From: Chitinophaga pollutisoli
Lineage (GTDB): Bacteria > Bacteroidota > Bacteroidia > Chitinophagales > Chitinophagaceae
Length of the DNA: 64,000 bases
NCBI RefSeq assembly: GCF_038396755.1
Contig: NZ_CP149822.1
Location: 5,982,001-6,046,000, forward strand
Direction of reading: 5' to 3'
A program made the position numbers and the translations under genes. The stretch's first letter is position 1. Each line of letters starts with the position of its first letter. This document shows positions 1-64,000 of this stretch, in pieces. Below the pieces are notes generated by a model that was given only the letters and a program-made list of their open reading frames with translations, searched no databases and was not told the DNA's origin.

Positions 1-171
1 ATCATCGTACCCATCGTGATCGGTTTTTTGGCCAGCGGCGGGAGCTTTGCGCCTGCGCTGGTATTTGTAGCGGTGCTTGGATTGGTGGGCGCGGGCTCGT
101 ATTTGTTTTTAGTAGGGAATGTCGAAAGAATTAAAACGAAAGAAACACATGGAACATTGGCTGAGTTGTGA
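1..171 (+). CDS. MFS-type permease, C-terminal end (partial)
   Basis: The window opens inside a reading frame that ends at TGA 169-171. The 56 visible residues form two hydrophobic, glycine-rich stretches (IIVPIVIGFLASGG and the helix ending SYLFLVG) and a short charged tail (NVERIKTKE). This is how the last two membrane helices and cytoplasmic tail of a 12-helix major facilitator permease look. The frame overlaps the next gene's ATG at 149 by 23 bp, so the two are probably co-transcribed. Because the next gene is a 2-keto-3-deoxy-galactonate kinase homologue, a sugar-acid:proton symporter is the natural guess. That is inferred from context; the visible part is too short to name the substrate. 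Confidence 0.6.
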   Translation: MIVPIVIGFLASGGSFAPALVFVAVLGLVGAGSYLFLVGNVERIKTKETHGTLAEL

Positions 172-1069
172 TTGGGGCACGAGCGCTTTCCGGCTGCGGC
201 TGGTGGAGCGCGATAGCTGCAAAGTTGTTTCGGAAGAAAAATCCGGCTATGGCATAGCCTCCGCTTACCGGGACTGGCAAGCCTCGGCGGCACCGCGCGA
301 AGCGTATTTCGCGGACATCATCCGGCGTAGTATCGCTATGCTGGGTGAACGAACGGGCCTGCGCCTGGAGGGGCTTCCGGTGGTGTTGTCGGGTATGGCG
401 TCGGCGAGCATCGGGATGGTGGAGCTGCCCTACCAGGAACTGCCATTCCGGTTAAACGGCGCGGACCTGCGGGTACATGATTTCGAAGAATTCCGCATCA
501 TCTCCGGCGCGCGTTTCGATAACGATGTGATGCGCGGCGAAGAAACGAAGATCGTGGGATGCGCGGCATGGCTGGAAGAAGGTTTGGGAGAAAAACGCCT
601 CCTCCTCCCGGGGACGCATCCCAAGCATGTGGTGGTGCGGGGCGGCCAGGCCATTGCTTTCAGCACCTACATGACCGGTGAGTTCTTCGACCTGCTGTCG
701 AAGCACAGTATTTTGTCGGCTTCAGTGAATACCAGCGGTGATTTGGAGGCCCCCGGTGCGCGGGAGGCTTTCGCGTCAGGATTGATCGCCGGGAAGTCGG
801 GGGATTTGTTGCATGAAGTGTTTATGGTCCGCACGAATCAGTTGCTGCGCCATGTGCCGCCAGAGCTGAACAGTTTTTACCTGAGCGGGTTGCTTATTGG
901 CTCGGAATTATCTTCCCTTCCGGCGGGGCAACCGGTTTATCTCGTATCCGGCGCCCTGCATGGGCAACTATACGCCACCGCCTGCGGGGCGCTGAACATC
1001 CCCGTAAGCGCCATTATAGACGCCGACGAGGCGCTGATCCGCGGGCAATCCGCTATTTTGGGGCATTAA
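149..1069 (+). CDS. dgoK: 2-dehydro-3-deoxygalactonokinase family protein
   Basis: 306 residues, the usual size for the DgoK family, which phosphorylates 2-keto-3-deoxy-galactonate in the cytoplasm for galactonate breakdown. The N-terminus has the sugar-kinase phosphate-1-type motif CDWGTSAFRLRLVE (about residues 6-19). A central LLLPGTHPKHV segment and a late glycine-rich LSGLLIGSEL segment also match the family. An in-frame ATG exists at 119, but it sits 52 bp inside the upstream permease frame and would add a lysine-rich leader. ATG 149 gives the normal family start MEHWLSCDWG. Overlap with the upstream permease implies one operon. The other enzymes of the pathway must lie outside the window. 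It could act on a related ketodeoxy sugar acid. Confidence 0.85.
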   Translation: MEHWLSCDWGTSAFRLRLVERDSCKVVSEEKSGYGIASAYRDWQASAAPREAYFADIIRRSIAMLGERTGLRLEGLPVVLSGMASASIGMVELPYQELPFRLNGADLRVHDFEEFRIISGARFDNDVMRGEETKIVGCAAWLEEGLGEKRLLLPGTHPKHVVVRGGQAIAFSTYMTGEFFDLLSKHSILSASVNTSGDLEAPGAREAFASGLIAGKSGDLLHEVFMVRTNQLLRHVPPELNSFYLSGLLIGSELSSLPAGQPVYLVSGALHGQLYATACGALNIPVSAIIDADEALIRGQSAILGH

Positions 1070-1080
1070 TCCATCCCGGC

Positions 1081-1440
1081 GATGGATTTTCCTGTCTTTT
1101 TACCCCATTCGCCTATCCCGGCGATGGATTTTCCTGTCTTTTTACCCCATTCGCCTATCCCGGCGATGGATTTTCCTGTCTTTTTACCCCATTCGCCTAT
1201 CCCGGTGATGGATTTTCCCGTCTTTTTACCCCATTCGCCTATCCCGGCGATGGATTTTCCCGTCTTTTTACCCCATTCGCCTATCCCGGCGATGGATTTT
1301 CCCGTCTTTTTACCCCATTCGCCTATCCCGGCGATGGATTTTCCTGTCTTTTTACCCCATTCGCCTATCCCGGCGATGGATTTTCCTGTCTTTTTACCCC
1401 GCTCGCCTATCCCGGGGATGGAATTTCCTATGTTTTTATT
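1081..1440. repeat. 42-bp tandem repeat (minisatellite), eight full copies plus a decayed ninth
   Basis: Unit starts fall exactly every 42 bp at 1081, 1123, 1165, 1207, 1249, 1291, 1333 and 1375, with a diverged ninth copy from 1417. Each unit begins gatggattttc and ends cctatcccggc. Copies differ only at a few positions: cctgtc/cccgtc, one ggt for ggc, and one ccgctcgcc for the usual ccattcgcc. Since 42 is a multiple of three, the array stays open on both strands (14-residue periods MDFPVFLPHSPIPA on plus, GKKTGKSIAGIGEW on minus). That openness is a consequence of the period and is not evidence of coding. The array lies between dgoK and a convergent minus-strand gene. Confidence 0.9.
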
Positions 1441-1519
1441 AGGCTGTCGGGCAAATTTCATAAGTCGGCCAGGTGACTTTGCGGGTTGACCAACAAATAA
1501 AACCGGCGTTCCTCCTATT

Positions 1520-1954
1520 TTACCCCACTTCTTCCCGCACCCAAACATACCTGTTCCGGAAACCCGCCTGCGTTTGCGTCAGTTTCGCCGCATGCAACCG
1601 GATCATCAATATTTCGCCATCGATCAGGAGCGACAAGGGATATTGCTTGTAATACTTTTCGGTGAGGCCCGCGGCGATCACCGCATCTTTTACTACTTCG
1701 CCTTCAAATTGAATCCCCGCATTGAAATGCAGGGATATTTTTTCTCCTAGAATCGTACCCGCCACAGGGGTGCCGTCGTCAAACAGGTTGACCTGACGGC
1801 TTCCGGGCGAAGACTTAAATATCAATATCCATTTTTCGGGATCGAAACTGTAAAAGCAGTTGAAACAGAAAGGCCTGCCGGCTTCGATGGCGCACATGGT
1901 GGCCAGCTGGTGCCGTTTCAGGAAGGCTTGTATGATCTCTTTATCTTTTTTCAT
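1520..1954 (-). CDS. Pyridoxamine 5'-phosphate oxidase-like flavin-binding family protein
   Basis: 144 residues, in the short split-barrel family related to PNPOx and YhbP. The N-terminal half has the pattern expected of the barrel strands: HQLATMCAIEAGRPFCFNCF (about 15-34), then YSFDPEKWILIFKSSPGSRQ, a substrate- or flavin-facing region. Members bind FMN, F420 or heme, and which one applies here cannot be told from sequence. It lies 47 bp downstream of the last gene of the denitrification cluster in the same direction, so read-through is possible, but no functional link is shown. Three cysteines in the first 35 residues are unusual for the family. Confidence 0.65.
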   Translation of the reverse strand: MKKDKEIIQAFLKRHQLATMCAIEAGRPFCFNCFYSFDPEKWILIFKSSPGSRQVNLFDDGTPVAGTILGEKISLHFNAGIQFEGEVVKDAVIAAGLTEKYYKQYPLSLLIDGEILMIRLHAAKLTQTQAGFRNRYVWVREEVG

Positions 1955-2001
1955 GCGCTTGCCGCCTGCGGCGGATTTCGATGGTTAATTTTTTGAGTTA
2001 G

Positions 2002-2247
2002 TCATTTCATCAATATCACCACCGCGCCGAGGAGCCCCGAAAAAGCGATGAGAATTGCTTTCCAGGCCGCGTTGGCGCCTTTCATATCCATAAAGTAAAA
2101 AGCCACCAGCAGGAACTTCGCCACGGAGAATCCCATGATGGCGGCGGCCAGCCCGGGCCAGGCTTTCGCGTAAATTATGCCGGCGGACATCAGGGCGACC
2201 GTCAGCATCAGTAATATCCAGGTAATTTGTATGCGGAACATATTCAT
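2002..2247 (-). CDS. Cytochrome c oxidase subunit IV-like small membrane protein (NorF-like)
   Basis: 81 residues with three predicted membrane helices (about 8-26, 29-49, 60-80). It has the hallmark of the prokaryotic subunit IV family: a helix ending in FSVAKFLLVAFYFMDMKGAN. In denitrifiers a protein of this size and family (NorF) follows the subunit III-like NorE and is needed for full NO reductase activity without being catalytic. Here it follows the subunit III-like gene by 4 bp, so NorF-like is the best reading. A second ATG two codons in (2241) is equally possible as start. Confidence 0.75.
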   Translation of the reverse strand: MNMFRIQITWILLMLTVALMSAGIIYAKAWPGLAAAIMGFSVAKFLLVAFYFMDMKGANAAWKAILIAFSGLLGAVVILMK

Positions 2248-2251
2248 GCTT

Positions 2252-2854
2252 TTAGTAGATCAGGTATAAAACAGGGAACAGCAACAGCCAGATAAGGTCG
2301 CACAGGTGCCAGAAAGCAGCGCCTGTTTCCAGGTGGCTCAGGGCGGTTTCGCGGGTGCGCTTATGGGCGGTATACATCCACCAGATCAGGATCACCATGC
2401 CTGTGAGCACATGTATCAAATGGAAACCGGTCAGCATCCAGTAGAAATCGAAAAAAGTATTGGAACCTAATGTCAGCCCCTGTCCGATCTTGTGGGAATA
2501 TTCCACGGATTTGAGGATGATGAACAGCAGGCCGGCCAGCAAGGCGAGCAGCAGCTGCGTCTTGAACAGCTTCTTCCCCGCCCTGAAATATTCCACGGCC
2601 CGCGCCATGTAATACCCGCTGGTCAGCAGCACTACGGTGTTGATGGATCCCATCATCACATCGAGTTTGGCGGCGGAGGCATGGAAGACTTCCGGTTCCT
2701 GCTTTCCGCTGTACATGAAGATGACGATGGCGATGCCGAAAGTGAATAGCTCCAGCAGGATCACGATCCACATGAGCAGGCCGCCCGGCGGATAATAGAA
2801 GCTTTTGTGCCCGGGGGATCCGGGTTGGTCAACTGCTGTATCGGATACGTTCAT
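2252..2854 (-). CDS. Cytochrome c oxidase subunit III-like protein (NorE-like)
   Basis: 200 residues with five membrane helices and the subunit III pattern: a first helix preceded by FYYPPGGLLMWIVILLEL, a central helix KSVEYSHKIGQGLTLGSN, then FYWMLTGFHLIHVLTGMV with the paired histidines, and a last helix starting ETGAAFWHLCDLIWLLLFPV. The frame stays open further upstream, but that part is the antisense-like shadow of norD. The ATG at 2854 is the only start that gives the family N-terminus, and it overlaps the norD stop by 26 bp. NorE-type proteins assist assembly or activity of NO reductase in the inner membrane. It lacks a subunit I/II partner of aa3 type nearby, which supports NorE. Confidence 0.8.
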   Translation of the reverse strand: MNVSDTAVDQPGSPGHKSFYYPPGGLLMWIVILLELFTFGIAIVIFMYSGKQEPEVFHASAAKLDVMMGSINTVVLLTSGYYMARAVEYFRAGKKLFKTQLLLALLAGLLFIILKSVEYSHKIGQGLTLGSNTFFDFYWMLTGFHLIHVLTGMVILIWWMYTAHKRTRETALSHLETGAAFWHLCDLIWLLLFPVLYLIY

Positions 2855-4583
2855 ATAGTTTGATGAGTTTGGTGAATAATGCGTTTGGGGAAGAGATGAC
2901 CTGGTAATGGTCGTGCCCGAACATCTGCGGCAGGTAATACCGCGCCGCCGCTTCGATGGCCAGCGCATAGGTTTGGATGTGCCGCTGCGACAATTCCCGC
3001 AGCGCCTGCCGCACATCGGCGATGCCGTAACGACCCTCATAACGGTCGAAGTCGTTGGGCTTGCCGTCGGATAGCAGGATGATCCATTTGTGGCGGCCTT
3101 CCCGCTGCTGCAACAAAGCCCCTGAATGCCGGAGCGCCGGGCCGATGCGGGTGTAGCCCTCCGGTTGCGGGGCGCCCACGGCATAGCGGGCGGTCCGCCA
3201 GTTGTCGTCAAAATCTTTCAGCGTTATATACGCCGTATAATTCCGCGTCTGGGAATAGAACCCGCAGATGGAAAAGTCGATGCCGGATTCGTGGAGGATC
3301 TCGCCGAAGAGGATGGCCGTTTGTTTGGAGATGTCGATCACCCGGTTGCCGGCGGCATAGCTGTCGCTGGACAGGCTGAGGTCGAGGAGCAGCAGGATGG
3401 ACAAATCCTTTTCCTTTTTGCGATCGGCCAGGTATACGCGTTCCGACGGGGTTTGTCCGGCGAGGAGATCGGCGAAGCGGTCGGTAACCCGGTCGGTATC
3501 GATTTCGTTGCCATGCAGCTGGAAGCGTTGGCGCGCCCATTGGTTGTTGATGCTGGCCAGGATGCGCCGCAGTTGTTCCAGCGCCATTCTGTGCGCAGCG
3601 ATGGTTTGTTCGCAGTAAGCCGCGTCGGTGAAAGGCTGGCGGATAGGGAATACTTTGCTGAATGCACGTTTGTAATTTTCCCTGAAGCAATCCCACTCGT
3701 CATACGACACAAACTTACCTTCGGTGGTGTTATCCTTGCTTTCGGCGGCGGTCGTGTTGCCGGTGTAACCCGTTTCGTACACGCTATGCACGGTATCATT
3801 GACGCGCACGGTGTATTTCATGTTCAGTTCGCGGAGGGCATCCTGGTGTTTTTCCAGTTCATCTTCCCCGTCGAAATCCCGCCAGGAGCCGCTGAATTCG
3901 TCGGCGGTATCTACCTTCTCGAAATTATGGGTGAGCACGTAATCTTCCTGCTGCCGGATGTCTACCGCGATGGTGATAATCTCTTCCACGGGCCGTGCCT
4001 GTACGATGGTTGGCTGTTCCGGCGCCGTAACCGCCGATCCCGCGGGAAAGGCGCTGAGCGCTTCCGGTTTGGCGGATTCCCGCACATCCGGCATCCACCG
4101 GCCGAAGAACCAGGCATCGTCGAAAGGTGCGTCTTGTTCTACGGGGATGCCGGCGCGCAACCGTTCGTATAAGCCGGGGCTTTCCGGGTAGGCTGCCTGC
4201 ATGGCGGCGAGCACTTCAGGCGCGGCGTTCGCAGCCCGGACAAGGGCTTCTTTATCCGTCAGGGAAACGGTGCTATAGCCGTTTAAGCCTAACTGTTGCT
4301 GTACGGAGAGGTAGAGCACGCGGAAGATGTAAAATGCGGCATTGAGGTCGCCGCTGGAGAATAAGCCGCATTTTTCGGGCAGGAAGAAGCTGTCCCCTTT
4401 GTAACCGCCTTCTTTCACAGCGGGGAAAATTTCTACCGGTCTGCCGGTGAGCGCCCTGGCCAGCAGGGTGAGCCGGGGCCGGAGGGGTTCCAGCGATACG
4501 GTGCGCGATACGTCTTCCGCCTGCGCTTTGCGCTGCCGGAAGTAGCGGACTACCCTGCCGAAGATGTATTCGTCGAGTGCCAT
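2829..4583 (-). CDS. norD: NorD-like nitric oxide reductase activation protein (VWA domain)
   Basis: 584 residues. The C-terminal 190 residues are a von Willebrand factor A domain. Its metal-binding MIDAS is visible: DLSLS near 401-405, a threonine in GYTRIGP near 478, and the aspartate of LLSDGKPND near 506. The N-terminal 380 residues are the poorly conserved NorD part, rich in charged segments. NorD works with the AAA ATPase NorQ to insert the non-heme iron (FeB) into NorB. Its gene sits directly after norQ, with 1 bp between them, as in other nor operons. The length is close to that of proteobacterial NorD (about 600-640). Confidence 0.88.
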   Translation of the reverse strand: MALDEYIFGRVVRYFRQRKAQAEDVSRTVSLEPLRPRLTLLARALTGRPVEIFPAVKEGGYKGDSFFLPEKCGLFSSGDLNAAFYIFRVLYLSVQQQLGLNGYSTVSLTDKEALVRAANAAPEVLAAMQAAYPESPGLYERLRAGIPVEQDAPFDDAWFFGRWMPDVRESAKPEALSAFPAGSAVTAPEQPTIVQARPVEEIITIAVDIRQQEDYVLTHNFEKVDTADEFSGSWRDFDGEDELEKHQDALRELNMKYTVRVNDTVHSVYETGYTGNTTAAESKDNTTEGKFVSYDEWDCFRENYKRAFSKVFPIRQPFTDAAYCEQTIAAHRMALEQLRRILASINNQWARQRFQLHGNEIDTDRVTDRFADLLAGQTPSERVYLADRKKEKDLSILLLLDLSLSSDSYAAGNRVIDISKQTAILFGEILHESGIDFSICGFYSQTRNYTAYITLKDFDDNWRTARYAVGAPQPEGYTRIGPALRHSGALLQQREGRHKWIILLSDGKPNDFDRYEGRYGIADVRQALRELSQRHIQTYALAIEAAARYYLPQMFGHDHYQVISSPNALFTKLIKLYERIRYSS

Positions 4584-4584
4584 G

Positions 4585-5388
4585 CTATATCATGAGGTCG
4601 GCGACGTCGCACAGCGCGGCTATGGTTTCGTCGTCGTCGGTTAAAGGTTCAATGATGGCCGTGCGCACGCTGAGGCGTTTGGGCAATCCGCTGCGGATCA
4701 GCCGCGCGGCGTCTACGAGCAGGCGGGTGGATGCGGTTTCGGCTAATCCCAGTTCCCGCAGGTGGCGGATCTTGCCGCCGATCTTCACCAGCCTGGCCGC
4801 AACGTCGGCATCCACGCCGGTTTCCCGGATGAGGATGTTCTTTTCCGTGTCCGCGTCCGGGTAATGGAACGAAATGCCCGCGAAGCGCTGGCGCGTGGAG
4901 GGCTTCAATTCCTTGTAGCCCCGCTGGTAACCGGGATTGAAGGATGCCACGAGCATGAAGTCGCTTCCGGCGCTGACGGTTTCTCCCAGCTTGTCGATGT
5001 AGAGCTCACGCCGGTGGTCGGTGAGCGGGTGGATGGCCACGATCACATCGGGCCGTGCTTCCGCCATTTCATCGAGATAGAGGATGGCGCCGGTTTTGAC
5101 GGCGGTGGTCAGCGGCCCGTCGATCCACACGGTTTCCGCGCCTTTCACGATATATCGCCCGATGAGGTCGGTAGAAGACGTTTCTTCGTGGCAGGATACG
5201 GTGATTAGCGGCCGCCCCAGCACGGCCGCCATGTATTCCACAAAGCGGGATTTGCCCGTGCCGGTGGGGCCTTTTAATAAAACAGGTATCTGGTTTTGGA
5301 ATGCATGGGTGAAGACCGCCGCCTCTTTACCGGTCTCCTGGTAAAAAGGGCGCGTTTTTCCCAATGTTTCTGCTATGCTGTTCATCAT
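4585..5388 (-). CDS. norQ: NorQ/CbbQ-type MoxR AAA+ ATPase
   Basis: 267 residues, the family size. Walker A is GPTGTGKS at residues 40-47, Walker B is AILYLDEMAEA near 93-103, and sensor 1 is MLVASFNPGY near 150. A conserved ETSSTDLIGRY segment follows the first strand, as in CbbQ/NorQ proteins. The partner is the VWA protein encoded next (NorD). Together they form a ring chaperone that remodels NorB for iron loading in the cytoplasm. The gene starts MMNS, so either of two adjacent ATGs may be used. Confidence 0.9.
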   Translation of the reverse strand: MMNSIAETLGKTRPFYQETGKEAAVFTHAFQNQIPVLLKGPTGTGKSRFVEYMAAVLGRPLITVSCHEETSSTDLIGRYIVKGAETVWIDGPLTTAVKTGAILYLDEMAEARPDVIVAIHPLTDHRRELYIDKLGETVSAGSDFMLVASFNPGYQRGYKELKPSTRQRFAGISFHYPDADTEKNILIRETGVDADVAARLVKIGGKIRHLRELGLAETASTRLLVDAARLIRSGLPKRLSVRTAIIEPLTDDDETIAALCDVADLMI

Positions 5389-5419
5389 GTTGCCCGGTTT
5401 GATGGGTGAACGGATACGA

Positions 5420-6682
5420 TTATTTGTCGGTTGTTGCTTTTAAGGAGAAAAGCTTCGGGTTGACCTGCAACTCCAGGAAAAACCAGTTGTTGGAGTACCG
5501 GCTGCCACCTTTCAGCGCTTCCATGCTCCGGGTGGCCAGCATCTGCGAGTAGCCGCCGTTCAGCCAAACGAAATCCATCACCCGGTAACCGAATGTGCAG
5601 TCGATTTCGGTGCCGAGATAGTTGTCCAGCTTTTCTTCGTTGCGGTACAACCCCGCCGCCGTGGCGAAAAAATGCGGGGTGATGCGCGCCTTGAAGCGGG
5701 GCTTTTCATAAGCGAGATGGGCATATACGTCTGTCAGCCCCACGGAGTTGGCGTGGTTGCCGACGAAGAAGTAGTCCATAAACCCGTTGAATTTGTGGTT
5801 GGTGCCGAACCAGGGCGTGAAGCTTTTGAAGCCCGCGTCGGTATCGTTTCCTGCTTTCCCGGAAAGGAATTCCATCCCCGCGCCGGGAACCCAGCCGCTT
5901 TTCAGGCGGTAGCTGACGTTGCCGGCGGCGTTCCAGGCAAGGAGGTTTTTACCGTTCAGCGCACCGGTTTGCGCATACAGGGATACGTCGGTATTCCAGC
6001 CTTCTTGCGCGTAAGTGGCGCGGGTGCCGAGGGTCTGGTTCCAGGCGAGCTTTTCTTTTTGCGATACGAAGTAAGGCAATGCCTGGTTGAGGGCGAGCAG
6101 GCTGAAGCCGAATCGTTCGCCCTGCCGGTGGTACCATGCGAATTGCAGGTGTTTGTATTGCTGGGGCACGGTATAAGGCTCCCGTGCGTTGGATTCCCGC
6201 AAGGCGCTGATGGCCGCGCCGGCATGCAGTGCATGCGCTTTGGAAGGCGTGAATTTGAAAAGGAGCACGTCGTGGCTGCGGGCTTGCATTGTCCAATCCA
6301 CATTCCCGAGGATGCGGGCGTCGTCGTAATTCAATTCCTGCCGTCCGGCTTTGACGGACCAGTTGGGCGCGAACAGCAATTCCGCCCAGGCTTCATGCAT
6401 CTGGAAGTTCACATCCGTTCGCGCGGCGGTGGCCACGTCGCCCCAGGTGCGCACGTTTTGCGGGGCGATGCGGAGTTTCAGTTTGGGAGATGCATGATCG
6501 ATGATGATGCGGGTCCGCTGCGCCAGGAAGCTCCCGGGTTTCAGCGTGTCGTGGAACGGCGCGCCATACCCGTGGCGGTATTCGTAACGGAAGCGGAGGT
6601 CGGCGCCCACGTCGGTTTGTTGCGCGCGGGACGACAGGCCCGCCAGCAACAGGGCGCAGCATAGGATAGGTAGTTTATTCAT
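5420..6682 (-). CDS. Alginate-export-type outer membrane beta-barrel protein
   Basis: 420 residues with an N-terminal signal peptide (MNKLPILCCALLLAGLSSRAQ, cleavage after about 21). The mature part opens with VGADLRFRYEYRHGYG and continues with alternating strands such as TWGDVATAARTDVNF, WSVKAGRQELNYDDARILG and TMQARSHDVLLFKF, which match the alginate_exp porin family (16-18 stranded barrels). Many such Bacteroidota proteins have nothing to do with alginate. Within the nor/nir cluster it may admit nitrite or export another small solute, but that is inference. Its ATG overlaps the stop of the upstream sco gene by 8 bp, a sign of translational coupling. Confidence 0.75.
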   Translation of the reverse strand: MNKLPILCCALLLAGLSSRAQQTDVGADLRFRYEYRHGYGAPFHDTLKPGSFLAQRTRIIIDHASPKLKLRIAPQNVRTWGDVATAARTDVNFQMHEAWAELLFAPNWSVKAGRQELNYDDARILGNVDWTMQARSHDVLLFKFTPSKAHALHAGAAISALRESNAREPYTVPQQYKHLQFAWYHRQGERFGFSLLALNQALPYFVSQKEKLAWNQTLGTRATYAQEGWNTDVSLYAQTGALNGKNLLAWNAAGNVSYRLKSGWVPGAGMEFLSGKAGNDTDAGFKSFTPWFGTNHKFNGFMDYFFVGNHANSVGLTDVYAHLAYEKPRFKARITPHFFATAAGLYRNEEKLDNYLGTEIDCTFGYRVMDFVWLNGGYSQMLATRSMEALKGGSRYSNNWFFLELQVNPKLFSLKATTDK

Positions 6683-7253
6683 GTCCGGCGGTTTTGGCGA
6701 TGGCGGAAATGGTTGCTTTATTGTTCACGCCGAGGCCTTCCATCTGGTGGACGAGATCCCCGGCGGGATTGAAGACGCTGATAATATTGGAATGGCTGAA
6801 ATCCATCGGTGAGATCTCTTTGTATTTCACGGCCAGCACATTGGCGAACGCACGAACGGATTCGGTGTCCCCCTGCAGGAAGGTCCACTCCTCCCCGTCC
6901 ATTTCCTTGCCCACGGCGAAAGCTTTCAGGCGCTCCGGTGTATCATGCTCCGGGTCGATGCTTACGAGCACGTACTGCACTTTTCCGGCAAGCTGCGTGG
7001 GTACCTTCTGGCGGATGGCGAGCATATCGGCCACGAGGCGCGGGCAGGAGGCCTTGCAGGTGGTGTAGATCATGACCATCACGAGTGTTTTGCCTTGCAA
7101 GTCCTTGAGCCGGATGGTGTTGCCTTCTTCCGTTTTCCATTCCGAGGTAAGGTGGAATATCGATCCGCCGGAGTCCTGCGGCGCGGGGGATTCCCGCCGG
7201 GTGCAGGCGGAGAACATTGTAGCGAGGGCGAGGATGACGGGTATCATTTTCAT
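6675..7253 (-). CDS. SCO1/SenC-family copper chaperone lipoprotein
   Basis: 192 residues. The start at 7253 gives a lipoprotein signal (MKMIPVILALATMFSAC, lipobox FSAC); the open frame further upstream has no signal and was rejected. The copper-binding CxxxC is TTCKASCP (C66, C70), and the distal histidine is in DFSHSNII near 155. Sco proteins deliver copper or reduce cysteines in periplasmic Cu enzymes. Here the likely client is the copper nitrite reductase encoded three genes upstream, since no CuA oxidase is in the cluster. A 122-bp gap separates it from the cytochrome c gene before it, and 8 bp of overlap join it to the porin after it. Confidence 0.85.
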   Translation of the reverse strand: MKMIPVILALATMFSACTRRESPAPQDSGGSIFHLTSEWKTEEGNTIRLKDLQGKTLVMVMIYTTCKASCPRLVADMLAIRQKVPTQLAGKVQYVLVSIDPEHDTPERLKAFAVGKEMDGEEWTFLQGDTESVRAFANVLAVKYKEISPMDFSHSNIISVFNPAGDLVHQMEGLGVNNKATISAIAKTAGHE

Positions 7254-7375
7254 GATGTGCCTGTTAAGTGCAGCGGGCATCCGGAACGGGCCCCCCGTAG
7301 ATATCCGGAGCCGCTGCTTTGTTAGAACAATTGAGACTAAAACAAACAGTTGTTTCCATCCTGGATATGGATGCA
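7254..7375. other. Longest gap inside the denitrification gene run (122 bp)
   Basis: No gene is seen here. The stretch holds a perfect short palindrome, aaacagttgttt near 7345-7356, and a related half (aacaattg) about 18 bp before it. It could be a processing or promoter site that separates the nirK-side genes from sco onward. No AGGA-N8-TCCT operator was found in it, and no clear TAnnTTTG promoter on the minus strand. Confidence 0.35.
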
Positions 7376-7861
7376 TTATTTGGCGGCGTCTACCATCTCC
7401 GCTGTTACCTCCTGCGCCTTGTTGCCCCAGCTGTTGTAAACGTAGGTGAGCACGTCGGCCACTTCCTGGTGGCTGAGCGTTTGCGCGGGCATGGCGCTGT
7501 TGTAGGTGACGCCGTTGACGGTCACTTCACCGGTTTTGCCATGCAGCACGATTTGTATCGCGCGGTTTACGTCTTCGTTGAGGTAGTCGGACTTGGCCAG
7601 CGGCGGAAATGCGTTGGGTATGCCGGCGCCGTTTTCCTGGTGGCAAGCCTGGCAGGTTTTGGTATAGATGGCTTTGCCATTGGCGATCCTGGCTTCCACG
7701 GTTACTGGCGCAGCGGGGGCTGGCGCCGCTTCCGCGGAAGCGGGCATCGTGTCTCTTTGTGCGATGCCTGTCAGGTCGCCTTTATTTTCTTCCGGCTCAA
7801 CGCCGCCGCAGGATGCGAGGAATGCGCCCAGCGCGGCCATCAGCAAATATTTCTTTTTCAT
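7376..7861 (-). CDS. Class I c-type cytochrome, lipoprotein
   Basis: 161 residues with a lipoprotein signal (MKKKYLLMAALGAFLASC) and one heme site, CQACH, in a cytochrome c domain covering the last 95 residues. The axial methionine lies in the NSAMPAQ segment. A proline/alanine-rich linker separates the lipid anchor from the heme domain. The heme domain is about two thirds identical by eye to the C-terminal domain of NirK in this cluster, so the two arose by duplication. It is probably an outer- or inner-membrane tethered electron donor to NirK or NorC in the periplasm. It lies 6 bp downstream of the SUMF1-like gene. Confidence 0.88.
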   Translation of the reverse strand: MKKKYLLMAALGAFLASCGGVEPEENKGDLTGIAQRDTMPASAEAAPAPAAPVTVEARIANGKAIYTKTCQACHQENGAGIPNAFPPLAKSDYLNEDVNRAIQIVLHGKTGEVTVNGVTYNSAMPAQTLSHQEVADVLTYVYNSWGNKAQEVTAEMVDAAK

Positions 7862-7867
7862 CTTTTG

Positions 7868-8719
7868 TTATTTTTCTGGTTTGACGCACCGGAACCCCTG
7901 GTTCCGGATGCAGTAATTCGCTTTCAGGCTCCCCCTGAAAGCAAACCGCATAAACGCGGCGTAATTCATGAGATCGCCGGCGCCGATGCTGCCGCTTCCG
8001 CAGAACATATTGGCGTCGCTCGAAACATCCCTTCTCGATTCCCCCGAAACCATCACTTCATTAAAATCTTCCGTCCATTCCCACACCAGGCCATGCAGGT
8101 CATGCAGCCCCCAGTAGTTGGCGGTGTCCTGCATCACGGGGTTGCCGGCGGTATTCGGTTTTTCGTACCATCCGAGGATGTACTGGTTGTAAGTTGTTTT
8201 CTTTCGCGCGTCCGGCATGGTGGCATCCGCCATCGCCGCATACTCCCATTGGTCAACAGTGGGGAGTTGCTTGCCGGTAGCTTTGCAGTAGGCTTTCGCC
8301 GCGAACCACGAAACATTGGTCACCGCCGCATCCGGCAGCATGCCGGGCCCCAGTGTGGTATCGTTGGCCCACCCCGCGAGGTAATTCGCGTTGGCAAAGA
8401 TGGGCTTCACCACGGAGCGCCGCCATTGCGGGTTGCGCTGTACAAATGCCAGGTACTGGCGGTTGGTGACCGGGTGCATGTCCATTTGAAAATCTTTTAC
8501 GTTGACCGTTGTGTCTTTCCCGCCGTAAAACGGGGTGTATGTCCCTCCCTTCACTTCCATCATCACTACGTTATCATGCATCGGAATCATTAAAGGCTCC
8601 CCGCCGGCATCGCCGGCGACCGACCACACACTCGGAGCCGAATCCAGAACTGTCAGGTTATTACAGGATTCAGACATAATCACCAGCAGGCATGCGGCAG
8701 AGAGCCTTCTCAGATTCAT
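7868..8719 (-). CDS. Formylglycine-generating-enzyme-like (SUMF1/EgtB/PvdO fold) lipoprotein
   Basis: 283 residues with a lipoprotein-type leader ending IMSESC. FGE-fold signatures in order are DFQMDMHPVTNRQYLAFV, NVSWFAAKAYCKATGKQLP followed by DQWEYAAM, YWGLHDLHGLVWEWTEDF, and at the C-terminus FRGSLKANYCIRNQGFRC. True sulfatase activators have two redox cysteines in the last motif, separated by four residues. Here only the second is present, so classical formylglycine formation is doubtful. No sulfatase is nearby. Position between nirK and its paralogous cytochrome points to maturation or a structural role in nitrite reduction, but this is inference. Confidence 0.8.
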   Translation of the reverse strand: MNLRRLSAACLLVIMSESCNNLTVLDSAPSVWSVAGDAGGEPLMIPMHDNVVMMEVKGGTYTPFYGGKDTTVNVKDFQMDMHPVTNRQYLAFVQRNPQWRRSVVKPIFANANYLAGWANDTTLGPGMLPDAAVTNVSWFAAKAYCKATGKQLPTVDQWEYAAMADATMPDARKKTTYNQYILGWYEKPNTAGNPVMQDTANYWGLHDLHGLVWEWTEDFNEVMVSGESRRDVSSDANMFCGSGSIGAGDLMNYAAFMRFAFRGSLKANYCIRNQGFRCVKPEK

Positions 8720-8728
8720 AGGCTTAGG

Positions 8729-10177
8729 TTAATGCGTCCGTTTAGCGGCCACCATGGCCGGTTTAATTTCCTGTTGCTTGTTGCCCCAGCTGGCGTATAC
8801 ATACGTCAGCACGTTGGCGATCTCTTCGTCGGAGAGTACCTGCGCGGGCATCACGCCGTTGTATTTTTGTCCGTTCACCGTGATCTCGCCCTGCTTGCCG
8901 TGCAGCACCACGTCTATCGCCCTGCCGGCATCTGCGTTGAGATAGTCGGATTTAGCGAGCGGCGGAAAGGCGTTGGCGATACCGGCGCCATTGTCCTGGT
9001 GGCAGGCGAGGCAGGTTTTGGCGTAGACCGATTTGCCCAACGCGATGCGTTCTTCCATATTGGCGGCCTTCGGTGCAGGAGGCGCCGTGGCGCCGGGCAT
9101 CTTTTGAATCGTGCCGCCTTCGGGCTGGTAAATTCCTTCCGTTAGCTTGCCGGAATAAATTTGCTTGTTCTCGTCACCGGCTACCGTGAGCATACCCAGG
9201 GAGCCTTTATTGAAGGTGCGCGTCAGGGCGTGGTCAACGATCACGAACGTGCCGGGCACTTCCACCTTGAAGTCCACGATAGCCGCGCCGCCTGCGGGCA
9301 CCAGCGTGGTTTGTACGTTCTTGTTGATGAGGTCGCCGCCTTCCACATGCACGTTGTCGAAAATCTCACCGATCACGTGGAAAGAAGACACGAGGTTGGG
9401 ACCACCGTTGCCCACAAAGAGGCGCACGGTTTCACCGACGTTGGCCTTGATGGCATTGTCGCCCGTGAGGGAACCCACCTTGCCGTTGAACACCACGTAA
9501 TCCGGGTGCTCGTCTACCGCCTTCTGCATATCGAAAGGCTGCAGGCCGGGCTCGCCGTTCTTCCCTTTGGTGTAGAAATCGCCCTGCATAATGTAGTACT
9601 CCTTGTCCACCGGCGGCAGGCCGCCTTCCGGCTCCACCAGGATGAGGCCGTACATGCCGTTGGCGATGTGCATGGCCACGGGCGCGGTGGCGCAGTGGTA
9701 CACATACAGGCCGGGGTTGATCACCTTGAAAGAGAACACCACTTCGTGGCCCGGCGCCACGAAGGAGGAAGCGGCGCCGCCACCGGGACCGGTCACGGCA
9801 TGGAGGTCGATGTTGTGGGGCAGCTTGTTGTCGGGGTGGTTCTTGAGGTGGAATTCCACTTCGTCGCCCACCCGGGTGCGGATGAAGCTGCCGGGCACGG
9901 TGCCGTTGAAGGTCCAGAAGAGGTAGGTCACCCCGTCAGCCATCTCCCCTTCCTTCTCCACGATTTCCATGTTAACGATCAGTTTGGTGGCTTCGCGGTT
10001 GCCGACCGGCTTGGGTACCAGCGGCGGGGCCGTAAGTTCTGCGAGGCTTTCGCCGGATACTTTCATTTCAGCAGGCGGAGTGCCGGATTGCCTGCCGCCG
10101 GTCTGTTGTTTCGTCGTACAGTTGCTCAGGAGGCCGATACAGACCATTGCTCCCAGCAACAATTGATTCCTGTTCAT
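8729..10177 (-). CDS. nirK: Copper nitrite reductase (AniA-like) with fused C-terminal cytochrome c
   Basis: 482 residues that reduce nitrite to NO in the periplasm. A lipobox (LLSNC, C20) makes it a lipoprotein. Two cupredoxin domains follow. Ligands seen are the type-2/catalytic NIDLHAVTG (Asp and His), the type-1 site [18 protein letters not shown] (Cys, His, Met), and the last type-2 histidine in [17 protein letters not shown]. The YHC...[15 protein letters not shown] form is that of the class II AniA branch. After a proline/alanine linker, a class I cytochrome c domain starts at about 389 (CLACH), giving a built-in electron donor. It is followed 9 bp later by the FGE-like gene and preceded by norB with a 24-bp gap. 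Confidence 0.95.
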
Positions 10178-10201
10178 GGTATAAGTTTTAGTTCATCTTT
10201 C

Positions 10202-11551
10202 TCAGTTGAGGGCAGGGCGCGGGGCTTCCAGGGCTTCGGTGGTCGGGCGGCCGTACCGCACGAAGTCGAGGATGTAGAGGATGATGCCCGTGGCGAACAT
10301 CGATGCGCAAAGGATCAGCACCACGAAGTGCACTTTGATCTCGTTTTGCACGTCGCCGAAGTCCATGCCCATTTTCCGTTCGAGGTATACCTGCGCCACG
10401 CCGGCCACGCCGAAGGCGACCGTCATGCCCAGCATGCCGATATTGGAGAGCCAGAAAGCATAGGTGCCCCTGGTGGATTCGTAGAGTTTCCGGCCGGTGA
10501 GGTTGGGCATGGCGTAGCTGATGAAGGCGAGCACGATCATGGCGTAGGCGCCCCAGAAAGCGAGGTGGCCGTGCATGGCGGTTACCAGCGTGCCGTGTGT
10601 ATAAAGGTTCACCTGCGGCAGGGTGTGCGCGAAGCCCAGTACCCCCGCGCCCACGAAGGCCACGATGGCCGTGCCGATGGTCCAGCTGAGGGCGATTTTG
10701 TTGGGATGTTTCTTTTCGCCCTTGCGGTACATGGCGATGGCGAAGAGCACCATGCCGAGAAACGCCAGGGGCTCCAGGGCGGAGAAGATCCCGCCGATGA
10801 TGAGCCAGGTTTTGCCGGTGCCGATGAAGTAATAGTGGTGCCCCGTGCCGAGGATGCCCGAGATGAAGGTGAGCCCCACGATCACATACAGCCACTTTTC
10901 GATCACCTCGCGGTCGACCCCCGTCAGCTTGATGAGCAGGAAGGAAAGGATACCGCCGAGGATAAGCTCCCACACGCCTTCCACCCAGAGGTGCACCACC
11001 CACCAGCGGAAGAAGGAGTCGATGGTCTGGTTGTCGAACCAGATCATGCCGGGCAGGTACAGCAGTGCGGCGAAAACGAGGCCCATGGTAAGGACCAGCG
11101 AGGTGGTGGTACGTTTTTTACTTTTGAATAAGGTGGTGAGGATGAGGCCGAGGAAGAGGAGGACGTTGACGACCACCAGGTAATCGAGCGGCCGGGGGAT
11201 TTCCAGGAACTTGCGCCCTTCCCAGTAGTTGAAGTGATAACCCACGATGGCGGCAACGCCAACGAGGGCGAGGGAGATCAGCTGCACGTAGGCCCATTTC
11301 ACGCTCACCAGCTCTTCTTCCGCCTCTTCGGGGATGATGTAATATGCTGCGCCCATGAACCCGGTGAGGAGCCATACCACGAGTAGGTTGGTATGCACGG
11401 CGCGGGCGGTGTTGAAGGGGATGAAATCGTGGAGGACGTCGTGCCCGACCCTTGCGAATCCCATGATGAAGCCGTAAACGATCTGGAGCACCAGCAGCAG
11501 CATGGCCAGCGCGAAGAACCAGTAGGCGACCTGTTGACTTTTGTATTTCAT
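10202..11551 (-). CDS. norB: Cytochrome c-dependent nitric oxide reductase large subunit NorB
   Basis: 449 residues and 12 predicted membrane helices, the size of cNOR NorB and too short for the quinol-fused qNOR. Visible ligands are His53 (ARAVHTNLLVVW, heme), His187 (RWWVVHLWVEGVWE, FeB) with the essential glutamates on the same helix, His238-239 (GTGHHYYFIG, FeB), and His327/His329 (TAMHGHLAFWG, heme b and b3). It reduces two NO to N2O in the inner membrane with NorC, encoded 9 bp upstream. NorQ/NorD, encoded further downstream, would load its iron. Confidence 0.95.
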   Translation of the reverse strand: MKYKSQQVAYWFFALAMLLLVLQIVYGFIMGFARVGHDVLHDFIPFNTARAVHTNLLVVWLLTGFMGAAYYIIPEEAEEELVSVKWAYVQLISLALVGVAAIVGYHFNYWEGRKFLEIPRPLDYLVVVNVLLFLGLILTTLFKSKKRTTTSLVLTMGLVFAALLYLPGMIWFDNQTIDSFFRWWVVHLWVEGVWELILGGILSFLLIKLTGVDREVIEKWLYVIVGLTFISGILGTGHHYYFIGTGKTWLIIGGIFSALEPLAFLGMVLFAIAMYRKGEKKHPNKIALSWTIGTAIVAFVGAGVLGFAHTLPQVNLYTHGTLVTAMHGHLAFWGAYAMIVLAFISYAMPNLTGRKLYESTRGTYAFWLSNIGMLGMTVAFGVAGVAQVYLERKMGMDFGDVQNEIKVHFVVLILCASMFATGIILYILDFVRYGRPTTEALEAPRPALN

Positions 11552-11560
11552 TGGATATCG

Positions 11561-12001
11561 TTATTTCGTGTTGATGGATGTTTTGTATTTCGGTTTGGGC
11601 GGGAAGCCGTTGAGGTCCGTTTCGCCAACCCATTTGAGGAAGTCGGTGAGCTCCTTCACCTGCTGGTCGTTGAACCCGTAAGCCACCATCTTGCGGCCCC
11701 TGGGCTGCCAGGGCGTTTTGGAGGAAAGAACGGCTTTGATATAGGCTTCTCCCCTTCTTTCCACGACTTTGGTCAGTTCCGGCGCGTAATACCCGCCTTC
11801 ACCCATGATGGTATGGCAGCCCATGCAGTTATTGTTTTCCCAGAGTTGCTTGCCGGCGATCACCGAGGGCGTGATATTCTCTTCATGTGTTTTCTGCGGA
11901 ACCTCATTGCTGAGGGAGTGCCACGATAAGCCGATGAATATGACGAACGTAACGATCGTACCCCCGAGAAAAAATATCCGGGCGCTGCTTTTTGTGAGCA
12001 T
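11561..12001 (-). CDS. norC: Nitric oxide reductase small subunit NorC (membrane cytochrome c)
   Basis: 146 residues: one N-terminal membrane helix (about 9-27, IFFLGGTIVTFVIFIGLSW), then a periplasmic cytochrome c domain with heme site CMGCH at 59-63 and the axial methionine in RKMVAYGF near 105. NorC passes electrons to NorB. The start at 12001 gives the family N-terminus (MLTKSSARIFF). The reading frame extends 29 codons upstream, but without membrane-protein character. An AGGA-N8-TCCT inverted repeat lies about 143-158 bp upstream, so expression is probably controlled by the Rrf2-type regulator encoded just before it. Confidence 0.92.
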   Translation of the reverse strand: MLTKSSARIFFLGGTIVTFVIFIGLSWHSLSNEVPQKTHEENITPSVIAGKQLWENNNCMGCHTIMGEGGYYAPELTKVVERRGEAYIKAVLSSKTPWQPRGRKMVAYGFNDQQVKELTDFLKWVGETDLNGFPPKPKYKTSINTK

Positions 12002-12143
12002 ATATATGGATTTAGTTGGTGATACGGTCAGGGATACTGAGCGGAACCTGTTTGAAAAAGAGCAGCGCCACCATCCCACAATACCCATGCATTCCGGCGC
12101 TGCCCTGTTTTTTCGACATGTTGGCAGGTTGACTTTGTTAAAG

Positions 12144-12159
12144 AGGATTGATTTGTCCT
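12144..12159. promoter_or_regulatory. Candidate Rrf2/NsrR-type operator, site A (norC side)
   Basis: AGGA at 12144-12147, 8-bp spacer, TCCT at 12156-12159. Read on the minus strand it is AAAGGACAAATCAATCCT, sharing 15 of 18 positions with site B. It lies in the 175-bp gap between the regulator stop and norC. The agreement with sites B and C, including the flanking A/T bases, is seen directly. The regulator assignment is inferred from position. Confidence 0.7.
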
Positions 12160-12176
12160 TTATATAGCTATTAAAA

Positions 12177-12611
12177 TCAGTTTTTGAGTACCGACAATTT
12201 CTTTTCCACGTCGATGGTCAGGTTGTTGACCATGGATTCGTTGAGCATTTTGATGATGCCGGCTTTTATGTGTTTGTATTGATGGTGGACGGGACAGGGA
12301 TTTTTCTCGGAGCATTCCCTGAGGCCCAGCATGCAGTTTTCGGTGATGCCGTTGCCATCGATGGCGTTTACGATGGTGCAGAGGTTGAGGTGGCGGAGGG
12401 TTTGGGCTTCGATGAAGAAGCCGCCCTTCGCTCCTTTCATGGAGCTGATGAGCCCTTTCCTGGCGAGCTGCTGCAACACTTTGGCGGTGAATGCCACCGG
12501 CGATCCGATGGCTTCGGCGATATCGCGGACGTTGGACATCTGTCCTTCCTTCGAACGTTGCGCCAGGTAAACCGCCGCCTTGATTCCATATTCGCATGCC
12601 CGGGATAGCAT
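12177..12611 (-). CDS. Rrf2-family transcriptional regulator, NsrR-like (probable NO sensor)
   Basis: 144 residues. The winged helix-turn-helix at the N-terminus (MLSRACEYGIKAAVYLAQ, then GSPVAFTAKVLQQLARKGLI) is followed by the Rrf2 cluster-binding loop with Cys93, Cys100 and Cys106 (spacing C-x6-C-x5-C), the spacing class of NsrR and IscR iron-sulfur proteins. NsrR loses DNA binding when NO attacks its cluster, which would derepress norCB. It is encoded directly upstream of norC on the same strand. Its own promoter carries operator site B over the -33 element, which suggests autorepression. IscR-like or other Rrf2 roles cannot be excluded by sequence, but context favours NO control. Confidence 0.85.
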   Translation of the reverse strand: MLSRACEYGIKAAVYLAQRSKEGQMSNVRDIAEAIGSPVAFTAKVLQQLARKGLISSMKGAKGGFFIEAQTLRHLNLCTIVNAIDGNGITENCMLGLRECSEKNPCPVHHQYKHIKAGIIKMLNESMVNNLTIDVEKKLSVLKN

Positions 12612-12628
12612 CTTGCAGATTTATGACA

Positions 12629-12667
12629 CAAAGATAGGAATCGTATAATAAAGGACAAAAATATCCT
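12629..12667 (-). promoter_or_regulatory. Promoter of the Rrf2 gene with operator site B overlapping it
   Basis: On the minus strand the -33 element TTTG (12656-12659) is followed by exactly 19 bp and then TATCTTTG (12629-12636). This fits the Bacteroidota promoter TTTG-N19-TAnnTTTG. Operator site B (AGGA 12652-12655, TCCT 12664-12667, 8-bp spacer) covers the -33 element. The ATG of the regulator at 12611 is about 18 bp beyond the -7 box. A bound repressor here would block sigma factor access. Confidence 0.72.
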
Positions 12668-12678
12668 CAATTATCTTT

Positions 12679-12694
12679 TATGATTTTTGTCATA
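12679..12694. promoter_or_regulatory. Palindrome TATGA-N6-TCATA, candidate CRP/FNR-family site
   Basis: TATGATTTTTGTCATA is a perfect inverted repeat with 5-bp arms and a 6-bp spacer. It lies in the divergent region between the Rrf2 gene and the heme-copper-oxidase-like gene. The arm spacing is that of CRP/FNR-family sites, and FNR/DNR-type regulators commonly co-control nor genes. No such regulator gene is in the window, so the assignment is tentative. Confidence 0.45.
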
Positions 12695-12768
12695 CCGGAA
12701 GGAAGCCGCGGTTATTGTATGCTGACCGGTTGATGATACTTGTCAGAACGGGGTAATTCCCGTTTAAT

Positions 12769-12802
12769 AAAGGATAATTCAGTCCTTTTCGATGTATTTT
12801 TG
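12769..12802 (+). promoter_or_regulatory. Operator site C and -7 element of the divergent membrane-protein gene
   Basis: A perfect inverted repeat with 6-bp arms, AAAGGA (12769-12774) - 8 bp - TCCTTT (12783-12788), is followed by TATTTTTG (12795-12802), which fits the -7 consensus TAnnTTTG. The ATG of the gene is at 12824. This is the best-matching of the three operator copies, and it places the divergent gene in the same regulon as norC and the regulator. Confidence 0.7.
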
Positions 12803-12823
12803 TGGTATCAATATAACTGGTCT

Positions 12824-14077
12824 ATGAATACTATAATAAGTGAAAAGCGGGTGGCGGCGTGGGTGCGCATTGGATTGGGGAATTTGTTGCTGGTGTCGTT
12901 ATGGGGATTGCTGATGCGTTACAAGATCGTTTTCTCCCTCCCTTTCTTCAACCAGAAATACCTGTTGCACGCGCATTCGCACTTCGCCTTCGGCGGCTGG
13001 GTGTCGCTCATGCTGATGGTGTTGATGCTCCGCGCGCTCCCTGCAGAAGTTCCTGCTTCGTACAGCCGTAAATTTCACCGGCTGCTGGTGGCCTGGCTGG
13101 TGAGCGCATATGGGATGCTGATCTCGTTTACGCTGCAGGGTTATGCTTTGTGGTCCATCACTTTCTCCACGGCTTCGGTGCTCCTTTCTTTCCTGTTCGC
13201 AGGGTTGTATTTCAACGCGCTGCGCAGCGTCCCCTCCTTCCCGGGAAGCCGCTGGTTCAAGGCCGCACTCATCTGGAATGTGATATCCACCGGGGGCACC
13301 TTTTCGCTGAGTTACCTCATGGCCACGCATACCGCCAACCAGGAAGCTTACCTCGGATCGATCTACTGGTACCTGCATTTCCAATATAACGGCTGGTTCT
13401 TCTTCGCCTGCATGGGCCTGCTCATCCATTACCTTCATGGGCGTGGCATCGTGCTGCCGGGTGAAAGCGGTATGTTTAAGTTGTTCGCGTACAGCTGCCT
13501 GCCCGCATACGGTTTATCCGTGCTGTGGCTCAACCTGCCCGTACCTGTCGCGCTGTTCATCGCGGCCACCGCAGTAGCGCAGGTGGTGGGGCTTGCTATC
13601 CTCCTGCGGGGGCTGTTCCTGGTCCGCCAAAGCATCGCAGCACAATTGTCCTGGCTCCCGGGCGCGTTGTTGCTCACGGCAGGACTGGCTTTCACCCTGA
13701 AAATCCTGTTACAGCTCGCCTCTGCCGATCCGGCGCTGAGTACGCTGGCTTTTGGTTCGCGGACGGTCGTTATCACTTACCTGCACCTGGTGTTGCTGGT
13801 GGGTGTGAGCTTGTTGCTGATAGGGCTTGTGGTGGCGGAGGGTATTTTGCCGGTGTATGGCGCCGCGCGGTTGGGTTTGCTGATGTTTTCCGCCGGCGTG
13901 GTGATGAACGAATTGTTGTTGGCGGTCCAGAGCGTGGGGGCGCTTTTCTATATTCCCATACCTGCTATTTTCGAATCCCTGCTGGCAGTTTCGGCGGTGA
14001 TGAGTGTGGGGTTGATCATGTTGAACGCGGGATGTGCGGGGCTCCGGAAGCGGGCAACCAGCCTGGTGATTGGTTGA
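12824..14077 (+). CDS. Heme-copper-oxidase subunit I-like / NnrS-like polytopic membrane protein
   Basis: 417 residues with about 12 predicted membrane helices. Helix 2 starts with HAHSHFAFGGW (His49, His51, His53), resembling the heme-ligating helix of subunit I and NorB (HTNLLVVW), and later helices carry YLHFQYNGWFFF and YLHLVLLVG. The pattern is that of a heme-copper oxidase-like or NnrS-like protein, but the paired CuB/FeB histidines of a real oxidase are not seen, so it is probably not a catalytic oxidase. The longer frame from 12740 would place operator site C inside the gene; ATG 12824 gives a natural start. It is divergent from the regulator and carries the same operator, so it is probably induced by NO. 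The function is not established. Confidence 0.65.
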   Translation: MNTIISEKRVAAWVRIGLGNLLLVSLWGLLMRYKIVFSLPFFNQKYLLHAHSHFAFGGWVSLMLMVLMLRALPAEVPASYSRKFHRLLVAWLVSAYGMLISFTLQGYALWSITFSTASVLLSFLFAGLYFNALRSVPSFPGSRWFKAALIWNVISTGGTFSLSYLMATHTANQEAYLGSIYWYLHFQYNGWFFFACMGLLIHYLHGRGIVLPGESGMFKLFAYSCLPAYGLSVLWLNLPVPVALFIAATAVAQVVGLAILLRGLFLVRQSIAAQLSWLPGALLLTAGLAFTLKILLQLASADPALSTLAFGSRTVVITYLHLVLLVGVSLLLIGLVVAEGILPVYGAARLGLLMFSAGVVMNELLLAVQSVGALFYIPIPAIFESLLAVSAVMSVGLIMLNAGCAGLRKRATSLVIG

Positions 14078-14137
14078 TTGTGTTTTCATGTTTTAATGCC
14101 ATCTACCCCTTTCGCGGGTAAATATGTACCGGCCAAA

Positions 14138-14172
14138 AACAGCAACAGCCCCCATGCGGAGGCTGCTGCGTT
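14138..14172. terminator. Bidirectional hairpin between convergent genes
   Basis: An inverted repeat (aacagcaacagcc 14138-14150; ggctgctgcgtt 14161-14172, one internal mismatch) with an A-rich run before it. It lies between the plus-strand membrane-protein gene and the minus-strand katG, so it can end both transcripts. Confidence 0.6.
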
Positions 14173-14192
14173 ATGGTATGAAATGTTTGCCG

Positions 14193-16887
<2,695 letters not shown>

Positions 16888-16934
16888 TTTGTGTAGTTAA
16901 ATAGCTACGTATATATTTGTAGTCAAATAGCTAC
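16888..16934 (+). promoter_or_regulatory. ArsR-gene promoter with two palindromic operators
   Basis: TTTG (16888-16891), 20 bp, TATATTTG (16912-16919): a full Bacteroidota promoter. Two 16-bp palindromic sites of the form GTAG-N8-CTAC flank the -7 box: GTAGTTAAATAGCTAC (16893-16908) and GTAGTCAAATAGCTAC (16919-16934), 26 bp apart, differing at one base. The ATG of the ArsR gene is at 16938. This is a textbook autorepression layout, and the ArsR protein is the obvious ligand. Confidence 0.75.
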
Positions 16935-16937
16935 ACG

Positions 16938-17261
16938 ATGAATCTGAGACGAGACGTTTTCCAGGCTATCGCGGACCCGACCAGGCGGGCCATCCTGCTG
17001 CTGGTAGCCTCCCAATCCATGACCGCAGGCGCGATCGCCGCCAATTTCGACACGGCGCGGCCCACGGTTTCCAAGCACCTGGCGATCCTCACGGAATGCG
17101 AACTGCTGGAGCCGCAGCAGAACGGCCGGGAGGTGATTTATCATCTCAATCCTAAAAAAATGAAGGAAATAGCCGATTTCATCGAGCCATTCCGGCAGAT
17201 GTGGGAAGAACGCTTTAACAAGCTGGAAGCCATCATGAAGAATTATACACCCAAAAAATAG
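16938..17261 (+). CDS. ArsR-family winged-helix repressor
   Basis: 107 residues. The start [19 protein letters not shown] is the typical first helix of metal-independent ArsR regulators that sit next to SRPBCC proteins. The recognition region is [21 protein letters not shown] (about 36-56), and the wing is [10 protein letters not shown]. No metal-binding ELCVCDL motif is present, so it is not an arsenic or metal sensor of the classical type. It probably represses its own four-gene operon through the two palindromes in its promoter. The next gene begins 6 bp after its stop. Confidence 0.88.
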
Positions 17262-17267
17262 TAATTT

Positions 17268-17735
17268 ATGGAACGAAAAACCAAACTCTCCGCTGAAGAG
17301 GGCAAACAGGAAGTGGTTATCACCCGCGACTTCGAACTGCCGCTCGAATTGCTGTTCAAAGCCTACGAAGAACCTGAAATCGTGGAACAATGGATGGGCA
17401 CCAAAGTCATGAAGCTGGAAAACCGCGCACATGGCGGCTGGCGCTTCCAGACCAGCGACCCCCAGGGCAACGTCGTGTTCTCCGCAAATGGCGTATACCA
17501 TGAATTCGTCCCCAATAAAAAAATCACCCGCACCTTCGAAATGGAAAACACCCCCTTCCCCGTGCAGCTGGAATACCTGGAGTTCGAAGGGCTGACGGAC
17601 CAATCGAGCCGGCTGGTGATGAAGATCGTCTTCAAATCCGTGGAAGACCGCGACCAGATGCTGAAACTCCCTTTCGCACAAGGCATCAATATGGCGCACA
17701 ACAAACTGCAGGAAGTTGTTAACAAGCTAAAATAA
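17268..17735 (+). CDS. SRPBCC (AHSA1/START-like) ligand-binding protein
   Basis: 155 residues, one helix-grip domain: VVITRDFELPLELLFKAYEEPEIVEQW at the start, HGGWRFQTSDPQGNVVFSANGVYHE in the middle and a long C-terminal helix. This domain binds hydrophobic small molecules, but the ligand is unknown. It is very often paired with an ArsR regulator of this type and may act as its sensor partner or as an enzyme on the inducer. Close spacing on both sides marks it as the second gene of the operon. Confidence 0.85.
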   Translation: MERKTKLSAEEGKQEVVITRDFELPLELLFKAYEEPEIVEQWMGTKVMKLENRAHGGWRFQTSDPQGNVVFSANGVYHEFVPNKKITRTFEMENTPFPVQLEYLEFEGLTDQSSRLVMKIVFKSVEDRDQMLKLPFAQGINMAHNKLQEVVNKLK

Positions 17736-17740
17736 TCCCC

Positions 17741-18334
17741 ATGGCACACGCAATCATGAATCCCAAAGTGGATGCTTTCATCGGCCGGGCCGACAAATGG
17801 CAGGAAGAATTTGATGCGCTGCGCAACATTTGCCTCGACTGCCAGCTCACCGAAACCCTGAAGTGGGGCAACCCCTGCTATGTGTACCAAAATACCAATC
17901 TGGTGCTCATACACGGTTTCAAAGATTACTGCGCATTGCTGTTCTTCAAAGGTTCCCTCATGAGCGACCCGCATGGATTGCTGGTGCAGCAAACGGAAAA
18001 CGTACAGATCGGCCGCCAGCTGCGGTTTACCGGACTGAAAGAAATTAATAAGCTGAAAAACGTCATCAAAAGCTATATCCAGGACGCGATGCAGGTCGAA
18101 AGCCAGGGCCTGCAACCGCAGTACAAAAAGAGCACAGACTTTCCTGTGGCGGAAGAATTCCAGATCGCGCTCGACAAAAGCGCCAAACTCCGGCAGGCTT
18201 TCAAAACCCTCACGCCCGGGAGGCAACGGGGATACCTGCTCTATTTTTCATCCGCCAAACAAGCGAAAACCCGCGCATCACGCGTCGAGAAATATATCCC
18301 GCAAATCCTTGATGGCAAAGGGCTCGACGACTGA
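17741..18334 (+). CDS. YdeI/OmdA family protein with DUF1801-like core
   Basis: 197 residues. The first part (NPKVDAFIGRADKWQEEFDALR ... LKWGNPCYVYQ) is the DUF1801-like domain, and the C-terminal part has the bacteriocin-protection YdeI pattern: LDKSAKLRQAFKTLTPGRQRGYLLYFSSAK, then TRASRVEKYIPQILDGKGL. Such proteins are cytoplasmic and have been linked to resistance to antimicrobial peptides, though the mechanism is unclear. Third gene of the ArsR operon, 5 bp after the SRPBCC gene. Confidence 0.82.
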   Translation: MAHAIMNPKVDAFIGRADKWQEEFDALRNICLDCQLTETLKWGNPCYVYQNTNLVLIHGFKDYCALLFFKGSLMSDPHGLLVQQTENVQIGRQLRFTGLKEINKLKNVIKSYIQDAMQVESQGLQPQYKKSTDFPVAEEFQIALDKSAKLRQAFKTLTPGRQRGYLLYFSSAKQAKTRASRVEKYIPQILDGKGLDD

Positions 18335-18393
18335 TCCGCGCTTCCTTAACCTGGCCACCGAATCACACACACACACTTACACACAGCATCATT

Positions 18394-18780
18394 ATGAAAA
18401 AGTCTCACAAAATCATTTACTGGATCGCCACCATCTGGCTGGCATTAGGCATGCTTTCCGGCGGAATTTTCCAATTGCTGCAGGTAAAAGCGTCGGTAGA
18501 CGGCATCATGCACCTGGGCTATCCCGCCTATTTCGTTTCCCTCCTTGGCGTCTGGAAAATTTTCGGGGTGATCGCCCTGCTCGTGCCGGGATTCCCCATT
18601 GTGAAAGAATGGGCCTATGCCGGGTTTTTCTTCGCCATGTCGGGCGCGGTGATCTCCCACATCATTTCCGGTGACGGAATGGCGCAGATATTCCCTTCGC
18701 TCTTTGCCGTGATCCTCACCGTGATTTCCTGGTACTTCAGGCCGGCCAACAGGCGCGTGTCAATTGCATCCGTCGCTTAA
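18394..18780 (+). CDS. DoxX-family small membrane protein
   Basis: 128 residues with four predicted helices (about 7-25, 47-66, 72-92, 96-113). The sequence HKIIYWIATIWLALGMLSGGIFQLL and the later LGVWKIFGVIALLVPGFPIVKEWAYAGFFFAMSGA match the DoxX-like (DUF6640/DoxX_2) family. Members sit in the inner membrane, and function is mostly unknown; some help with sulfur or redox stress. It closes the ArsR operon after a 59-bp gap that contains a short CA repeat (18361-18386), and it is followed by a strong terminator. Confidence 0.8.
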   Translation: MKKSHKIIYWIATIWLALGMLSGGIFQLLQVKASVDGIMHLGYPAYFVSLLGVWKIFGVIALLVPGFPIVKEWAYAGFFFAMSGAVISHIISGDGMAQIFPSLFAVILTVISWYFRPANRRVSIASVA

Positions 18781-18803
18781 CCTGACTATTCCATAAATTG
18801 CCA

Positions 18804-18843
18804 CAGGGGCGGAAAAAGAAGGTCCATCTTTTTTCCGCCCCTG
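18804..18843. terminator. Strong hairpin terminator between convergent genes
   Basis: Inverted repeat with arms of about 14-16 bp (caggggcggaaaaaga and tcttttttccgcccctg, short loop). It has T-rich runs on both strands, so it can end both the DoxX operon and the minus-strand rhamnosidase gene. Confidence 0.75.
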
Positions 18844-18920
18844 CCCTTTTTCCGAAATTCCGTAAATTAAGGGTGTCAACATCATCGTACCCATATGCAT
18901 ACCGGAAAACGTTACACCCC

Positions 18921-21155
18921 CTATTTGCCGGCTACGATGGCATATTGTCCGCTGCGCAATGTGAAGGCCCCGTTGCGCGAGGGTTTGGTGGCCACTCCGT
19001 TCACCCGCAATTTGTAATTTTTCCCGGTAAACGCTTTCGGAATATGTACCTCCGCGGCGGAATTCCCGGGGATTTCCAGGTCGAGGAAAAACGTTCCTCC
19101 CTCCTGCCTGAACGCCATTTTGATATTGCCGCGGACAGTCGGCAATTGCAGCGACGCATGCTGTAAACCGCCGGGCATAGGCTTCACCCGGAAAACGGAA
19201 AAACCTGGCTCCAGGGGTTCGATTCCCATCAAACGACGCGGGATGATGTTGGCCGGCACCGCACCCCAGGCGTGGTTCCAGTCCTGGTTCGGTTTGTATT
19301 TATTGTCCCAGGCTTCCATGGTGATGGTGCTGCCTGCACGGATCATATTGTACCAGCTTCGTTCCGAGCGGGATGCGAGGAGTGATAAACCATATGCTTC
19401 ATCACCCGCGTCATACACCGCATCCATGAGAAACTGGCTGCCGTACACGCTGCAGGCCATGCCGCGGGAACGGATGAAAGCTGCAAGGGATGGAAGGTCC
19501 GCTTCATCGGCCAACCCAAACGCCAATGCAAACATGTTCGCATGCAGGGAAGCATGTTGTGTACTGTCGCCATCGCGGAAAATTTTCCTTTTGGGATCGA
19601 AGAACGTTTTGCGATAAGCTTTGCGCACATTCTCCGCCCTTGCCGACAGCGCTTTGGCGTCTTCGCTTTTGCCGGTCGCCTCCGCCATTTTCGACATGGC
19701 GCGCAACGCATGGAAATACCAGGCATTCACGACGGCGTTGTAACGTTCGAATACAAACCCGTCCGTTTCACCGCCTTCCGCCTTCCCCAGCCCCAGGATG
19801 CCGGTATGCGGCCAGTCTACGATATCGCGGATGCCGTCGCCCTTGAAATGGATGGACCGTAGCAATGCTGCGTCTTGCTTGCGGGTGCGAGTACTGATGA
19901 GGCCGTTGGCATCTTCCAACGGGAGGAGGAGTTTGGCGGTGAGATCGGTATAATGATACCGGGCGGAACGGATGTCGCCGGTATAAAGATAATCGTGCCA
20001 GGCCATGAGCACCGATTGCAAAATCCACTCCGTGGGCCAGGTAGCGTGGTGTAACAGGTATTCGTGGGAATACCGGGCCAGCGAAAACTCCCGGTCGGCC
20101 GCGTAATGTCCCAGTTGGTTGATGTAAGCGTCTGCTTCATAAGGGATCCGTTCCCGGTCGCCGTCTACATACACTCCCGCGAAGGTGGTCGCTTTCATGC
20201 TGTATTTGCACAATTCCCATACTGCGTTTAACGTGCTGTCCGACGACACGAAGCTGGCGGCTTCGTCGTTGAAGGGATAATGTACTATCGAACGGACGAG
20301 TCCTTCTTTCCCGGGATTTCCTTCATACCCGCTCAGTTCCACATACCGGAACGGCAGCACTTCGCCGATGTAATCCGGCATGAGGACGGCCTGCCCGCCC
20401 GTGTTGCGCGCATCCGGCCGGATGCGCACCCGGTAGGTATGCGTGCCCGCCAGCAGCGGCAAACGATGCTCCTGGAAGCGGATCGTGCCGCCGGGCCGGG
20501 GATGAATGCTGCCGTCTGGCCGGAGGGCTTCTCCCATGCGGACGATCACCGTATCCTTCCCGGTGCTGCTCGTCAACGTAAGCCGCAATTGTCCGAATGC
20601 ATCTTTCCCAAAATCCGCGCGCCAGGTATTATCCGATTGCCGGATGGTCACCGGCTGCTGGTCCGTTTTCTGCAATGGGTACCTGGCCGTATTGTATGCC
20701 GTTATGTTTTTCGCCATCCGGAAGCGTTGCGGGGTGGCGTAGTCGCTTTCCTGGTCTTTTTCGTCCCAGAATTTCACCTGCCAGTAATACACCGCGTCTC
20801 CGGCGAGCGGCGTGCCTGCATAATCCACGGCTACCGACCGGCGGGAAGCCGTCTTCCCCGAATTCCATACTTCTTTTCCATCGCTGCTCCGAACGATTAT
20901 CTGGTAGGCAGATTGCTGGCTGGCCACGGGAATGATCCAACTGAACGCCGGTTGCCTGTTACCGATACGCACTTCCTGCAAGGGCGCGCCGCCGCGGTGA
21001 GGGAATTCAGGGGGCACCGGATAGCCGTTTTCTACCTGAAGCTCCGGGAACGCGAGCAGGTCGCACAATAAACCGGAAGGGGCTTTTTGCTGTGCAACCG
21101 CCGTAAAGACCGTCAACATCAGGCAAAGGGCGGGAATGGCGTATTTCGGGTACAT
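18921..21155 (-). CDS. Alpha-L-rhamnosidase-like glycoside hydrolase (GH78 family)
   Basis: 744 residues with a signal peptide (cleavage after VFTAVAQ). Layout: a fibronectin-like N-terminal domain (ending YYWQVKFWDEKDQESDYA), beta-sandwich domains, and an (alpha/alpha)6 catalytic barrel. The barrel starts near the characteristic DGDRERIPYEADAYINQLGHY, which holds the predicted general acid and substrate-binding acidic residues, and later has NHAWGAVPANIIPRRLMGIEP and a C-terminal beta-sandwich. It would cleave terminal rhamnose from plant or bacterial glycans after export. It stands alone, without SusCD next to it. Some GH78-like proteins have other specificities. Confidence 0.85.
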   Translation of the reverse strand: MYPKYAIPALCLMLTVFTAVAQQKAPSGLLCDLLAFPELQVENGYPVPPEFPHRGGAPLQEVRIGNRQPAFSWIIPVASQQSAYQIIVRSSDGKEVWNSGKTASRRSVAVDYAGTPLAGDAVYYWQVKFWDEKDQESDYATPQRFRMAKNITAYNTARYPLQKTDQQPVTIRQSDNTWRADFGKDAFGQLRLTLTSSTGKDTVIVRMGEALRPDGSIHPRPGGTIRFQEHRLPLLAGTHTYRVRIRPDARNTGGQAVLMPDYIGEVLPFRYVELSGYEGNPGKEGLVRSIVHYPFNDEAASFVSSDSTLNAVWELCKYSMKATTFAGVYVDGDRERIPYEADAYINQLGHYAADREFSLARYSHEYLLHHATWPTEWILQSVLMAWHDYLYTGDIRSARYHYTDLTAKLLLPLEDANGLISTRTRKQDAALLRSIHFKGDGIRDIVDWPHTGILGLGKAEGGETDGFVFERYNAVVNAWYFHALRAMSKMAEATGKSEDAKALSARAENVRKAYRKTFFDPKRKIFRDGDSTQHASLHANMFALAFGLADEADLPSLAAFIRSRGMACSVYGSQFLMDAVYDAGDEAYGLSLLASRSERSWYNMIRAGSTITMEAWDNKYKPNQDWNHAWGAVPANIIPRRLMGIEPLEPGFSVFRVKPMPGGLQHASLQLPTVRGNIKMAFRQEGGTFFLDLEIPGNSAAEVHIPKAFTGKNYKLRVNGVATKPSRNGAFTLRSGQYAIVAGK

Positions 21156-21224
21156 CTGGCGTTAATTTTCCCCAATATAAGGCGCTGGCGGGAGGAGGCC
21201 GTCCTGTACTGTCGGCAAAAGAAA

Positions 21225-21247
21225 ACGCCTGTCGCGAAGACAGGCGT
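21225..21247 (-). terminator. Hairpin terminator
   Basis: Perfect 9-bp arms acgcctgtc / gacaggcgt around a 5-bp loop, with an A-rich stretch on its left that becomes a T run on the minus strand. It lies just downstream of the FtsX remnant. Confidence 0.65.
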
Positions 21248-21272
21248 AGGTGTTAAAATTCTGTTGGATAGC

Positions 21273-21560
21273 TTATTCGGATTGAAGAGATTTTATGAGA
21301 TTGGTGAACGCCGCTTTCAGCGAATGGAAGCTAACGGTCAGCAAAGCCATCGCAAGCGTGAAAGTTCCTGCCAGGGCAAATACCCACCACGACAAGTCCA
21401 TGCTGTAAGGGTAGCCGTTCAGCCATTGATGCAAGCCGTACCAGGCAACCGGTATGGCGATGACGGCCACGTTGCAGATTTGCACGAGAAATTCGCGCGA
21501 CAGCAACAGCATCAATTGGCGAAGGCGCCCAGTAGCTACCTTGATGTAATTCCTGACCAT
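21273..21560 (-). pseudogene. Remnant of an FtsX/MacB-type ABC transporter permease (ends joined)
   Basis: The 95 residues starting at 21560 begin MVRNYIKVA, the conserved start of Bacteroidota MacB-like permeases (normally about 800 residues). After only a few residues they jump to what is normally the extreme C-terminus: LLSREFLVQICNVAVIAIP, AWYGLHQWLNGYPYSMDLSWW, LTVSFHSLKAAFTNLIKSLQSE. The periplasmic domain and most of the membrane part are missing. This looks like an internal deletion of about 700 codons that kept both ends in frame. It retains two membrane helices and a terminator, and might still be translated, but cannot be a working permease. The open frame continues upstream to 21908 in unrelated sequence. 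Confidence 0.7.
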
Positions 21561-21603
21561 ATGATAATGATATGCCGGATCGGGGCAAGCACCTTGCCAT
21601 AAT

Positions 21604-21876
21604 TCAGGAGTCTTTCTGGGAGCGGGTTTGGGAGAATTTGAGTAGGTCAGAATGTCCGGAATCGTACATTTTCCGTCCGCTGGCGGACAGCTTCGAAGTG
21701 TAGATCTGCGTTCCATATACCTGGTACCCGTTTTGAAAAACGGAGAGCTTATCCTGGAGGGTAGCGAATTGAGCGGGGTGAATGGCATTGCTGGCCGCGG
21801 CCGCTTCGGCGAGGTGAGGGTGTTTTGTTTTGACGTCCAGGTTGGCATGGGTGAGCAGGAGGATGATACCCTGATA
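21604..21876 (-). pseudogene. Possible DUF6624 protein fragment
   Basis: One minus-strand frame without a start codon reads ILLLTHANLDVKTKHPHLAEA ... AQFATLQDKLSVFQNGYQVYGTQ and ends at TGA 21604. The order 'THA-x-LD ... L-x-DKLSV-x-x-x-GYQVYGTQ' resembles the C-terminal half of DUF6624 proteins (HADHD ... LTDRV ... YGTQ). The frame is closed on the left by a stop, and no N-terminal half is found, so it would be a broken remnant. The match is by eye only and moderate. Confidence 0.4.
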
Positions 21877-22049
21877 TCATCGAATACGGGGAATAGCCCG
21901 TTTTTCATGATTTTCCGGATATATAGTTGACCTCATAGCCCCTTTTCGCCACCGGCGTTGTCCTGTTAATGTGTTGCATGCTCCAACCGGTAACCCGGCT
22001 ACTCTTTAGTTATCAATTACCTTATCCGAAACCCAAAATTGCCAAAATC

Positions 22050-23366
22050 ATGAAAATCAAGTTATTGCTGAGCGGTTGCGCCCTTACATTGAGCGCGCTG
22101 TTCGGTTCCTGCAGCAAGGAAAAAACCGAAGCATCCATTGCGTTGCGACCCGATCAATCCCTGTCTGCCCTCCCTCCGGCTTCCTCCTATTCCGTGCCCC
22201 TGGCCGGAAACGGCTATGTAACCACGCTGGCCTCCGGCGGCGCGGAAGTGATCACCGGCAACGGCCTCGGCAACTGGACCAGCGCCAACAGCATTACCAG
22301 CGTCTGGTTCCGCGTGGCGCAAACAGGTACGCTGAACGTGTCCCTCCGCGCCAAGGTGCCCTCAGGTACCAGCAATATCCGCGTGACGGTGAACGGCACA
22401 AACTTCACCAAAACCATTACCGGCTCTTCCTACGCCACGCATGCCATTGGCTCCGTTACCATTGCCGCCGCGGGATATGTGCGGGTAGACCTGAAGGGCA
22501 TTTCCAAAACGGGCAGCTATTTCGGCGATGTGTCAGACGTCATCATCAGCGGAGCTGCCACGGCCAGCGACGTGGTGTTTGCCAATGATCCCGCCAATTA
22601 CTACTGGAGCCGCCGCGGCCCCTCCGTCCATATGGGCTACACTATTCCCGCAGGGAACACGGCCGAGTGGTTCTATAACGAAATGACCGTCCCCGCAGGG
22701 GAAGACAATATCGGCTCCTACTTCATGAGCAACGGTTTCTCCGGCGGATATTTCGGCATCCAGGTAAACAGCGCTACAGAGCGCAGGGTCCTTTTCTCCG
22801 TTTGGGATCCGTCCGTTGGTACCACCACCCTCGTGCGCAAAGGCCCCAATGTGGTCGACAATACCTTTGGCGGCGAGGGTACGGGCGGACAAAGCTACCT
22901 GCTCTTCAACTGGACGGCCGGTACTACATACCGTTTTCTCACCCAGATCAAGCCCGACGGTACCGGCGCCACGTTGTATTCGTCCTGGATCTATACGCCG
23001 GAAACTTCGGCCTGGCGCTTCATCGCCACCTGGAAGCGGCCCAACACCGTTTCGTGGTACACCAGCGCGCATTCTTTCCTCGAAAACTTCATCGACACCC
23101 GCGGCTACTTCGGGCGGAAAGTGCGGTACAACAATCAATGGATACGCAATACCGCCGGTACCTGGGTGGAACTGACGCGAGGCCGTTTCACGATCGACGC
23201 TACCGGTACCAACGACCAGCGACGCGACTATGCGGGCGGACTGGAGTCAGGCAGCTTCTATCTGCGGAACGGCGGGTATTTCGCGACGTCTACCGCCTAC
23301 GGTTCAACGTTCTCACGACCTGCACTGGGCGTGGCGCCGAATGTCAACCTTTCCACTTTGCCATAA
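22050..23366 (+). CDS. DUF3472 domain lipoprotein (with N-terminal DUF5077-like domain)
   Basis: 438 residues. The ATG at 22050 gives a lipoprotein signal (MKIKLLLSGCALTLSALFGSC); the longer frame from 21969 lacks one. Residues about 40-180 form a beta-sandwich carbohydrate-binding-like domain (SITSVWFRVAQTGTLNVSLRAK). From about 195 the DUF3472 pattern follows: YYWSRRGPSVHMGY, EWFYNEMTVP, GSYFMSNGFSGGYFGIQVNS, FSVWDP, then TRGYFGRKVRYNNQWIR. Proteins of this type are exported and occur in polysaccharide-use settings, but no catalytic activity has been firmly assigned as far as I know. It stands alone, followed by a terminator. Confidence 0.85.
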   Translation: MKIKLLLSGCALTLSALFGSCSKEKTEASIALRPDQSLSALPPASSYSVPLAGNGYVTTLASGGAEVITGNGLGNWTSANSITSVWFRVAQTGTLNVSLRAKVPSGTSNIRVTVNGTNFTKTITGSSYATHAIGSVTIAAAGYVRVDLKGISKTGSYFGDVSDVIISGAATASDVVFANDPANYYWSRRGPSVHMGYTIPAGNTAEWFYNEMTVPAGEDNIGSYFMSNGFSGGYFGIQVNSATERRVLFSVWDPSVGTTTLVRKGPNVVDNTFGGEGTGGQSYLLFNWTAGTTYRFLTQIKPDGTGATLYSSWIYTPETSAWRFIATWKRPNTVSWYTSAHSFLENFIDTRGYFGRKVRYNNQWIRNTAGTWVELTRGRFTIDATGTNDQRRDYAGGLESGSFYLRNGGYFATSTAYGSTFSRPALGVAPNVNLSTLP

Positions 23367-23393
23367 TGTGAACGGTGCGGAGCATGCGGTTCG

Positions 23394-23423
23394 TCCGCCC
23401 GGATGTTGCCGGGTGGATTTTTT
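23394..23423 (+). terminator. Hairpin terminator after the DUF3472 gene
   Basis: tccgcccgg (23394-23402) pairs with ccgggtgga (23409-23417) with one G-T pair, and is followed by seven T. Confidence 0.7.
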
Positions 23424-23580
23424 TATGCGTTTTCGCGGAGGAGTTTTTTGATGACTGGCGTGATCTGCCATGAAACCATTCGCAGTTTCCGTTAACCCGG
23501 AAGGAGGTTTCATGAAACGGCCGCCTCCCGCGGAAGTGTGCGCTATTACCTTTGGTGCCATCACTGTTAAAACCTCAAAA

Positions 23581-24723
23581 ATGAAACACGTTATCAAACC
23601 CTTCAAAACGCTTGCTGTATCCGCTATGACCCTTGCCGGGCTTGCATCTTGCGAGAAAGAAATGCCCATCAAGTCGAACGACGCGTATTTCAGTACCGCT
23701 GAATTTAAAAAGAACCTGAAAGCCGCACTCGCCGGGGCGCGCGGGTATCAGTTCGCCATTACGCAAAACGGACAGGTGGCGGACACAGCGGAATATGGGA
23801 TCGCCACTGTTGGCGGCGCCAAATCCGACCTGGATATGTTCATCAACGTCGCAAGCGTCACCAAAACGCTGACAGCCGCCACCGTTGTGCAGTACATGTT
23901 GCAGAAAGACGTTACCATCGAATCGAAGATCGGCGCGTGGCTGCCTGCTTCCTGGGCGGTACATGACACCATCAAAAAACTTTCGTTCAAGCAATTATTG
24001 ACGCACACATCCGGCATCCGCGGCAGCGCTACGGAATGGTCTTCGCTGATGACAACGGCGGCTTCGCCCATTACGGCGCCTCAATCGTACGAATACTCCA
24101 ACATCAATTTCGCATTGTTCCGCGCGATCCTTCCCAAGCTGCATGATTCCGCGAAATTCCGGCAGCGTGAACTGTCCTTGCCGGCCGCTGATTTCCAGTT
24201 ATGGATGAGCCAGGAATACATGCGACTGGTGAACCTGCACGTACTTTCAAAAGCCGGCATCCCTGCCCGCGGCTGCGCGCCGGTAACGGGAAAAATGTCG
24301 ATGATGATGACCGAAGGGCCCTACCGGTTGATCGGCAGCGATTTCGGGGATTGGTCCAACAAATGCGGCGGCGGCGGATGGGTGCTGACGACGATGGAAA
24401 TGGCCCGCGTAATCGTCTACCTCACCCATTCCGACAATATCTTGTCGCCCGAGGAACGCGCGCTGATGGATAACAACCGCCTCGGATGGGTGGCCCGCTT
24501 CCCGGTAAAAGGGGGCCTGGCTTACGGCCACGACGGTGCCCTGTATGTGAACCGCAATAAGGAAGAAGGCCTGAACGGCGGTGACGTAGGCAGCCAGACG
24601 CTGATCATCAAACTGCCTGCAAAAGTGGAGCTGGCGCTGGGCGTGAATTCTGTCAAAGACGGCTGGCGCGACCTGTACGATATCGTGGCGGCGGCTTACA
24701 ACAAATCCTGGGTGAACAATTAA
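23581..24723 (+). CDS. Serine hydrolase, class C beta-lactamase / DD-peptidase fold, lipoprotein
   Basis: 380 residues. ATG 23581 gives a lipoprotein leader (MKHVIKPFKTLAVSAMTLAGLASC); an upstream GTG/ATG region has no signal. Active-site motifs: SVTK (Ser92, Lys95), YSN (Tyr172), and HDG at about 317-319 in the KTG/HTG position. Such periplasmic enzymes include esterases, D-aminopeptidases and penicillin-recognising enzymes. True AmpC activity is not implied. The region between the YSN motif and HDG contains AGIPARGCAPVTGKMSMMMTE and GGGGWVLTTMEMARVIVYL, typical of the Bacteroidota branch. No operon partner; a terminator follows. Confidence 0.85.
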   Translation: MKHVIKPFKTLAVSAMTLAGLASCEKEMPIKSNDAYFSTAEFKKNLKAALAGARGYQFAITQNGQVADTAEYGIATVGGAKSDLDMFINVASVTKTLTAATVVQYMLQKDVTIESKIGAWLPASWAVHDTIKKLSFKQLLTHTSGIRGSATEWSSLMTTAASPITAPQSYEYSNINFALFRAILPKLHDSAKFRQRELSLPAADFQLWMSQEYMRLVNLHVLSKAGIPARGCAPVTGKMSMMMTEGPYRLIGSDFGDWSNKCGGGGWVLTTMEMARVIVYLTHSDNILSPEERALMDNNRLGWVARFPVKGGLAYGHDGALYVNRNKEEGLNGGDVGSQTLIIKLPAKVELALGVNSVKDGWRDLYDIVAAAYNKSWVNN

Positions 24724-24745
24724 CCGGACATACCATGAGAACACT

Positions 24746-24775
24746 GCCCTCCGGCAAGTCCGGGGGGCTTTTTAT
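24746..24775 (+). terminator. Hairpin terminator after the serine hydrolase gene
   Basis: gccctccgg / ccggggggc stem with a 5-bp loop (one G-T pair) followed by a T run. Confidence 0.65.
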
Positions 24776-24930
24776 TGCATACAGGTTACGGGTATATGGC
24801 GGCGGATAAACGTTATGTATTGAAAATGAGCGGTTGATGGAGAATAGCTGCGGGTTTCGATGATTTTTACTACCAGCAGATAAGGGAAATTGTTATTTTG
24901 GAGGACGGAATCCCTATATCCCTATCCGTT

Positions 24931-25992
24931 ATGACATACCCTGAAGTACCCCTGGCGGAAACGTCTTTTCACTTGCTCCGGTTGTATATCCGGATGCGCC
25001 GGCAACGTTCCGCGATGCGGCGGCGGTTGCAGGAAACGCTGTCGGGCCTCTTGCCGGAAGCGCCGTCCATTCTCCCCCAGCCGCTCATTCAACGCATGTA
25101 CCATTACCAGGAAATCGCTCATTTTGTGGTTTGCGGCGCCCTGGCCCGCATGCAGGGCCGGCAGCTTACGGAGACGGAACAAATCCGGCAAACGTTGCTT
25201 TCCGTCATTACACCGCTATTCGACGAAATTTGCAACAACCCTTCACGCAATGGCCGCATCAGCGAACTGACCAACCAACCCAACGCATTTGTTCCGTGTA
25301 ACGAAAGCGAGGCGCTGCTTCGGGAGGCTTATCTCCGCTTGTTGTCGCAAGCTGCCAACCCTGCGGCAATATCCGCCCAATTCCGGGATGTGTGCTATTG
25401 GCGGGAGCAGTCGCTCAGGCAGCAGGATGCGGACATCAGCGAAGCGGAATTGTTCCGCATCACTTATCACAAAAGTTATCATGCCGTGCTGCTGTTCTAC
25501 ACGGCATTCGATTGTTACCCTGCTCCCGGGGAAACGGCGCTCGCTTTTCCCATGGCGGGTTTGATGCAACTCACCAGCGATGTGTTCAGCATCTGGGAAA
25601 ACATCCGTGCGGGCATCTATACAATTCCCATTCTTCATCGCCGATACGGCAGGTTGGAAAAGCGGTTTATGGCCGAAAGCGCCCGCTTCAACCAGGCGCT
25701 GTTGCGGTTGCCGTACCCGGCCGGGAGAAAGAAGGAATACGCACAAACGGTGCACATGCTGCATGCCATGGGACTGGTGGCCATCCGGCGCCTGCAGTCC
25801 GAAACGAAAGGCGTGCAGGACCTGTCGGACCTGGCCTTATTGGGACAAAAAAGATTGGTTTGTAAAATGGATGACTGGCGGGGTTGGATAGCCTGGGTCA
25901 GTAAAATCAAGGAGCTGACAAACCTCATGTCTTTCGAAGGCCCTACCGAAAAGGCACTCCGGAGGTCAGCGCCACTTTCAGCCGCTGGCTGA
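24931..25992 (+). CDS. Class I isoprenoid-synthase-fold protein of unknown reaction
   Basis: 353 residues, all-helical, starting MTYPEVPLAETSFHLLRLYIRM; a TTG 33 bp upstream would only add a short leader. A first acid-rich motif, TPLFDEICNNPS (Asp98, Glu99), stands where terpene and prenyl synthases have DDxxD. A second, MQLTSDVFSIWENIRAGIYTIP near 211-232, stands where they have NSE/second-aspartate motifs and the effector helix. This order resembles proteins annotated in Bacteroidota as class 1 isoprenoid biosynthesis enzymes. Both motifs are weak, with the first reduced to one Asp and one Glu, so catalysis is uncertain. The gene overlaps the convergent exporter gene by 15 bp. Function unknown. 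Confidence 0.6.
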   Translation: MTYPEVPLAETSFHLLRLYIRMRRQRSAMRRRLQETLSGLLPEAPSILPQPLIQRMYHYQEIAHFVVCGALARMQGRQLTETEQIRQTLLSVITPLFDEICNNPSRNGRISELTNQPNAFVPCNESEALLREAYLRLLSQAANPAAISAQFRDVCYWREQSLRQQDADISEAELFRITYHKSYHAVLLFYTAFDCYPAPGETALAFPMAGLMQLTSDVFSIWENIRAGIYTIPILHRRYGRLEKRFMAESARFNQALLRLPYPAGRKKEYAQTVHMLHAMGLVAIRRLQSETKGVQDLSDLALLGQKRLVCKMDDWRGWIAWVSKIKELTNLMSFEGPTEKALRRSAPLSAAG

Positions 25993-27537
25993 CGGCCGTT
26001 TCCGGAATTGCGCTTTCCCGGGAATCATCCACCAGGCAATAAGGCCCGACAGCCAGCCAAGAACGGCCGAGATAAGCAGTATTTTACGGTAGGCCGCGAT
26101 AAAACCTTCTTTGTAAAGCGCTTTCACGGTTGAAGTAAGCTCCCGCGGCACGCCACCCGGCGGATGCGCATTGCCCAGGTTGACCGTTTCTGCTACCACG
26201 GCGGATTTCACTCCATCATTCATCGTCAATCCTTCCAACCCCTGCCGCACGTCTTTGGCGAGCAGCAACACGGCCAGCGCCCCGAAAATGGCGGTGGCAA
26301 ACACGCTGGCAATTCTCGTCACCGCATTGTTGACGCCGGACGCGGTTCCGGAAAGCTGCGGAGGCAGCGCACCCATGACTGTGGCCGTTAACGGCGCCAC
26401 GGTGAGCGACATGCCCAGCCCCAGTACAAGAATCCCGGGAAAGAAAGTGGTCCAGTAATGGGAAGGCCCGCCTGTTTCTCCCGCCAGCGACATCAGGAAC
26501 AAACCCGTTCCCGCGAGCAGCGGACCGCCAACGAGAAACGGCCGTGGCCCCGTTTTATCCGCCCAGCTGCCCGCGGGCCTTGCCAGCAGGATCATGAGGA
26601 CGGTAAACGGCAGGAAAGTAAGCCCCGATTGCAGCTGGCTATAACCCTGTACCTGCACCATGTTGAGCGAAACGAACAGCATACCGGTGCCCATGGCCGC
26701 ATATAGGAAAAAAGTGAGCAGGTTGGCGCCGGAGAACGTGCGGTTGCGGAATAGATGCAGGGGCAACATGGGATGGGGTGATTGCATCTCCACCCGGACG
26801 AATACGGCCAGCAATAGAACACCGGCTGCAAGGGCTCCCCACGATTGCCAGTGCGAAATGCCGTATTCCGGCATCCGGAGAAACCCGAACGTCAGCGCCG
26901 CGAGCCCGAGCGCGGTTAAGACGCCGCCCATATAATCGATCCCACCGGCAGCCGATTCGTCGCGCTGTTCGGGCACATGCCGGCGGAGGATGAACAGGGA
27001 AATCAGGCCGATAGGAACGTTGATGAAAAAGATATACCGCCACAGCCCCGCGTCGGCGAGGGCGCCTCCCAGCACTGGCCCGCCCATGGTCACCAGCGTT
27101 GTGAAAGCCGACCAGGTGCCGATCGCCTTTCCCTGTTCGTTTTCGTTGATGGAAGACGACAGCAGCGACAGGCTTCCCGGGATCATAAGCGCCCCGCCCC
27201 CGCCCTGCAACACGCGGAACAGCACCAGCTGCTCCACATTGCCCGCCAGGCCGCAGGCTGCCGACCCCGCGATGAAAACGAGTATCCCGGTCATGAATAC
27301 CCGCTTCCGGCCGAGCCTGTCGCCGAGCGCGCCGCCCACAAGGATGAGCGCCGCCAGCATGAGCAAATAGGCGTTGAGGACCCAGAATAGCCCTGCCGCC
27401 GTGGCTTGCAGTTGCTCCTGGAGCGCTGGCAGTACAACGTTGAGCGCAGTGCCGTCGATAAACGCCATGGAAGAAGCGAGGATCGAAGCGGCCATCACGC
27501 TGCGGCCTTTTGCGGATTGTAAAGGGAATGTCGGCAT
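25978..27537 (-). CDS. MFS drug:proton antiporter, DHA2 (EmrB/QacA) family
   Basis: 519 residues with about 14 membrane helices, the number typical of DHA2. Motif A is GGALGDRLGRKRVF (about 67-80), an early DGTALNVVLPALQ corresponds to motif D1, and motif C-like glycines are in WSAFTTLVTMGGPVLGGALAD. It would export hydrophobic drugs or metabolites across the inner membrane by proton exchange. No EmrA-type adaptor or TetR regulator is adjacent; the nearest partner is the response regulator encoded 39 bp upstream on the same strand, so co-transcription is possible. Confidence 0.9.
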   Translation of the reverse strand: MPTFPLQSAKGRSVMAASILASSMAFIDGTALNVVLPALQEQLQATAAGLFWVLNAYLLMLAALILVGGALGDRLGRKRVFMTGILVFIAGSAACGLAGNVEQLVLFRVLQGGGGALMIPGSLSLLSSSINENEQGKAIGTWSAFTTLVTMGGPVLGGALADAGLWRYIFFINVPIGLISLFILRRHVPEQRDESAAGGIDYMGGVLTALGLAALTFGFLRMPEYGISHWQSWGALAAGVLLLAVFVRVEMQSPHPMLPLHLFRNRTFSGANLLTFFLYAAMGTGMLFVSLNMVQVQGYSQLQSGLTFLPFTVLMILLARPAGSWADKTGPRPFLVGGPLLAGTGLFLMSLAGETGGPSHYWTTFFPGILVLGLGMSLTVAPLTATVMGALPPQLSGTASGVNNAVTRIASVFATAIFGALAVLLLAKDVRQGLEGLTMNDGVKSAVVAETVNLGNAHPPGGVPRELTSTVKALYKEGFIAAYRKILLISAVLGWLSGLIAWWMIPGKAQFRKRPSASG

Positions 27538-27576
27538 CGTTCTCTATTAACAGGCGAGCCGCGGAAAAGTTATGGC

Positions 27577-28272
27577 TCAGCTCATACCCATCGCTTCGTA
27601 GAACTGTTTAACGTACGTATCGCCAACAGGAACCATGTGCTGGCCCATGAAAATCCGCTGCTTTTCCACGCTGTCGATTTTGTTCATAGCCACGATGAAG
27701 GATTTATGCACGCGGATAAACTGCCGTGGCGGCAGGGCTTCCTCGAAGCTGCGGAGGTTTTGCAATGTGAGGATTTTCTGGCTGGCCGTTTGGATGGCGA
27801 CGTAATTGCGCAGCGCTTCCACGAACAGGATTTCACTGAAGTTAAGCCGGATGATCCGCTTGTCGGTCCGGATGAAGATAAAATCCGGTTGTGCCGGAAC
27901 CGGCGGCTGCAGTGGATGTTTCTCCGTCACCTTCTGCACGGCTTTCACGAAACGGTCGAAGGGAACGGGTTTGAGGAGATAATCCACTGCATCGTACTGG
28001 AAACCGTCGACGGCGTATTCGTCGTAAGCGGATACGATGATCACGTCTACGCCGCGCTGCCGCAGCTGCATGAATTCGATGCCGGAAAGCTCGGGCATCT
28101 GGATGTCGAGGAAAACGAGTTTGACGGAAGGCTCCCTGCGCAGGAAGGCGAGCGCTTCCAGCGGGTTGTTGAAAGTGCCTGCGAGCGAAAGCTCCGGCAT
28201 TTTCCTGATAAATTCCGTGATAACCTGTACGGCGAGCGGCTCATCGTCCACCACTATGCATTGAATGCCCAT
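27577..28272 (-). CDS. LytTR-family response regulator
   Basis: 231 residues: receiver domain (Asp9-Asp10, phospho-acceptor Asp56 in LVFLDIQMP, conserved Lys in LLKPVPFDRF) and a C-terminal LytTR DNA-binding domain (FIFIRTDKRIIRLNFSEILFVEALRNYVAI, then FIRVHKSFIVAMNKIDSVE). It is the partner of the LytS-like kinases just upstream on the same strand; its start overlaps the nearer kinase gene by 32 bp. Targets are unknown; the adjacent exporter gene is a candidate. Confidence 0.93.
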   Translation of the reverse strand: MGIQCIVVDDEPLAVQVITEFIRKMPELSLAGTFNNPLEALAFLRREPSVKLVFLDIQMPELSGIEFMQLRQRGVDVIIVSAYDEYAVDGFQYDAVDYLLKPVPFDRFVKAVQKVTEKHPLQPPVPAQPDFIFIRTDKRIIRLNFSEILFVEALRNYVAIQTASQKILTLQNLRSFEEALPPRQFIRVHKSFIVAMNKIDSVEKQRIFMGQHMVPVGDTYVKQFYEAMGMS

Positions 28273-29335
28273 TGTCCCAGTGTATTTGCAGTGTGCTTGA
28301 ATATTCGTTTTCTGTTTCGTTGACGGACAAATCGTACTGGCCCGGATACACGAGTTCCAGCCGCTTCCGGACGTTTACCAGGCCGATACCGCCGGACTGG
28401 TCTTTCCGCTTGCGGGTTTTGAAATTATGCACGGTAAATCCGATCCCTTCGTCCCCGCATTCCAGTGATATTTCCACGGGCTGCTCCGGCCGGTTGGCCA
28501 CACCGTGCTTGAAAGCGTTTTCGACGAAAGGCACCAGCAGCAGCGGCGCGATCTCATGCGCCTGCGGATCTCCGGTAACCCGCATCCGCACGCAATCCTG
28601 GCAGCCGGTCCGTAACCGTTGCATGGCGATGAAATCTTCCAGGTATTTCAGCTCGTCGGACAATCGGGTGCGGTATCCCGCTACCGGCGGCTGTTCGGTC
28701 ATATATTCCAGTATCTGCGACAGCGTTTGCGCGGCGTCCACCACCTGGGGGGAACGTACCAGCGCCAGGCTGTAGATGCTGTTGAGGCTGTTCATGAGGA
28801 AATGCGCGTTCAGCTGCATTTTCAGGATGGCGAATTCGGCGTCCTGTTTTTGCAGCGAGAGCTGTTTCCGCCTTTTATCTTCCGCCAGCCATGCGAAGAA
28901 GAGTACATATGCCAGAGCGGCGCAGCCCACCATGGCATTGGTCCAGATTTCGGTGCGCAGGTATCTCCAGAAATCCCTGTAATAAGGCTGCCCGTTGCGG
29001 TAACCTCCCTGCAGGATTTCTTCCCGGAAAAAACGGTCGGCCACTGTCCATTTAATGAGTGTGGCCGCGGTGAAAAGCAACAGTAATTTCAGCAGGAGCT
29101 GGCCCCATTTGCGCGACGAAAGGAATTGCGGGAATACCAGCCTGACGGCGATATAGAACAGCCCGAAATTCAGCAAGCCGAATACCCCGCGGTTGATATG
29201 CAGGTAGCGGAAGGTGGATGGCGTGAACATCTTCGGCATTCCCAGCAGGGAGATGCCATACATGAGGAACATCCAGAGCGCGAGCAACGCGGCGAACTCG
29301 CGGAGGCGGTAAAAGCGGTCAGGCCGGTCCTGCAT
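28241..29335 (-). CDS. LytS-like sensor histidine kinase
   Basis: 364 residues from the ATG at 29335; a GTG at 29365 is the alternative and would overlap the preceding gene more. Four predicted membrane helices (about 14-33, 51-69, 79-98, 131-150) are followed by the His_kinase domain. The phospho-acceptor is His178 in MQLNAHFLMNSLNSIYSL, the N box is LLLVPFVENAFKHGV, and the glycine box is GGIGLVNVRKRLELVYP. It should phosphorylate the LytTR regulator encoded next. All catalytic landmarks are present, unlike its upstream neighbour. Confidence 0.9.
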   Translation of the reverse strand: MQDRPDRFYRLREFAALLALWMFLMYGISLLGMPKMFTPSTFRYLHINRGVFGLLNFGLFYIAVRLVFPQFLSSRKWGQLLLKLLLLFTAATLIKWTVADRFFREEILQGGYRNGQPYYRDFWRYLRTEIWTNAMVGCAALAYVLFFAWLAEDKRRKQLSLQKQDAEFAILKMQLNAHFLMNSLNSIYSLALVRSPQVVDAAQTLSQILEYMTEQPPVAGYRTRLSDELKYLEDFIAMQRLRTGCQDCVRMRVTGDPQAHEIAPLLLVPFVENAFKHGVANRPEQPVEISLECGDEGIGFTVHNFKTRKRKDQSGGIGLVNVRKRLELVYPGQYDLSVNETENEYSSTLQIHWDNGHSMHSGGR

Positions 29336-30308
29336 AGAGCGGTGTTTTAAACCGGCGGAATTCACCGGAACCCGGCAGCAGGTGTGCGAGGCGTTGCAGG
29401 AAAGTTGTTTTGGCGGTGGAGCTGAGTTCCAGCGCGTCGTTGCCGATATCGAGCCGGAGCACTACCGGGAGGCCGTTGTGTTGGCGGGCGAGCAGTTTCT
29501 CCGCTGCGGTCTGGAGCAGCAATGGTGTCACGTACCGGCCGGAGGTGGGGCCGGTCATGTGCAGGCTCACCTGCTGGCGGGGAAAGAGGCGGTTATGCAG
29601 TTTCAGGTAGATGTTAAAATAGTAAAGCTCCCGGTCGAGGGGGGCTTTGTCGAGCTTCACGCCCTTATCGTAGAGCATGTAGCGCAGTAGCTCGGAAAGT
29701 TGGAGGATGGCTTCAGCGCCTTCGCCTTCCCGTTTCTCTTCGTTTTCGAGCATGGATTTGATGGCTTTGAGTTTGCGCAGGAGCAGGCCGGTGGATACCT
29801 GCATCTGGGAGAACTGTTTGCGCGCGGCGGCGGCTTCCAGCTCCAGGCGCCGGCTTTCGCGGTCGCCGGCCCGCCACATGAGGATCACGTAATACGCATA
29901 CGCCGCCAAGCCCACCAGCAGGCCTGTCTGCAAACTCAGGCGGCCATAGCTCCAGAAGGTATGGTACGTTTTCTTGAACCCGATCATGGCGATGCCCAGT
30001 TGGAGGATTTCGTCCGGGAATAGATGCCCTACGGCGTATTTGATGACGCAGGCGCCGAGGATCACCGTAAATGCGATCAGCGCCGTGCGCCCCGCGCCTT
30101 TTCGGGCATGGAGGGGCAGCACGAAGAACGCCAGGATGTAAAACAGGTTGAAATTGAGGAACCCGTACAGGAAATACCGGCTGAGGGTGTAGCGGAGGCC
30201 GAGCGGACTATTGATATTCCCCTTCAGCATCGGGAAGATGTACAGCAAGATCAGGGCCATCCAGATGGCGAGATGTATCCAGTACCTGTATGTTTTAGCG
30301 GGTGTCAT
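29319..30308 (-). CDS. Degenerate LytS-like protein (pseudo-histidine kinase)
   Basis: 329 residues with the same plan as the downstream kinase: four membrane helices, a coiled linker (about 147-170), and a His_kinase-like region. At the position of the phospho-acceptor the sequence is MQVSTGLLLRKLKAI, so His is replaced by Gly (about residue 174) and the HFxxN core is lost. The N box reads TPLLLQTAAEKLLARQ, with Lys for Asn, and no glycine box is visible. It therefore cannot be an active kinase. It overlaps the active kinase by 17 bp and is probably co-translated, so a role as a regulatory partner (heterodimer) or ligand sensor is plausible but unproven. Confidence 0.75.
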   Translation of the reverse strand: MTPAKTYRYWIHLAIWMALILLYIFPMLKGNINSPLGLRYTLSRYFLYGFLNFNLFYILAFFVLPLHARKGAGRTALIAFTVILGACVIKYAVGHLFPDEILQLGIAMIGFKKTYHTFWSYGRLSLQTGLLVGLAAYAYYVILMWRAGDRESRRLELEAAAARKQFSQMQVSTGLLLRKLKAIKSMLENEEKREGEGAEAILQLSELLRYMLYDKGVKLDKAPLDRELYYFNIYLKLHNRLFPRQQVSLHMTGPTSGRYVTPLLLQTAAEKLLARQHNGLPVVLRLDIGNDALELSSTAKTTFLQRLAHLLPGSGEFRRFKTPLYAGPA

Positions 30309-30536
30309 ACGAAGCTAAGATACGCTATAACAGGGCTTTACAGGCTAATTATTTTTCATCCCCGCACATTGCCGGAATGTACCTGCCGCAAGCCGGTACG
30401 TACAGTTTTGGCTTCCCGAATGGCGTGGCCGGATTATTTTGGAGCGGTCATGAGGCTAGTTTGCATACGTTAAAAATCAACCGGTAGAAATAATCAACCA
30501 AGTCTTCAACCAATCATCTTCCAAACAGTAGTGATT

Positions 30537-33500
30537 ATGAAACATGTCTATCTGCTATTCCTTGCCTGTATGTTAAGCATGGGCGCTTACGCTCAGCAGG
30601 TTATCAAGGGTACGGTGCGCGATTCGCTGACGAAGGCACCGATACCGGGCGCCACCATCAGGGTGGTCAACGGTTCCGGCGGGGTTACCGCCAACGATAA
30701 AGGGGAATTCGAATTGCGGGTGCCCGCCAACGCCCAGTTGCGGATTTCCTCGATCGGGTTCGAATCGGTGCTGATACCGGCTACCGCCGTAATGCGGCCT
30801 ATTATGCTGACCACCGCCGCCCAGATGCTCCAAATGCCGGTGGTGATCGGGTACGGCACGCGCCAGCGCACCGCCGTTACCACCAGTATCTCCTCCATCG
30901 ATTCGCGCAAGCTGGCGCCGGAGAACAATATCGTCAGCGACGTGGGTAAAGCCCTCCAGGGCCGCATTCCCGGCGTATTCGTCGCTTCCACCTCGGGCGC
31001 TCCCGGCTCCACGCCCAATATCCAGATCCGCGGCGTACAATCCGCCCGCGCGCAGGACGCCAACCCCCTGATCGTTATCGACGGACTGGTGATGGAAGGG
31101 CCCGGCATCTCGCTCAGCTCCATCAACCCGCAGGACATCGAGACCATCGACGTGCTCAAAGACGCGGCTTCCGCCGCCATCTACGGCGCACGGGGCTCTT
31201 CCGGCGTGATCATCATCACCACCAAAAAAGGGAAACACGGCCAGAAACCGTATTTCTCCGTGAATGCCTACACCGGCTTCAACAACGTGCCCACCACCCG
31301 CCGCATGCTCAATTCTTCGGAATACGCTTCCGCATTCAACGATTCACGCAACAACCGGATTACCGACATCGACGCCCAGCTGGCCAACCCCGGAAGCCTC
31401 ACCCCCGTGCAGATCAGCCAGTTGCAAAACGAGCGGAACAGGCTGAGCAGCCAGGTGGCCGATCTTAAAATGGCAGACCGCAGCACCGACTGGATCGACC
31501 GGGTGAAAAATCACAATGCACCGCTGAATAACATCCAGGCCAGCATGAGCGGCGGCGGCGAGAAATCCACGTATTACATGTCGCTGGGCCGTTATGCCGA
31601 AACCGGCGCCATCGGTACCGGCCGCTTCGAACGCTATACCGCCAAAATCGACGTGTCGCAACAGGTGAACAACTGGCTCCGTCTCATGGGGAATATCAAC
31701 CTGACGCAGTCGGTGAGCAAAGACAACTCCTACCCCCTCGTGAGCGCCTTCAACGCCCGTCCGGACACGCCGGAGGAACCGGTGCGCAATGCTGATGGCT
31801 CGCTCGGGTATTATATAGGACAGCAGAACCATCCGCTCGGCGAAATGATGGAGAACAGGAACAAGAACCGCACGCAGACCTGGTTCGGGAACCTGGCTGC
31901 CGAGTTGAAGCTGCACAAGAACCTGCAATTCCGCTCTGCTTTCGCCGCCAACAAATACAACACTTTCAACCGCGATTACCAGTCGCCGCTCGGCTACCTG
32001 GGTAAATTCCAGAATGGCTACCTGAAAACGGGTGGTTCGGATAACTTCAATTACAACTTCGACAGCTATTTCACCTATACCAACCGCTGGAACAAGCTGG
32101 GCCTGACAGGAACCGCGGGATATACATTCTACAGCATCGAGAATAACGGATGGGGTTATGACCTCAATGGGTTCCCGCGGGTGGATGTGATCACCGGCGG
32201 CGCCGCTGGTTCCGCTTATGGCAGTACGGGCGCAATCGGTTCACTGAACGGCAATTCCCTCGAAACATCAGAGGCTTACTTCGGCCGGCTTTCGTTTGAT
32301 TGGGATAACAAGTACATGTTGGGCGCAAGCCTACGTACCGACGGGTCCTCCAAACTCCGTAAAGACAACCGGTATTCCTGGTTCCCCTCCGTGTCCGCAG
32401 GCTGGGACCTGGCGCAGGAAGGGTTCATGCAGGACCAGAAGTTGTTCCAGTTCCTAAAACTGCGCAGCAGCTACGGTATCAGCGGCAACATCCGCGCGGT
32501 AGCGAACTTCGCCACGCAACACCTCATGCAGGCGACCTCCAATCTCGGTGAGCCCGCGCTCCGCGCCCGCGACCAGGTTGGCAACCCGAACATCCGTTGG
32601 GAAGAAACCAAACAATTCGATGCGGGCATCGACATCGGCATGTTCAACAACCGGGTTACGCTGACGGCCGATTATTACAATAAATCTACCACCGGACTGC
32701 TCAGCATCCGCAATATACCCTGGGAGTTCGGTGCGCAGTCGCTGCCATTCAATATCGGGGATATCCGAAACAAAGGTTTCGACCTGGAGCTGGCCGTGTC
32801 CAGTGCGCGGAATGCCCTCGTCAGCTGGAAAGTGGAAACCAACCTGAACTTTAACCGCAACGAGATCATCGCCCTCTCCGACTCCGTGCTGAGTTACGGC
32901 ACCTTCATCTTTGGCGGCCCGCAATCGCAGGCGCGCGTTGGGCAGTCGGTAGGCTCCGTGCAGGTGTATAATTCTCTCGGCGTCGATCCCAATACGGGGG
33001 ATATGATCTATGAAGACCGGAATAAGGATGGTAAATGGGACGCAAAAGATTACATCTTCGTGCCCATCGCCCTTCCCAAATTTACCGGCGGTACAACGCT
33101 TTCGGCCGGGTATAAAGGTGTGTCCGTGGAAGCGCTGTTTTCTTATGTGGTGGGTACCAAGATCTACGACTACTACGAACAATCCCTCCGCAACTACGAT
33201 CTCGACTGGTTCGGCGTGATGCCCAACAAATTCGATGTCGTGAACAAACGCTGGCGCAAGCCCGGCGACGTGACGGACGTTCCCCGCGCCGTTGCAGGCC
33301 CTCATGGAGCCGGCAAAACGGCGGACTGGAATTACCGTCCTTCCACGCAATTCATTTACGACGCTTCGTACCTGCGCCTGCGCAACCTCACGGTGGCGTA
33401 TATGCTGCCGAAAAGGTTGCTGGACATGGCTACCATTACCCGCTGCAAAGTGTATGTGGCCGCGCAGAACCTGTTTACAATAACCAAATACATCGGCTTC

Positions 33501-33590
33501 GATCCGGAAGCGGCTTCCAACTCCGGCATCGTTTCTTCCAACCTTCCCAATCCCAGGAGCATGGTGTTGGGCGTAGACCTGTCTTTCTAA
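30537..33590 (+). CDS. SusC/RagA-type TonB-linked outer membrane transporter
   Basis: 1017 residues from the ATG at 30537 (a GTG lies two codons upstream). Signal peptide to about 22 (LSMGAYAQ), carboxypeptidase-regulatory-like domain (VIKGTVRDSLTKAPIPGATI), TonB-dependent plug with the SusC motif DVLKDAASAAIYGARGSSGVI (about 208-228), then a 22-strand barrel. No STN domain, so no direct anti-sigma signalling is expected. It imports a substrate bound by the SusD lipoprotein encoded next. The neighbouring genes give no glycosidase or peptidase, so the substrate cannot be named. Confidence 0.95.
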   Translation: MKHVYLLFLACMLSMGAYAQQVIKGTVRDSLTKAPIPGATIRVVNGSGGVTANDKGEFELRVPANAQLRISSIGFESVLIPATAVMRPIMLTTAAQMLQMPVVIGYGTRQRTAVTTSISSIDSRKLAPENNIVSDVGKALQGRIPGVFVASTSGAPGSTPNIQIRGVQSARAQDANPLIVIDGLVMEGPGISLSSINPQDIETIDVLKDAASAAIYGARGSSGVIIITTKKGKHGQKPYFSVNAYTGFNNVPTTRRMLNSSEYASAFNDSRNNRITDIDAQLANPGSLTPVQISQLQNERNRLSSQVADLKMADRSTDWIDRVKNHNAPLNNIQASMSGGGEKSTYYMSLGRYAETGAIGTGRFERYTAKIDVSQQVNNWLRLMGNINLTQSVSKDNSYPLVSAFNARPDTPEEPVRNADGSLGYYIGQQNHPLGEMMENRNKNRTQTWFGNLAAELKLHKNLQFRSAFAANKYNTFNRDYQSPLGYLGKFQNGYLKTGGSDNFNYNFDSYFTYTNRWNKLGLTGTAGYTFYSIENNGWGYDLNGFPRVDVITGGAAGSAYGSTGAIGSLNGNSLETSEAYFGRLSFDWDNKYMLGASLRTDGSSKLRKDNRYSWFPSVSAGWDLAQEGFMQDQKLFQFLKLRSSYGISGNIRAVANFATQHLMQATSNLGEPALRARDQVGNPNIRWEETKQFDAGIDIGMFNNRVTLTADYYNKSTTGLLSIRNIPWEFGAQSLPFNIGDIRNKGFDLELAVSSARNALVSWKVETNLNFNRNEIIALSDSVLSYGTFIFGGPQSQARVGQSVGSVQVYNSLGVDPNTGDMIYEDRNKDGKWDAKDYIFVPIALPKFTGGTTLSAGYKGVSVEALFSYVVGTKIYDYYEQSLRNYDLDWFGVMPNKFDVVNKRWRKPGDVTDVPRAVAGPHGAGKTADWNYRPSTQFIYDASYLRLRNLTVAYMLPKRLLDMATITRCKVYVAAQNLFTITKYIGFDPEAASNSGIVSSNLPNPRSMVLGVDLSF

Positions 33591-33600
33591 AACTTACATC

Positions 33601-34926
33601 ATGAAGAAATCATTTTTCCTGCATATATCCGCATGCGCCATCATGGGAATGGCCTCCTGCGCCAACAAGCTGGACGTGCAGCCCGATACCCTGGTGTCGC
33701 CCGACCAGGTGAACAGCAGTAATGTGGGGCTGGTGCTTAATGGCGCCAGGCTCGCGCTGACCAACAACGCATTCTACAATTATTACATCCTCACCGAAAT
33801 CATGGGGGATGATGTGCAGACCACCAGCCTGCAAGGCTACGAGTTATGCAATATTCCCGTAACCGACAACTCCCTGACCATCGCCTACCGTTACCCCTTC
33901 GCCTGTGTCAATAATGCGAACGTGGTGATCCGGTACTACAGTGCCCATACCGGTGAGGCGGCATTGCGGCCGATTGCCGGCGAAGCTTACCTCCTGAGGG
34001 CCTATGCTTACATGTTGCTGAATGAGCAGTTCGGAAAAGTAGCGATCATGGACGGAACGGAGGATCCCTTATCCTACCCCGAACGGCAATCCGAAGAGAA
34101 AGTAAAAGCGGAGATTGAGGCTAACCTGTTAAAGGCGGTGGAGTTGCTGCCTGATGCCGGAGGCAAGCCCCTGAAAGGTAGTAAGCAAGCCGCACAATTG
34201 CTGCTGGCGCGCTTTTACCTGAACAACGGGAAGTTTGCCGAAGCTGAAAATCTGGCCAATGCCGTGATCACCTCGGGAAAATTCGCCCTGCTTGATGAGA
34301 AGTTCGACGAGATCTTCAAATACAATACCGCTTCCAAAGAGATGGTGTATGCCGTTGCGGAAGTTTCTTCCGGTGTCAATAACACCAAACAAGGGCTGCC
34401 GGGCGTATATGGTCCTGGCAGCGGCCGCGCAGGTGGTGCTAACATCTGGATTGATTCGAACCTCGTGAAATCTTACGAGAACACCGATATCAGGAAGCCA
34501 TTTTTCACGAGAATGAAAGGCTCGAGCATTACCGATACCGTTTGGTTCCTGGTGAAGTTCCCGGAAGAATTGCAACCCTCCTATCCCATCTGCCGCTACA
34601 GCGAAGCGTTTCTCATTGCCGCAGAAGCAAAAGCCAGAACAGGCACGGTGGACGTGACGCGCTACAACGAACTGCGCGCCAAGCGCAAAGCCTCCCTGGC
34701 CGCCAATGGCGACTTCGCCAATGCCGCCGCCTTCCTGGACGCGATTGAGCTGGAACGCAGGAGGGAATTCGTGGGAGAACGCCACCGCTGGCAGGATATG
34801 CGCCGCTTCGGCAAGGCGATCCCCTGGCTGGAAGGGTTCCAGCAACCCGCGGGCCACGTCATCTTCCCCATCCCGGAAAGACTGTTCACCCTCAATCCCA
34901 CCCTCCAACAGAACGACGATTATTAG
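33601..34926 (+). CDS. SusD/RagB-type substrate-binding lipoprotein
   Basis: 441 residues with a lipoprotein signal (MKKSFFLHISACAIMGMASC). The alpha-helical TPR core is recognised from RPIAGEAYLLRAYAYMLLNEQFGKVAI (about 120-146) and the C-terminal YNELRAKRKAS ... FLDAIELERRREFVGERHRWQDMRRFGKAIPW, the hallmark of the family. It caps the SusC barrel on the cell surface. Begins 10 bp after the SusC stop, so the two form an operon. Confidence 0.95.
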   Translation: MKKSFFLHISACAIMGMASCANKLDVQPDTLVSPDQVNSSNVGLVLNGARLALTNNAFYNYYILTEIMGDDVQTTSLQGYELCNIPVTDNSLTIAYRYPFACVNNANVVIRYYSAHTGEAALRPIAGEAYLLRAYAYMLLNEQFGKVAIMDGTEDPLSYPERQSEEKVKAEIEANLLKAVELLPDAGGKPLKGSKQAAQLLLARFYLNNGKFAEAENLANAVITSGKFALLDEKFDEIFKYNTASKEMVYAVAEVSSGVNNTKQGLPGVYGPGSGRAGGANIWIDSNLVKSYENTDIRKPFFTRMKGSSITDTVWFLVKFPEELQPSYPICRYSEAFLIAAEAKARTGTVDVTRYNELRAKRKASLAANGDFANAAAFLDAIELERRREFVGERHRWQDMRRFGKAIPWLEGFQQPAGHVIFPIPERLFTLNPTLQQNDDY

Positions 34927-34945
34927 TTAAATAAACCTAACAGGA

Positions 34946-36196
34946 ATGAAGAACGCAATGTTGAAACCTGCTTTACTGGCGCTGCTGATGAGTCCGGCGG
35001 CGCTCATGGCCCAGAAAGCCAATCTGCCAAAACAAATCACGGTAAAAGGATCAGTGAAATTCGCCACGCCCGAAGGCCAGCCACGCAAAATATGGCTGAG
35101 CCGCGACAATGGCACCGGCAAACCCACCGTCGTGGATTCCGTGGAACTCGGTCCTGATCTCACCTACTCCTTCCGCATCAAACAAGACCATCCGGGTATT
35201 TACAAACTGAACGTGATGTATTGGGATCATATCACCTTCTGGAGCGATGCCGATGTAAAAGTGGCTTCGCGCGGGTACGACACGGCAAAGATGAAAGTGA
35301 AAATCCCGCACTTCTACTTCGTGGATGGCTCGTCCGACAACAACTTCATCAACCAGATGGAATTGAATAACACCAACGGTTACCTCCGTTCGGTCGACGA
35401 ATACAACCAGGAGTATTATGCCAAGCAGCATAAGGAAAAAACCGGAGATTCCGCCTGGGCGAATTACTGGAAGGACCGCCGCCGTTATAATCCCCTGCGC
35501 GAAGACAATGACCAGCGCGAAGATCTGCTGATGAAAGTGTATAAAGACCGCCCCGTGCTGATTTATGCCCTCCGCAGCGCAGGCAGCCCGCACGACACCA
35601 CGCAATACGCATCCACCCTGCGCCAGCTGGATCATCTCATCAAACTGTACCCCTGGCTGAGTGAGGCCAAAAACCTCAAAAACACCATCATCAAAAACCG
35701 CGCGCAGATGATGAAGCTCCAGCCCGGACAGCCCGCGCCTTCCATCTCCTACCCGGACAACTTCGGCAAGCTGCAGGGATTGGAAAAATACAAGGGAAAA
35801 TATCTCCTGGTCGATTTCTGGGCTAGCTGGTGCGGCCCCTGCCGCCAGGCGATCCCGAAAGTGAAAGAACTGCATGAGCAATACAAGGCGAAAGGCCTCG
35901 AAGTAGTGAGCATTTCCATCGATACGGACAAGAAAGCCTGGGAAAAGGCCATGGCGGATGAAAATATGCCCTGGGAGCAACTCCTGAGCGACAACAAAGA
36001 CAAAACGATGGAGCTTTACCAGTTCTCCGGCATCCCCACGCTTTACCTCATCGACCGCGAAGGCAAGATCGTGACCAAGTTCACCGGTTACAGTCCCGAA
36101 GCGGAAGCCATGATCAAACAGGCGATCGAGAAAGGCATCTCCGGACAGGCCCAGCCCGCGGGAGAAAAGAAAGTGATCAAGGCAATGTCCATGTAA
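34946..36196 (+). CDS. TlpA-family thioredoxin-like protein with long N-terminal domain
   Basis: 416 residues: signal peptide (MKNAMLKPALLALLMSPAALMAQ), a 240-residue N-terminal region that starts as a beta-rich domain (QITVKGSVKFATPEGQPRKIWLSR) and then becomes helical, and a C-terminal thioredoxin fold with the active site WASWCGPC (about 293-300) and cis-proline GIPTLYL. Periplasmic or surface thiol-disulfide exchange is expected. Third gene of the SusCD operon (19-bp gap). TlpA-like proteins after SusD are common in Bacteroidota; their client is unknown. Confidence 0.88.
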   Translation: MKNAMLKPALLALLMSPAALMAQKANLPKQITVKGSVKFATPEGQPRKIWLSRDNGTGKPTVVDSVELGPDLTYSFRIKQDHPGIYKLNVMYWDHITFWSDADVKVASRGYDTAKMKVKIPHFYFVDGSSDNNFINQMELNNTNGYLRSVDEYNQEYYAKQHKEKTGDSAWANYWKDRRRYNPLREDNDQREDLLMKVYKDRPVLIYALRSAGSPHDTTQYASTLRQLDHLIKLYPWLSEAKNLKNTIIKNRAQMMKLQPGQPAPSISYPDNFGKLQGLEKYKGKYLLVDFWASWCGPCRQAIPKVKELHEQYKAKGLEVVSISIDTDKKAWEKAMADENMPWEQLLSDNKDKTMELYQFSGIPTLYLIDREGKIVTKFTGYSPEAEAMIKQAIEKGISGQAQPAGEKKVIKAMSM

Positions 36197-36207
36197 TATA
36201 AACAGTC

Positions 36208-37380
36208 ATGCAGCAATTAATCTTTTCTGTCATTGCGATGGCGGCTGCCTTGCAGGTTTCCGCGCAGCAAAAGTATACGGTAGACGTGTACATGGCCGGC
36301 CAGGAAGGGCATAAGCTCACGTTGAGTTATGTCCGTAAAGGCGAAAGGCGTTCGGATACGGCCCAGCGCCTCCCCGACGGCGGGCTCCGTTTCAGCGGGG
36401 AGATGGAAGGTCCGGTAGTGGCGGTGATGTTGAACAACCACCCGGCCAGCCGTTTCCAGTTGTCGCAGGGTGGTATGTTCATTCCCGGCCCTTTACTGGA
36501 ATTTGTGCTGGAAGACGGGCGCACTGTTATCAAGGGAACTTCCGAAAAATCGTTCATGGCGATTGCCAAAGGCGGCAAGCTGAACACGGAATTCGCGAAG
36601 TTCCATGCCCGGGAATTGCCGCTGATTGAAAAGAAATGGGAGCTGACGAAAGAAGGCGCCCTGGCTTACAAAGGCGGCGATACCGCGCGTTCCACCGCCT
36701 GCAGGCAGGAAGGGAATGCGCTGGATGCGAAAAGGAAGGAGCTGCAGCGGGAGTATATCGTAAAGCACCCGGGTTCCTTCGTGAGCATGTACTTGCTGAG
36801 CACCCTCTATGAGGAATATACACCGCAAGCGTATGCCGAGGTTTACGGAAAGCTCGCTCCCGCCTGGAAATCGACTTTCTACGGAAAGCTGATCGCCAAC
36901 AAGATCGAAAGCACCCGCGCCACGGCCATCGGCATGCCCGCGATTGATTTCACGAAGAAAGACCTTCAGGGAACAGACTTCTCGCTGTCGTCCCTCAAAG
37001 GGAAGTACGTGCTGGTTGATTTCTGGGGCAGCTGGTGCGGCCCCTGCCGCGCAAGCCACCCGCATATGCGCAAGCTTTACGATCAATACAAGTCGAAAGG
37101 TTTTGAAATCGTAGGTGTTTCTGATGAAAAATCGCCAAGCCTCGAAAGCGCGGAAAAGTCCTGGAAAGGCGCCGTGGAAAAGGATGGGATCAACTGGCTG
37201 CATGTGCTGAACAACTACGGTAAAGGCGATTTCGACCTCGTACAGAAATACGGCATCACCGGTTTTCCCACCAAATTCCTCCTCGACCCCCAGGGCAAGA
37301 TCATCTGGAAGCTCGTGGGCGGTGGTAAGGAAAGCGAAGACCAGCTCGACGGGAAGCTAAAAGAATTATTAGGCCAATAA
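36208..37380 (+). CDS. TlpA-family thioredoxin-like protein with DUF4369-like N-terminus
   Basis: 390 residues with signal peptide (cleavage after VSAQ), a DUF4369-like beta domain (KYTVDVYMAGQEGHKLTLSY), a helical linker, and a thioredoxin domain with WGSWCGPCRASHP (about 274-286) and cis-proline GFPTKF. It is related in plan, though not closely in sequence, to the gene before it (11-bp gap), which gives the operon two redox proteins. A terminator follows at 37408. Confidence 0.88.
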   Translation: MQQLIFSVIAMAAALQVSAQQKYTVDVYMAGQEGHKLTLSYVRKGERRSDTAQRLPDGGLRFSGEMEGPVVAVMLNNHPASRFQLSQGGMFIPGPLLEFVLEDGRTVIKGTSEKSFMAIAKGGKLNTEFAKFHARELPLIEKKWELTKEGALAYKGGDTARSTACRQEGNALDAKRKELQREYIVKHPGSFVSMYLLSTLYEEYTPQAYAEVYGKLAPAWKSTFYGKLIANKIESTRATAIGMPAIDFTKKDLQGTDFSLSSLKGKYVLVDFWGSWCGPCRASHPHMRKLYDQYKSKGFEIVGVSDEKSPSLESAEKSWKGAVEKDGINWLHVLNNYGKGDFDLVQKYGITGFPTKFLLDPQGKIIWKLVGGGKESEDQLDGKLKELLGQ

Positions 37381-37407
37381 CGCGGTTGGTATGATAAGCA
37401 AGAAAAA

Positions 37408-37434
37408 GGGACGCTTCCGGGCGTTCCTTTTTTT
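37408..37434 (+). terminator. Terminator of the SusCD-TlpA operon
   Basis: gggacgc / gcgttcc stem around a short loop (one G-T pair), followed by seven T; it overlaps the end of the convergent regulator gene. Confidence 0.65.
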
Positions 37435-38074
37435 ATGCCTGGATAAGCCCTTGCTGCACGGCCAGCCGGATCATGGACGCCACATTGGGCGAACCGAATT
37501 TCTGTAGGAGGTTTTTGCGGTGGGTTTCTACCGTCAGCGGGCTGAGATGCAGCATAGCGGCGATGTCGGTCGTGGTTTTGCCGTCGGCGATGAGCAGGAG
37601 GATTTCTTTTTCCCGCCGGGTGAGCTGCGGCATCTCCCGAAGCTCCGTGGCGGAGGGTTTGGCCATAATCTCGCGGACGGCTTTGCTGAACGTGAGGAGT
37701 CCTTCATGCGCTTCGCGGATGCAGCGGATGAGCTCGTCGGCCGCCACGTTCTTTAGCAGGTAGCCGGAGGCGCCTTGTTGGAGCATCTGGAGGATCATGC
37801 TGCGCTCAGCGTGATTGCTGAGGGCGAGGATGCGGGTGGCGGGGGAAATGTTCCGGATGTCGCGGCAAAGGTCGAGGCCGCTCGTGTCGGGCAGGGCGAT
37901 GTCGAGCAGAAGGATGTCGGCGTGGGAAGATTGAAGAAATTCCAGGCATTCGCGGCCGCTGCCGAAGCAACCGGCGATCTCCATGCCGGGGGCCGCTTCC
38001 AGCAGTTTCTGCAACCCCTCGGTTATCAGCGGATGGTCGTCTGCAATGGCGATCTGAATGGTTTGTGAAGACAT
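37433..38074 (-). CDS. NarL/FixJ-type response regulator (LuxR HTH)
   Basis: 213 residues: receiver domain with Asp12-Asp13, phospho-acceptor Asp58 (ILLLDIALPDTSG) and a Lys in YLLKNVAADEL, then a LuxR-type helix-turn-helix (LTRREKEILLLIADGKTTTDIAAMLHLSPLTVETHRKNLLQKFG, about 150-193). No histidine kinase is adjacent, so it is an orphan within the window. It faces the SusCD operon tail to tail, so position does not tell its targets. Confidence 0.92.
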   Translation of the reverse strand: MSSQTIQIAIADDHPLITEGLQKLLEAAPGMEIAGCFGSGRECLEFLQSSHADILLLDIALPDTSGLDLCRDIRNISPATRILALSNHAERSMILQMLQQGASGYLLKNVAADELIRCIREAHEGLLTFSKAVREIMAKPSATELREMPQLTRREKEILLLIADGKTTTDIAAMLHLSPLTVETHRKNLLQKFGSPNVASMIRLAVQQGLIQA

Positions 38075-38191
38075 GGCGTTTGCGGGCTGGATGCATCCCG
38101 CGTCTCAAAAATATCAATTATTCGCAACGGCGAGGCATCCCGTTCCGAAACTACCGGGAAACAGGTAGGAAATTTCACCCGGATGAAGGTA

Positions 38192-38222
38192 TTGAACCAG
38201 GCCGGGACTGGTTTTACTTTTG
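38192..38222 (+). promoter_or_regulatory. Promoter of the small lipoprotein gene
   Basis: TTG (38192-38194) followed after 20 bp by TACTTTTG (38215-38222), which fits TAnnTTTG. The ATG is at 38287, leaving a leader of about 60 bp. Confidence 0.5.
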
Positions 38223-38286
38223 TGATGCGCAGTATATCCATGCGCCGCGGCGCTGCTAACCATTACCATTTAAAACAAACGCTTAT

Positions 38287-38676
38287 ATGAAATCATTGAA
38301 ATTGCTCTGCTTGCCGCTGTTAGCCCTTTCGATCGGCCTGGCCGCCTGCGGCGGGAAAGATAAGGACCCCGTACCCGGCGGTTCCGCGAAGAAAGTACAA
38401 TACAAAGCTACCGCCAGCGCGGGCGTGCAATTGTATTCCGCCATATATGGCTACGACCAGTCCATCACCACAGTAACAAGTATCGGCGGTACTACCTGGG
38501 CGAGCCCGGTGATCGATGTGCCTGCTTCCGCCAGGGGCGGCACCTGCGTAGTAGGCGCTGTTGGCGCGAATGCGCAGTCTACGCTGAAAGTAGAAATGTT
38601 CGTCAACGGCGAACTGGTGAAAACGGGTACCTCCAGCGGTACGGCGCTTTCCGCAGGCACTAATTTGGTGTTTTAA
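38287..38676 (+). CDS. Small secreted lipoprotein of unknown function
   Basis: 129 residues with a clear lipobox (LAAC at about 19-22) followed by a charged, glycine-rich tether (GGKDKDPVPGGSAKK). The remaining 90 residues look like a single beta-sandwich of short strands (YKATASAGVQLYSAIYG, TWASPVIDVPA, TLKVEMFVNGELVKTG). Plan and size resemble MmpS/immunoglobulin-like small lipoproteins, but I do not recognise a family. It has its own promoter and terminator and so is a single-gene unit. Confidence 0.75.
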   Translation: MKSLKLLCLPLLALSIGLAACGGKDKDPVPGGSAKKVQYKATASAGVQLYSAIYGYDQSITTVTSIGGTTWASPVIDVPASARGGTCVVGAVGANAQSTLKVEMFVNGELVKTGTSSGTALSAGTNLVF

Positions 38677-38717
38677 CAGGGCATGATAATATCCGCCGTA
38701 ATCGCCAAACGATTAGT

Positions 38718-38751
38718 AAAACCGGCCGGTTTCGCGTCCGGTTTTCGCTTT
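38718..38751 (+). terminator. Hairpin terminator after the small lipoprotein gene
   Basis: aaaaccgg / ccggtttt perfect 8-bp arms (38718-38725 and 38738-38745) with T-rich sequence after. Confidence 0.65.
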
Positions 38752-38806
38752 TTCGTTGAACGGAGTGATGATTTTGATTAAATTGGGGAAAGAAATTCCC
38801 TCCGCC

Positions 38807-39337
38807 ATGCATCCTGCCGACTTCCGCATCCGCCCGCTCGCCAATAACGAAACCACGCTGGCCGCATTATCCGCCTTGTTGATGGAAACGGTGGCCCATG
38901 GGGGTTCCGTGAGTTTTATGCATCCCTTGCCGGAGCATGAAGCGCGGGCTTTCTGGCAGGGATCTTTGGCGGCGGCAGCCAACGGAGGGCGGATCGTCCT
39001 GGGTGCATTTGATGCAGCCGGTAAACTCGCCGGGACGGTGACCCTCCTGCTCGATCTTCCTCCCAACCAGCCCCACCGCGCGGAGATCGCCAAGATGATG
39101 ACCGGCGTCGCCTATCGCGGAAGGGGCATTGCCCGCGCGTTGCTGGCTTTCGCGGAGCAGCTGGCGCTCCAACACGGGCGTACCCTGCTCACCCTCGATA
39201 CGGCGGAAGACGATGGCGCCGCAGGTTTATACGAAAAATCCGGCTACCAGCGAAGCGGCGTCATTCCCGATTTTGCGCTTAAACCCCACGGCGGCCTTAC
39301 CGGTACGATCATTTTCTGGAAGCGGCTCCGTTCCTGA
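38807..39337 (+). CDS. GNAT-family N-acetyltransferase
   Basis: 176 residues from the ATG at 38807 (MHPADFRIRPLANNE), the normal GNAT start; a TTG at 38756 would lengthen it but lies close to the terminator of the previous gene. The acetyl-CoA site is seen as KMMTGVAYRGRGIARALLAFAEQ (about 90-112; motif V-x5-RGxGIA), followed by HGRTLLTLDTAEDDGAAGLYEKSGYQRSGVIPD. The acceptor is unknown. Cytoplasmic, single gene. Confidence 0.85.
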   Translation: MHPADFRIRPLANNETTLAALSALLMETVAHGGSVSFMHPLPEHEARAFWQGSLAAAANGGRIVLGAFDAAGKLAGTVTLLLDLPPNQPHRAEIAKMMTGVAYRGRGIARALLAFAEQLALQHGRTLLTLDTAEDDGAAGLYEKSGYQRSGVIPDFALKPHGGLTGTIIFWKRLRS

Positions 39338-39356
39338 ATAATTATTTTGTTGTAAC

Positions 39357-40187
39357 CTATTCCCCCGGATGCGATTCCCATTTCTCACCATGCGGCACGC
39401 GATATTGCATTTGCGTATATCCATTGATGTTGTAAGCGTCACCCATGCCGTGGTGCGCGCATGCAACCATCCCCGTTACTTTCCCTTGTGTATCACGGGT
39501 AAACTTAAACGTCAAATCCCGTTCTTTTGCAAAAAATACGTCTTGCCGCTCGGGGAAAAGGGACATGGGTTCCCGCGCCGTATGCAGCACCAGCCAGCCA
39601 TTTTCCGCTGAAATAGTGAGCGCATTTTCCGGCCCTTTGTATTTCCCCGAAAAAGCCTGTAAGGTTTCTTTCTTCATTTCCAGTGTTTTTCGCGTATTCT
39701 CGTACGGGGCAGGGCCATGGTCGAAACTCAGTATCCGCGCCATCTTCCACCTTCCTTCCTGTAAAAGCAAAAGGTGCGTAAACTTCGCAAGGCCGTCGCG
39801 GTATTCATGCGTATTCTTCAGGATATAGAAATAATGGCTGCCGGAGATGATAGCGCCGTAAAGCGAATCGTTTTTACGTAAGGGAAACACCATTACCGTA
39901 CCCGGCACCGCTTCCCTGCGCAGGCTGAAATCGTTGCCGGGCTTGCAAAGGCCGTTGGTGAAGCTTTTCATCATCGCGTCTGCCCCGAAGGTAGGGCCGC
40001 CTTTATCGTGGTAAAACTCCACATCGTCCGTCAGCATGGGCCGTATTCCGGACAGGTTGCAGGTATTGTAGCTTTGCCAGAAAAGGCTGTCGGCCGCCAG
40101 TACGGCTTTGGTAACCTCTGCGTCGGATTGCGCGCGGGCTAGCAAACAAAATAGCAGGGCGTTCAGGGTTAAAATGGTACTTTTCAT
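39357..40187 (-). CDS. Secreted SnoaL/NTF2-like (DUF4440-type) protein with C-terminal beta domain
   Basis: 276 residues. ATG 40187 gives a signal peptide (MKSTILTLNALLFCLLARAQ); the frame extends further up without one. The NTF2-like part covers about 22-160 (VLAADSLFWQSYNTCNLSGIRPMLTDDVEFYHDKGG is the usual first helix and strand). The last 100 residues (LQAFSGKYKGPENALTISAENGWLVLH) resemble the small beta domain found after beta-lactamase-like or SnoaL domains (DUF3471-like). Periplasmic, function unknown, no operon partner. Confidence 0.72.
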   Translation of the reverse strand: MKSTILTLNALLFCLLARAQSDAEVTKAVLAADSLFWQSYNTCNLSGIRPMLTDDVEFYHDKGGPTFGADAMMKSFTNGLCKPGNDFSLRREAVPGTVMVFPLRKNDSLYGAIISGSHYFYILKNTHEYRDGLAKFTHLLLLQEGRWKMARILSFDHGPAPYENTRKTLEMKKETLQAFSGKYKGPENALTISAENGWLVLHTAREPMSLFPERQDVFFAKERDLTFKFTRDTQGKVTGMVACAHHGMGDAYNINGYTQMQYRVPHGEKWESHPGE

Positions 40188-40314
40188 GTTGAAAGCGGTT
40201 GAAAAATGACGATGATATAATATTACAGCAAACAACCCGAACTTTTAATTGTTACAGTAGGTTTAACAAGGGAAATTTCAGACAAGAGAAGAAGCCCGGA
40301 AATAACCATCACAC

Positions 40315-41070
40315 ATGAAAAACACCGAAAGATTCAGCGGAAGGGCTGAACATTACATCAAGTACCGACCGCATTACCCGCATGCCATCATTGGCTGCCT
40401 GGAAGAAGCAGGCTGCCTGACCAAAGATTCCATCGTTGCCGATGTCGGCTCCGGAACGGGTATTTCCTGCCTGCCGTTCCTGGAAAACGGCAACGCGGTG
40501 GTGGCTGTAGAGCCCAATACAGAAATGCGCGAAGCCTCCGAGCGTCTGCTCCACGGGTACCCGGGGTTCAGGGCGGTTGCCGGAACGGCGGAAAAGACCA
40601 CCCTGGAAAACGGATCCGCAGATCTCATCGTGGCCGGGCAGGCATTTCATTGGTTCCATGGCAGTGCCGCCAGGAATGAATTTGTGAGGATCGGCCGGCC
40701 GGGAGCATGCACCGTGCTCATGTGGAACGAGCGCGACATCCAGGACCAGCTCGGCAAGGAGTACGACGCCCTGCTGGAAGCCAACGCCGTTGATTACCGG
40801 GAAACCAACCACCGTAACGTTGGCCCCGCGCAGCTGTCGGCCTTCTACTCTCCTTCAGTATACCAGGCCTACACCTTCAGCAATGCACAGCAACTGGACC
40901 TCCCGGGCCTCAAAGGAAGAATGCTGTCTGCCAGCTACGCCCCCCAGCCCGGGCATCCCCTCTATGCGCCGATGATCAGCCAGCTGGAAGACCTCTTCGC
41001 CAAATATGCCAAAAACGGCCTGGTGAAATTCATGTACACCACCCGCCTCTACATCGGGCAACTGACATAA
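40315..41070 (+). CDS. Class I SAM-dependent methyltransferase
   Basis: 251 residues. Motif I is IVADVGSGTGISCLPFL (about 40-56), with the acidic end of strand 2 at VAVEPNTEMR and motif post-II near DLIVAGQAFHWF, typical of methyltransf_11/UbiE-like small-molecule enzymes. The beginning, ERFSGRAEHYIKYRPHYP, is also the usual start of this branch. The acceptor is unknown. Single gene with its own terminator. Confidence 0.88.
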   Translation: MKNTERFSGRAEHYIKYRPHYPHAIIGCLEEAGCLTKDSIVADVGSGTGISCLPFLENGNAVVAVEPNTEMREASERLLHGYPGFRAVAGTAEKTTLENGSADLIVAGQAFHWFHGSAARNEFVRIGRPGACTVLMWNERDIQDQLGKEYDALLEANAVDYRETNHRNVGPAQLSAFYSPSVYQAYTFSNAQQLDLPGLKGRMLSASYAPQPGHPLYAPMISQLEDLFAKYAKNGLVKFMYTTRLYIGQLT

Positions 41071-41095
41071 ATCACGCGTATCCAAAGACATGAAA

Positions 41096-41122
41096 AAAGG
41101 CGCTCCGTGCTGGAGCGCCTTT
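41096..41122. terminator. Bidirectional terminator
   Basis: Perfect 11-bp arms aaaggcgctcc / ggagcgccttt around a 5-bp loop, with A and T runs at both ends, between the methyltransferase gene and the convergent phnA-like gene. Confidence 0.85.
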
Positions 41123-41143
41123 CCTATGCTTGTGAAATCAGCT

Positions 41144-41728
41144 TCACGCGTTTTGCTTGCGGACGTACTTCGTGAGGATCACGATCACCTGTCCTTCGAT
41201 CTTCCCTTCGATCTGCTCCGTATTCTCTGCCACCAGGCGGATGTTTTTCACTACCGTTCCCATTTTGGCATTGAGCGTGGAGCCTTTCACATCCAGGGAT
41301 TTGGTCAGCACCACCGTGTCGCCATGCTGGAGCACGGCGCCGTTGCTGTCGAGATGCAATTCCACCACATCGTCGTTCTCATGCTCGCCGGATGCTTTCG
41401 CCCAGGCGAGCAGCTCGTCGTCGAGGTACATCATGTCGAGCTGTTCCGCCGCCCAGGCTTCTTTGCGGAGGCGGTTCAGCATCCGCCACGATACTACTTG
41501 CACGACGGGTGTTTCGCTCCACATGGAGGTGGCGAGGCATTGCCAGTGCTGCGGATCCAGGGCTTCTTTACGTTCCAGCTGGGCGCGGCATTTGTCGCAG
41601 GCAACGATCTCCGCGTCGCGGCGGGATTCGGGGGAAAAGGGAACTTCGTACACGGACAGTCCTTCCGTGGCGGAGCACATTTCGCAGCTGTTGTTGCTGC
41701 GTGCTTTCAGATCTTCAGGCAGTTTCAT
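41144..41728 (-). CDS. PhnA-domain protein with N-terminal zinc ribbon
   Basis: 194 residues. The zinc ribbon is made of CEMCS (about 15-19) and CDKCR (44-48). The C-terminal 70 residues are the PhnA domain: DSNGAVLQHGDTVVLTKSLDVKGSTLNAKMGTVVKNIRLV, ending EGQVIVILTKYVRK. Despite the name, PhnA is not required for phosphonate use and its function is unsettled. The central part (about 50-120) is longer than in E. coli PhnA (111 residues), as in other Bacteroidota members. Single gene. Confidence 0.88.
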   Translation of the reverse strand: MKLPEDLKARSNNSCEMCSATEGLSVYEVPFSPESRRDAEIVACDKCRAQLERKEALDPQHWQCLATSMWSETPVVQVVSWRMLNRLRKEAWAAEQLDMMYLDDELLAWAKASGEHENDDVVELHLDSNGAVLQHGDTVVLTKSLDVKGSTLNAKMGTVVKNIRLVAENTEQIEGKIEGQVIVILTKYVRKQNA

Positions 41729-41783
41729 TTTCGTCTTGGCTTTAGCGAAGGCGCAAAGGTACGTTTTTCTTTCCGCTTGCCCC

Positions 41784-42725
41784 CTACTTCACTTTTCTAT
41801 ACTGCTCCTGCTCCCATGCGCGCAATAAGAATCCTTCCTTATTGAATATCATGTCTACCGGTGCGTTTTCGTCCCAGAAAAAGAGGGTTTCCGAAGCCGC
41901 TTTCACTGATTCGCGGTGCTGCCCGGCGCTCAGCTGCAACCCGTTCGCTATCGCGGTAACCACTACAGTATCGTTGCTGCCGCTGCGGACATACCTGCCC
42001 GCCAATTTCCCCAGTTTGCCGGCGTCTACATCCACCTGCCGGAAGCGGTGGCGGCGCTGCGCCAGCAGCCAGGTATAGAGGCTGTCGTTGTTATAGGTTT
42101 CCGTCCAGCTGTCGTGCCCTGCTTCGGGGTACACGGTAAACTTAACGCCCGGCTGATAAGGTTTCAGGGCGTCGATCATGCGTGCGCTGGCGCTGAGTTG
42201 TACCACGTTGTCTTTGGCGCCGTGGAAGCACCACACGGGCACGTAACGCATCTTCCAGGCCGTTTCCGGTTGCCCGCCGCCGCAGATAGGCGCGAGGGCC
42301 GCCAGTTCGTTGGGATACCGGGACGCGAACTCCCAGCTGCCGAATCCTCCCATGCTGAGGCCCGTCAGGTATACCCGGTCGGCGTCCACCCGGTGGTTTT
42401 TCTTCAGGTCGAGCAGCAGTTTGTGCAACATGCCTGGATCCCAGCCGCCCTGGTCCGATTGTGGCGACACAACGATTAAAGGATATTTCTTACCGGCTTC
42501 CACCAGTTTGGGAGGCCCGTGCATTTTCACTTTCTCCAGATCCATCCCACGTTCGCCCGAACCATGCAGGAAAATCAGCAATGGCCAGCGCCGGGAGGTA
42601 TCTGCATCATATCCTTCCGGCAATGCCAGCAGGTAACGCAATTCAATAGTTAATTTCGCGGGAGACTGCTGTGCGGACGCATGCAGGCCCAGCAGCAGCA
42701 ACAGGGGTACAAATAGATGTTTCAT
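41784..42725 (-). CDS. Secreted alpha/beta-hydrolase (esterase / dienelactone-hydrolase-like)
   Basis: 313 residues with signal peptide (cleavage after LHASAQQ). The hydrolase core has the oxyanion-loop motif LIFLHGSGERG (about 49-59), the nucleophile elbow GLSMGGFGSW near 123-132, an acidic residue after WCFHGAKDNVV, and His in EAGHDSWTETY. The extra C-terminal 85 residues form a beta-rich appendage. Related proteins include phospholipase/carboxylesterases and feruloyl-esterase-like enzymes, but the substrate is unknown. Confidence 0.82.
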   Translation of the reverse strand: MKHLFVPLLLLLGLHASAQQSPAKLTIELRYLLALPEGYDADTSRRWPLLIFLHGSGERGMDLEKVKMHGPPKLVEAGKKYPLIVVSPQSDQGGWDPGMLHKLLLDLKKNHRVDADRVYLTGLSMGGFGSWEFASRYPNELAALAPICGGGQPETAWKMRYVPVWCFHGAKDNVVQLSASARMIDALKPYQPGVKFTVYPEAGHDSWTETYNNDSLYTWLLAQRRHRFRQVDVDAGKLGKLAGRYVRSGSNDTVVVTAIANGLQLSAGQHRESVKAASETLFFWDENAPVDMIFNKEGFLLRAWEQEQYRKVK

Positions 42726-42838
42726 AACAGGAATTTACGCAATCCCCCGGGCTTTTTATACTACGGCCGTTACAGAATTTTTGGGTGGGAAAGTTGGCAT
42801 GGCCCGGATATTGCGGCTTGCAGGTAAACCTTATCACC

Positions 42839-43276
42839 ATGGACAAGATCAAGGCATTTTTCCAGGCATATGAACAACGATTCATGGATGGCCTGTCGGG
42901 CAAGCCGCAAGACGTGGAAGCCTTCGCCGGCGCATTCGCGGATTATTTCGTGGAATCATCCCCAGTGGGCGTACAGGGCGGAAAAAACGATGACTCCTTC
43001 CGGAAAGCGATGACAGAAGGCTATGATTACTACCGGAAAATCGGCACCAAATCCATGCAAATGACGGGCCTCGATGTCACCAAAATCAATGATACCCATT
43101 GCATCGCAAGGGTACATTGGGATTCCACTTACGATAAGAAAGGTGAAACGGTACGGATCGAATTCGACGTGTGGTACATATTGACTTCCGTTTCCGGCGA
43201 CTACAAGATATTCGCTTACGTTACCGGTGATGAACAAAAAGTACTGCGCGAACATGGATTGATTCCGGAAAGTTGA
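42839..43276 (+). CDS. NTF2-like (SnoaL-type) cytoplasmic protein
   Basis: 145 residues from ATG 42839 (MDKIKAFFQAYEQRFMDG); the upstream ATG at 42785 gives an atypical leader. One cone-shaped NTF2 fold: first helix AFFQAYEQRFMDGLSG, strands DVTKINDTHCIARVHWDSTYDKKGE and IEFDVWYILTSVSGDYKIFAYVTG. Such domains bind or isomerise small molecules; no catalytic pair can be assigned. It lies 34 bp before the DUF721 gene and could share its transcript. Confidence 0.65.
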   Translation: MDKIKAFFQAYEQRFMDGLSGKPQDVEAFAGAFADYFVESSPVGVQGGKNDDSFRKAMTEGYDYYRKIGTKSMQMTGLDVTKINDTHCIARVHWDSTYDKKGETVRIEFDVWYILTSVSGDYKIFAYVTGDEQKVLREHGLIPES

Positions 43277-43298
43277 TGGCGTCCCCGAAAAATGTCGC

Positions 43299-43306
43299 TA
43301 CATTTG
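43299..43306 (+). promoter_or_regulatory. -7 element just before the DUF721 gene
   Basis: TACATTTG fits TAnnTTTG and ends only 4 bp before the ATG at 43311, so transcription from it would start at or next to the start codon (leaderless message). Confidence 0.45.
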
Positions 43307-43310
43307 CGCT

Positions 43311-43598
43311 ATGCGAAACAATCTTGTCAGCATGGGCGACGCCCTGCGGGAGTATCTCAATAAAAGCCGTCTCAAACCGCGCCTCATGGAGGTGCGTATC
43401 CAGGAAAACTGGGAGCAGGTGGTGGGTAAAACCATCGCGAGGTACACTGAAAGCGTTCACCTGTACGATGGCAAGCTGGTGATTGTTACTACGGTAGCAC
43501 CCCTCAAGCAGGAGCTGAATTATTCCAAAGACCGGATCGCCGGACTGGTGAATGATATGCTGGGGGAAAAAGTAGTGACGGAAGTGATCATCCGTTAA
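43311..43598 (+). CDS. DUF721 (DciA-like) protein
   Basis: 95 residues: LVSMGDALREYLNKSRLKPRLMEVRIQENWEQVVGKTIARYTESVHLYDGKLVIVT. The pattern 'W-x-x-VVG-x-x-IA-x-x-T-x-x-x-x-x-x-GKLVI' is the core of DUF721, the domain of DciA, which loads the replicative helicase DnaB in most bacteria that lack DnaC/DnaI. Bacteroidota carry short versions like this one. Its end overlaps the convergent DUF4252 gene by 11 bp. Confidence 0.85.
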   Translation: MRNNLVSMGDALREYLNKSRLKPRLMEVRIQENWEQVVGKTIARYTESVHLYDGKLVIVTTVAPLKQELNYSKDRIAGLVNDMLGEKVVTEVIIR

Positions 43599-44118
43599 CC
43601 GTGACCTTCACATCATTGGAAATCGCCTGAACAATTTTGGAAAGATCGTCCATCGTGAGTTTGGTGCGTAGGTGCATCATCATCATATCTCCTTCTTCCT
43701 GTACAAGCACCACTAAATTATCGATCCTGTCTTCATTTTTGCCGTTGCTGAGCAGGTGGACATTGGCGTTTTTGTGACGGATTTCCGCCAGCAGTTCGAA
43801 CTTGTTGTTTAGCTCCAGCTTTTGTTTCAGGCCGTTAATCGTTTCGCTGGAAAATGTGCCATAGTCCATATCGAGCGCATAGAATCTTACCCTTCTCACT
43901 TTTTTCAATGCCCATTTAATGTCTTTCATACTGCCGTCGAAAGCATGGTCGGGAATGAACCAGCTGACTACGCGGAACGTGAGGAAGCCGAGGCCGATTT
44001 TATGGGTAGACGCTACGTCGTAATGCTGTACCATGAACTGGCGGAGCGTTTTACGCTGCGCGTTGGCGGTGGTGGCAAACAAGATGCATGCGGTGGCGGC
44101 GATAATGGAGCGAATCAT
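43588..44118 (-). CDS. DUF4252 protein, exported
   Basis: 176 residues with a signal peptide (cleavage after FATTANA). Matches the DUF4252 pattern: VVSWFIPDHAFDGSMKDIKWALKKVRRVRFYALDM, a strand-rich middle (LNNKFELLAEIRHKNANVHLLSNGKNEDRIDNLVVLVQEEGDMMMMHLRTKLTMDDLSKIV). Function unknown. It is the last of a four-gene unit led by an ECF sigma factor, whose target it may be. Confidence 0.82.
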   Translation of the reverse strand: MIRSIIAATACILFATTANAQRKTLRQFMVQHYDVASTHKIGLGFLTFRVVSWFIPDHAFDGSMKDIKWALKKVRRVRFYALDMDYGTFSSETINGLKQKLELNNKFELLAEIRHKNANVHLLSNGKNEDRIDNLVVLVQEEGDMMMMHLRTKLTMDDLSKIVQAISNDVKVTVNG

Positions 44119-44201
44119 GGATGTTTGTTTTTTCAGGTAAAGGATGGATGGGAGGAAAAGCGGCCGCGGATGGAAGACGGCGGCTTGTCCGGTTCATAAG
44201 G

Positions 44202-44753
44202 TCATTTCTTGCCTTTGGGTCCTTTCGGTCCCTTGCTGTCGAGCTTGCCCAGGTTTTCGAACCCGTCGATATTCATGTTGCCCGCGATCTCGGAAATCTC
44301 TTCGATGGAGAAATCTCCCATCAGCAAAAGCGCCAGGAACTCGTTCGTACTGCCCACGAGCATCACCAGCTCGGCGATGTTGCCTTTGGTGTTCTCGCGG
44401 ACCATGAACTTCAGGTCGGTGTCTTTGTCGCGCAGGCTCATCAGTTCTTCCATACCCGATGTCAGGAACTGGGCGGCTTCGCGATACAGGCGCTGGCCGT
44501 CTTTGGTGTCTTCCTTGATCAGGATGCGCAGGCCTTTAAGCTTGCTGGCCAGGGACAATACCTTTTTGGCGTCCGGGTCGTCGGCACTCACTTTCGAAAA
44601 CATGGAAAACATTTTCGGCGTGATGTTGATGACGGTGAAAGACTGGTCGTTCTGGTACTTCTGGAAGAACTTGTCGATGGTGGTTTGCGCCAGGGCCAGC
44701 TGGCTGCTGCACAATAGGCATAGTAAGGCGACCAGTGGAATGAGACGTTTCAT
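44202..44753 (-). CDS. DUF4252 protein, exported (paralogue)
   Basis: 183 residues, signal peptide ending SQLALAQ, then TTIDKFFQKYQNDQSFTVINITPKMFSMFSKV and SKLKGLRILIKEDTKDGQRLYREAAQFLTS, the typical DUF4252 start, and NTKGNIAELVMLVGSTNEFLALLLMGDFSIEEISEIAG toward the end. The C-terminus is a lysine/glycine-rich tail (KGPKGPKGKK). It shares the fold, not close sequence, with the next gene. Lies 52 bp after the anti-sigma-like gene. Confidence 0.85.
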   Translation of the reverse strand: MKRLIPLVALLCLLCSSQLALAQTTIDKFFQKYQNDQSFTVINITPKMFSMFSKVSADDPDAKKVLSLASKLKGLRILIKEDTKDGQRLYREAAQFLTSGMEELMSLRDKDTDLKFMVRENTKGNIAELVMLVGSTNEFLALLLMGDFSIEEISEIAGNMNIDGFENLGKLDSKGPKGPKGKK

Positions 44754-44805
44754 GTGAAAAAAATTAGTGAATCAATCAAGGTTATAATCATACTAGAATG
44801 GGCGT

Positions 44806-45309
44806 TTAATTTTTGCCTTCCACGATGCTGGTGGCTTCGTTGAAATAGGCGATTTTCTGCATTTCGTTCTTGCCGCGGTTCAGGTTTTTGGACAGCAGCT
44901 GCAGCGCGCGCTGCGTTTGCTCATACGCCAGCTTCGGATCAGAATAGGTATCTGCGAAAACCATCGCGCCGCCGGTCTGCTTATCGCGGAAGCTGTCTGC
45001 TGAATACAATAATCCGGCCGCTACGAGCACCGCCGCCGCATATTTCATCCAGCCCTGCCAGATAGACCGGACGATGGCGGGTTGCTGGGGCTCGTCCCAG
45101 GGTGCGGGTTTGTCGGTAAACAGTTCGGGCATGTCGGGCACCGCGCTGCAATCGTTGAAGTATTGGAACAGCGGGGACGCTTCCTGGAGGTCTGCCGGCA
45201 ACGTTCCCTCATGGCCGGCGTAAAATACGCGCAGCGCCGCTTCCTCCTCTTCCGTGCTCTCGCAGGCCCAGTACTTGTTCAGTAATGCCCTGATGTCATT
45301 GTATTCCAT
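44806..45309 (-). CDS. Single-pass membrane protein, probable anti-sigma factor
   Basis: 167 residues: an N-terminal cytoplasmic part (MEYNDIRALLNKYWACESTEEEEAALRVFYAGH) like the short helical sigma-binding region of Bacteroidota anti-sigma factors, one membrane helix (about 90-106, YAAAVLVAAGLLYS), and a periplasmic segment with a conserved-looking DPKLAYEQTQRALQLLSKNLNRG. It overlaps the 3' end of the ECF sigma gene by 14 bp, which is the usual sigma/anti-sigma layout. Sequence alone would not name it. Confidence 0.72.
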   Translation of the reverse strand: MEYNDIRALLNKYWACESTEEEEAALRVFYAGHEGTLPADLQEASPLFQYFNDCSAVPDMPELFTDKPAPWDEPQQPAIVRSIWQGWMKYAAAVLVAAGLLYSADSFRDKQTGGAMVFADTYSDPKLAYEQTQRALQLLSKNLNRGKNEMQKIAYFNEATSIVEGKN

Positions 45310-45811
45310 ATACTTGCAGGTTTTGTAACTGCTCGCGAACGGTTTTCCGCGCGCGGTGCAGGTTGATTTTTACTTCCGCCAGGCCGATTTCCAGCATGTC
45401 GGAGATTTCCTGGTAACTTAATCCATCCATATCCCGGAGCTGCAATACCGTCCGGTATTTTTCCGGGAGCCTCGCGATGGCCGCGTGCACCCGGCGCATC
45501 ATGTCGCTTTTTTCGGCGTGCTGGTGCGGCGTCTGGTGGACCGACGGCACCTCGCCCGCCCGGTCCAGATCGTCGGTGATCCGGTATTTGCGGCTCTTCA
45601 GCCGGTCGAGCGCCACATTGCGCGTGATCCGCATGCACCAGGCCTCCAGGCTTTGCAGCTCCGGCATCTTCTCCCGGTTGTTCCACACCCGGATGAAGGC
45701 ATCCTGGACAACATCCTTCGCATCCTCCTCATTACCGAGCAGGCGGAAAGCAAAGCAGTAAAGCTTTTGCCTGAAAGGAAGGATGAGGGACTGAAATGCG
45801 CTGGATGTCAT
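45296..45811 (-). CDS. ECF RNA polymerase sigma factor
   Basis: 171 residues. Region 2: FRLLGNEEDAKDVVQDAFIRVWNNRE (about 22-47); region 4: RLPEKYRTVLQLRDMDGLSYQEISDMLEIGLAEVKINLHRARKTVREQL (about 112-160). It starts the four-gene unit with the anti-sigma-like and two DUF4252 genes. No FecI-type TonB receptor is linked. It probably responds to an envelope signal through the single-pass protein. Confidence 0.92.
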   Translation of the reverse strand: MTSSAFQSLILPFRQKLYCFAFRLLGNEEDAKDVVQDAFIRVWNNREKMPELQSLEAWCMRITRNVALDRLKSRKYRITDDLDRAGEVPSVHQTPHQHAEKSDMMRRVHAAIARLPEKYRTVLQLRDMDGLSYQEISDMLEIGLAEVKINLHRARKTVREQLQNLQVYGIQ

Positions 45812-45923
45812 ATTGGTTTTTAGAATGGCAGAAGGAGGCGGTTCCTTCGGTGTTACAAAAAGAAGACGACTGCCAAAAACGTTTGTTACAAAATAAAAGG
45901 AAAATTTTTTCCGAAGCTGTAAA

Positions 45924-46982
45924 TCAATTAGTTAGTCTGATGCGTGGGTCGATGAGGCTGTAGAGGAGGTCTGCCAGCAGGTTGATGATTACGAAAACGC
46001 CGGCGGTAAACAGCACAGCGCCCATCACTACGGGGAAGTCGAATTTCTCCAGGGCGTCTACCGTCACTTTGCCGATCCCCTTCCACCCGAAAATATACTC
46101 CACGAAAAACGCCCCGGCCAGCAGCTCGGCGAACCAGCCGGTGATGGCGGTGATCACGGGATTGAGGGCGTTGCGGAGCGCATGCCCGAACAGCACCGCC
46201 CGGCGGCGGAGCCCCTTGGCGTAGGCGGTCCGGATATAATCCTGGTTCAGCACGTCGAGCATGGCGCTGCGCGTGAGCTGTACGATAATGGCCAGCGGCC
46301 TGATGCCCAGCGTGAGCGCGGGCAGCACCAGGTTACCCAGGTTCAGCACCCGGCCCCGGAACGGATCGATGTCGTAAAGGCTTCCGGTCATATGAAGCCC
46401 CGTCCAGTCTGCCAGCACAAACCCGAAAAGGTACGCCAGCACGATCCCCGCGAAGAACGACGGCGCCGAAATGCCCGTCACGCTCGCGAATACGGCCCCG
46501 GTATCCATCCAGGTGTTTTGTTTCACGGCGGATATAATCCCCAGCGCAATGCCCGCCACGGTAGCGAAGATCATCGCGGCCAGCGCCAGCACCAGGGTGC
46601 CCGGCAAGGCCTCCGTGAGGATCTCCCAAACGGGCTTCTTGCTTTGGTAGCTGCGGCGGAGGTTGGGCGTTTTCAACACCAGGTCGCTGGATTCCCCGAC
46701 GGGGAACAGGGCCAGCGCGCCTGGGGTTTCCTTATATTCGGTGTCGGACAGCACGCCGATGGGTGACAGATCATTCACATAGTAAAGAAACTGTACGCCC
46801 ACCGGCTTGTCCAGGTGCAGTTCCTTCCGTACGTTCTCCAGGCTGGCCACGTCGGTCCGCTGGCCCAGCGTCATCCGCGCCGGATCGGCGGGCAGCACGT
46901 TGAACAGCAGGAACACGACGCCCACCACACCGAAGAGCACGAGCAGGCCGTAGCCCGTTTTACGGAAGAAGAATCGCAGCAT
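45924..46982 (-). CDS. ABC transporter permease, DppB/OppB family
   Basis: 352 residues, six membrane helices, with the N-terminal FFFRKTGYGLLVLFGVVGVVFLLFNVLPADPA start and the C-terminal HALRNALNPVITAITGWFAELLAGAFFVEYIFGWKGIGK motif (EAA-like loop before it). A periplasmic insertion sits between helices 1 and 2 (about 30-125). No DppC, DppD/F or binding protein is next to it, so it must work with subunits encoded elsewhere. It lies 5 bp after the BT_3928-type gene on the same strand. Confidence 0.88.
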   Translation of the reverse strand: MLRFFFRKTGYGLLVLFGVVGVVFLLFNVLPADPARMTLGQRTDVASLENVRKELHLDKPVGVQFLYYVNDLSPIGVLSDTEYKETPGALALFPVGESSDLVLKTPNLRRSYQSKKPVWEILTEALPGTLVLALAAMIFATVAGIALGIISAVKQNTWMDTGAVFASVTGISAPSFFAGIVLAYLFGFVLADWTGLHMTGSLYDIDPFRGRVLNLGNLVLPALTLGIRPLAIIVQLTRSAMLDVLNQDYIRTAYAKGLRRRAVLFGHALRNALNPVITAITGWFAELLAGAFFVEYIFGWKGIGKVTVDALEKFDFPVVMGAVLFTAGVFVIINLLADLLYSLIDPRIRLTN

Positions 46983-46987
46983 AGTGC

Positions 46988-48076
46988 TTACGGGATATCG
47001 TTATAATGATATTTGGCTTTAATAGTGCCTTTTTCCAGGATGATCAGGCAGGGATTGCTGCGGCCAGCCGTTTTGATGGCGGTGCCGTCCATCTGCAGGA
47101 AATCGAAATGAATCCCGCGGTTGGCCTTGAACTGCTCAACGGCGGCCTGGCTGGAGCTGGTTACGCCCATCAGCACGATCTTCCCTTCCGCCGCCTGCTT
47201 TTCATACGCCTGCATCTTCGCTTCCCAACCTTTACCGGCTTTGGTTACGTCGAGGACGAGGAAGAGGTACATGGGCAGGGGCTCGTTCAGTATGCCGCTG
47301 TTCATGTTGTTGCCGTTGAAGTCGTTCAGGATGAAATCCTTGATCGGCGGTTCGGCGTTGCCTTTCTTAATGAGCTTGTCTTTCCGGTCCACGAACACCC
47401 AGGTCGTGTCCTGCCAGGGATAGTTTTCGGTAGTATATTCCTGCTGTTTGCCGTCTTTTTCATAAATCATCACGGTTTCGTACACGTCGGGCGTGGAGCC
47501 GGGAGGGGCTTTCATCTTTTCAGGGATATTGTTGCCGACTTTATAAGGCAGGCAATCCACGATAGGCAGGTGCGACAAGGTGTACCATTGCAACACTACC
47601 GGGAACAGCACGGCGAAAATCATGATGCCGGCGTTGACTTTCGGCGCAAAGAGCGGCTGGATGCGTTTGTGGTAGATGAAGATCACGAGGATCATCACCA
47701 GCAGGATGATATCTTTCCAGAACGACTGGTCGGCCGTGAGCTTGATGCAGTCGCCAAAGCAGCCGCATTCGCGGATCAGGCCGCTGAAGAGGGCGAAGCC
47801 GGTCAGGAAAGTGAAGAAGATGATCAGTAATAAAAGCAGGAACGAGAAGAAGCGCATGCGGTAGCCGATGAGCACGGCGAAGCCAGCGATGATCTCGAAA
47901 GCGTTCATGACCAGGGAAAGGGTCAGGGAAAAGGGGATCATGAAATGCATGTGCAGCACTTCAAAGAACTCGTCCATCTTGTAGCTGAGGCCCAACGGAT
48001 CGTTGGCCTTGATCAGTCCGGAAAAGATGAACAGCACCCCTACAACGATGCGAAAAATGGAGATGATTGGTTTCAT
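46988..48076 (-). CDS. BT_3928-type DoxX/MauE-like membrane protein with C-terminal extracytoplasmic domain
   Basis: 362 residues. The first 170 residues form a DoxX-like four-helix unit (ISIFRIVVGVLFIFSGLIKANDPLGLSYKMDEFFEV; ECGCFGDCIKLT with four nearby cysteines). The rest, after a further helix, is a soluble domain that looks thioredoxin-like at its end (NRGIHFDFLQMDGTAIKTAGRSNPCLIILEKGTIKAKYHYND). It is conserved in Bacteroidota next to a DUF1599 gene, as here (20-bp gap). A redox role is likely, but no activity is established. Confidence 0.85.
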   Translation of the reverse strand: MKPIISIFRIVVGVLFIFSGLIKANDPLGLSYKMDEFFEVLHMHFMIPFSLTLSLVMNAFEIIAGFAVLIGYRMRFFSFLLLLLIIFFTFLTGFALFSGLIRECGCFGDCIKLTADQSFWKDIILLVMILVIFIYHKRIQPLFAPKVNAGIMIFAVLFPVVLQWYTLSHLPIVDCLPYKVGNNIPEKMKAPPGSTPDVYETVMIYEKDGKQQEYTTENYPWQDTTWVFVDRKDKLIKKGNAEPPIKDFILNDFNGNNMNSGILNEPLPMYLFLVLDVTKAGKGWEAKMQAYEKQAAEGKIVLMGVTSSSQAAVEQFKANRGIHFDFLQMDGTAIKTAGRSNPCLIILEKGTIKAKYHYNDIP

Positions 48077-48096
48077 AGTGGTTAAAGATAGGAATG

Positions 48097-48627
48097 TTAA
48101 TGCTTTTCTTCAAGCAGGATGAGGGCGAAAACGGCATAGTTGACGATGTCGACGTAATTGGCGTCTATCCCCTCCGAAATGAGGGTCTTACCATCGTTGC
48201 GCAATATTTGTTTGATACGGAGGAGCTTGGTGAGAATGAGGTCTACGAAGGATTCCTGGCTCATGGAGCGCCAGGCTTCGCCATAGTCGTGGTTTTTGGC
48301 TTCCATCACGGTGCGGATGAACGCGGCTTGTTCATCATATAAAACCGACACCTTTTCGGCGGGCAGGTCGGTATAGATATCGTCGGCAGGCAATTGCAGC
48401 TGGATGAGGGCGATGACGCCGTAGTTGACAATGGCGCGGAATTCTCCGGCGATATCGTCGGCCACTTTCTGCACGCCGGTTTCCTGGATGGTGCGGATGC
48501 GCTGGGCTTTGATGAATATCTGGTCCACGATGGAAATGGGGCGCAGCACGCGCCAGGAAGTGCCGTAGTCTTTCGTCTTCTTGATGAAAATGTCCTTACT
48601 GCTGTCGATCACCTGCTGGTATGTCAT
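48097..48627 (-). CDS. DUF1599 protein
   Basis: 176 residues with two copies of a similar segment: SSKDIFIKKTKDYGTSWRVLRPISIVDQIFIKAQRIRTIQE and AKNHDYGEAWRSMSQESFVDLILTKLLRIKQILRNDGK, i.e. an internal duplication of the K-DYG-x-x-W ... RI-x-x-I motif. The family has been linked to base modification in phage, but the chromosomal Bacteroidota copies have no known function. Divergent from folP across a 61-bp gap. Confidence 0.88.
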   Translation of the reverse strand: MTYQQVIDSSKDIFIKKTKDYGTSWRVLRPISIVDQIFIKAQRIRTIQETGVQKVADDIAGEFRAIVNYGVIALIQLQLPADDIYTDLPAEKVSVLYDEQAAFIRTVMEAKNHDYGEAWRSMSQESFVDLILTKLLRIKQILRNDGKTLISEGIDANYVDIVNYAVFALILLEEKH

Positions 48628-48688
48628 TCAATTGCTGGTTTAAATTGCGTAAATTCGGGCGATATATCACTGTAATAATCATAGCCGC

Positions 48689-49549
48689 TTGCGTTTCAAA
48701 AGTACATCATTACGGAAAGATTTCACCATCCGTTGCCGGGGAAAGTTGCTGAGCCTGGCGGACCCCCTCGTGATGGGGATCATCAATGTCACCGACGATT
48801 CCTTTTATTCGGACAGCCGCAGCCGTGAGCTGCACGAATCCGTTTTACGGGCAGAAGCCCTGCTGGCCGACGGCGCCGCCATCCTCGATATCGGCGCGCA
48901 AAGCACCCGTCCGGGCGCCCCGGAAGTAGGCGCCGCCGAAGAAGCCGCGCGCCTGGTGCCCGCCATCCACGCCATTTTGTATAAATTCCCCGAAGCCGTG
49001 ATCTCGGTAGATACCTACCATGCTTCCGTCGCCGAAAAGTGCATCCTGGCGGGGGCTGCTATCGTGAACGACATCAGCGCCGGCGATATGGACCCGGAAA
49101 TGATCCCCGTTGTGGCGGCACTGCAGGCGCCCTATATCGCCATGCACATGCAGGGTACGCCGGCCACCATGCAAACGAACCCGCAGTACGAAGACGTGGT
49201 GCAGGAAGTGCTGGACTATTGCATCCGCAAAACGGAAGCTTGCCGGGCCGCCGGCATCCACGACGTGATCCTGGACCCGGGGTTCGGGTTCGGCAAAACA
49301 TTGACGCACAATTACCAGCTGCTCCGCGAGATGGGAATGCTCCACCTCGCCGGCGCCCCGATCCTCATAGGCGTGTCCCGGAAATCGATGGTGTATAAAT
49401 TATTGGGAGCCACCCCCGCCGAAGCCCTGAACGGCACTACCGTACTGCATACGGCCGCCCTGGAGCGGGGGGCGCACATTTTACGGGTGCATGATGTGAA
49501 AGCGGCCGTGGAAGCGGTTCGCATCGTTTCATTCATGGAAGGCGCGTAG
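48689..49549 (+). CDS. folP: Dihydropteroate synthase
   Basis: 286 residues, TIM barrel that joins para-aminobenzoate to the pterin diphosphate in folate synthesis. Signature 1 is PLVMGIINVTDDSFY (Asp for the usual Pro in NVTPDSF), the loop DIGAQSTRPGA is present, and the pterin-binding DPGFGFGKT is near 193. The C-terminal RVHDVKAAVEAVRI is the usual end. No ATG precedes the first signature at the right distance; the first start in frame is TTG at 48689, giving MRFKSTSLRKDFTIRCRGKL. The next gene follows directly. Confidence 0.92.
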   Translation: MRFKSTSLRKDFTIRCRGKLLSLADPLVMGIINVTDDSFYSDSRSRELHESVLRAEALLADGAAILDIGAQSTRPGAPEVGAAEEAARLVPAIHAILYKFPEAVISVDTYHASVAEKCILAGAAIVNDISAGDMDPEMIPVVAALQAPYIAMHMQGTPATMQTNPQYEDVVQEVLDYCIRKTEACRAAGIHDVILDPGFGFGKTLTHNYQLLREMGMLHLAGAPILIGVSRKSMVYKLLGATPAEALNGTTVLHTAALERGAHILRVHDVKAAVEAVRIVSFMEGA

Positions 49550-49576
49550 TTGCCAAATATTTCTATTTTTACAGCT

Positions 49577-50386
49577 ATGAAGGATGTTTACCAATTTTAC
49601 GGATTTGAGTTTCGATGGCTGAATGTAGTGGACCTGCTGATTGTGATTTTTCTCGTCATCCAGTTGTACCGCCTGCTAAAAGGCAGCCTCGCTTTCAATA
49701 TCTTTATCGGACTGCTGATGGTATATGCAGCGTATTTTGCCGTGCGATCCCTGCAGATGCCGATTCTCACCAATATTCTAGAAAATTTCATCAACATCGG
49801 CCTGATCGCCATCATCATCATCTTCCAGCCCGAAATCCGGAAGTTTTTGCTGGTGCTGGGAAAGAAGACGCCACTGAGCAAGGATTCTTTCTTAACCAAA
49901 CTGTTCCTACCCGACCGTTTCAAAAGCTACAAGGAGGAAGAAAACATCATCAACGAGATCATCGTGGCGGCGGGGCATATGGCCGCGAGCCAGACGGGCG
50001 CATTGATCGTGATCTCCACCACCTACCGCGTGAAGTTCGACACGGCGTCGAGCATCGCGATCGATGGCAACGTGAGCGCCAAACTGATAGAGAGCATTTT
50101 CGAGAAGAACAGTCCGCTGCACGACGGCGCGCTGATCATCGTCGGCAACAAGATCCTGGCGGCGAAGGTGATCCTGCCCATGTCGGAGAACCCGAACCTG
50201 CCCACGCGGATCGGGATGCGGCACCGGAGCGCGGTGGGCATCACGGAGCATAGCGATAACCTGGCGATCATTGTATCAGAGGAGCGCGGAACGATCTCGT
50301 ATGCGCAGGACGGGCAGCTGGTGCAGAATGTGCAGTTGGAAGAGTTGAAGGTGAAGTTGTACGAGGTGCTGGTAGACGGATTGTAA
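49577..50386 (+). CDS. cdaA: Diadenylate cyclase CdaA
   Basis: 269 residues: three N-terminal membrane helices (about 15-75) and a DAC domain that makes c-di-AMP from two ATP. Motifs DGA (SPLHDGALII, about 183) and RHR (IGMRHRSAVG, about 215) are both present. ATG 49577 is chosen because an earlier TTG at 49550 only adds a short hydrophilic leader within the folP 3' end. folP-cdaA is a conserved gene pair in Bacteroidota. Confidence 0.93.
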   Translation: MKDVYQFYGFEFRWLNVVDLLIVIFLVIQLYRLLKGSLAFNIFIGLLMVYAAYFAVRSLQMPILTNILENFINIGLIAIIIIFQPEIRKFLLVLGKKTPLSKDSFLTKLFLPDRFKSYKEEENIINEIIVAAGHMAASQTGALIVISTTYRVKFDTASSIAIDGNVSAKLIESIFEKNSPLHDGALIIVGNKILAAKVILPMSENPNLPTRIGMRHRSAVGITEHSDNLAIIVSEERGTISYAQDGQLVQNVQLEELKVKLYEVLVDGL

Positions 50387-50405
50387 AGGAATTTTTATGA
50401 TAGGA

Positions 50406-50430
50406 AAATCCTCTCGGCCGGGGGGATTTT
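50406..50430 (+). terminator. Hairpin terminator after cdaA
   Basis: aaatcctc ... gggggattt stem with a T run. A second short hairpin (cctccc 50461-50466 / gggagg 50475-50480) lies 50 bp further on. Confidence 0.55.
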
Positions 50431-50517
50431 TTATTTGGCGGAAGGGTTAAAATACAAAGTCCTCCCTTTTTAGGGGGAGGATCTCTGTTTGGGGGGATGA
50501 TGATAGTAATGATAATA

Positions 50518-50805
50518 TCATGGCCGGCTGAGCCGGAAGTGTATTTGGTATTCACCGCATTGCAGCGCGTAATCGCCTTCGGGCAGTGTGCGGAGCCGGA
50601 TGGTGTACACACCGTTGCGGTTTCCTCCTTCCAGTGGTATGATCCTGACAGGCTGGTTGTACCCGTTAAAGATCGTACAGGGAATCATGCCGGTATGTTT
50701 TTCCAGCGAATGGACCTGTAACCGTAGTTGATCGTCGTTAACGACCGTTTGCGGCGGGTAGGTCAGGTGCGTATGGATGAAAAATAAAAAACTCCAGTAA
50801 TGCAT
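50518..50805 (-). CDS. Small protein of unknown function, possible
   Basis: From ATG 50805 the frame gives 95 residues: MHYWSFLFFIHTHLTYPP (weak signal-like start), then DDQLRLQVHSLEKHTGMIPCTIFNGYNQPVRIIPLEGG and NGVYTIRLRTLPEGDYALQCGEYQIHFRL. The last part has the alternating pattern of a small beta-sandwich, as in sorting or adhesion domains. It is not opposite another gene and has no overlap, which supports coding. I do not recognise a family. An upstream start at 50874 would add 23 residues. Confidence 0.5.
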   Translation of the reverse strand: MHYWSFLFFIHTHLTYPPQTVVNDDQLRLQVHSLEKHTGMIPCTIFNGYNQPVRIIPLEGGNRNGVYTIRLRTLPEGDYALQCGEYQIHFRLSRP

Positions 50806-50874
50806 ACAGAACCATTTTGGCTGATTGGTGGTTCTTTTACAGGAGACGGTTAGATTGGATGCCCAAATATACAA

Positions 50875-51141
50875 CTATTTAAATTCTTTCATATGGCAAT
50901 TTTGTTAACTCCAAGTTAAGCGGGGCGGCGGAAAATCGATTGCATAAGCAAGTTGATTCTTCCATTTAGTACGGTTACAGTACGAGCCTGCGCTGGATCC
51001 TCCCGGCGGGTCAAACTTACTGACAATCTATTTCAAACCTGTCTTTTAATCAACCTGTAATCTACCTGTAATCTACGTGTAATCTACGTGTAATCTGCCT
51101 TAATCTACCTGGTCGTAACTTCCAAGTCAATTTCACCGCTA
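50875..51141. other. Intergenic region with an 11-bp tandem repeat
   Basis: No gene is seen. From 51048 to 51112 six units of about 11 bp follow each other: aatcaacctgt, aatctacctgt, aatctacgtgt (twice), a shortened 10-bp aatctgcctt, and aatctacctgg. The part before it is AT-rich and unremarkable. Confidence 0.7.
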
Positions 51142-51498
51142 TCAGAACACATCTTCCAGGTGGAGGATTTCCGGCGGTTGGCCAGGGAGGATGTAAATGG
51201 AAAGGATGTCGAAACGGATAGCTTTGACCGTCTGACCGTAGCGCTCCAGCCAATGCCCGGCCACCTTGTGCAGGTGGGCTTCCTTCTTCCATCCCACCGC
51301 TTCCTCCGGCGTCCCGAAGTACTTTGAACTGCGGGTTTTTACCTCGGCGAAAACGATCATTTTATCTTTATACGCAATAATATCGATCTCCTTCCGCCCC
51401 GCCTTCCAGTTGCGGTGCAGGATCGCGTAACCGTTGGCTTCCAGGTGCTCCGCGGCCAGTTGTTCTCCCAATTTCCCAAGTGTATGGTCGCAAGACAT
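51142..51498 (-). CDS. YraN-family (UPF0102) putative endonuclease
   Basis: 118 residues from ATG 51498 (MSCDHTLGKLGEQLAAEHLEANGY); the frame runs on upstream opposite manA but has no family similarity there. The PD-(D/E)XK nuclease-like core is KEIDIIAYKDKMIVFAEVKTR (Asp, then Glu-x-Lys; about 36-56). Members are resolvase-like in fold; the cellular role is not well defined. Divergent from manA with 39 bp between starts. Confidence 0.88.
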   Translation of the reverse strand: MSCDHTLGKLGEQLAAEHLEANGYAILHRNWKAGRKEIDIIAYKDKMIVFAEVKTRSSKYFGTPEEAVGWKKEAHLHKVAGHWLERYGQTVKAIRFDILSIYILPGQPPEILHLEDVF

Positions 51499-51537
51499 GC
51501 GTTTTTGCCTATTTTTACGGTTTAATAAAGGAAAAGT

Positions 51538-52749
51538 ATGCGAGATCCGAATGTATTCTACCTGACAGGAAAAGTCCAACATTACGCCTGGGGCGGTTTC
51601 CGGTATATCCCCGAACTGCTGGGCCAGCCCGTAACCGATCAACCCAGCGCCGAGTATTGGATGGGCGCCCACCAGAGCGCTCCTTCCCTGCTCCAGGCTG
51701 CGCAGCCGCAGCCCCTCAACGCCTGGATCGCCGAAGACCCCGCCGGCGCCCTCGGCGCCAAGGCTGCCCAACGTTTCGGCGAACTGCCCTACCTCTTCAA
51801 AATCCTTGACGTGAAAGATATGCTCTCCATCCAGGTGCACCCCACCAAATCGGAAGCAGAGAAAGGGTTCGCGCGCGAGAATGAAGCCGGCATCCCCCTG
51901 AACGCCCCCAACCGCAATTATAAAGACGCCAACCATAAACCCGAGATCATGGTGGCCCTGAGCGAGTTCTGGCTCCTGCACGGCTTCCTGCCCGAAACGA
52001 AACTCCGCCAGGTACTTACCTCCATTCCCGAGTTTGCACACCTCCTTCCCGTTTTCGAAAAAGACGGATATTTCGGTCTGTATAAAACAGTGATGGAATT
52101 ACCGCAGGAAGAGGTGAACACGCTCCTGCGCCCCCTGGCCGATCGCATCCTCCCCGCCTACCGCGAAGGCTCCCTCCAAAAGGAAGACCCCGCATTCTGG
52201 GCGGGCCGCGCCATCGACAACGATCCGCAAGGAATCGAAAACCTCGACCGCGGCATCTTCTCCATTTATTTCTTCAACATCGTGTATGCCCAACCGGGAG
52301 ACGCCGTGTTCCAGGACGCCGGCATCCCCCACGCCTATCTCGAAGGCCAGAACGCCGAACTGATGGCCAATTCGGACAACGTGCTCCGCGGCGGCCTCAC
52401 GCCCAAGTACATCGATGTGCCCGAGCTCCTGAAGCACACCCGCTTCGAGGCTGTACATCCCAATATCCTCAAGGGCGACCTCATCCACGAAGGCCTGGAA
52501 CGCATCTATCCCACTCCCGCCCCCGATTTCGTGCTGAGCCGCATCGCCCTGCAACCCGGGCAAACGTATAGCCACACCGCCGAAGCCCCCGAAACCTGGA
52601 TCGTACTCAGTGGCGACGGTTCCGTTACATGCCCCGGTGGCAATACCCTGGCGCTTTCCAAAGGCACAACGCTCTTCGCCCCATATGGCACGGCGTACAA
52701 AGTTGTTTGCCAATCCGATCTGGTGATTTTCAAGGCGGCTATTCCATAA
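51538..52749 (+). CDS. manA: Mannose-6-phosphate isomerase, class I
   Basis: 403 residues. The zinc site is built by QVHPTKSEAEKGF (Gln/His), NHKPEIMVAL (Glu) and a later His in AGIPHAYLEGQNAELM. The start VFYLTGKVQHYAWGG is the normal one for the family. It interconverts mannose-6-phosphate and fructose-6-phosphate in the cytoplasm, feeding GDP-mannose and glycan synthesis or mannose use. Confidence 0.93.
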   Translation: MRDPNVFYLTGKVQHYAWGGFRYIPELLGQPVTDQPSAEYWMGAHQSAPSLLQAAQPQPLNAWIAEDPAGALGAKAAQRFGELPYLFKILDVKDMLSIQVHPTKSEAEKGFARENEAGIPLNAPNRNYKDANHKPEIMVALSEFWLLHGFLPETKLRQVLTSIPEFAHLLPVFEKDGYFGLYKTVMELPQEEVNTLLRPLADRILPAYREGSLQKEDPAFWAGRAIDNDPQGIENLDRGIFSIYFFNIVYAQPGDAVFQDAGIPHAYLEGQNAELMANSDNVLRGGLTPKYIDVPELLKHTRFEAVHPNILKGDLIHEGLERIYPTPAPDFVLSRIALQPGQTYSHTAEAPETWIVLSGDGSVTCPGGNTLALSKGTTLFAPYGTAYKVVCQSDLVIFKAAIP

Positions 52750-52754
52750 TTTTC

Positions 52755-52762
52755 TATATTTG
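52755..52762 (+). promoter_or_regulatory. -7 element of the DUF6580 gene
   Basis: TATATTTG fits TAnnTTTG, 22 bp before the ATG at 52785; manA ends just upstream, so this gives the next gene its own promoter. Confidence 0.5.
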
Positions 52763-52784
52763 TAGCAAGCAAACGAGCGTATTT

Positions 52785-53372
52785 ATGAAGAAAGAAACTT
52801 TATCTAATATCATCCTGGTGGCAGTGTTGATCTTCGTCAGCGTACTGGGCCGGCTGGTGACCAACTACTTCGAGATCTACAATTTCACCGCCATGGGCGC
52901 AGGCGCGCTCTTCGCCGGTGTGATGCTGAAAGACAAGAAGTATGCTTACGCCGTGCCGCTAGTATCCCTGTTTGTCAGCGATCTTTTCTTTCATTTCTTT
53001 ACCAATATCCAGGGCATATATGGCGGCGAAATGCTGTTTGTATACGCCGGGTTCATGCTGGTGACCTTCATCGGCACCCGCATCCGCAAGGTAACCGCCG
53101 GCCGTGTTTTCCTCGGCGCGGTGGCTTCAGGCGTCATTTTCTTCCTGATGTCCAACCTCGGCACCTTCCTTTTCCGCGACATGTACCCGCACACCCTGGG
53201 CGGACTGCTGACCTGCTACTGGTCCGCCATCCCCTTCTACAAACAGGACCTGTTCGGAAGTTTCGCGCTCAACACCATCCTGGGCAACGTATTTTACAGC
53301 GCCCTCCTCTTCGGCGCCTACGAAGTGCTGAAACCGGTGTTCGTTCGCGAAAAAGCCACCACGATCGCATAG
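52785..53372 (+). CDS. DUF6580-type membrane protein (ECF-transporter S-component-like)
   Basis: 195 residues with five or six helices (ILVAVLIFVSVLGRLV, AMGAGALFAGVML, AVPLVSLFVSDLFF, MLFVYAGFMLVTFIGT, VASGVIFFLMSNLGTFLF, and the last near 170). Plan and size fit the S components of vitamin transporters, and the family is found in Bacteroidota. The open frame from 52629 overlaps manA and was rejected. The substrate is unknown. It faces the Dph6-like gene across a strong terminator. Confidence 0.78.
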   Translation: MKKETLSNIILVAVLIFVSVLGRLVTNYFEIYNFTAMGAGALFAGVMLKDKKYAYAVPLVSLFVSDLFFHFFTNIQGIYGGEMLFVYAGFMLVTFIGTRIRKVTAGRVFLGAVASGVIFFLMSNLGTFLFRDMYPHTLGGLLTCYWSAIPFYKQDLFGSFALNTILGNVFYSALLFGAYEVLKPVFVREKATTIA

Positions 53373-53390
53373 CTGGACAAGCTACCGCAT

Positions 53391-53429
53391 AAAAAAGCGG
53401 CCCGGGTATTGCACCCGGGCCGCTTTTTT
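53391..53429. terminator. Very strong bidirectional terminator
   Basis: Perfect 17-bp arms, aaaaaagcggcccgggt and acccgggccgctttttt, around a 5-bp loop. It separates the DUF6580 gene from the convergent Dph6-like gene. Confidence 0.9.
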
Positions 53430-53445
53430 ATTTCCCTGAAATTAT

Positions 53446-54108
53446 TCAGTCCATTTTCCATTGCAGGAAATGATAGTTTTCGTGCTGCACTTTCTCCGCA
53501 GGTGGTACCTGCAACGGCGTCGAGAACAGCGGGCAATCCGTCACCAGCGTATGGAATTCTCCGTTTTCACCGCATACATCCACGCCTGCCGCTTCCAGGT
53601 CGGCGATGAGCACATCGTCCATCTGCCGCCCCAGGAAACCGGCGCCCAGCGTGTCGTTACAGGAAACGATCATGCATTTGAGGCCTTGTTCCAGCATGCG
53701 GTACACCAGCACTTTCCGTTCTTCCTGCCAGAGGGGCAATAAGGCTTTGAGGCCCGCGGTGGCGCAGACTTTCTCCTCCCAGTCGCGGTGCGGCTGCAGG
53801 TCGATGTCGCCGAAAACGGCGGCAGTAGCCTGATGGGCGGTTTTAAGTTGCCGGAGGGATTCCACGAAGTGCGTTTCGTAATCCTGCCAGGAAGCAGGTT
53901 GCAGCAAAACGGGCAGCCCCAGCACCGCGGCCTGCTGCTCCAATATAGATGGCGGCAGGCCGTGGGAGCGGGATATCTGCCCGTTCTCGTTTAATACGTT
54001 CAGGAGTGCAACAGGCTTGTGGCCTTGTTTTACGGCGGTCATCAGCGCAAAACAGCTGTCTTTTCCGCCGCTCCAGGAACAAATGATATGTTCAGGGGGA
54101 TTAGTCAT
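53446..54108 (-). CDS. Diphthine-ammonia-ligase-like ATP pyrophosphatase (Dph6 family)
   Basis: 220 residues. The adenylating PP-loop is [13 protein letters not shown] (about 10-22), the middle has [18 protein letters not shown], and the C-terminal [21 protein letters not shown] is the substrate-site signature of Dph6/MJ0570-type amidoligases. Bacteria do not make diphthamide, so the true substrate is something else, and bacterial roles remain open. Overlaps the lepA start region: its ATG lies 8 bp inside the lepA 3' end. Confidence 0.85.
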
Positions 54109-55894
54109 CCAGTTTGAGTACGGCCAGGAACGCTTCCTGCGGTACTTCCACGTTACCGATCTGGCGCATGCGCTTCTTGCCTTCTTTTTGTTTTTCCAGC
54201 AGTTTACGTTTACGGGAGATGTCGCCGCCGTAACATTTGGCGGTTACGTCTTTACGCATCGCGGAGATATTCTCCCTCGCCACGATCTTGGCGCCGATGG
54301 CGGCCTGGATGGCGATGAGGAATTGCTGGCGCGGCAGGAGCTCTTTTAGTTTCTCGCAGAGCTTGCGGCCGAAATCCTGCGCCCGGCTGCGGTGGATAAG
54401 GGCGCTGAGGGCGTCCACTTTCTCCGCGTTGAGCAGGATGTCCATTTTCACGATATCGCTTTCACGGAAGCCGATCGGGGTATAGTCGAAGGAGGCGTAT
54501 CCGCGGGTCTGGGATTTCAGTTTGTCGTAGAAGTCGAACACGATCTCGGTGAGCGGCAGTTCAAACATCAGCTCCACGCGCGTGGTGGTGAGGTAGCTTT
54601 GATTGAGGAGAATGCCGCGCTTGCCGAGGCAGAGCGTCATGATATTGCCGATGTAGTCAGGCTTGGTGATGATCTGCGCACGGATCCAGGGCTCTTCGAT
54701 ACGGTCCATCTTCGTGGGTTCCGGCATCTCGGAAGGATTGTTCACGATCAGTTTCACGCCCTTGTTGTCGTAAGCGATGAAGCCTACGTTGGGCACGGTG
54801 GTGATCACGGTCTGGTTGAACTCGCGTTCCAGCCTTTCCTGGATAATCTCCATGTGCAGCATACCGAGGAAGCCGCAACGGAAACCAAAGCCCAGCGCCT
54901 GGGAGGTTTCCAGCTCGTAAGTGAGCGATGCGTCGTTCAGCTGGAGCTTATCCATGCAATCGCGCAGCTCTTCGAAGTCTTCGGTCACCACCGGGAAGAT
55001 GCCGGCGAATACCATGGGTTTCACCTCTTCAAATCCTTTAATGGCTTCGTCGCAGGGGCGGCCGTCGAGCGTGATGGTATCCCCTACTTTCACTTCCTTG
55101 GCGTTTTTGATGCCGGTAATAATATAACCTACGTCGCCGGCGAACACTTCGTTCTTCGGTTCGAGGCCCAGTTTGAGGATGCCCACTTCGGCGGCTTCAT
55201 ATTCCTCGCCTGTGTTTACGAAGCGGATTTTGTCGCCTTTTTTGAGGGAGCCGTTGTATATGCGGAAATATGCGATGATACCGCGGAAGGAGTTGAATAC
55301 GGAGTCGAAAATAAGCGCCTGGAGGGGCGCTTCGGGATCACCGGAGGGCGCGGGAATGCGGGTTACAATGGATTCGAGGATCTCTTCGATGCCAATGCCG
55401 GATTTGCCGGAGGCCAGGAGGATGTCTTCATCTTTCACGCCGATCAGGTCGATGATCTGGTCTTTCACTTCCTCGATCATAGCGCCTGCCATGTCGATTT
55501 TATTGATGACGGGAATGATTTCGAGATCGTTTTCCAACGCCAGGTAGAGGTTGGAGATGGTCTGCGCCTGGATGCCCTGGGCGGCGTCTACCAGCAGCAG
55601 GGCGCCTTCGCAGGCGGCCAGCGCGCGGGATACTTCATAGGAGAAGTCTACGTGACCGGGCGTGTCAATCAGGTTGAATGTATATTTTTCGCCGTTTTTG
55701 GCGGTATAATTCATCTGGATGGCGTGGCTCTTGATGGTAATGCCTTTCTCCCGCTCGAGGTCCATATCGTCCAGCACCTGGGCTTGCATGTCCCGGTCGG
55801 AGATGGTCTTTGTAAATTCCAGTAAACGGTCGGCCAGGGTGCTCTTGCCGTGGTCAATATGCGCAATAATGCAGAAATTCCGGATATTCTTCAT
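54101..55894 (-). CDS. lepA: Elongation factor 4 (LepA)
   Basis: 597 residues, the standard length. G1 is [17 protein letters not shown] (about 10-26), switch II/G3 is [13 protein letters not shown]4 is NKIDM, and the LepA-specific C-terminus ends [46 protein letters not shown]. It is a ribosome-bound GTPase involved in translation under stress and in initiation or ribosome biogenesis. Confidence 0.97.
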
Positions 55895-56068
55895 ATAAAA
55901 GACAAATTACGAACCATCCCACCGCATGCTACGCGTAATTCATTCGTTTTCCGCGGTCGACAATCCGTAATTAATTATTTGCGCAAAGGTATTAAATTTT
56001 AATCTTCTTTAAAGCGGCAAACCACCTTTTGCCTGTATTTCTTTACATTTAAAGCTAAAATAACGACC

Positions 56069-56329
56069 ATGGCACTGCAACAAACTTTCGAAGCGGCCGT
56101 AGCGGCCAGCAAAACCCTTGACGCCAAACCGGACAACGACATTCTCCTGCAACTGTATTCCCTGTACAAACAGGCGACCGAAGGCGATATCAACGTGGAA
56201 CCTCCGGCCAATATGTTCGACTTTGTCGGCAAAGCGAAATACGATGCGTGGAACAATCTCAAGGGCAAAACGAAGGATGCGGCCATGCAGGATTACATCG
56301 ATCTCGTGAATCAGCTGAAGAATAAGTAA
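56069..56329 (+). CDS. Acyl-CoA-binding protein
   Basis: 86 residues, the four-helix ACBP size. Ligand-binding motifs are YSLYKQATEGDIN (about 28-40), then FVGKAKYDAWNNLKGKTKDAAMQDYI. It binds medium to long acyl-CoA esters in the cytoplasm. ACBPs are uncommon in bacteria but found in Bacteroidota. It ends 8 bp before the rocD start, so the two are likely co-transcribed. Confidence 0.92.
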   Translation: MALQQTFEAAVAASKTLDAKPDNDILLQLYSLYKQATEGDINVEPPANMFDFVGKAKYDAWNNLKGKTKDAAMQDYIDLVNQLKNK

Positions 56330-56337
56330 TTTAGCGT

Positions 56338-57573
56338 ATGGTTCCCAATTATACGATCAGTGAAAAGGCACAGCATTTCCTCGACCTCGAAGACCAGTTC
56401 GGCGCGCACAATTATCACCCGCTCCCGGTGGTCCTCACCCGGGGCGAAGGCGTGCATGTCTGGGATGTGGACGGGAAACGGTATTACGACTTTCTTTCCG
56501 GGTACTCCGCCGTGAACCAGGGCCACTGCCATCCCGCGATCGTTGCGGCCCTCGTGGAACAGGCCAGTCGCCTCACCCTTACTTCCCGCGCTTTTTACAG
56601 CGACCTCCTCGGCGAATATTCCGCTTACATCACCCGGTACTTCGGGTACGACAGGGTATTGCCGGTGAATTCCGGTGTGGAAGCCGTGGAAACCGCCCTC
56701 AAGCTCGCCCGCCGCTGGGGCTACGCCGTAAAAGGCATTGCTGAAAACCAGGCGAAGATCATTGTGTGCGCCGAAAACTTCCACGGGCGTACCCTCAACG
56801 TGGTGAGCTTCAGTACCGATCCCGTGGCCCGCCGCGGCTTCGGCCCCTACATGCCCGGCTACGAAGTGATCCCCTTCAACGACCTCCCCGCCCTGGCCCG
56901 CGCCCTGCAAGACCCTGCCGTGGCCGGATTCCTCGTGGAACCCATCCAGGGCGAAGCCGGCGTGAAAGTGCCCGACGAAGGCTATCTTTCCACCGCAAAG
57001 CAATACTGCACCGATGCCAACGTGCTTTTCCTGGCCGACGAAATCCAGACCGGGCTGGCCCGGACCGGTAAAATGCTCGCCTGCGACCACGAGAACGTGC
57101 GCCCCGATATCCTCATCCTCGGCAAAGCCCTTTCTGGCGGCATGCTGCCGGTTTCGGCCGTACTGGCCGACGATGCCGTAATGCTCACCATCAAACCGGG
57201 CGAGCACGGCTCCACTTACGGCGGCAACCCGCTGGCCTGCAAAGTGGCCATCGCCGCGCTGGAAGTGCTCCGCAACGAGCGCATGGCCGACAATGCCCGT
57301 GAAATGGGCGAGCTCCTGCGCCAGGGCCTCCGCGACATCGATTCCCCCTACATCCGAATCGTCCGCGGCAAAGGGCTGCTCAATGCCATCGAAATCGGAC
57401 ATGATAATCCCGACGCCGCGTGGGACCTCTGCCTCGCATTGAAGGAAAACGGCCTGCTCGCCAAGCCCACACACGGCGATAAAATCCGGTTCGCACCTCC
57501 CCTTACCATCACCGCCGCGCAGATCAACGACTGCGTGGGCATCATCCGGCAAAGCCTCGAAGCGCTCTCATGA
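56338..57573 (+). CDS. rocD: Ornithine-oxo-acid aminotransferase
   Basis: 411 residues, PLP-dependent class III. Signatures: [47 protein letters not shown] (phosphate-binding), [33 protein letters not shown], and the Schiff-base lysine in [16 protein letters not shown]. It moves the delta-amino group of ornithine to 2-oxoglutarate to give glutamate semialdehyde, linking arginine and proline metabolism. Its TGA overlaps the next ATG (ATGA). Confidence 0.94.
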
Positions 57574-58205
57574 CAAAAACGCAAAAAGCCATACGCAGTT
57601 CGGGCTGGCGGACAGACCTCATGATCGGGTTCCCCGATGGTGTGCTGCTGCTGCTCTTCACCACGCAAATCCTTTATTCCAAGAATCTCACGGTACAGGC
57701 ATTCTACACCCTTCATTTCATCGTCCTCGGCGTGGCCACACTGCTCATGATGATTGCGGTGTTCCGCGCTAACCGGGGCGAAGAAGATGAAGGTGTGATG
57801 ACACCCGAAGAAGCTGCGAAGCTCCGCAACCTCGATCTCTCCGACCCTACTATCGCGCACATCGCCGATGAAATGCAGAAAGACCAGGCGCAATGGGAAG
57901 CGACCCTTCAAGCCGAAGAAGTGCCGCTGCGCGATTTCGGTTTGCGCCATGCTATCCGTAGTACTTTGCTGACCGGGGGCTTTTTCCTCCTCGGCGGGCT
58001 CATCGCCTTTGTTCCCTTCCTGATGCAGGAAGATTTTTCGGTAGCAGGCCGCACGAGCCTGGTAATCAGTATTTTGGCATTGGTGGTTTTCGGTTGGGTG
58101 AAATCCCGCATCACCGGCCAGCGGATCATCGCGCTCACCATGCGGTACTTGCTGACGGGCAGCGTGGTGGTGCTGGCGTCTTACCTCATCAGTTCCGTCA
58201 TTTAA
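57570..58205 (+). CDS. VIT1/CCC1-like membrane protein
   Basis: 211 residues with helices at the start ([21 protein letters not shown], corresponding to the family's ANDG first helix; [21 protein letters not shown]), a cytoplasmic insert (about 75-125, [41 protein letters not shown], where VIT1 proteins have a similar acidic loop), then three C-terminal helices. VIT1/CCC1 proteins move iron or manganese. Here the first helix lacks the usual N-D-G asparagine, so transport is uncertain. Coupled to rocD by a 4-bp overlap. Confidence 0.7.
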
Positions 58206-58222
58206 CGCATTTCCCATAAAGC

Positions 58223-58257
58223 AACAGCCGGCGCAGGTAATTCCCGCGCCGGCTGTT
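58223..58257. terminator. Strong bidirectional terminator
   Basis: Perfect 12-bp arms aacagccggcgc / gcgccggctgtt with an 11-bp loop, between the VIT-like gene and a convergent membrane protein gene. Confidence 0.8.
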
Positions 58258-58278
58258 CTTATGTCGGTAATGATCCGT

Positions 58279-58674
58279 TTACTTTTTGACGAATGTTCTC
58301 CGGTGCATCAGCACGCAGATAAATGCGGTGATGGCCCCGGCGAGGCAGATGTAAAGCCCGGCCTTCTGCTCGGGGCAGATGCCCATTTCGCAGCGGGAAT
58401 ACAGCAGCAGGTTGCGAAACGTCCAGGCTACGAGGAAGGCGCTGGTGAAGAGGTTTATTTTAGGCGACCAGTCTTTCGGGATGAGGAACAGGATGCCGGT
58501 CAGCACCGCCACGAAAATACTCAGTTTGCCCGGCTCCCCGAAGCTGGAACCTTCGGTTTGCAGCCCGGTAAATACAAGTTCCTGCCCGCCGGTGATGATA
58601 CTCACCCAAGGGAGGAAAGTGCCGATGATGACGATGATGACGGCCACGAGGCCTGTAATTGCGGTTTTAGACAT
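58279..58674 (-). CDS. Four-helix membrane protein of unknown function
   Basis: 131 residues with helices at about 6-26, 49-65, 70-90 and 106-123, separated by a periplasmic loop rich in Gly/Glu (TGGQELVFTGLQTEGSSFGEPGKL) and a short loop with two cysteines (YSRCEMGICPEQ). No recognised family. The Cys-x5-Cys loop may form a disulfide outside the membrane. Single gene. Confidence 0.65.
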   Translation of the reverse strand: MSKTAITGLVAVIIVIIGTFLPWVSIITGGQELVFTGLQTEGSSFGEPGKLSIFVAVLTGILFLIPKDWSPKINLFTSAFLVAWTFRNLLLYSRCEMGICPEQKAGLYICLAGAITAFICVLMHRRTFVKK

Positions 58675-58770
58675 GTTCCGGTTTGAAATTAGCCCGCAAG
58701 TTAAACGGTTATCTCCGAAAAAGAAAAATCATCTGCCGGTTAGCGACAGGTGATTTTCGTCAAAAAGCGG

Positions 58771-60944
58771 TTATCGCGCGCCGGGAGGACAGTTCTCCCG
58801 GAGGAATTCGGTGTAGGTGGCAGACAGGTGTTCGGAAGTGCCTTCGCCTTCGTAAATGCCATGCGAGCGGTTGGGATAACTCATGAGGCGGAACATCTTT
58901 TTGTGTTTCACCAGTTCGTTGATAAGCATTTCCGCGTTCTGGTAATGCACATTATCGTCGCCGGTGCCATGGATATACAGCAGCTTGCCGCGCAGGTTTT
59001 TCACGTAGGTGATGGGAGATCCGGCGATGAAGGCCGCGCGGTCTTCTTGCGGAAGGCCCATATACCTTTCCTGGTAGATATTGTCGTAGGTGAGCTGGTT
59101 GGTGACCGCAGCGATGGAGATACCGGTTTTATAAATCTCGGGGTACTGGCAGAGCAGGTTCAATGTCATGGAACCGCCGCCACTCCATCCCCATACGGCC
59201 ACGCGCTCCTTGTCGACATAGTTCCATTTAAGGATTTCGGTGGCGGCCATGGCCTGGTCGCGGGCGTTGAGGATGCCCACCTTGCCGTAAATGCTCTTGC
59301 GCCAGGTGCGGCCTTTCGGCGCGGGCGTACCGCGGTTGTCGAGCGAGATGTAAATATACCCGTCGTTGGCCATGTTGCCGGCATACAGGGGATTGACGCC
59401 GTTACCCCAACTGTCTTTCACCGTGCAGGAAGCAGGCTCGCCATACACATAAAACACGACAGGATATTTTTTTGTCGAATCGAAGTTGGAAGGCAGTTGC
59501 ATCCATCCGTCGAGCGTCACGTTGTCGGCGGTGGTCACCTGGAAGAAGCGTAGCGCATGGCCCCTGCCGGGAACGGGTTTGGAGACGGAGGAGAAATCCT
59601 TGTCGCTGAGGCCCTGGTGCGCCGGGAGTGTCAGGATTTCCTGGTCGGGGTGCTGCCTGTGGCTGTTGAAGGAATGCAGCGCGAATTTTCCGCCGGGCGC
59701 GATGTTGTAATCGTGCGTGCCGGGCTGGTCGTTGGGCGTGATCCGCGTGGCGGGGCCGCCGGCAAGGGGTGCCTGGAAAAGGTACTGCTGCGTGGCGTTG
59801 TCGGGCGATGCCAGGAAATAGATCTTGCCGCCGGCTTCGTCGATGCGGGCGATCTTGATCACGTCCATATTGCCCGGTGTGAGCAGGGTTTCTTTTGAAC
59901 CATCGGCGGAGATGCGGTAGAGATGGCGCCAGCCGTCTTTTTCGCTCACCCATACGAATGCTTTATTGGTTTCCAGCCAGTCCCAGCCGGTGATATCGCC
60001 GTCATCCCAGTACGATTTCACATCGATCCAGGCGTCATCGGTTTCAGTCATGATGGTTTTGGCGGCGCCGGTGGCGGGTTGGAGCAGCATGATTTTAGAG
60101 CTGTTCTGCTTGCGGTTGAGTTGCTGGATGATGAGCTCGGATTTGCCGGGCACCCATTCCATCCGCGGGATATAGTGCTGGCGGGCATCGCCGGGCACCT
60201 GCATCCAGGTGGTTTTTTTGGAGGCGAGGCTCACCACGCCCACTTTACAGGGCGAAGGACTCTCTCCTACTTTGGGATATTCCACGGGTATGTTGAAGGA
60301 ATATATCGAGTCGGTATTATTAATCATGAGAAAATCCCGGATCTGGCGCGCATCGATCTGCCAGTAGGCGATGCTTTTGCTGTCGGGGCTCCAGCGGAAA
60401 CCATCGCGGCAGCCGAATTCCTCCTCATACACCCAGTCGAAAGTGCCGTTGATGAGGCGTCGGTCGCCGTCTTTGGTGAGCTGTTCGATTTTGCCGGTGG
60501 CGAGATCTTCGGCGTAGATGTTATGCCCGCTCACATAGGCGGCTTTTTCCCGTCGGGCGAGAATTTGGCGAACATGAGCGAGGATACGGGGAGGCCCTTG
60601 CCGAGCTGGCGCAGCTGGCGGGAGGCGATATCGAGATGCCAGTAATCGCCGCGGGTGTCGTATCGCCACACACGTTTGGCGTTGGTGTAGATGAGAACCT
60701 GCTTTTCGTCGGCGGAAAACTGGTAGCTTTTAACGTCCAGGCGCTTGTTGGAACCGGCGGGCCGGAGGGCGGATGCGGGGATGAGGGTGCTTTGTTCCTT
60801 CGAAGGCAGCCGCACGGAAACGATGTTACCCTCGTTTTCGAGATAGAAGGCGTCGCCGGCCTTGTTCCATTGGACGTCCTGCGCATGGGCGCCGGTTGCG
60901 GCCGCGAGGAAGCAGATCAATAAAAAGTAACGGATGGACTGCAT
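58771..60944 (-). pseudogene. Dipeptidyl-peptidase IV family (S9B) peptidase, disrupted by one frameshift
   Basis: Two frames together give about 724 residues. The start at 60944 gives a signal peptide (MQSIRYFLLICFLAAATGAHAQ) and the beginning of the beta-propeller; the rest has the propeller (FDWVYEEEFGCRDGFRWSPDSKSIAYWQ) and the hydrolase domain with Ser in WGWSGGGSMTL, Asp in GTGDDNVHYQN and His in YPNRSHGIYEGEG. The break is at a run of five T (60544-60548; A on the coding strand): FSPDGKK should continue AAYVSGHNIYAEDL, which needs one more base. The total length, 2 modulo 3, agrees. Periplasmic removal of Xaa-Pro dipeptides or tripeptides is the expected activity. Confidence 0.88.
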
Positions 60945-61135
60945 ATACAGGTTTGAGGTAATGATATGGGCATAAAAATAAGGGTTCCGGGGAGAACGGC
61001 CGCGGGCATTTATGCTAAACGGCAATTACCGGCACGGTTCTGGCATATCGAAGGTTAAATTCCGCATTTGAGCAGTTACGTGGTTGTACGTACCTCCTAT
61101 ATGTATGACTTTTATAGAAATTATTCATGTAAAAT

Positions 61136-61182
61136 TTTGACAATTTATAATTTGTCGTATTTTTAGGACTGATATAGTCCTA
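61136..61182 (+). promoter_or_regulatory. Promoter region with two stacked palindromes
   Basis: TTTG (61136-61139), 18 bp, TATTTTTA (61158-61165) is a near-consensus promoter. The first palindrome, GACAATTTATAATTTGTC (61139-61156, arms GACAA/TTGTC), fills the space between the boxes. The second, TAGGACT-N5-AGTCCTA (61164-61182, perfect 7-bp arms), starts at the end of the -7 box and covers the expected transcription start. The ATG is at 61199. Confidence 0.55.
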
Positions 61183-61198
61183 TTGAAAAACTTTGCAA

Positions 61199-61456
61199 AT
61201 GGTTACAGTATCTTATTCTTACAAAAACCGCGAGTTCATTAACCTGGAGGATTCCATTATGAACCAGATCGCAGAAAGCGGTCGCCGCATGCTTTTCGCA
61301 TTGCTGGAGCCGATCGAGGAAGTGATGGTGAGGGAGAACGGCAAGATCAGAATTTGCCTTGACGAGCGGCCCAACATCGAACTGGAAGGTTTCAGTGCTC
61401 CTGTCAAACACCAGATCGAATGCACGCTACGGGGAGAAGAGCCCGCTTACTATTGA
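61199..61456 (+). CDS. Small protein of unknown function
   Basis: 85 residues, hydrophilic, no signal or membrane segment: MVTVSYSYKNREFINLEDSIM, a helix NQIAESGRRMLFALLEPIEEVMV, then RENGKIRICLDERPNIELEGFS and a C-terminal PVKHQIECTLRGEE. The likely order is beta, helix, two strands. No family recognised. Supported by its palindrome-laden promoter, the absence of overlap, and a strong terminator 46 bp after the stop. A TTG two codons upstream is an alternative start. Confidence 0.65.
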   Translation: MVTVSYSYKNREFINLEDSIMNQIAESGRRMLFALLEPIEEVMVRENGKIRICLDERPNIELEGFSAPVKHQIECTLRGEEPAYY

Positions 61457-61501
61457 TTCTTTTCCGAATACCGAATACCAAGATATTATCTGCTGAAATA
61501 T

Positions 61502-61536
61502 GGCGGCGCCTTACGAAGGGCGCCGCCTTTCTTTTT
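61502..61536 (+). terminator. Hairpin terminator after the small gene
   Basis: ggcggcgcc / ggcgccgcc perfect 9-bp arms, 8-bp loop, followed by TTTCTTTTT. Confidence 0.8.
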
Positions 61537-61607
61537 CCAACGCATTGTCCCTGAACATTTACCGCGGCCTGCTTGTAATAGTACAAACCGTTTTAGTATC
61601 CTGACCC

Positions 61608-62148
61608 GCTTATATATCATCGCCGCCTTACTTCTTCTGCAGCTGCCGGCAATTTCCCAAACCAGGATCGACACCCAGGGCTGTACGACCTCACCCCTTT
61701 CTTTTTCCCGGCGGTTGCCGTGACATACGAGCGCAATATGCAGCTGGGCCTCGTCCGCCGCTTCGCGCAAAGCGTGGGCATGGGCGCCAAAGTACTGGTG
61801 AACCCCTGGATACACGCGTCGGTGGTCACCGGCATTGTTTTCAACCAGGAAAGGTATATCGACGGCCGCCGGAGCAATAACCTCAAAGAACCCGTGGCGC
61901 TTTCCTTTAACGCTTTCAAATACACCAACCCGTCTTACATCAGCCTGTCCACCACCCAAACCCTGTTCTTCGGCATCAACCAGCACGGCCGCACCCGCCT
62001 CGAAGGAGAAACCCGGCTCGCCAGGGAAATCATTTCCGACTTCAACATCAACATCACTTTTTACAATTCTTACGACAGCCGTCCATCCGTCGCCGCAAAC
62101 GGTACTTCAGACATCAGCATGGTCTTCTGTGTCGGCTATACGTTTTGA
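61608..62148 (+). pseudogene. Remnant of a DUF481 outer membrane protein
   Basis: A signal-peptide-like stretch (RLYIIAALLLLQLPAISQ, from about 61608, without a normal start codon) is followed, in another frame, by the C-terminal half of a DUF481 barrel: LYDLTPFFFPAVAVTYERNM, then LVRRFAQSVGMGAKVLVNP, ASVVTGIVFNQERYIDG and STTQTLFFGINQHGRTRLEGE, ending SDISMVFCVGYTF at 62148. One extra G in the GGG at 61679-61681 would join the two frames. About 150 residues of the N-terminal barrel are missing. So it is truncated, and may also have a base-level error. Confidence 0.6.
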
Positions 62149-62311
62149 TTTTTCCATCTTTTCCACGCCATTTCATTTCCTGTATTTCTTACACATATAT
62201 TTTCCAGCTTCCCACCCTTTCGGATTATCTGCATGCATATCGTGTTGATTCCCTGAAATATGGGCGCAGTATAGATTTCCTGATGTTTTTACACAAATGG
62301 GGTTTTGCGCA

Positions 62312-62342
62312 TAAAAAAGCCGGCAGATTGTTTCGCCGGCTG
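62312..62342 (-). terminator. Terminator of the minus-strand gene at 62366
   Basis: agccggc / gccggct arms (62318-62324 and 62335-62341) with an A run on the left that gives T on the minus strand. Confidence 0.6.
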
Positions 62343-62365
62343 TATTGAAGTAAAATTTCAATTGA

Positions 62366-62914
62366 TCAGTCGTCTTTCCCGCTTTTATCTCCCGTGAACC
62401 AATGCTCCTTGTCGCGGAACAGCACGTTGAAAGTGGTCAGCGAACCGTAAATGCGCGTGATATATTGCTGAAGATTAACCTTGTCTTCGTCGCTCAGGAG
62501 CTTGTGCGCGTTGATCTGCTGCTCAAGCACGCGGAGCCGGTCGCGGACCATAACGATCTTATGGAAGAAGACTTCAATGGGTACATCTTTCCCTTTTTGC
62601 GTGGTGTCTTTAGGCGTGAGCGTGAGGGTGCCGCCGGTCCAGCGGTCGCCCAGCGGTACAATTTCGGAGAATCCGTTCCAGAGGCGGAGAATTTTGAGCA
62701 GGGAGGTTTCCAGTTCGGAGGCAGTTTCAATTTCTGCGGTGCGGTTTTCGGAGTAGAGCACTTCGAATTTGGGGTCCGTCTTATCGACCTCCAACACTCC
62801 CTCATTGATAAAGGTTACAACGTACTGGGCGTATTTCACCCCGATGATCACGCCCGGCCCGAAGCGCGCATGTTGTACGCGGGAGCCGATGCCGGCTGTC
62901 AGTTCTTCCATCAT
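62366..62914 (-). CDS. Conserved hypothetical protein with a UvrD-C-terminus-like Tudor motif
   Basis: 182 residues from ATG 62914 ([25 protein letters not shown]); two ATGs further up (62917 and 62938) are also possible. The first 45 residues match the small beta-barrel at the end of UvrD/PcrA helicases (G-x-RV-x-H-x-x-FG-x-GVI), which binds RNA polymerase or nucleic acid. The rest is mainly helical ([69 protein letters not shown]). Function unknown; such proteins are widespread in Bacteroidota. Confidence 0.72.
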
Positions 62915-62957
62915 ATTGAGCTGGTTTAAGGCGCCCAATATAACAAATGCCCTCCAA

Positions 62958-63863
62958 TCAACCGCCGTTTTCAGTCGTATTCACTTCCCTTCCTGAAAAT
63001 GACAGGATCATATTGATCAGCAACCGCCGCATCCTGCGCTCCGTTTCCTTATCCGGCCGGGGAATGAGGAACTGCACTTTGTAATGCACCAGGTCTTTTT
63101 TGATCTCCAGGATCTTCAGCGAAAAACTGTTCTCGGTAATATTGGAGGCGAATGGCCGCAGCACGGATTTGAGCGACTGCTCCAGCTCGTCGGGCGAAGA
63201 CTGGTATTTCAAATCCAGCTCGAACTCGATGGTCAGCTTTTTGATATTCTGCTTGCTCTGGTTGAGCACCATGGTGGAAAAGATGACGGAGTTAGGGATC
63301 AGCACCAGGTCGTCGTCATCGTTCTGCAATACCACGTTGATCAGCGTAATATCAAGCACCTTCCCGCGGAAATCCCCTACCCGGATCTGGTCGCCGAGCG
63401 ACAACTGATCGGAAAACATGATGATCAGGCCGTTTATCATATTCGTTACGTAGTCCTTCGACAGCAGCGCAAAAGCCGCCGCCGCGATGCTCACGCTCAC
63501 GAACATGTTGAAAGGATTGACGCCGAAAAGGACCATGACCGACACGAGGGCCATCACCGTATTGAGGACCGAACTGATGCGGTTGATGCCGAGCACGAAG
63601 TTGTCGCGGGTGAGCCTTTTGAGGTGGTTCTTCCGTAAATACCAGCTGATCATCACCAGCCAGCCAATGGAAATCAACAGGTTGGCGCCGAGAAAGAGCG
63701 ACAGTGCATTAGAAATGCTCCCGATTACCTCGTACTTTTTGAAAAGCTCCCGTTGAGTAAGGTTAACGTACACCACTGCGGCATATACCAGTATTTTGAT
63801 AATGAATATCAGTACCTGCCTGTGGATCTTCTTCTGATTGTATGTAGCCTGATCTATTACCAT
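62958..63863 (-). CDS. MscS-family mechanosensitive ion channel
   Basis: 301 residues: three or four membrane helices (about 17-36, 54-75, 95-117, 121-142) with the pore helix region [31 protein letters not shown], then the beta domain beginning [52 protein letters not shown], the MscS hallmark, and the alpha/beta C-terminal domain. It opens in response to membrane tension after osmotic downshock. The end of another minus-strand gene lies 67 bp upstream, separated by a terminator. Confidence 0.93.
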
Positions 63864-63891
63864 GGGCTACAAATCTACGCAAAATTGAAAG

Positions 63892-63920
63892 ATTGTCCCG
63901 GCAGAATGCACCGGGACAAT
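63892..63920 (-). terminator. Terminator of the gene at the window end
   Basis: Perfect 10-bp arms attgtcccgg / ccgggacaat around a 9-bp loop, about 10 bp downstream of the partial gene's stop. Confidence 0.7.
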
Positions 63921-63930
63921 TTGTTAAATA

Positions 63931-64000
63931 TTATCTGATATTTAAATCCTTGGCGCCGCTCACCTCGGTAGACACTTCGCCGAGCCAGCCGCCCTGCGCG
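63931..64000 (-). CDS. C-terminal end of an unidentified gene (partial)
   Basis: A minus-strand frame enters at the window end and stops with TAA at 63931-63933; the visible end reads AQGGWLGEVSTEVSGAKDLNIR. The terminator that follows supports a real gene end. The VSGAKDL motif resembles the repeated strands of head-GIN (DUF2807) beta-solenoid proteins, but 22 residues are not enough to call it. Confidence 0.5.
   Translation of the reverse strand, partial: AQGGWLGEVSTEVSGAKDLNIR

Follow-up and report, generated by a model that had tools for sequence, protein, structure and literature searches.

Palindromic repeats around a Chitinophaga rrf2 gene are candidate operators of an NsrR-like repressor of nitric oxide and denitrification genes

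Introduction

In Chitinophaga pollutisoli, a gene for an Rrf2-family regulator lies among nitric oxide (NO) and denitrification genes and is accompanied by three inverted repeats of the form AGGA-N8-TCCT, which raises the question of which protein reads these repeats and which genes it controls. An evident comparison is NsrR, an Rrf2-fold protein that carries cluster cysteines and controls NO-detoxification and denitrification genes, and whose consensus binding site, gATGyAT-N5-ATrCATc, has been described for proteobacteria, Bacillus and Streptomyces (PMC1274295). Here we examine a 64-kb stretch of this genome, referred to as the window, together with related loci and genomes.

Results

Three repeats at the rrf2 locus

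The regulator gene, rrf2 (12177..12611, minus strand), encodes a protein of 144 aa that belongs to the Rrf2 superfamily, since it scores above the cut-offs of both PF02082 (74.2 bits against 30) and TIGR00738 (84.5 against 73.3). On the same strand follow norC (11561..12001; PF00034), encoding the cytochrome c subunit of NO reductase and named from context and homologues, norB (10202..11551; PF00115), encoding the NO reductase subunit of the haem-copper subunit I fold family and named from context, and nirK fused to a cytochrome c domain (8729..10177; TIGR02376 above cut-off, PF00034). The same-strand run continues (5420..8719, Pfam assignments) with genes for an FGE-sulfatase-domain protein, which we take to be nirV, a cytochrome c, an SCO1 family protein and an alginate-export porin, and the gene order suggests that it is co-transcribed with the nor and nirK genes. 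Divergently, on the plus strand, 12824..14077 encodes a membrane protein that matched no Pfam family; its predicted model (mean pLDDT 92.2) has the haem-copper-oxidase subunit I fold, with matches to CcoN and NorB.

The sequence-only reading had placed AGGA-N8-TCCT repeats at three positions, and the exact pattern is present at each. Operators 1 and 2 flank rrf2: operator 1 (12144..12159) is located just past the stop codon of rrf2, about 150 bp ahead of norC, and operator 2 (12652..12667) lies upstream of rrf2, over the -33 region of its inferred promoter. Operator 3 (12771..12786) precedes the divergent membrane-protein gene and has the lowest score of the three with the weight matrix described below (13.2, against 19.4 for operator 1 and 22.7 for operator 2). 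The window contains five matches to AGGA-N8-TCCT (3394, 6877, 12144, 12652 and 12771) and its shuffled versions a mean of 0.55 (largest 3), with none of 100 shuffles reaching five, so the assertion that three copies within 650 bp are far above chance holds. The longer consensus offered at the time is not rare by itself when up to three mismatches are allowed (nine matches against 3.84 expected; 5 of 100 shuffles reach nine). The core consensus described real repeats but fell short of the full motif, a palindrome of about 24 bp approximating AATWMGGAYAAAWTTTRTCCKWATT, with the core GGAY-N6-RTCC and a looser outer arm. Exact matches to AAAGGAYAANNNNNTCCT number four in the 6.08 Mb genome, three of them at the rrf2/norC region, and a reversed-pattern control gives two.

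Comparison with a close relative (L008) and Chitinophaga pinensis (L009) revealed that operator 2 and a box equivalent to operator 1 are present in both, that operator 3 is present in the former and absent from the latter, and that the operator arms are kept while the spacers drift. The rrf2 intergenic region also holds a CRP/FNR-like palindrome, TATGATTTTTGTCATA, at 12679-12694, mostly kept in both relatives and about 62 bp ahead of the inferred rrf2 transcription start, the classic distance for an activator; the CRP-like pattern is not enriched in the window. Between operator 1 and norC lies a small 35-codon ORF that was considered and discarded, the stretch being kept in L008 but not in C. 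pinensis.

The box recurs beside rrf2 and in a gene-blind scan

With one genome taken per species, 313 places encode a relative of this Rrf2 protein, and the best 80 of the 313 were kept. A symmetric weight matrix, seeded by exact matches near rrf2 and iterated, was trained on these same 80 loci, and tests outside them therefore carry more weight. It identified 143 sites within 300 bp of rrf2 in 74 of these best 80 relatives, against a mean of 0.1 matches (at most 1 in 20 rounds) when the flanks were shuffled. Sites were located upstream of rrf2 in 71 loci and downstream in 61; 58 loci have both and six have neither. The usual upstream site is about 60 bp before the start codon and the usual downstream site just past the stop codon. 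Three of the six matrix-negative loci (L023, L024 and L029) carry a variant box with the outer form TAGTGGAY...RTCCACTA, which brings the relatives with a box beside rrf2 to 77 of 80, and the other three (L026, L036 and L037) have no box by rrf2 at the matrix threshold. In the three variant loci, all from Dysgonomonadaceae, rrf2 is followed directly by a gene for a PAS_10/DUF1858 protein. This recurrence is consistent with the earlier proposal that the repeats are operators of the neighbouring Rrf2 regulator. The suggestion of a Bacteroidota-specific site is borne out in that the box recurs in many Bacteroidota, but it is not strictly confined to them, as one locus (L030) is recorded as Ignavibacteria.

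We also scanned 296 genomes of the class for the exact pattern AWWWMGGAYAWWWWTRTCCKWWWT without reference to genes. This gave 17 sites in 16 genomes, the window's genome among them, compared with one site in one genome for the reversed pattern; the set may overlap with the 80 loci. Genes for Rrf2, for the NO-damage repair protein Ric or for both are found at 13 of the 16 loci (12 plus a second locus in the window's genome). At one of these loci (L198) the site precedes a methyltransferase gene, with ric next. At the three other loci it lies near a gene for a thioredoxin-domain protein, near one for an alginate-export porin and within a 771-aa frame.

The second locus of the window's genome (L146) encodes a second Rrf2 protein (16227-16679), 38% identical to that of the window, beside a cluster of ric, a cytochrome c gene, a Sec-type nosZ (TIGR04246 above cut-off), nosL and nosD. 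A site scoring 18.1 precedes ric, with a weaker one (10.4) alongside, and the strongest site of the genome (24.3) precedes a gene of the 6-pyruvoyl-tetrahydropterin synthase (PTPS) family directly 5′ of the second rrf2. This gene (L146:16708-17130, minus strand; PF01242), lying between the strongest operator and the second rrf2, apparently forms one operon with it. The second Rrf2 probably reads the same operator. No site scoring above 9 was found within the 3.4-kb locus of the genome's third Rrf2. The three sites of the small regulon envisaged at the outset are thus real, but the regulon is larger, including a second regulator and sites at a ric-nos cluster.

NO and denitrification genes lie behind the box

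The gene after rrf2 was counted in 75 of the 80 loci. Most frequent is the Ric cluster (45 loci), a member of which passes the TIGR03652 cut-off and matches solved YtfE/ScdA; Ric occurs anywhere in the locus in 61 of 80. Other next genes encode NorB-like proteins (5), truncated globins (4) and PAS/DUF1858 proteins (3), while norC, nirK, YtkA-like, ccoN-like and hemerythrin genes and one unnamed cluster were found twice each, and six genes once, among them those for flavohaemoglobin, anaerobic ribonucleotide reductase and NadA. In three loci (L043, L184 and L186) the gene behind rrf2 is nrdD, encoding the anaerobic ribonucleotide reductase.

Across the full 1.19 Mb of the 80 loci, a scan at a higher matrix threshold gave 145 matches, 124 near rrf2 and 21 elsewhere, with 0, 2 and 0 matches in resampled (Markov) control loci. 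Ten of the 21 precede nirK, seven a cytochrome c gene and four other genes, and in four loci (L026, L040, L041 and L071) genes of the nosZ cluster trail, on the same strand, the cytochrome gene that the box precedes. Behind the sites stand genes of the NO-detoxification and denitrification kinds found in NsrR-type regulons, the exceptions being nrdD and the ccoN-like genes, and the presence there of ric, NorB-like, norC, nirK, globin and nos-cluster genes agrees with the NO/denitrification regulon predicted from the window. Since one-mismatch patterns proved too noisy genome-wide (48 sites on each strand, with 35 for the reversed control, and 15/16 against 7/15), only high matrix scores were used. 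Two loci have borderline scores (L136, 11.0; L138, 10.4), and the gene after the L136 site is NosD-like by eye only.

The position of norC is different. Although the expectation that relatives would carry the motif beside norC and rrf2 proved correct for rrf2, NorC was detected at threshold in 14 of 394 family genomes and the box stands directly before norC in just two of these, the window's genome and one other, indicating that norC is a minor target of the operator as judged by box position. Longer stretches were examined for 10 of the 14 genomes. In four (L173-L176) norC belongs to a gene run that starts with an rrf2 of a second class (class B, below), and a variant box was recognised in L174 only, using the class-A matrix; the L177 stretch ends before any rrf2; L178-L180 have neither rrf2 nor a convincing box (L178 has one match of 10.6); and L181 and L182 have variant boxes near hemerythrin, membrane-protein and ric genes.

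Operator position relative to promoter elements

The -33 promoter element reads TTTG or TTG. In Flavobacterium psychrophilum, the sigma-A box TAnnTTTG is located at -12 to -5 (PMC9723704). Of 70 rrf2 promoters, 65 have TAnnTTTG at 10-40 nt 3′ of the operator centre, and 59 have it at a spacing of 22-26 nt, so that the operator covers the -33 region of rrf2. A candidate -7 box of the window's rrf2, TATCTTTG (12629..12636, minus strand), read from the sequence about 24 nt 3′ of the operator 2 centre, has the spacing common to most relatives.

The arrangement at downstream sites is different: none of 60 has TAnnTTTG over the same interval, and ahead of the operator there is an A-tract at -27 (52/60) and TTT at -21 (42/60). 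At +2, the sequence TATCC (35/60) or TGTCC (13/60) places the right arm where the -7 box is expected, and the operator accordingly appears to cover the -7 region of the gene after rrf2. No TAnnTTTG-type box was read behind operator 1 in the window sequence. About 17 nt 3′ of the operator 3 centre there is a candidate -7 box for the membrane-protein gene, TATTTTTG (12795..12802, plus strand). Both placements would fit repression by blocking of RNA polymerase.

The regulator compared with NsrR and IscR

The window's Rrf2 contains the motif Cys93-X6-Cys100-X5-Cys106-X2-His109 together with Glu7. These residues and Cys6 are invariant in all 81 aligned proteins, and the second Rrf2 of the genome (L146) lacks Cys6. 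As in NsrR, there are three candidate cluster cysteines (Cys93, Cys100 and Cys106) and an acidic residue, Glu7, which aligns with Asp8 of E. coli NsrR; Asp8 is a cluster ligand in Streptomyces NsrR (PMC9338935). This Rrf2 is therefore likely to be a cluster-bearing sensor, as judged from these candidate ligands. Identity with E. coli NsrR is about 28% over 64 residues, and the cysteine spacing is X6/X5 rather than X4/X5. The NCBI equivalog model for NsrR, a narrow one that a single one of 14 control genomes passes, gives 36.2 bits against a cut-off of 182.

The E. coli IscR Cys-Cys-Cys-His set also aligns with this member of the same family, including His109, with a spacing of X5/X5 in IscR; the IscR equivalog model gives 49.1 against a cut-off of 207.55 bits, and the neighbours of rrf2 in the loci examined, as far as annotated, are NO and respiration genes.

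The operator also sets the protein apart. The published NsrR site is at chance level in the window (five matches with up to three mismatches, 7.22 expected) and the conserved box, GGAY-N6-RTCC, is another sequence, in line with the earlier remark that it differs from the proteobacterial site. FNR, CRP and published NsrR boxes were rejected as the source of the repeats, each being no more frequent in the window than expected by chance. We regard the protein as an NsrR-like Rrf2 repressor, distinguished from NsrR by its putative operator.

Recognition-helix variants and box variants

To compare regulators with their boxes, 108 proteins were considered; for 90 of them a core lies within 150 bp upstream, and for 85 this core is symmetric and readable. 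All ten boxes with T on both sides outside the GGA pair with Ser43 in the recognition helix, and of two half-T boxes one is associated with Ser43 (L031) and one is not (L016). The T-type hosts are Flavobacterium, Dysgonomonadaceae and one Chitinophagaceae genome. In class-B proteins, which have Ile, Val or Leu at position 42 and are found in Chitinophagaceae, all 11 readable boxes are AA-type, resembling TAAAAGAY...RTCTTTTA; AA-type boxes also accompany 12 Thr42 proteins, and no core could be read for 12 of the 23 Ile/Val/Leu42 proteins. The idea that operator and helix co-evolved independently was considered and set aside, as a tree built without the helix columns requires one box change and two for Ser43, roughly a single event. 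When alignment columns were ranked by mutual information with the G/A position, some outside the helix came equally high, and position 42 was not among the 16 listed. The pairing of helix and box supports, without proving, the view that Rrf2 reads the box.

Class-B rrf2 genes (L090-L116) encode a SPEHFIAK-like recognition helix. Of 23 such genes, 18 precede a gene for a ccoN-like oxidase and five precede ric, with or without globin; the ccoN match is below the model cut-off, and the oxidase has a long N-terminal part ahead of its ccoN-like domain. Beside class-A genes, including that of the window, Ric is the commonest neighbour, with repeated occurrences of nor, nirK, globin and flavohaemoglobin genes.

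Discussion

We consider it probable that the repeats are operators of the adjacent, autoregulated Rrf2 protein, and that this protein is an Fe-S repressor of NO and denitrification genes, similar to NsrR yet distinct from it. What speaks for this at the level of sequence is the palindrome itself, its recurrence at rrf2 and neighbouring genes, the types of gene that follow it, the candidate ligands that never vary and the promoter spacing. In the proposed mechanism, a cluster-loaded Rrf2 dimer would be bound to the palindrome, covering the -33 region at rrf2, and so repressing its own gene, and the -7 region at downstream targets. NO formed when NirK reduces nitrite would damage the Fe-S cluster, the protein would release the DNA, and the nor, nirK, ric and nos genes would be switched on. 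From the genes concerned, NO is the likeliest signal.

The same regulator and operator could instead respond to oxygen or to general Fe-S or redox status in the manner of IscR, with the NO genes belonging to an anaerobic-respiration regulon. We think this unlikely, though it deserves weight: class-B relatives stand mostly before the ccoN-like oxidase gene (18/23, the match being below cut-off), nrdD follows rrf2 in three loci, and the cysteine and histidine positions match those of E. coli IscR in the alignment, whereas the neighbours of class-A genes are mainly ric, with recurring nor, nirK, globin and flavohaemoglobin genes. The ccoN-like and nrdD neighbours make oxygen or redox sensing a rival to be reckoned with, above all for class B.

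That the palindrome is read by another factor, such as a CRP/FNR protein, with rrf2 merely one of its targets, seems very improbable. Sequence by itself does not name the binder, and the CRP-like palindrome at 12679-12694 shares the intergenic region; however, the box stays with rrf2 across differing gene neighbourhoods, its variants track those of the Rrf2 recognition helix, if in roughly one event, and it is unlike the FNR and CRP patterns, both at chance level in the window. We give scarcely any credence to the idea that the repeats arose by chance or form a terminator-like feature with no part in regulation, for although operator 1 just past the rrf2 stop codon is in a possible terminator position, such an origin is at odds with the enrichment in the window, the recurrence in relatives, the fixed distance between promoter and box and the gene-blind scan.

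Returning to an NsrR-like repressor acting at these operators, a broader reading seems to us slightly better supported than not, namely that Bacteroidota possess their own NO-response Rrf2 class apart from NsrR, in which residues 42 and 43 read the flanks of GAY...RTC (GGAY, TGGAY or AAGAY), operators lie on the -33 region of the regulator and the -7 region of its targets, and the core regulon comprises ric, nor, nirK and nos together with a degenerate haem-copper membrane protein. Our confidence in both this reading and the repressor itself is lowered by the class-B neighbours and by the narrow NsrR model, which weigh against them.

Rrf2 genes beside clade II nos have been noted earlier in metagenome scaffolds, several of them from Flavobacteriales (PMC6264515), an association in the same phylum for which the accessible text of that report gives no operator, target set or mechanism. 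RegPrecise 3.0, in the part of its description available, names Bacteroidaceae as its collection for Bacteroidota, and no account of this operator or of a regulon for the Bacteroidota NO response was found in the full-text literature searched, which covers few subscription journals.

Bacteroidota are among the main carriers in metagenomes of clade II nosZ, the gene for the N2O-consuming enzyme, according to the accessible text of PMC6264515. A defined operator would allow NO-responsive genes of Bacteroidota to be predicted and would provide a short DNA probe for binding, and a further pairing of an Rrf2 protein with its operator may offer insight into how the Rrf2 family reads DNA.
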